Source of the DNA: Phoronis ovalis
Lineage: Eukaryota > Phoronida > Phoronidae
Length of the DNA: 24,965 bases
Direction: 5' to 3'
Assembly (NCBI GenBank): GCA_028565635.1
Contig: JAOXYB010061167.1
Location: 1-24,965 of the forward strand
Shown piece after piece: positions 1 to 24,965 of the stretch. The notes beneath the pieces were generated by a model. That model made no database searches. It saw nothing but the letters and a program-made list of their open reading frames with translations, and had not been told where the DNA came from. Made by a program: the position numbers and the translations under genes. Numbering within the stretch: the first letter of the stretch is position 1; each line of letters begins with the position of its first letter.

Positions 1-3000
1 TGTATACATTATAATACTTTTAGCCTATAGTTTTAAAGATACATTGTAACAAAGATAACTAAGAAATAAACGGTTCTTGCCCCCTTAAATCATTATAAAA
101 TTTCCCAAACATTGTGCGAAGAAAAGTACCTGATAAGAACTGAAGATTATTAGGTATCAGTCTCCAAGTTAATTTTTCATGCAGGCATGAACACAAAAAT
201 TTTTTGCTATTCCACTATGTAGACTAGCCCCAGAAAAATACGATTCACAACTAACAAAATTCATAGCATGGCCCTAGCTCAAATAATTCTATCAAATTTT
301 GGTTTATTTTACTTTAAAAAGCTAATGTTAGTTTCAATTTCTTGCACAGTGATTTCCCTTTCAAACAAAAACAACCAAAAAAGCCAGTACCAAGGAGGAA
401 AAAAGAAAAAACCATAAATTTATTTCCAGCACAGCCAGTCTTTGCACCACCACTGCGGTTACATCAGTTGTGACCTTACGCTAGTTTGAGGGGAGGCTAC
501 TATTTCAAGGCTGCACTATCAAATGAAATGCTTGTAATAATTATAACATGGTTGAGCCACTTTGTTGGTAGCACCAGACTGTTACTGAAATATATTTTAT
601 ATTAATTAGTTCTGTATTATTCACATATATGGTCATTGCCCTTATGGTCATTGCATTTAGATTCCTTACAAGTAAAATAGGGATCAACCTTTAGAAAAGG
701 ATACAGATAAATTCAAAGTATTGTGGAATTGTGTTATTAGTTTTGAGCGTCACATTATATGTAATAATAGATATATTGTGAAATCGTTTTGTTAGTTTTG
801 TTGAGAGCTAAGTTTCCGTCTGAAGTGTGATCAACAGCGTAGATGAATTGGAGAGAAATATATCAGTGCAAACTGACATGGTCTGTGATGAATAATAGGA
901 ATTTTAATATAATTGTTAGAATTGAAAACAAATAATAGTTTTGAAATGAGTAAAATTTAGCTGCACATTTTAGATTAGCAATTGTAAATTTTAACTTATA
1001 TGGAATACATTCAAATAAGGAGTATGGAATACTTTTGTGTTTTTTATATGCTTGATAGAAAATTTTTAGTATATGTAGTGTTATAGCACTAATTATTTGA
1101 TCATTTTCTAACATGTTTAATATGCAAAGCAATAATCAATATACCAGCATTTAGTCTTAGAATTTTTTTTTGATTACAACTAACAGAAGCTGAAGATTTT
1201 GTTTAATGCAGAAACGGAACACTTAAATTACATTCACTGAAGCAGTTCAATTGAAGTTATGAGATTCTGAAGAATGGCGGAAATGTCTGATTTTTATTAA
1301 AATATTTTATAGGTTTGCTACTTTATACACCTAGGAGATTTTCCTGTTTTTATGCTTCACATTAATTACACCAGAAGGCAACTGTTATAGGGAATTCATT
1401 GCTGAACTTTTGATCTTTAATAATGCACAGCATTTTATTACTAACACTTTTGCAATAATAGGAAAGTACAGGAAACACATCAAGTGACCTATATGGTAAA
1501 TAATTGAGTGGTTTGTTCAATCATTTTACTTGTAAAATTATGTTTGAAAATGATAATCGGTCTAATAAACTCTCCTATCAATTCCGTGCTTTACTCACTT
1601 AAGAAAATTGAAGAAATTTATATGATAATAATATATGCATTAATTTCAATTTATATTCATTCTTTTTTGACTAAAGAGGTCAAGAGTAATCAACTGTATA
1701 TCCTTTGATGTTTATAACATTACAGAAAATTATGTCTTTGGTAATTCTGTTAGTGAAAAACTAATGACTGTTGTTGTACCAATAACATTTATGCAGTAAG
1801 ACATCTCTGATTTCTTCCTCAACAAAAGGCTTATATTGAATTAATGGCAGACTTTCTTAAGTATTTCTCAGAGATCAGCATTAACTTAAATAATAGTTTT
1901 TTTACCAATTAAGATCGCTTTTGTACTGTGCAAAGATGAACTGGATATAAATACCGTAAAACCATATAATTATCTGACTGCTTTTTTGTTGATGGCTTAT
2001 GTTAAGTGAAATTCTAAGTGATGAGCAAATAGTGCTGCCAAGTTATTTAATACTTATACTAATTAGCTGAGTGTGACAATCATTACATGTCTTGTACTAA
2101 ACACTAATGATTTATTGAAAGAGTCTTAGCTTACCATCATTTTTCGTCATGATTAGCAGGTAACACAAGGGATTTTTTAACTGCTCATGCTTTTGCATAG
2201 AATTTCAGATCACCTCATCTATTTTTATTCATAAGTGAAGTGCATTTTATATTGTAAAAAGATTACTGTAGAAAAGGTGGCCATCAGGTGTTACTCTGTT
2301 AAAGTGAAATATCTGTCATTCATAGTTTCACAGAAACAGACGATAATATTTTTTCATTTAAGTTAAACAGTTTTTATTATAAAAAGTCACTTTTTAGAAA
2401 AAAAACTAGATATAGTACTACTTTCTCTGGAATGTGACGGAAGGTGGTACTTTAACAGGATTACAACGAAATAAGTCACCTGCGTCATTATTACCTAAGC
2501 GTTGATTTATTATATCTCACACTTAACTGAGTACATGTTATATAAAATCACTAAGTCTTTAGTCATATTCCTGTGGGCTGCTTTTTTTACATTTTTGGGA
2601 AATATGCCTATTAACAAATATATGTATATATTGATATTATGTGAATCTATTACAGCAATGTGAAACTGAATTACCTTTTTAACATATAGTGAAGCTTTAT
2701 ATTAGTGATTGACACACTGAGGAACTTACATTAAACCGAAGGCCATCTTGTAGTTGGAATTTGAAAACCAGGTGTAGAAGTAATACTAAAGAAATCTGCT
2801 TCAGATGCAAAAATACTTCGTTTGGGTCAATAAGTAAAGAATTTGCCTGAATCCAAGAACTTAAATGCCATTACACTTTGGAATTTCGAATGTAAGGATA
2901 TTTTTTAACTCATATTGTGCAATGTTTAGTTAATCAGTTAAGCAGACATTACGTACATTCGGTATACTTTTGAAAATTTTTGTTTTACGTTTTTATCTAT

Positions 3001-4218
3001 AATTACTGGCAAGTATACGTACCTTTTTGTTTAATATCATTTTAACTGCAAGTGGAAAAGATGTGATCACAAAAAATAGTAAAAACCTTAGAGTTGTGCG
3101 TCAGAAAATTTAATGAACCCTTGAGAAATTTCCTTCTAATTGCTAGAGTTGGCCACTTGACTTTAAATGATGTATTGAACCATTATCTTGTCTTTAAATT
3201 GAGCTGAATTCCAAGAGCATTTGCAGTTTGTGCAGGTGGAAGAACATTGACCGATAGTTGTTATCACAACTGGTAAATAGATATATTTGCTTAAAAACTT
3301 GTTACAAAAAGCTAATTAGCACCAGCTATTTTAACTTCTTGGCTTATCTGGCTTATTTTGTATATTTTTATTATAATTAAGTGATGATTCTCTCTTTTCA
3401 TTATTTGATGGTGGTGACTGGTGCAGAAGTTTCGGAATGTTAATTTCATGTCATTTCTAGTTTTTTACTGTGCATCATTAATCCTGACTATGAAATATTG
3501 TTCAAAAAGAATGCATGTAATATGTGGGAGATCAAAAGTAAATGACCCTGTTACAAATTTTGACAGTTTAGTACATTATCCTATTGTCTAATACTGACTC
3601 AGTACATTTTATCTTTGTGGTCAATTCTTATAGAGAATCTGTTATCTGGATGTAACAGCTTGATTCAATAAGGAAAAGAGTTTAGCAATTTACATAGAAA
3701 TTGGGGATTAGCAGAGATTGTATACAATGGTAATGGAAATTAATATACTTGGGCAATTGCCTTAGGCAGGAAAGTGGATATGGATTATTAATTACTAATG
3801 TAGCAATACTGATATATACTGTTTGTGTATATCATTTTAATTTGGAAATAGTTTTATGAAAAATAGGTAATCTGACGATGTATAAGTAATCATTCTGTGA
3901 CACTTCTGAGAACAGATTGAAATCAAAGACAAATCGAATATGAAAAAAGCATTATATGTAATAACTACCAGTTTAGCAAACCTATTTGATAGAAAATCTA
4001 TGTAAATTGAATTTGCAGGAGTATTTAAAAGGATAACATGTGCGAATTATCATGACTAAAGGCATGCTGAGATTGGAGAATTATGTGAAAATTAATTGTG
4101 AGATGAAGGATTTGTGACAATTTCAAGAATTGTTTTTTTATATTTAAAAACGGAAATTGAAACAAAATTAATTACAAAGGATAAGGCATATTTTAACGGA
4201 TTATTTGCAATTATCACG
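1..4218. other. Non-coding upstream stretch, no gene seen
   Basis: This is AT-rich sequence with frequent stops in all frames. It would be the region upstream of, or an intron before, the first recognisable PDE4-type exon. Open frames such as 863-1132 (minus) and 1508-1708 (plus) are rich in I, L, K, F, Y and N, show no family motif and have no convincing splice context, so I read them as chance. A short direct repeat (ATGGTCATTGC at 629-639 and 644-654) is the only small structure noted. The promoter for the exon at 4219 should lie in the last few hundred bases, but I see no decisive core element there. Confidence 0.6.
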
Positions 4219-4313
4219 ATGCAAGCTGAGGTTGGAGATTTGAAGGTTATTCGCAGGATGCGAAATCGTAATCTTAACAACAGAACAAGAAGACATACAT
4301 TAGCAAATGTCCG
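4219..4313 (+). CDS. PDE4: PDE4-type alternative first coding exon, PDE4D5/PDE4B3-like
   Basis: This probable first coding exon would give the isoform-specific N-terminus of a cAMP-specific 3',5'-cyclic phosphodiesterase 4. It encodes 31 full codons plus two bases (CG) and ends at a CCG|GTAAGT donor. The C-terminal part reads VIRRM, then RRHTLANV. From memory, mammalian PDE4D5/PDE4B3 N-termini end with LLRRM or a similar segment followed by RRFTVAHTC; the spacing from RRM to the end is the same and RR-T-A is shared. The CG left at the end would make Arg if the next exon starts with C or any other base. I chose the start at 4219 because it is the only in-frame ATG upstream of the conserved part: the frame is closed by TGA at 4099, and A is at position -3. 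In mammals this kind of N-terminus is considerably longer and binds RACK1 and beta-arrestin; whether the short form here does so is unknown. RRHT also fits a basophilic (PKA-like) site. The 5' end of the exon is not defined. Confidence 0.68.
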
Positions 4314-4319
4314 GTAAGT
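4314..4319 (+). promoter_or_regulatory. Splice donor of first PDE4-type exon
   Basis: GTAAGT directly follows CCG, giving a near-perfect U1 match. Without splicing the reading frame runs into TAA at 4315-4317, inside the donor itself. The phase (two bases before the intron) is the same as at the donors at 18493 and 22377. Confidence 0.75.
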
Positions 4320-4808
4320 CTTACGCATTTGTCTTCGATATATAATTGAGGATGTATCAATCATTATAAGAATTTCTTTTTAACAAACTGTGTAGTGAAG
4401 ATTATCTTTAACAACCAAAGAATGTAGTTTTTTGAATATCTGTTAAAAATCAGTATTATTTCATACACAATTTATATTTCTGACATATAAAATTTTGAGT
4501 TGTTTAAAGGTGTTTTATGGCACTGTTCTTAGCGGATACATTTATGAAATGTTAAAATTCACAAAAAATTCATGTCTATAAAATATGGCAAACGTAGCTT
4601 AAATAAATGAGCGTTTAGTTGTTATTGTCAGTGGTGTTTCTAATATAATCAATTAAAGGTTTCTTTCAGTGTTTTTTCACCTTGCTACTAAAAGAGCAAA
4701 ATAACTTTCTTGATGACTGGTTTTAAAGTGTTTTCATCGTTACAAATTGAGTAATGAGCCTGGCAGTCCTAAAAACTAAATGCAAAATACGTAGTTGAAA
4801 CGTTTTTT

Positions 4809-4816
4809 TGACGTCA
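4809..4816. promoter_or_regulatory. Consensus cAMP response element (TGACGTCA)
   Basis: This is a perfect 8-bp CRE palindrome about 500 bases downstream of the first PDE4-type exon, within its intron. CREB/ATF bZIP dimers bind this sequence. By established knowledge, mammalian PDE4 short-form promoters are cAMP-inducible through intronic elements, so the position is plausible for feedback control. No core promoter was recognised next to it, and a single 8-mer can occur by chance. Confidence 0.45.
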
Positions 4817-6026
4817 TTATTTTGTCTACTTAAGTCTTCCATGCAAGTCTCCTGTATTCGGAGCTAAGAATGTCACTTGTTTTTAAATTAGTAATACAAA
4901 TGGTGTCTCAAACCTACCGATCCCCTCCCATATGTTGCCCTACAAACTTGGCAGTTTAGACACCATCTCCAAAAGACTATTGACATTTTTATTAATTACC
5001 CTTTTCTAAATATGTAAACCCTGATTCCTATGGGAATGTTGCATCAGTAACCAACAGATATTTCAATTCATGTTACTTGGATATCTTCACAAATTTGCAG
5101 TGAAAGGCAAAAAAAACTGAATGCAAATTTATGATTAGGTAGGGTTAATCTGCATTTGTGGGAGAAATTATTTTTTATTGAATTATATAGGCCCTGAGTT
5201 TTTTTAGATATATGGCATAAATTATTTAAACTGTTAATGGACATTTAATTTGAATTTTTATGTGGGATCAGGTTATGTACCTGTATAGCTGTACATTCCT
5301 CTTTTTTGATTGAAATTAAACTAACTACAGTTTTGTTTTACCTGAGCCTCTGCACCCAAGAATCAGGAAGATTGATTTGTTATTTATTGTAAAAGCTTTC
5401 ATACATGTCATGTGCGCTGGTTTTTTCACAGGGGCTCTGATTTTAAGGTCAATAGACCTTTGTTAAAACTTCAATAACAAAACAAAATTCAACAGTGATG
5501 TCCTAATGATATGCAGAAAGCAAAATGCTTCCAGTTTCTTTTAATTTAAATATTTGCCCTCTAATTTGTTGATCACCTGATCAATATCCAGGGGTTGCTT
5601 CTACCACCTTCATTCATTGCTTTGTCAGTTACAAATAGTTGCATTCTGAAAGAATCAAGTGATGACAACTTATTACTATTACCATTATCTTTTAATATAT
5701 TTATTATGGTTTAGGATTTTAAATTTGAAATACCTCTGCAAGAATATTGGTTTAGAGGACAGTGGGTAATAAAACTAAATACAGAAATGCACAACTCAGA
5801 TCAGACTATAATGACAGACTCTTGCAAACTTTTTCTTTATTAAATTTTGCATAAATATCATATGTAATGTACTAGAGGTTGCTTTTTTGCCTATATTCAC
5901 AGAAATTTTAATTTTGTTCTTAGTTTTACAAGTGTACTTTCAAAAGAATTAAAGTCTAACTTTGAGAAGGAAGTAAAGATATTTTTCCAAATTATGAAAC
6001 TTAAACTGCAAAAAGTAGAACTTATT

Positions 6027-6349
6027 CTACCAAACTACCACATCTATGCAAGATGATCAATGCCCGGATTTCTAATGCAGATTTCACTTTGAATGACGAA
6101 CTTTGTTTACAATTTAATTGGAACTAAAACTTAAATTACTGCACCACCAAACATTCTGTGTGTATACTAGCCATGCCAGTATTAGTTATTGTACCAACCT
6201 ACCACATCATCTCTGCAAGATGAATGCCCAGATTTCTAATGCAGGTTTCACTTTGAATGACGAACTTTGTTTACAATTTAATTGGAACTAAAACTTAAAT
6301 TACCGTACCACCAAACATTCTCTGTGTGTATACTAGCCCTGCGGCCAGT
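6027..6349. repeat. Tandem duplication, two units of about 155 bp
   Basis: Two adjacent copies (6027-6180 and 6191-6349; offset about 164) share a start (CTACCACATC), a core (TTTCACTTTGAATGACGAAC) and an end (GTGTGTATACTAGCC). They differ by a few substitutions and small indels, such as AGATGATCAATG against AGATGAATG and an extra CT before GTGTGTATAC. They carry no open frame of note. This looks like a fairly recent local segmental duplication in an intron. A retained function, such as a duplicated enhancer, cannot be judged from this sequence alone. Confidence 0.9.
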
Positions 6350-7651
6350 GGTAACTGAAATATTGTTTACTTAATATTTTTAAAAAATGCACTGTAATTT
6401 TTTAAATTAAATGCAAATTACTTTGTTTAGTAATATATGTATATTAAAAGATAACTGAAATATTCTTTATGGAAATTAAACAGTTCATAAGTTTTTATTT
6501 AACAGAAATTAATTTAGTTAATTTTAATATTGGGAATTCAAGTGGATAATCCTATATTTATTATTTCAATCCATAAACTGATGTCGTAAATTAATATTAA
6601 ACCCTATAAGAATAACTGATGCATAATAAAAAGTATATCTGAGTTGTTTTTTTACGTTGACCCTGAGTTATACTGGAGTCGTTGATGTATAATTGTAAAA
6701 ACAACTCACCATGCAGTTTCGCTAATTGAATAAAACCAGCAAGTTCGTCACATTCTAAAAAGTGGAAAACCCGCTAATATAATAAATCTAAACAGCATGT
6801 TGACAACTAGCCGTTTTTAGTAATATTTGCAAGTTGTGTTGTAGAGTTATCAACTTGCTGTCATTTTTATTAAATTATATTTGAGTACATCTCACTTTTC
6901 TCTAATACTAAGCAATCATGTAGAAATGGTAGATATTTGTTGTATTTCTGTTGGTTGTTGATCACTATAGAAAACGAGCTGTCTGCTTGTGAGCAGAATT
7001 TTGTGCTCGTATCACTTTTCTTTATGGACTTTATCTTACAGTGCTGAATAGTTAACGACTGTCTTCTTATGAACGTTACTTAAGCTCAAAAAATGATTAC
7101 AATTTCAGTTTTTTAATTAATTTCTATGGTTACTTAGCACCTGCGCCATTAATCATGCATATGCTAAATACTGTAAAAAAAGCTTTTTATTGCAATTTAT
7201 GGCAATTATATAGATTTAAAATTGTTTTTGTTACCTGTTTAGTTTAGTAAGAGAGATGATACTGCTTGTATGTACTTCTTTACGTCTTTGGCAAGTAATT
7301 ATTGCTCAGATACTCAAGATCAGTCTTTAGATAATCCATCTAATGCAGCATTTCGTATGTCCTACACATATTAAATCCTTCTTCAGAATAATATGTTTGT
7401 GGTCAAAGTCATTCATTGTTCTCTAATCATGTTACACTGTTTCTTCTTTTTTAACTGTTAATTCAAATGGCACCTATGTATAGTTTCTACACAGACTGTA
7501 CATACCTGTCTTTTTAGTGGGAGATTCTGTAATTCAGTTCAGACAACATTCTACTAAAAGCAAAGGTAGAAAAGAAAGTGCAAAGCTAGTGTCTTCTGAT
7601 CTCAGGTACTTTTTCAAAAACTTGTCAGTTATCATTAATTTGAAATTGTTA

Positions 7652-7719
7652 TTTATATTCACTACATAGTGTTATGTTATGTTATTTATATTTATATTCA
7701 CTACATAGTGTTATGTTAT
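7652..7719. repeat. 39-bp tandem duplication
   Basis: The 29-base string beginning TTTATATTCACTACATAGTG and ending GTTATGTTAT occurs exactly at 7652-7680 and again at 7691-7719. The period is 39, with GTTATTTATA as linker. The copies are identical, so the duplication is recent. It lies in an intron and has no coding content. Confidence 0.9.
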
Positions 7720-8480
7720 TTACTAACATTTTGGCCTGTCAATTAGCATTGCTAGTAAACCATCAAATTTTGAAATAAAATAAATTCAAAACAAGTATAC
7801 TAAAACAGTACTGTATTACCAAAAGATTTAAATGATCTAAGGTAAAAATGAACTGAATCTATTACATTGGTACATTTAAGTTTACTTTTTGATAATGAAT
7901 ATAAATTCTTAATATCAACACCAGTACAAAGCTAGAAAAGAAATAAAAAATATATTTAAAATTGAAAAATTGTTGGTTTTCTTAAAAGGAATAAAATGAA
8001 TCATTATAACTCAAGGAATTTGTGGCAGAATTAGTTACTGATTATGTCCTGTAATATTTGAAAATCCAAGTAAAATTGTTGCTGCTATGTGTGAAATTTA
8101 TTGTTCACTTTGTTCTCATTGTTTTTGTGTTGTAACTTAGAAGTTTTGAGATATCTACAATGGTTGCACGAAATATATACATGGTCATAAATGATTTAGC
8201 TCCTCATGAATATATTCATTTAGTTGTATTAAATTTCACACTTGTTTTTAAATATAATCAACCAGTTGGAACAAAAACTAAGGCTTACAACCAGTGTTTC
8301 TGATGTCATCATTCTACTTTTATCTTTGCTAGCGACACCTATTGGTTGTTGGATATGATAACAAAATTACTCAATTATATTCAAGTCTTGTTAAACCTAT
8401 AGTATCATGATGCAAGTGTTCACTAAAACGTGTACCAAGATCAATGTCAAATTTTGCAGTGGCAGTTTTATGGGGAGAGG

Positions 8481-8508
8481 TTGGAGGGTTCAATTGAACC
8501 CCCTCCAA
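8481..8508. repeat. Near-perfect palindrome
   Basis: TTGGAGGGTTCAATTG leads directly into its own complement, ending CCCCCTCCAA, with one extra C. It can form a stem of about 13 base pairs with almost no loop. Its G+C-rich ends stand out from the AT-rich surroundings, so it may be a remnant of a foldback element. Confidence 0.6.
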
Positions 8509-8881
8509 CAATGAAAATTGTTGAAAAAATTATAAACAAAAATCAAAAATAACAAAATATGCTACATTTTCATAAAAATCATACCCTAACCTAAAATCCT
8601 GGAAGTGTCCCTGTTTCATGAATTCTTTTAACAAGGTACTGTATATTTTAGCCTAGGATCACCTAATATTGTTGCTGTGTAGTCCATATGTTAAAATTTA
8701 TATAGGTTAATATGTATTAGGTGATCAAACATAAAAAGGTTTTCCCTAGTAAGTAAGAATTGTATCTCATTCATTTTATTAGACTTTGTTAGATTACCAG
8801 GTACAGGTTCAATGATCACTCTTCAGCCTGAGTATGAGGATGAAAGACCTGTGGTAGCCTACGAGGGTGCACCTTACAAGT

Positions 8882-8889
8882 GGATGCCT
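8882..8889. repeat. Left target-site duplication of MITE copy 1
   Basis: GGATGCCT lies directly left of the element. Its partner TGATGCCT is at 9226-9233, a match of 7 of 8 bases. Confidence 0.65.
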
Positions 8890-9225
8890 CCGGGGGGCAG
8901 TCAATATGAAAGTGGGTACCCATGTTCCAACATGGTTTTTCAAAAAGGCCCCTAACGAAGTGAAATTCTGCAAAAAATACACCCCTAAGGAAGTGAGTTT
9001 TCTGAAAAAATACACCCTAAGGAAGTGAGTTTTGGAAAAAAAACACCCCTAATGAAGTGTCACATCTCCAAAAAACACCCCTTTTCGTGATTTTAGCAAA
9101 AAAAAAACAGACCCTTAACGTGTAACGCGCGTTATGCACCGGCGGTTCGAAAAACATACCCTTTCACGCGAAATTTTGTTGGAACATGCGTACCCGCTTT
9201 CATATTGACTGCCCCCCACCCCGGG
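8890..9225. mobile_element. MITE copy 1 (non-autonomous DNA transposon), 336 bp
   Basis: The terminal inverted repeats are about 40 bp. The left end reads GGGGGGCAGTCAATATGAAA, then GTGGGTACCCATGTTCCAACA; the right end is its complement with two or three differences. The termini are rich in G and C (CCGGGG / CCCCGGG). An 8-bp flanking duplication suggests a hAT, P, Merlin or Sola1-like cut-and-paste origin; the superfamily is not settled. The inside is made of six tandem units of 31-34 bp, each led by CCCCTAA or a variant (about 8949, 8982, 9015, 9046, 9078, 9112), then GAAGTG and an A run. There is no transposase frame. The minus-strand frame at 8809-9015 is only a translation of these units (repeated TSLG) and is not a gene. 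The copy at 13776 is the same element in the opposite orientation. Confidence 0.88.
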
Positions 9226-9233
9226 TGATGCCT
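9226..9233. repeat. Right target-site duplication of MITE copy 1
   Basis: TGATGCCT directly follows the element and pairs with GGATGCCT at 8882-8889. Confidence 0.65.
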
Positions 9234-12200
9234 CACAGTCTTGTAAAACCTATTATTTATTATGTTGTTTACTTAATAGCACAGATTTCTGTTTGATGGC
9301 AGTGACATCTTGTGCTGTAAGAAATTATTCAACAACAACCCTTCTATGTAATATTGATTCTTTCAGTAGTTAATATTTTGTCCACTAGATGTCTAGTGTG
9401 CATACGTATTAACTGGTAGGTTAATGTAAAGCAATTTCCTAGTAAAAAGTTTTAATTCGTGCAGAACGCTGAACAAAAATATAAAAATGGTTATAATTAC
9501 TTGAATAGTATCTAATTGTGAAGATGGTTAATTAATACTTTAAAATAGAATTTAAAAGTGCAGTCAACAGCACAATACCATAAATAATAATTTTACTAGA
9601 CATGGGATATATACATACATGAGTATGTAATTTAACTTCTGTAAATTTGTATTGCATGCACCACTTTTTGTGTATGGGGGCGTGACCCGTTCGGGACAAG
9701 TTATTCACACTTTACACTTTGATTCGAATTTTGGGCACGTCAAGGGTGGTTTAATGATAAAATAAACTAATAAAGGTATACATTTTGGAAAGGTATTAAC
9801 TTAACAATTATGAAAAATTCTTTTCTTATCAGATGATTATGCAATCAGTAGGGTGCCTTTTTGGTCAAAACTCATGTTTTTCAAAACGTGAACTTCAAAA
9901 AAATATAACTCCAACACCCCAGCAGATACTAAGCTAAAATTTGGCTGAAATTAACTTCTAACTAAGAACTCTAATATTTGTTTCAGATATTTGTAATTTT
10001 ATTAGTTCTGAAATGATGTGCTTGTAAAAATATGGGTGTCAGAAAAAAAAGAAACATTTCTGGCAGTTGCATTTTAGAAAGTCATCACTTTTGAATGATA
10101 CAAAATTTTAAGTGACTCATAGTATATGAATTTCGGGGAAAGTATTAAAATGCATGAATTTGCATTACATAAAAGTAATGTATCTGTGCTTGTCAAAGCC
10201 AAGATGGTATCCTAACTTTGAAGTTTGGGGCTTTTTGTTAATGCAAAAAAGGGAGCAATTTTCTGATCCTCCCCGAAACATGTTTCTGAAGTCAGTCTTC
10301 GTAAGTGGAGGTTGCTATAACTGTCTGCCTATAATATCTGAATATCATTAATTTCTTGGAAGATTCGAGAATATGTGATCAGCATTTGTTAGCCATTGAT
10401 TGATTTACATTTAGTTAATATTCTGCATACAAGACATGTAGTGCCATTAATGTTTTAGTTTTACAATATGTTCTTAATAAATAAATAATTTGATATTAAG
10501 AATATATAGTAACAACAATTTACTGCTTGATATCTACATGAAAAGATAATTAAGTCATATTTACTTTTCTCTGTATCTTTTGTTACTTGTAATAACTAAT
10601 CGAAAATTGATGTATCTTACTTTTAAAATTCTTGCACACATTATTATAGCAAGTAGTAAGCTAACCATCAATCTTACAGCTTCAATATCCTTACTGATCA
10701 CTTGATTTAACCCAATAGGAATCTAATACTAAGTTCAAAATAATATTAGCAAGTTTGTTTTATTATACTGAACCATGTAATTTGTTCTTCTGTCATGCCA
10801 AAAAAAGATTATATTAGATATGTTCTTATATGTGTTAATGCAAGAAAAGGGCCACAGCCTGTGAACTACATTATTGAAATGTTAAATTTCTAGGGAGAAA
10901 GGATAATTATGCAAAATCAGAAAACTGTTTAAAAGTTACACATTTTGAAACCTTACTACATTGTACTTTTCCTGTTTTCAATATGTTTCCTTTTTTGAAA
11001 GTAATGATTTTATAATTGGAATCTTAAATTTTAAAGTTGTTTTATATTTGCAAAATTGCTAGTTACGTCGTTCTTATTTTGCTATAAAAAAACAGATCAT
11101 TGTGTCAAAATCTAAGATTTCTAAAAGATTTCAAAATTTGTTATGTGCATATTGCAAAATGATCAAAATGCAATAAAATTTTATCAATATGTAGTCAATA
11201 TTCCCAAGCTGCCAAAAAATGCAACAATTATCTTACCAGCAAGCCCCCATACTGGGATCGAGCAGTTATGTTATTGGTTTATAAAACCGTTTAAACCCAT
11301 CAAACTCAAATGTTAATAACTAAATGAGTTTTTAAATATAATTTGTCACATAGTTTTTTTGGGATTTAATGTGTATTTGTTTGAGATTAGACTATGCAAA
11401 TAATTAGTATCATAATGTCTTACGACCTGCTTCCTTGCAGGAATCTGGAACTGCCTCTGTTTCACTGAGAACACTTTGAATGAGGCTTTAAAAGCATTTT
11501 TGTTCTTGCCGATTTGTCTAGGCTTGATTGCATAAAAAGAAAGTAGCTAATGCATCTAATCTTGTGTATGGTAAAAAGGAATTTGCATACTTTTTATGAA
11601 TATATTTTTCAGAGAAATGAGCTTAGCTTTGAAGCTTTAATTTAATTTAGTGTGTACACTGCTAATCACCAGTCATCCTGCTGTGCACAGGCTTTCACTG
11701 GAAATTCAGCCAAGATATTATGAATAAGGATTGTACATACATATAGGAAATGTAGTACCTTTTAAGTATGTAAAAGCATGTGTTGAAAGTTTAATATCTT
11801 GTTTTAAATGATGGAATTGATTTTTCTCAGAAAGACAATGTTATTGCTATCACTTAATGGCCAGGCAACCATGAACCTATATTATGTGTAAAAGAATGCA
11901 GGAAATTACTTCTGAAGCATAATGAAAGTTTAATGAGAGTCCTCTTGCTCATAGTCGATTTTCAAATAAGATATTCATTTATTTTAAAACGTGGGGGGCA
12001 AAAGTAAAAATCAAATATATTTACACCTGATGTAAATATATTTTGAAATTGATATTATTTACGATAGAAAATTTAGCATAAGGGAGTTGTTGGTAAGAAA
12101 TCCCCTAAAATGCTTAGTGTTTAAAATGTATCGGATGGTTTTAATTTTTTAAATCATGTTTTTAGTATTTGTGATGTTTAGATGATGTCATTTTTGTAAT

Positions 12201-13767
12201 GTATGATGTTATTTCCATTTACAGATATTAGTTAGAAATGCCTGGGTACTTTAATACATCAAATTGATACAGTGAAAATGAAATTTGTTTTTTAATTATT
12301 GCTACATGTTTTTTTATTAAATGTTGTGTGCTAAAATTGCATGTTTAAACAAAGCATACTTGCCTTTTATTCTCCTTGTTCATTTAACATTACGATATAT
12401 GAATTTTCCATGTATTTACTAACTCCCTGTAGAGAGTCGATTCCATTAGGGAAATACAAATTCATCTTCCACAAGACTTACTCCATTCTCAAAATAAAAC
12501 CCATGTTGGATTGAAAAATCGGATTTATCAAGTTTTAAAATTGATTTGGCAAATCTCTATTCACACAGGAAAAAGTCAAACTCAATTAATCTAAACTAGT
12601 TAAAGTTTAACACAACTGTACCATGTGCAATATATTTCATGATTAAGTTGATGGTTTTCTGCACACAATAACTTTCAAACTGGTTTACCATTTATTTAAG
12701 TTATATCAAAAATAAGTTTGTTTGGCATCACCCAACCGGCCCAAAAAAATTACTCGAAAACTTTTTATTCCATAAATTCTGCCATATTTTATTAGTGATA
12801 AAAATTTCAGTTACGTTCACAGGAATCTTACAGTGAAAACTAAGTGAAGTAAAACTCATTGTGCTGCCTGGAAATAGATGCAAGTGTATGGGTACCAACA
12901 GAAATGCTTATATAGCTCGTATTAACAGAGTACATGCATTTATACATTTTAATTTTTTTTTAAATCTGCCTTCCTGCTGACCAAATATGATAGGACTCTG
13001 TTAGGCTATGGTAAACAAACAACAGATTTAATATATATGCTTATTCTGAAAGCGGTGAAACTTTTAAAAGGCAACACTTCAAAAAAAAATTCATAACACA
13101 GCACTATCTTGACATTTATTTAGACATTTTTTGTTCAAAATAACGAGGGAAGAAGTAGTTTTAAAAATAACTACATCCAGTTAACTTATATGCATAAATT
13201 TAATTCTGCTGCATGAATGGTCAGATAATAATGTTTAGTGTGTAGTTTCAATATTAAAAGTATTTTTTGTTTGTTGATGGATTTTCTATTAGTTTTTATA
13301 TTAGATATTAATGTAGATTTATTAGTGCTTTACCATTACTTTGTGTGTGGTATTACAATTGAAATAGTCTCCTGCAGACTATGAATTTGTATCTTGAGGG
13401 GCTCTCCATGCAACTTCCACTGTCTAAAATTGTTCCTGTTACAATTCAAAGTTGAGTTCTGCCACTAGTTGTGTAGTCCACTAGGAATTTCACAGTGCCA
13501 TGTAAAACTTTTAAAATTGTCTATGCTATTTCTTTGTTGTTGTTTTTAATATGCCTGCAGTAATGGATTCATTGTTGCAGTGTTGTTAAGTGTCTATGAT
13601 ATTTGTCGACTGACATTTATATTGCATATTAGTTTTAAATATGAGTATCTTTCAAGCTTTGGATTGCAGTTTCTGTATGAAATAAAACACTGAACTAAGA
13701 AATTCAATCATTTCACTTTAGCATTCTATGATGACACCAAAATACTTAGTTATTTCGGATTTAGGTG
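9234..13767. other. Intron sequence, no gene
   Basis: This is AT-rich DNA with no supported exon. A slightly more G+C-rich patch around 9670-9745 (GGGGGCGTGACCCG) could be an old repeat fragment, but I cannot define its ends. The plus-strand frame at 10154-10351 shows no family motif, and the GTAAGT inside it at 10310 is in a different phase from the PDE4-type donors. A good-looking acceptor (CTTCCTTGCAG at about 11441-11451) is not followed by a usable exon with a donor. Confidence 0.55.
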
Positions 13768-13775
13768 CTGTGGGG
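13768..13775. repeat. Left target-site duplication of MITE copy 2
   Basis: CTGTGGGG lies directly left of the element and is repeated exactly at 14071-14078. The match can be stretched to GCTGTGGGGC on both sides, so the duplication is 8-10 bp. Confidence 0.8.
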
Positions 13776-14070
13776 CCCGGGGGACAGTCAATTTGAAAGT
13801 GGGTACGCATGTTCCAACAAAATTTTGTGTGAAAAGATATGTTTTTGAACCGCTGGCGTGTAACACACGTTTCGCGCTTAAGGTCTGTTTTTTGGCTAAA
13901 ATCACGAAAAGGGTGGTTTTTTGGAGGTGTGACACTTCGTTAGGTGTGTTTTTTCCCAAAAGTTCACTTCCTTAGGGTTGTATTTTTTGCAGAATGTCAC
14001 TTTGTTAGGGGCTTTTTTGAAAAGCCATGTTGGTACATGACCCACTTTCATATTGACTGCCTCCCCTGGG
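13776..14070. mobile_element. MITE copy 2, same family as 8890-9225, inverted, 295 bp
   Basis: This copy starts CCCGGGGGACAGTCAA and ends TTGACTGCCTCCCCTGGG, with long inverted repeats (GAAAGTGGGTACGCATGTTCC and its partner). It is flanked by an exact CTGTGGGG duplication. Compared with the copy at 8890 it runs in the opposite direction. It holds five internal units of 30-33 bp, marked by TTAGGG-like strings at about 13878, 13908, 13940, 13972 and 14005, against six units in the other copy. It has no transposase. Several overlapping open frames (13750-13959 minus, 13793-13975 and 13944-14183 plus) are by-products of this repeat. The exact flanking duplication confirms the element's ends. Confidence 0.9.
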
Positions 14071-14078
14071 CTGTGGGG
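14071..14078. repeat. Right target-site duplication of MITE copy 2
   Basis: CTGTGGGG is an exact repeat of 13768-13775. Confidence 0.8.
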
Positions 14079-14487
14079 CTACTAGAGGATATAGTGAGAT
14101 TAAACGATGTTTCCTTGTTAAAATCCAAAAGGAGCTTACATGAGTTCATGCAATTCATCAAAGTTTGTGGATCAGCCAGTTGACATTTCCTGCAGTTTAT
14201 AGAGTCTAACTTACCACTTCCAAAATAGCAATCAAAGAGCATTGACATCAAAACACATGAAATAAAGTTGTCTTTTAGCATTTTTAGTAATAAATTATGT
14301 TTCATCAATTTATACTAATAGAAGGGGTTTAAATATATTTGATGTATAAACCACATATTTAGTGCAACATCAGGAAATCTTAACATCAATCTAATAGATG
14401 ATTGTTCTTTCAGTTTTCTTCAATTTTTATACAGTTGTAGACAAAAAGTATACAGTGTCCAGCTGAATAGTCTTTTGACGTACTTCA
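14079..14487. other. Intron sequence between two MITEs
   Basis: I see no gene. A minus-strand frame (14048-14308) happens to cross a GTAAGT at about 14211-14216. It starts inside the MITE, shows no motif, and has no partner exon that I can see. Confidence 0.5.
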
Positions 14488-14494
14488 GGTACTC
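14488..14494. repeat. Left flanking duplication of second MITE family
   Basis: GGTACTC lies left of the element and is repeated at 14822-14828. Confidence 0.55.
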
Positions 14495-14821
14495 CATACC
14501 TGTCAAGTTGCAAGAATATTTGGGAGGGAGATTTTTTATAAATTTTGATCACGGACTAATAACAGCAGCCCCAAGGCAGCTGGCGCATGGCCTTTTGTTG
14601 CGTTTGAGGCATGAATGCAGGAGGGGATCATCCTCTCCTGCCGGGGTGTTTCTACTATAATCTGAGAAATCATGACAATTATATGTTGACTAACCTTTGC
14701 CAGAGCTTAGCTCGAAAATGTGAAATTTTAGGCTCATGACCGTGAAGTTTTTGTGGGAGGGAGATGTTGCTCCAAAACACGAGACTCACACTCAAATAGG
14801 GAGACTTGACAGGTATGAGGT
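14495..14821. mobile_element. Second MITE family, about 327 bp, hAT-like
   Basis: A perfect 14-bp inverted repeat bounds the element: CATACCTGTCAAGT at 14495-14508 and its complement at 14804-14817. GGTACTC flanks both sides (7 bp, or 8 with one mismatch), which fits hAT-type insertion. A string GGGAGGGAGAT occurs near each end in the same direction. The middle is richer in G+C than the surroundings (about 14560-14650). There is no transposase. Short frames inside it (14475-14660 plus, 14679-14945 minus) are chance. It is unrelated in sequence to the MITE at 8890 and 13776. Confidence 0.75.
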
Positions 14822-14828
14822 GGTACTC
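14822..14828. repeat. Right flanking duplication of second MITE family
   Basis: GGTACTC matches 14488-14494. Four bases (AGGT) lie between it and the end of the perfect inverted repeat. Confidence 0.5.
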
Positions 14829-16652
14829 TGTAATAATCATATTCAAGATTAATACTTTCCAGCAAATTGTACCAATATACACACTCCAACATATTAAAAA
14901 ATAAAGAGCCACGGCATATTGGAGTCTCATGAATATTCTATACAAGTCAATGTAATATGGCAGACCACCAAAAAAATGACATCAAATGGTTTCTTATTTA
15001 CATCTGAATAGAAACTTATTATGTACTCGTGTCTATAGACGTAACTGGATATTGCATAAAATACAATATATTATGGTGAAAGCTATATACATATTTATAA
15101 AATATTAATGCATCTCCAACCATTATTGATACTTCTCAATTTCAGATGTGTCTGGCTGGTACATTTTGTTTTCCATGTATTTCATAAAAACATGTAATTG
15201 TTGAAAGGTTTTGTTTCTTAACTGATGAGTCAAAGTTTCTTTGTAATTTTAAATAGTTACTATAGTGACTTTTGATCTTATGACATTTCCTTTTGAAAAT
15301 AACAAATCAATCAAAAATCAGAATTTCACATTCCTACACAAATATTTAAAAGTTCAATTTCAAATTTCTTTAATTTGAAATTAAAATTGACTTGAGCCTC
15401 TTTAAGAAATAATATATTTCTTTTCAAAATATGTAATTGTATGTTTAATGTAAGGGTGTCCAGGTGCGTTATGCTGTGTACATTCAACCTATGTTTTAGC
15501 AGTTAAAATGAAGAGACAAACATGTAAATGTCACTTATTTAAAAAGGTAATACTGTAATCGTCACAAATCTCTGCATGGGGTCAAATATAGTTTGAAATG
15601 ATCACGTGATCCGATAAGTCATTTGGGTAAAAAATATGTCAAAATTTAAATTTCAAAACATGCAAGTCAAAAATCACTCCACTTACAAATTTAGAACTTT
15701 TCACAAATTAACTTTACATATACTGTCTTCATTTTTGTTAAGACATTATGAATGTTAGAAATGAAAAGATCAGCACAAAGTCAGTAAAATGGTAACTTCT
15801 AAACTTTGAAAATTCACAACTTTTAAACTAATCAAAGCAACCTTAATTAGTATTAGTAAACCTGAGAAAGCTTTTGCAGATCAATATCCAGGATCTGTAT
15901 TGTATATAAAGATGATTTGTGAAAACTTTCGACTTTGTAAGATGGGGTGGTTTTGATTTGTATTTTTTTTAAATTAAAATTTGAAAGGTATTTTTTTCAA
16001 AATGGCCAATCATGAGAATTTAAGTCCTTTTTGTTTTGGATCTATAATCTTTCTACAGTGCATACTTTTACATGCCTATCTATTTATTTTTGATTACGAA
16101 AAATAGAGAATAATTTATACTCAAATATACTGACAATGTATCTTGAATCCTTAAAAGTAACTCATTGATATATCATTTCTTTATGATATTTCAAATGTGC
16201 TAAATTCTTACCTTGGTGATATTTATATTTTAAAGCCACCATGTTCTATCTAGCTATAGGCAATAAAATTAACCTTAATATAGTTATTTTTAGCATTTTT
16301 ATCTCTTAACTCAAAAATGTCTCACATTTTTAATTACTGTACCTATTGATTATTGTGGTTCAGATATATGATGCACAGTAGAAAATTCAAGAATACTACA
16401 TAGACTTCTCGCATTGGATGATTCAATAATTGCAAAATAAATATTAATTGTCTTATTTCGAAATTTTAGAAATTCTAATATAAAATTCATTATGTGCATA
16501 ACATATTTAATTAACTAACCGTAGCAACAGAAAAACTGGAAAAATGTTGTTTTAAGTATATTTGAAGAACTAATGGAAATATTAATTAATTATCAAATAC
16601 ATAGGACGTTCAATCAGGTGGCTGTGAGAAAACAAATATAATTACCTGCAGG

Positions 16653-16690
16653 TTGTCAGTGGGATAGTGTATGATAGCTATCACTGACAA
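16653..16690. repeat. Hairpin
   Basis: TTGTCAGTGGGATAG and its later complement CTATCACTGACAA can pair over 13 bases, with a two-base bulge and a loop of about 10 bases. It stands alone in AT-rich intron sequence, and no function is suggested. Confidence 0.5.
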
Positions 16691-17592
16691 TAGCTAATTA
16701 GAGTCATATTCTTAATATACATTGTGGTGGAGCAGTGGATTGAATTTTCATGTAAACGATTGAGAAATTAATCATACAGATATATAGATATGTATATGAC
16801 ACTTGTATGATTTGCATTTTTACTGTTCCTGTTAGAGAGATGCAGATGAGGTCGAGTCAGTTTTTGTTATTGTATCATGTTCATTACGTACTAGACTTCA
16901 AATTAAAAAAATTGTTCTGCAGCTGTTTGGTTTTAGCTTTAGATTTGCTTTGATTCCGACAATAAAAAGAAAATTAGCCAATTTGCTGATTGATTCGTGA
17001 TTGATGGCTTTACATTGTAACTCCGTAAGTTTTTGCATGGAATAACATCATCTGTTGAATCGGTGGATTAATTCCAGCAAAATTATGAAAGGCAAACTGA
17101 TTTTGCATTGAGGGGAAGTAAATGACATGACTGCTGTTTGATGTGAATTGCAGCACGAAGAGTATGTACCCATAGGGAATACTGGAGTTGATGCATCATA
17201 AATAAAACACGTTGAGACTGACAGAATGTGATTGTTTTTTTGCTAGATTTTAAGTAAAAGCAGAATTTTATTGTGATGTTTTTAATCTATGCTACATACT
17301 TTTTAAATAGAATATTTATGCATGCGTTATTTAGATTTGACACTGTAGATTAAAAATTACAAGTTGACTTTTAATTTTTCACTAGCATGCACCATAATTT
17401 ACAGCTTTATATACTGCTAGTGTAATATAAGACTTTCTATATTAATATTGTAACAAATTGATACAATATTAACATAAGCTGAACTATGCTGTTAAACATG
17501 TAGAAATTAAGGAAGCTAAAAGGTCTTTGATCCTTGAACAAAATTACTTTGAGCTGTAGAGGAATAGAACATATATAGTTGCTGATACTTAG

Positions 17593-17622
17593 TTAGAGAA
17601 AGGGAGCTTCTCTTTTCTCTAA
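17593..17622. repeat. Imperfect palindrome
   Basis: TTAGAGAAAGGGAG is followed directly by its near complement CTTCTCTTTTCTCTAA. It is about 800 bases upstream of the exon at 18389. It may be a purine/pyrimidine-rich regulatory patch or chance. Confidence 0.4.
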
Positions 17623-18331
17623 TACAGATTGCTGCCCGTGTGTTCACCACTGAACATATTTATTGCTGATAATGAAGTTGCCAGCATTTATAGCAGAAGT
17701 TGTTTTTTCTGTTCTTTGAGATAAGAACACCTGATATATGTAGAAAAAATAATGGGAATGACGATTATGACATATGCTGTACAAATCTCCACTTGTTGTG
17801 TCTGATAAAACAAAAGGCATCTACATCTGCTGCATTTGCTGTTTGTTCATTGTTGTAACTGGGTTGAGATACTTCAAAGAACAGGTCAGGGATATTTGTC
17901 CGATATTTCAAGTTAAAGAGGAGGCTTTTGTTACCTTGGGAACAGAATGAGTATAAAAAATAATAAAAAGGATAAACGGATGTGACTTAAAAGTAACTTT
18001 CTAAACATGTTTACTGGATTACAATTTTAATTTTTAAATTTGATAATACTGATTTTAAAAAATCAGTCATCTCACAGAATGCATGTCACACCATTAAGTC
18101 AGTGAAAGTAACTGTCATTGTTTGTGGATTAAAACATGCTTTTAAAGGATGCTTACACTTCTGTTATTGAATAGTGGTGTTTAATACAATAAACTACTAA
18201 TTGGTTTGGAAAATGTGAACTTTCTTGTGGTTTAATTACTTCCGTAAAATCAGTACATATACGGAGAAATACATATTGGGTGTAGTTATTCTACTGCATA
18301 GTATTGTAACTGAGAACAAACCCCATACTGT

Positions 18332-18339
18332 TATAAAAA
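18332..18339 (+). promoter_or_regulatory. Possible TATA box for the PDE4D3-like exon
   Basis: TATAAAAA lies 57 bases before the ATG at 18389. If used, transcription would begin near 18362 and leave a leader of only about 25 bases. Such strings are common in this AT-rich background, so this is a weak call. Confidence 0.22.
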
Positions 18340-18388
18340 TAGTTAATGGTTTGCTATATATCACATAACTGTGGAATTAGAGCAAAAA

Positions 18389-18492
18389 ATGGCTTCCAGT
18401 ACTACTACTACTCAGCCATCTATTGATAAACCAGGATTTGTTAATTTGAACATCCCAAACCAAGCAGGGAGGAGAAGACACTCTTGGATATG
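18389..18492 (+). CDS. PDE4: PDE4-type alternative first coding exon, PDE4D3-like
   Basis: This exon would give the N-terminus of a long-form cAMP phosphodiesterase 4. It has 34 full codons plus TG and ends at ATATG|GTAAGC. It opens with a Ser/Thr-rich stretch (MASSTTTTQPS) and ends GRRRHSWI. Joined to an exon starting with C or T, the last codon becomes Cys and the end reads RRHSWIC. From memory this is exactly the end of mammalian PDE4D3 before FDVDNG of UCR1. In PDE4D3 the Ser of RRHS is a PKA site, and the segment takes part in AKAP binding; both residues needed for PKA recognition (RR-x-S) are kept here. The start has a strong context (AAAATGG, A at -3 and G at +4). The exon is more than twice as long as the 16-residue mammalian version, with the extra residues at the front. 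This is the strongest identification in the window. Confidence 0.82.
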
Positions 18493-18498
18493 GTAAGC
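18493..18498 (+). promoter_or_regulatory. Splice donor of PDE4D3-like exon
   Basis: GTAAGC follows ATATG. Reading through without splicing gives TGG then TAA, a stop overlapping the donor, as at the other two PDE4-type exons. Confidence 0.8.
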
Positions 18499-21400
18499 AA
18501 GTTTTGCTCATATGTTGTGGTGGTCAGGCTTAAAAATAATGGTAAATCTAACATATCCCACTTTTTGTGTATGATGTGAAACGTATAATCCTGACAATTG
18601 TTTCACTACACAGTTAAATAATAATGTCTCCAGTTTCTGAGGTTCTATTAATTTTAGGAAACTACAGAAATCTGAAAAAGGAGATGTTTTACATGCGGGA
18701 CATTTTGTCAAACGACGATAGAAATTGAGTTAGAAGCAGCTGTATGATATTCTTATAAAAGTTGCTGCTTAGTATTATGAAATGCTGCAATGCATGAACA
18801 AAGCCGCGGGTTTATCACTTCATTGAATGTCAGATTCTTTAAATAAGGCACATTGTATCTTGTAAAATTATTAGAATATTAAACAGAGGGAATGTTCTAA
18901 AACATTTCAAAGGCCTTGTGTTGCTTTCATGATAATAATGAATTACCAGTAATTTGATGAATTAACATTTATAAAAAAATAAGATTTTACGATAGAAAGT
19001 GTTTGCTATACCCTCGGGGTATATTTTATTTTAAAATGCTTGCTGGACTCATATTTAAATCCTGGCTACATTCCTGCTCTAAACATCCATTGATATAATA
19101 AAATACTGTTCTCTGCTGGTAAACTGCATGGAACTCTAAGGTGGTAATTGCCTGGATAATTTGAACACTAATTATGCTAACTTGAAGAGGCAACAAAAGA
19201 TTTTTGTGGCTGTTCATCTTGCTGGCAATCGACTGCTTACATCACTTCAACATAGAATGCATTTAAACTTTATAAAACTTGTGGTAACAACACCACTTAT
19301 ATTTATGGCTTTGCTTGTAGTTACGTTAAAATTCAGTGCACATAAACTTTTGTATATTCTGCTGCAATTAGTATTCTGCGATTTAACATCACAACTACTT
19401 TTTCAAGGTATCTGATTTATGTGCGATAAATAATTACTAACAAAATTTTATTCAGTTTCACATAGAAACATGTTCTTCATAATTCATGTGTTAATAAGAT
19501 AAAATAACCAATGACTGTATCATTCTGTTTTATAAGGACTAATTAATAGTAAAATAACTATTATGGTATATCTCCTTTATAATAACATTCAATATGTACC
19601 TAGATATGTGTTAATTATAAATCTAACACATACATAAAATACCCATTTCGAAAAAAGGTTTAACAGGCGGTAAATGTATTTTATTGGCAAGGGTTAATTA
19701 ACAGTTGAAAACAATACCACAATGTTCAGTTAATGAAAATTGAAAGGTGCATATTAATATATAAAATTCATTAACTTAGTTCTATGCATACTGCATGCCA
19801 AAGTATACATGTAAAACTGCTAACGATAAGCGTAGGCTAAAATAGGTGAAGGAAATACCTCTATCTTCAATAAACATATTAACACAGTATTTATTTATAA
19901 TTAACATTTCTTGTGTATGCTGACAAAATATTTAGTTGTACGTTCTCCATCAAATAAATAGTCTACTAACGCAAATTAACAGTCTCGAAGGTAGCACTGC
20001 AACAATCCAAATATTACTGCATAAAATCATTTTCTCCCAAAAATGAACAATTGTTTCTGTTGTCACATGTGCACTTAAGCTGCAAACACTTAATTTAAAT
20101 TCATAAATTTTTATTAAATGTTTGATGAATATTTAGGTAAATTTTACACACCAGGACAGATAAACCCCAGTTCTATCCTACGGACATATTACGGTTTCTT
20201 TTAACTGGTACTACAGACATCTGTTGGTATACATTAGATGAATGAATCATTTATGTTTATCTAAGGAATTCCGTCAGCCAGGTAGCAACTAGATGTAATT
20301 AGTAACACTGATTTGATATTGGAAATCTATATACCGTAAAATCTTTTTTTTTTTACCCTGCAATTAATAATATAATTAAAACAAAACTCGCATATTTTTT
20401 TTGATATCTTCTTGTAATGTATCATATGTGCATGTCAGATATGTGTTGTTTTTCATAATACTTAGCAAGCTTGGAACACCATGGCTGAAAGTAGGATGGG
20501 GTAAAATTCTATAAAGTATGAATTTAGAGAATTTTCAGTATTTTGGCTGCTCTTCCAGGTTCCTAACATGTTGCGAATGAACAACACAAATGTTAAGAAT
20601 CAAAGTTAGCAAAATCATGTTATTAGGAACTTGGCTGCCTCTTGGTTTGTTCTGCTCATCAGTATTTCTTCTTTATGTGTATTTTACACGGATTGCTTGC
20701 TTTACATGTTAAAAACCTTAGGATTTCAAAAATAGACTATTTGGAAGTAAACTAGGAAAGTGGAATAATTACGCAATGTTATATTAATTTTGACACTTTT
20801 AGCTCAGTTTATTGTAATATCAAAAATTATTGTATTGTCTATGCTAATTAAAGTATTTGACCACTTGACAATGCAACTGAGTTGGCTAAAATTGTGTTTT
20901 AATATTGCAAGGTATTGAAGTATCAAAAAGTATTATAGAGAGTCTGCTGCATATTAAATCTGATGTTATGGTTATAAAGTGCTGTGCTATTTGGAATAAC
21001 ATGAGAGAACAGCTGGATATGATATTGTGGTGATCATGTACAAGCCTTCTCCAGTCTTATCAGTCCTGATGCATGCAGAGTTCTTCAATCAGTGGAGAGA
21101 TGCTGTATGGCTGATGATTCTACGAAAAAGATAGTTTTATTGTAATTTATAGATTCTGAAGTGAACTTTTAAACGGACATAACGCCCTTAAGATCAAAAC
21201 ATGTAATCCTGATGTATTGAGATTGGCTTACAGAATTTAAACTTATATAATACTGACACAGGTGAATATTTACTTCAGCATAAGCTTTGTTTTATAGTTA
21301 GATGCGTTAAATTCATCTTAAAACAGTTTTAATAGTAAAGTAATCAGTTGAAAAGGTACTGAATACAGAAGGAGACAGACCTAAATTATGACAATTTCCC

Positions 21401-21522
21401 CAAACACGTTTTTTTTGGCTAGTTTCAAAATGAACATTTTTAATGGAGCATAGATAATTTGAAAATTTGAACAGGTTCTAAAATTGCTTATGTCTGGAAT
21501 GCTGATTAAAAGGTTCTGGGGC

Positions 21523-21530
21523 TGACGTCA
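21523..21530. promoter_or_regulatory. Consensus cAMP response element (TGACGTCA)
   Basis: This is a perfect CRE about 690 bases upstream of the ATG at 22222. It is the second full palindrome in the window, and a variant follows 226 bases later. CREB binding here would link the third alternative promoter to cAMP. No reporter or binding data can be inferred from sequence. Confidence 0.48.
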
Positions 21531-21748
21531 GATATCTGCTGGAAGTACCAATCATGTGGTAATAAGATATTTGAAATTTTGATGAAAAATGGCAATTGTC
21601 TAGCCAAACAAATGTGAATATACAGGACTTATGACATCATCAGTCTTCAGCATGATCAATAATTAATTAGTATACCTGGAATTATTTCAAATATCATTGT
21701 TATTATATTTATATATTGTGAAATCATTTAATATACGTACTGATATTG

Positions 21749-21756
21749 TGACGTTA
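21749..21756 (+). promoter_or_regulatory. CRE-like site (TGACGTTA)
   Basis: This site has one mismatch to the palindrome and keeps the TGACG half-site. It is about 470 bases before the ATG at 22222. It is a weak call on its own, and its weight comes from the nearby full CRE. Confidence 0.3.
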
Positions 21757-22221
21757 TTATAAGAGATTGATCACATTTAATGTTACCTTTGGAATACCAA
21801 CTCCACTGGTGGTCAACGGATTACTGCAGATTGTGCTTTATAACGGTTTTTATTAAACTGTTTGTTTGTAACATTTAACTTACGGTGCCTATATAGATAA
21901 AACAAATTATTTAGAAGTCTCTTTCTGACTGGTGCTAACTGGAATTCCATCAATCCGAGTGGTCTTCTGAGACCGTTAGCTGACATTAAAACATTATTTT
22001 TTCTAAAGGAAAAAATAACATGCTGTAAATTAAGTTACTGGTAATATGTTACAATTTTGAAGAACTCTTTCTAAATGATTGATTAATATGCGGGCAATTG
22101 CTCTTAAATGTAAAGCAAAATATGGCACTGTATTGGATTGTTTAGCTGCCTTCTAAGTTTATTCATACTTACATATCCAGCTTTAATTATACCTGTGAGG
22201 TACTCTATTAAAATTTTCTCA

Positions 22222-22376
22222 ATGAAGAAAATTAAACGCTGGTTAAAGTCGCAAAGTTCTCAAGAGAGTTTTGATGAAACATCTCACACTGGATTATTAC
22301 CAACTATTCGTGTAACAGCACCAGTTTCTGGCTCTGGTTGTATTCCATGTAGCTCCAGGCAAAAACCACCTAACGG
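22222..22376 (+). CDS. PDE4: Probable PDE4-type alternative coding exon, third N-terminus
   Basis: The frame has 51 codons plus GG and ends at AACGG|GTAAGT, in the same phase as the exons at 4219 and 18389. The product starts MKKIKRWLKS, then a Ser/Gln/Glu-rich stretch (QSSQESFDETS), then LLPTIRVTAPVS and a Cys/Ser/Pro-rich end with two close Cys (CIPC). LLPTIRVTAPVS is weakly like the LPSIAIT / LPLIAIT segment that precedes UCR1 in PDE4B1 and PDE4D7, and MKK is also how PDE4B1 begins. The final split codon would be Gly, as in PDE4D7. The ATG context is weak (T at -3). The frame is open back to TAA at 22111 with no other ATG, so the exon could instead be internal, for example from an acceptor near 22180 (TATCCAG). 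The shared phase and strand are the main reason for grouping it with PDE4; the sequence likeness alone would not suffice. Confidence 0.52.
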
Positions 22377-22382
22377 GTAAGT
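22377..22382 (+). promoter_or_regulatory. Splice donor of third exon
   Basis: GTAAGT follows AACGG. Unspliced readthrough meets TAA at 22378-22380, inside the donor. Confidence 0.7.
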
Positions 22383-24700
22383 TGTCAAATAGTTCCTCTT
22401 GAATCCAGTCGCATAGCACAAAGTTTAGCCATTGCTGTCAATAACTGAATTTAATGATCTAAAATGTAGGAGGCTTAAATCCTTGGGACATGACTGTTTC
22501 TTTGCAATCAAATATTTTTAGATGCCTGTAGTGAGATTGACAATTAACTTCTTTGATAACCTTTAATTAGCCAATCAATAGAGTTGTTATCGTGATCATC
22601 CTGCATATAGAGTCAGTGTAATGAGAAAGTGGAACAAAAAATGTTGTTGTTTTTCATGGATTTGCTATTTAATACAGTAAATATAAGTTATAGCCGTGGT
22701 TTTCCTGAAATGCATAACAACTTCACTTCTGGATAACTAGAGTTATACGCACTTCTAGGAATCAAGTATATCACAAACTGCAACAAAAAGATTTAATCAA
22801 TCTTAATTTCTTTAGTGCACATGAACTTTCTGCAATTACATGTTTCTATATTAAAAAAAGACTTGCATGCTTATAAATGTATAAAATAGATTTGCATTTT
22901 TTTACTACAGGGTTCATGATAGTGCAGTTAGCGGATGTTGTGACTTGTGACGTAAAAAAGCTATTGACCCAGTTATAATTACTGCATAGAAATTTTATAA
23001 TGTATAGATACAGTTATTTGAAACTAAAACCTCAGACGGTCATCAATGAATCGAAGCATGTATTGCCTCTCTTGCTACATTGTGTGTGCAATGATAAGTA
23101 TTGACAAAACACCATAACTTGACCTTTTATTGTATTTTCAAAAAGCCGAAAACGTTATACAAGACATTTTTAAATAGTATGTTGCCAAAAAAATATAATT
23201 AAGAAAACAGTCAAATGCAACATTAATGGACAAATTGTTCAAGTGAGATCTAAAATATAGTATTTCATAATCTTTCAATAATTAGCTAGTCTTGATAGAG
23301 CTTAATAGGTAACAATAAACTTGATGTCAGAATTTGTGTGCTCTTAGAAAATATGTAAACAGCCCACATATGAAGCTAGTAATGGTACCATATCGCATTA
23401 AAGGGCTTGTTTTGCTTGTGTGGACAGTACACTTCACTTTTTTCAATATCTCTAAAATAAGCCATTAAACTGATACTTTGATTGCTCTTTGTAACTTAAC
23501 TCTTTTGTAATTTTGTATTTTAAGTCAAAGTTGATTATTGCATTGGTAACTAAATTTATCAATTTTTCTAATAAAAAAGGCAATTAACTACTTTCCTTTT
23601 TTCCACCAAATATCTTTTTCTTAAAATGAGCAAAATCTAATTCATACAAATATGGTAAAAAAAATAAGTTTTTTTTTTCATGCTTTATAAATATCATTTT
23701 CGCATTAGACACTTGTGTTGCTAACTTCATGCAAGTAAATAATACTTATATTACTTATATAATTTAAAGTCTTTCTTCAAGGCGTACTTTTACCATCATG
23801 ACAAAATGTTTTGCTTTTTTTGACGACAGTGTTACAAAAGTTTTTGTTGTAGCAATCAGTTATTTTAATTTTGTATAAATACTCTTAATTTTAATTTGGT
23901 TCCTTATTTGTTTACTAAACTAAAAGGTTGTTTTCACATATTAATTTAAACTAAAATCAAGTCAACCAGCATAAAATGACAATTCTGGTGTTTGTATATG
24001 CTGTATTATTTTATTTTCAGCCACATAGTGTTTTGATTATTTGATAAGCTGTTTGGTAGCTTCCTACTAGTGGCGGTTATATGGGAACAAAGTGCATATG
24101 ATACTGGAAGCTAGAAACTTATCTTACTGTCTGACTGAAAAAAATAAGTGAAAGTGATATCACATGCAACAGATCATTCATCTGAGCAAAAAAAATTTAA
24201 AACATTATCACTCACTTGAAAAAGATCTTTTAGTTACTTTTGTAATTATTGAGGTTTTGCGGGCAAGAATTCCAGCTCTATCCCTGACCATTATTTTTGC
24301 CATGACTAATCCTAAAACTAATTTGCTGTCCATAGATGTTACAAATACTCTCAGTATGAAACAAACAGTAAACTAAAACCATATACAATCACCTGTAGTT
24401 TTAAGGAATTGGCACAGCTATTGTGTCCCGTACAGAAGTTGCTATCCGTTGCTATGTATACTATTTGCCATATTGAATTCTATATGCAGCCTGATGCCAA
24501 CAATTTTTCTTTAAAAATAAAATTTAAGAATCAAAATCAAGTGAATATTGTCTTATCGATAAAATATGTTAGATTACTAAACAAGTTCGTCTACACTTGT
24601 TAAGCAATTTCAAAAACTTTATTGCGAATCAAGTTAAACAATATAACAATATTTTGAAAATGTTTCAAAATTTTTATAACAAACCTAGCATTTTTTTTAA
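22383..24700. other. Intron sequence, no recognised exon
   Basis: This is AT-rich DNA with T runs at 23670. Two acceptor-like sites exist (TTTTTTTACTACAG ending about 22910 and TTATTTTATTTTCAG ending about 24020). The frames after them, read in the PDE4 phase, close within 13 and 5 codons, so neither is the shared UCR1 exon. The frames at 24164-24376 and 24409-24603 show no family motif. The PDE4 exon that should start C-FDV-NG was not found, so it lies to the right of this window. Confidence 0.55.
22948..22955 (+). promoter_or_regulatory. CRE/ATF-like site (TGACGTAA)
   Basis: This is one base off the CRE palindrome; TGACGTAA is also a good site for ATF- and E4BP4/PAR-type bZIP factors. It lies about 570 bases into the intron after the third exon. 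Weak by itself. Confidence 0.28.
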
Positions 24701-24965
24701 AACGCGACAAAGCTGGTTTTGATTTCTCTTTACTCGTGTTACAATTCCGAGGGGCAAATTTATTTTTCTTTGCTAGATATTGTGAGAAATTTGTTATGTC
24801 TGTTAAATGAATGCGATGCGAAACAAGGGTTAGAATACCGGGACGCTCCCGGTTCCTGGGTCAGTGCGATCCCGAGTACCATCGCATCGGCATCGTTAAG
24901 TTTGGTTAAGTTACTTTCTTCACTCATCCATATTCCCTGCATTCCTTCACCAGTTTCTCTGTTGC
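24701..24965 (+). other. Open stretch at the right edge, possible exon or inserted coding fragment
   Basis: From the TAA at 24698 to the end of the window the plus-strand frame stays open for 88 codons, without an ATG. The part from 24776 reads DIVRNLLCLLNECDAKQGLE, then YRDAPGSWVSAIPSTIASAS, and ends in a leucine-rich stretch. A pyrimidine-rich acceptor-like site (TTTTTCTTTGCTAG) ends at 24776. The opposite strand is also open (24760-24942). Bases 24811-24900 are clearly richer in G+C and CpG than the rest of the window. They hold a CCGGGA-CGC-TCCCGG hairpin (24838-24852) and outer arms CGATGCG (24814-24820) and CGCATCG (24883-24889). It may be the edge of a neighbouring or nested gene, a retroelement fragment, or a structured repeat. 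I do not recognise the protein on either strand. Confidence 0.3.

Follow-up and report, generated by a model that had tools for sequence, protein, structure and literature searches.

The window analysed here, the whole of contig C3776 of Phoronis ovalis (24,965 nucleotides), very probably holds the 5' part of a lophotrochozoan PDE4 (dunce) gene with at least two, and perhaps three, alternative long-form first exons. PDE4 is a cAMP-degrading enzyme. In mammals, its N-terminal tags anchor it to different partners, and some of these tags carry PKA sites. The sequence comparisons support exons A and B as putative PDE4 long-form first exons, of the PDE4D5-like and the PDE4D3 type, respectively. Exon C looks like a candidate first or internal exon and is moderately coding-like.

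Arrangement of the exons in the window

The initial annotation had placed three short exons on one strand, with a shared phase and donor. This layout was recovered in full: exons A, B and C are open stretches on the plus strand that begin with an ATG, each with a phase-2 end at a G/GTAAG donor (Table 1). In total, four ATG-to-phase-2-GTAAG stretches of at least 90 nt are present on this strand of the window, whereas 100 second-order Markov sequences contained 0.44 on average and never more than 2. The fourth stretch (7155-7246) looks like noise, as its GC content is low (0.217) and its codon score is equalled or exceeded by 90% of the 349 other open stretches. No tRNA or Rfam match was obtained in the window. 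When 192 N-terminal peptides were compared to the window and to the first 29 kb of C514 (the contig with the PDE4 body, see below), nothing beyond exons A, B and C scored as high as the best match of one random sequence.

Table 1. Features of the window and their positions
Feature	Position	Strand	Remarks
Exon A, putative PDE4 long-form first exon, PDE4D5-like / dunce RRHTLANVR type	4219-4313	+	95 nt, phase 2, CG end (Arg)
RRHT codons of exon A, a sequence match to the PKA consensus	4288-4299	+	pattern match starts at 4288
Exon B, putative PDE4 long-form first exon, PDE4D3 type	18389-18492	+	104 nt, phase 2, TG end
RRHS codons of exon B, a sequence match to the PKA consensus	18473-18484	+	pattern match starts at 18473
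Exon C, candidate first (or internal) exon	22222-22376	+	155 nt, phase 2, GG end (Gly)

Identity of the three exons

Exon A (MQAE...RRHTLANV-CG) matches the N-termini of insect and mollusc PDE4, and its end also resembles that of amphioxus and of the vertebrate PDE4D5/B3 type. Its alignment score reaches 81, with 30 shuffled queries scoring 43 at most. The earlier assignment to a PDE4D5-like type is supported. In tblastn it matches P0124 from Mercenaria (E 3.9e-7); a search of the PDB with E up to 10 gave no match. The window contains the codon pattern RRHTLANV-CG/GTRAG once, and 100 shuffles never contained it. A close known counterpart is an insect dunce isoform, MQAEQGSIG...RRHTLANVR (e.g., P0150 from Tribolium and P0174 from Drosophila virilis), where the MQAE start and the RRHTLANVR end are identical to those of exon A, but the middle part is different and, in these two, has two residues fewer. 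The RRxT(L/V)A motif lies nine residues ahead of the junction, a feature of the PDE4D5/B3-type N-terminus (RRFTVAHTC). An RRxT(L/V)A-type end directly at the junction was found in 50 of the 239 retrieved proteins, a count that is inflated by the query. The vertebrate PDE4D5/B3-type N-terminus is, however, far longer than exon A. The upstream RRM, which had been put forward as a further PDE4D5 likeness, is present in exon A and spaced as in the LLRRM-like stretch of the PDE4D5/B3 type, but the likeness is not significant (shuffle p of 0.03, 0.09, 0.22 and 0.27 against four vertebrate sequences).

Exon B (...RRRHSWI-TG) carries RRHSWI immediately ahead of the split codon, as in the PDE4D3-type N-terminus (e.g., P0009, MMHVNNFPFRRHSWIC followed by FDVDNG). 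The PDE4D3 type assigned in the initial annotation was substantiated by an alignment score of 55 (shuffle maximum 42) and by the codon pattern RRHSWI-TG/GTRAG, whose single occurrence in the 77.4-Mb assembly is exon B itself (reversed control: 0). Taken alone, the tblastn score of exon B, 23.9 bits, is lower than the top score of one random sequence (25.4 bits). The same type is also found in insects, in a mussel-clade protein and in vertebrate proteins labelled 4B, 4C and 4D. An RRHS(W/F)(I/V) end is present in 61 of the 239 retrieved proteins, a number likewise inflated by the query. The part upstream of the motif, MASSTTTTQPSIDKPGFVNLNIPNQAG, is unlike its vertebrate PDE4D3-type counterpart. 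The TG left over at the donor will form a Cys codon only if the following exon starts with T or C. The sole PDB match with E up to 10 was APOBEC3G (E 0.2), an evident chance match.

For exon C, the third member of the cluster as first described, the open stretch itself with its phase and its GG end is present, but no significant relative supports its candidate membership in PDE4. The peptide search that had been suggested for all three exons gave matching invertebrate PDE4 N-termini for A and B, and for exon C no relative with E up to 10. Its best likeness is to an ant PDE4 N-terminus (P0231), where TMRVTLPLTSFRRHSGCVSMLSRVKP weakly resembles TIRVTAPVSGSGCIPCSSRQKP of exon C with a score of 51, where shuffles reach up to 46; this likeness is not significant, and the tblastn score of 23.9 bits is lower than the 25.4 bits obtained with one random sequence. 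LLPTIRVT of exon C lies about 20 residues upstream of the junction, and a comparison with 219 junction-bearing proteins gave nothing significant; an LPxxxPxIAIT-like stretch just ahead of the junction is what we take, in part from P0111, to be the PDE4B1/D7 type. A similarity of MKKIKRWLKSQS to the cyprinid KKRKRWFKSRS was rejected, with a score of 42 below the shuffle maximum of 46; the cyprinid motif moreover abuts the junction, whereas MKKIKRWLKSQS begins exon C.

These weak similarities leave considerable room for a reading in which only A and B are PDE4 exons, while the third stretch is open by chance or belongs to something else, and this reading is only somewhat less probable than its opposite. 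It also fits with the codon positions, where 11% of the 349 other open stretches score equal to or better than exon C. Against it speak the phase and donor, which are the same as in A and B, the GC content of 0.406 (window: 0.307), which is at the 95th percentile, and the length. A phase-2 GTAAG stretch of at least 150 nt is expected just 0.07 times on the strand and in the phase of exon C in Markov sequences.

The PDE4 body and the proposed junction into UCR1

One PDE4 body was detected in the assembly, on another contig, C514. A Lingula PDE4 query matched 11 places on C514, and 13 further places elsewhere in the genome are weaker relatives. PDE4-specific UCR exons were found on C514 only. 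The C-FDV-NG (UCR1) exon that had been predicted downstream of the cluster did not turn up in the 77.4-Mb assembly, and neither the window nor the first 29 kb of C514 gave a match. The window ends together with its contig, so there is no further sequence to its right. This search for the UCR1 start made use of a typed consensus, ungapped scoring (window and first 29 kb of C514) and the Lingula PDE4 protein. The junction into UCR1 is seen in the proteins of relatives, where the PDE4 N-termini matching A and B stop at the same UCR1 junction. Because the searches of the assembly did not recover a UCR1 start, both the linkage of C3776 to C514 and the splicing are inferred.

Such a window, without a PDE4 body exon and in an assembly searched in vain for the UCR1 start, could in principle be a detached or decayed PDE4 fragment instead of a working 5' end. 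This is highly improbable. In exons A and B the reading frame, start, phase and donor are all intact. The search for PDE4 UCR exons did not detect a further copy, and the 6.4 kb ahead of the first body exon of C514 gave no detected long-form first exon. A working 5' end remains the preferred reading. Each first exon would be joined by a phase-2 splice to a common UCR1 exon, with the exons of C3776 linked to the body on C514. The choice of start site, presumably from separate promoters, would then set a short N-terminal tag on the same enzyme. In exons A and B the RRH(S/T) PKA consensus just ahead of UCR1 may serve phosphorylation, and the tags may serve targeting.

Age and significance of the two exon types

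The C514 protein groups with lophotrochozoans (91/96), where the value of 91 for this fork compares to the 95 needed for the tool's star; no starred set that spans at most half of the tree rows includes P. ovalis. The tree was built without 4A rows and after removal of the 4C rows. In it, the six rows of vertebrate 4B and 4D form a single clade (100/100), and P. ovalis PDE4 falls outside this clade. Since the two types occur in insect PDE4 and in vertebrate proteins labelled 4B, 4C and 4D, they most likely predate the vertebrate A-D duplications, in agreement with the initial annotation, which had claimed this for at least two N-terminal types. Two mussel-clade proteins, P0121 with an A end and P0139 with a B end, are sisters (98/82) and continue into nearly the same UCR1, so that both types are most likely ancient. 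Their contigs (2,745 and 2,456 bases) are probably cDNA, as they are too short for intron-rich genes. Judged from these proteins, the A and B types most likely also predate the protostome-deuterostome split.

Convergence of the RRHTLANVR/RRFTVAHTC or the RRHSWI ends between protostomes and vertebrates, with a basic PKA-like site favoured before UCR1, is an unlikely explanation. RRx(S/T) is indeed frequent among other ends (12 of 39 distinct ends, 5.2 in shuffles), and exon A shows no significant resemblance to the vertebrate type upstream of RRxT. However, insects, the mussel-clade protein, the Phoronis exon and vertebrates share all six residues of RRHSWI at an identical position. For the A-type end, amphioxus RRYTLANIS is an intermediate, and RRxT is nine residues ahead of the junction in the protostome and vertebrate groups alike.

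An ancient origin of the two types runs against an earlier dating. Johnson et al. 2010 (PMC2929239), the one evolutionary study of these N-termini among the literature matches listed, placed most long-form N-termini in tetrapods and mammals, with Ciona as the single invertebrate used. The present evidence most likely puts two N-termini at or before the protostome-deuterostome ancestor. No paper on D3- or D5-type PDE4 N-termini in invertebrates was among the top-ranked literature matches, in a search that left most subscription journals outside, nor did the letters RRHSWI retrieve a paper.

A more speculative proposal, which we consider doubtful, is that the D5-like and D3-like exons are ancient tandem duplicates, derived from a single ancestral exon with the RRH(S/T) PKA site before UCR1. 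The bilaterian ancestor would then have chosen between two PKA-switchable tags by start site, a layout inherited by the vertebrates. If true, PDE4D5/B3 and dunce would have a so far unrecognised PKA site in the A-type threonine. According to PMC4346272, PDE4 N-termini set the cellular site of cAMP destruction. With two N-termini at or before the protostome-deuterostome ancestor, insect and mollusc PDE4 isoforms could serve to model the tags of PDE4D3 and PDE4D5, and RRH(S/T) would become an ancestral feature open to testing.

Three open frames and their donors

On the + strand of the window, a complete contig (24,965 bases) of the 77.4 Mb, 4,805-contig assembly surveyed, four ATG-to-GTAAG frames in phase 2 reach at least 90 nt, against a simulated mean of 0.44 and a maximum of 2 (100 Markov-2 runs). 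Three of them are the short exons that the initial annotation had described as sharing strand, phase 2 and GTAAG donors, and the reading of frames and donors bore this out. For the split last codon the picture is mixed: CG fixes Arg in exon A and GG fixes Gly in exon C, but the TG of exon B gives Cys only if the following exon begins with T or C. The fourth frame looks like noise, with a GC of 0.217 and a codon-position score matched or exceeded by 90% of 349 other open stretches.

Positions of the exons and of other features (slash, end of exon)
Feature	Contig	Position	Strand	Description
Exon A	C3776 (window)	4219-4313	+	MQAEVGDLKVIRRMRNRNLNNRTRRHTLANV-CG/GTAAGT; ATG start, phase 2
Exon B	C3776	18389-18492	+	MASSTTTTQPSIDKPGFVNLNIPNQAGRRRHSWI-TG/GTAAGC; ATG start, phase 2
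Exon C	C3776	22222-22376	+	MKKIKRWLKSQSSQESFDETSHTGLLPTIRVTAPVSGSGCIPCSSRQKPPN-GG/GTAAGT; ATG start, phase 2
Fourth frame	C3776	7155-7246	+	probably noise
MITE-like copies	C3776	8892-9217; 13779-14065		opposite orientation
Similar stretches	C3776	about 6030-6160; 6190-6340		neighbouring, ~130 bases each, by eye
First PDE4 body exon	C514	near 6400		HAEDLIVTPFAQILASL...; final part of UCR1
PDE catalytic domain	G000:C4544	7932-8705		L005, L021

Exon C has a GC of 0.406 (window, 0.307; 95th percentile) and a codon-position score equalled by 11% of the 349 other stretches, while the Markov-2 simulation gives an expected number of 0.07 such long frames for that strand and phase. No relatives were found at E up to 10. 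The best likeness, to an ant PDE4 N-terminus, is borderline (51, shuffle maximum 46) and lies below the tblastn random-sequence control. On balance we lean towards exon C belonging to PDE4. Since its frame stays open for more than 100 bases upstream, it may be an internal rather than a first exon.

The window also holds two copies of a MITE-like short element, with terminal inverted repeats that are 95% and 88% complementary. The first copy has at least 40 scored places in the assembly among 632 first-look candidates; the scored places other than the copy itself are 88-92% identical, so the element is abundant.

Relatives of exons A and B

Two protein searches (best 120 of 3,670 and best 120 of 3,953 matches) gave 239 distinct proteins, 219 of which have a recognisable FDV-NG junction, where the N-terminal part meets UCR1; the exons were compared with these N-terminal parts. 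Exon A scores 81 against Mercenaria MEAERGDIGDLKMMHLAAVRNRCRRHTLANVR and 77-78 against two beetles (MQAEQGSIG...RRHTLANVR), the best of 30 shuffled queries reaching 43. Exon B scores 55 (shuffle maximum 42). In tblastn, exon A obtains 37 bits (E 3.9e-7), above the 25.4 bits of one random sequence of equal dinucleotide make-up, whereas exon B, at 23.9 bits, does not exceed this control. The strength of exon B lies in its RRHSWI, identical and placed at the exact exon end. The proposal that A and B are PDE4 N-terminal types is upheld. The degenerate pattern RRHSWI-TG/GTRAG matches the assembly once, exactly at exon B (reversed control, 0), and the end pattern of exon A matches once in the window and never in shuffles.

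Of the 239 proteins, 50 have an A-type end directly before the junction and 61 have a B-type end, counts that are not frequencies, as the queries carried such ends. By the names in the search listings, RRHTLANVR occurs in insects, Drosophila virilis and Musca among them, and in proteins such as P0121 and P0137. Variants are RRFTVAHTC in vertebrate proteins labelled PDE4B and 4D and RRFTVAQTC in a hagfish 4C-like protein. Mercenaria has the end of exon A, but a few extra residues intervene before FDVENG. The B type is represented in vertebrates (4D RRHSWIC, goldfish 4B-like RRHSWVC, frog 4C-like RRHSFIC, sawshark 4C-like RRHSWIC), in insects (whitefly RRHSWIGG, wasp RRHSWICG, weevil RRHSWICS) and in two further proteins. 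Among 75 junction-bearing proteins of the second search with neither end, 39 distinct other ends are present, which makes A and B just two of many types. The ends of Branchiostoma (amphioxus) P0169, P0185 and P0220 include the A-type variant RRYTLANIS as well as RRHTMHC, which may be a D3-type variant. Amphioxus may have many alternative starts, since one of its records bears the label isoform X34.

In the tree, P0121, which has an A end, is sister to P0139, which has a B end (98/82), with Mytilus next to the pair, and the UCR1 following the N-terminus is nearly the same in both. Their source contigs (2,745 bases for 661 residues; 2,456 for 646) leave no space for PDE4 introns, so these sequences are probably cDNA. 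A-type and B-type exons joined to one kind of UCR1 are thereby seen in lophotrochozoans, judging from two sequences, possibly of two species.

The PDE4 body on a separate contig

PDE4-specific UCR exons occur in the assembly only on contig C514, with the catalytic exons downstream of them. A Lingula PDE4 query matched the assembly at 24 places: 11 lie on C514, and the 13 on other contigs are weaker relatives. An acceptor exon with FDV-NG past the three exons had been anticipated by the initial annotation; this UCR1 start (FDVENG...RRESFLYRSDSD) was found neither in C3776 nor in C514, nor by two protein queries of the assembly. The simplest reading is that an assembly gap separates the two contigs, and we infer that they are linked as one gene. 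Elsewhere, a PDE catalytic domain on C4544 is contained in a single unbroken open frame of 815 residues, whereas the PDE4 of C514 is split by introns; the C4544 domain may represent a different PDE family or a retrocopy.

The tree has 45 rows, made up of the PDE4 protein read from C514 and 44 proteins kept from a selection of 51; the cut-point pattern removed the vertebrate 4C and amphioxus rows, and the selection contained no 4A. The C514 protein sits among molluscs, nemerteans, a brachiopod and an annelid in a set of 23 rows, whose support of 91/96 falls slightly below the level that the tool stars. The vertebrate 4B and 4D sequences, six in all, make up a separate clade (100/100). By identity in the tree alignment, Lingula comes closest (83%); in blastp, protein P0122 comes first (79%), followed by Lingula (78%).

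Function and age of the N-terminal types

Most likely, the alternative starts would yield one PDE4 enzyme with differing N-terminal tags before UCR1. RR-H-S/T is kept in both exon A and exon B, and the Ser of RRHS is the N-terminal PKA site of PDE4D3. RRx(S/T) is found in 12 of the 39 other ends, some of which are interrelated (shuffle mean 5.2; 0 of 500 shuffles reach 12). The motif suggests that the A and B ends may be phosphorylated by PKA in Phoronis ovalis. From their common RRH(S/T), the sole basis for the claim, A and B might be duplicates of one ancestral exon. According to one paper (PMC4346272), the mammalian PDE4 N-terminus serves as an anchor, PKA phosphorylation in the PDE4D3 N-terminus raises its affinity for mAKAP with activity unchanged, and a further N-terminal PKA site has been described from PDE4D7.

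Johnson et al. 2010 (PMC2929239) assign most long-form PDE4 N-termini to tetrapods and mammals. The present data contradict that dating for the D3 and D5/B3 types, and for D3 the fish 4D proteins with RRHSWIC do so by themselves. A statement of an older origin for these two N-termini was not found in the part of the literature that was searched; insect isoforms with A- and B-type ends are already in public databases. Exons A and B belong to known PDE4 N-terminal types and provide a useful correction of the record on their age.
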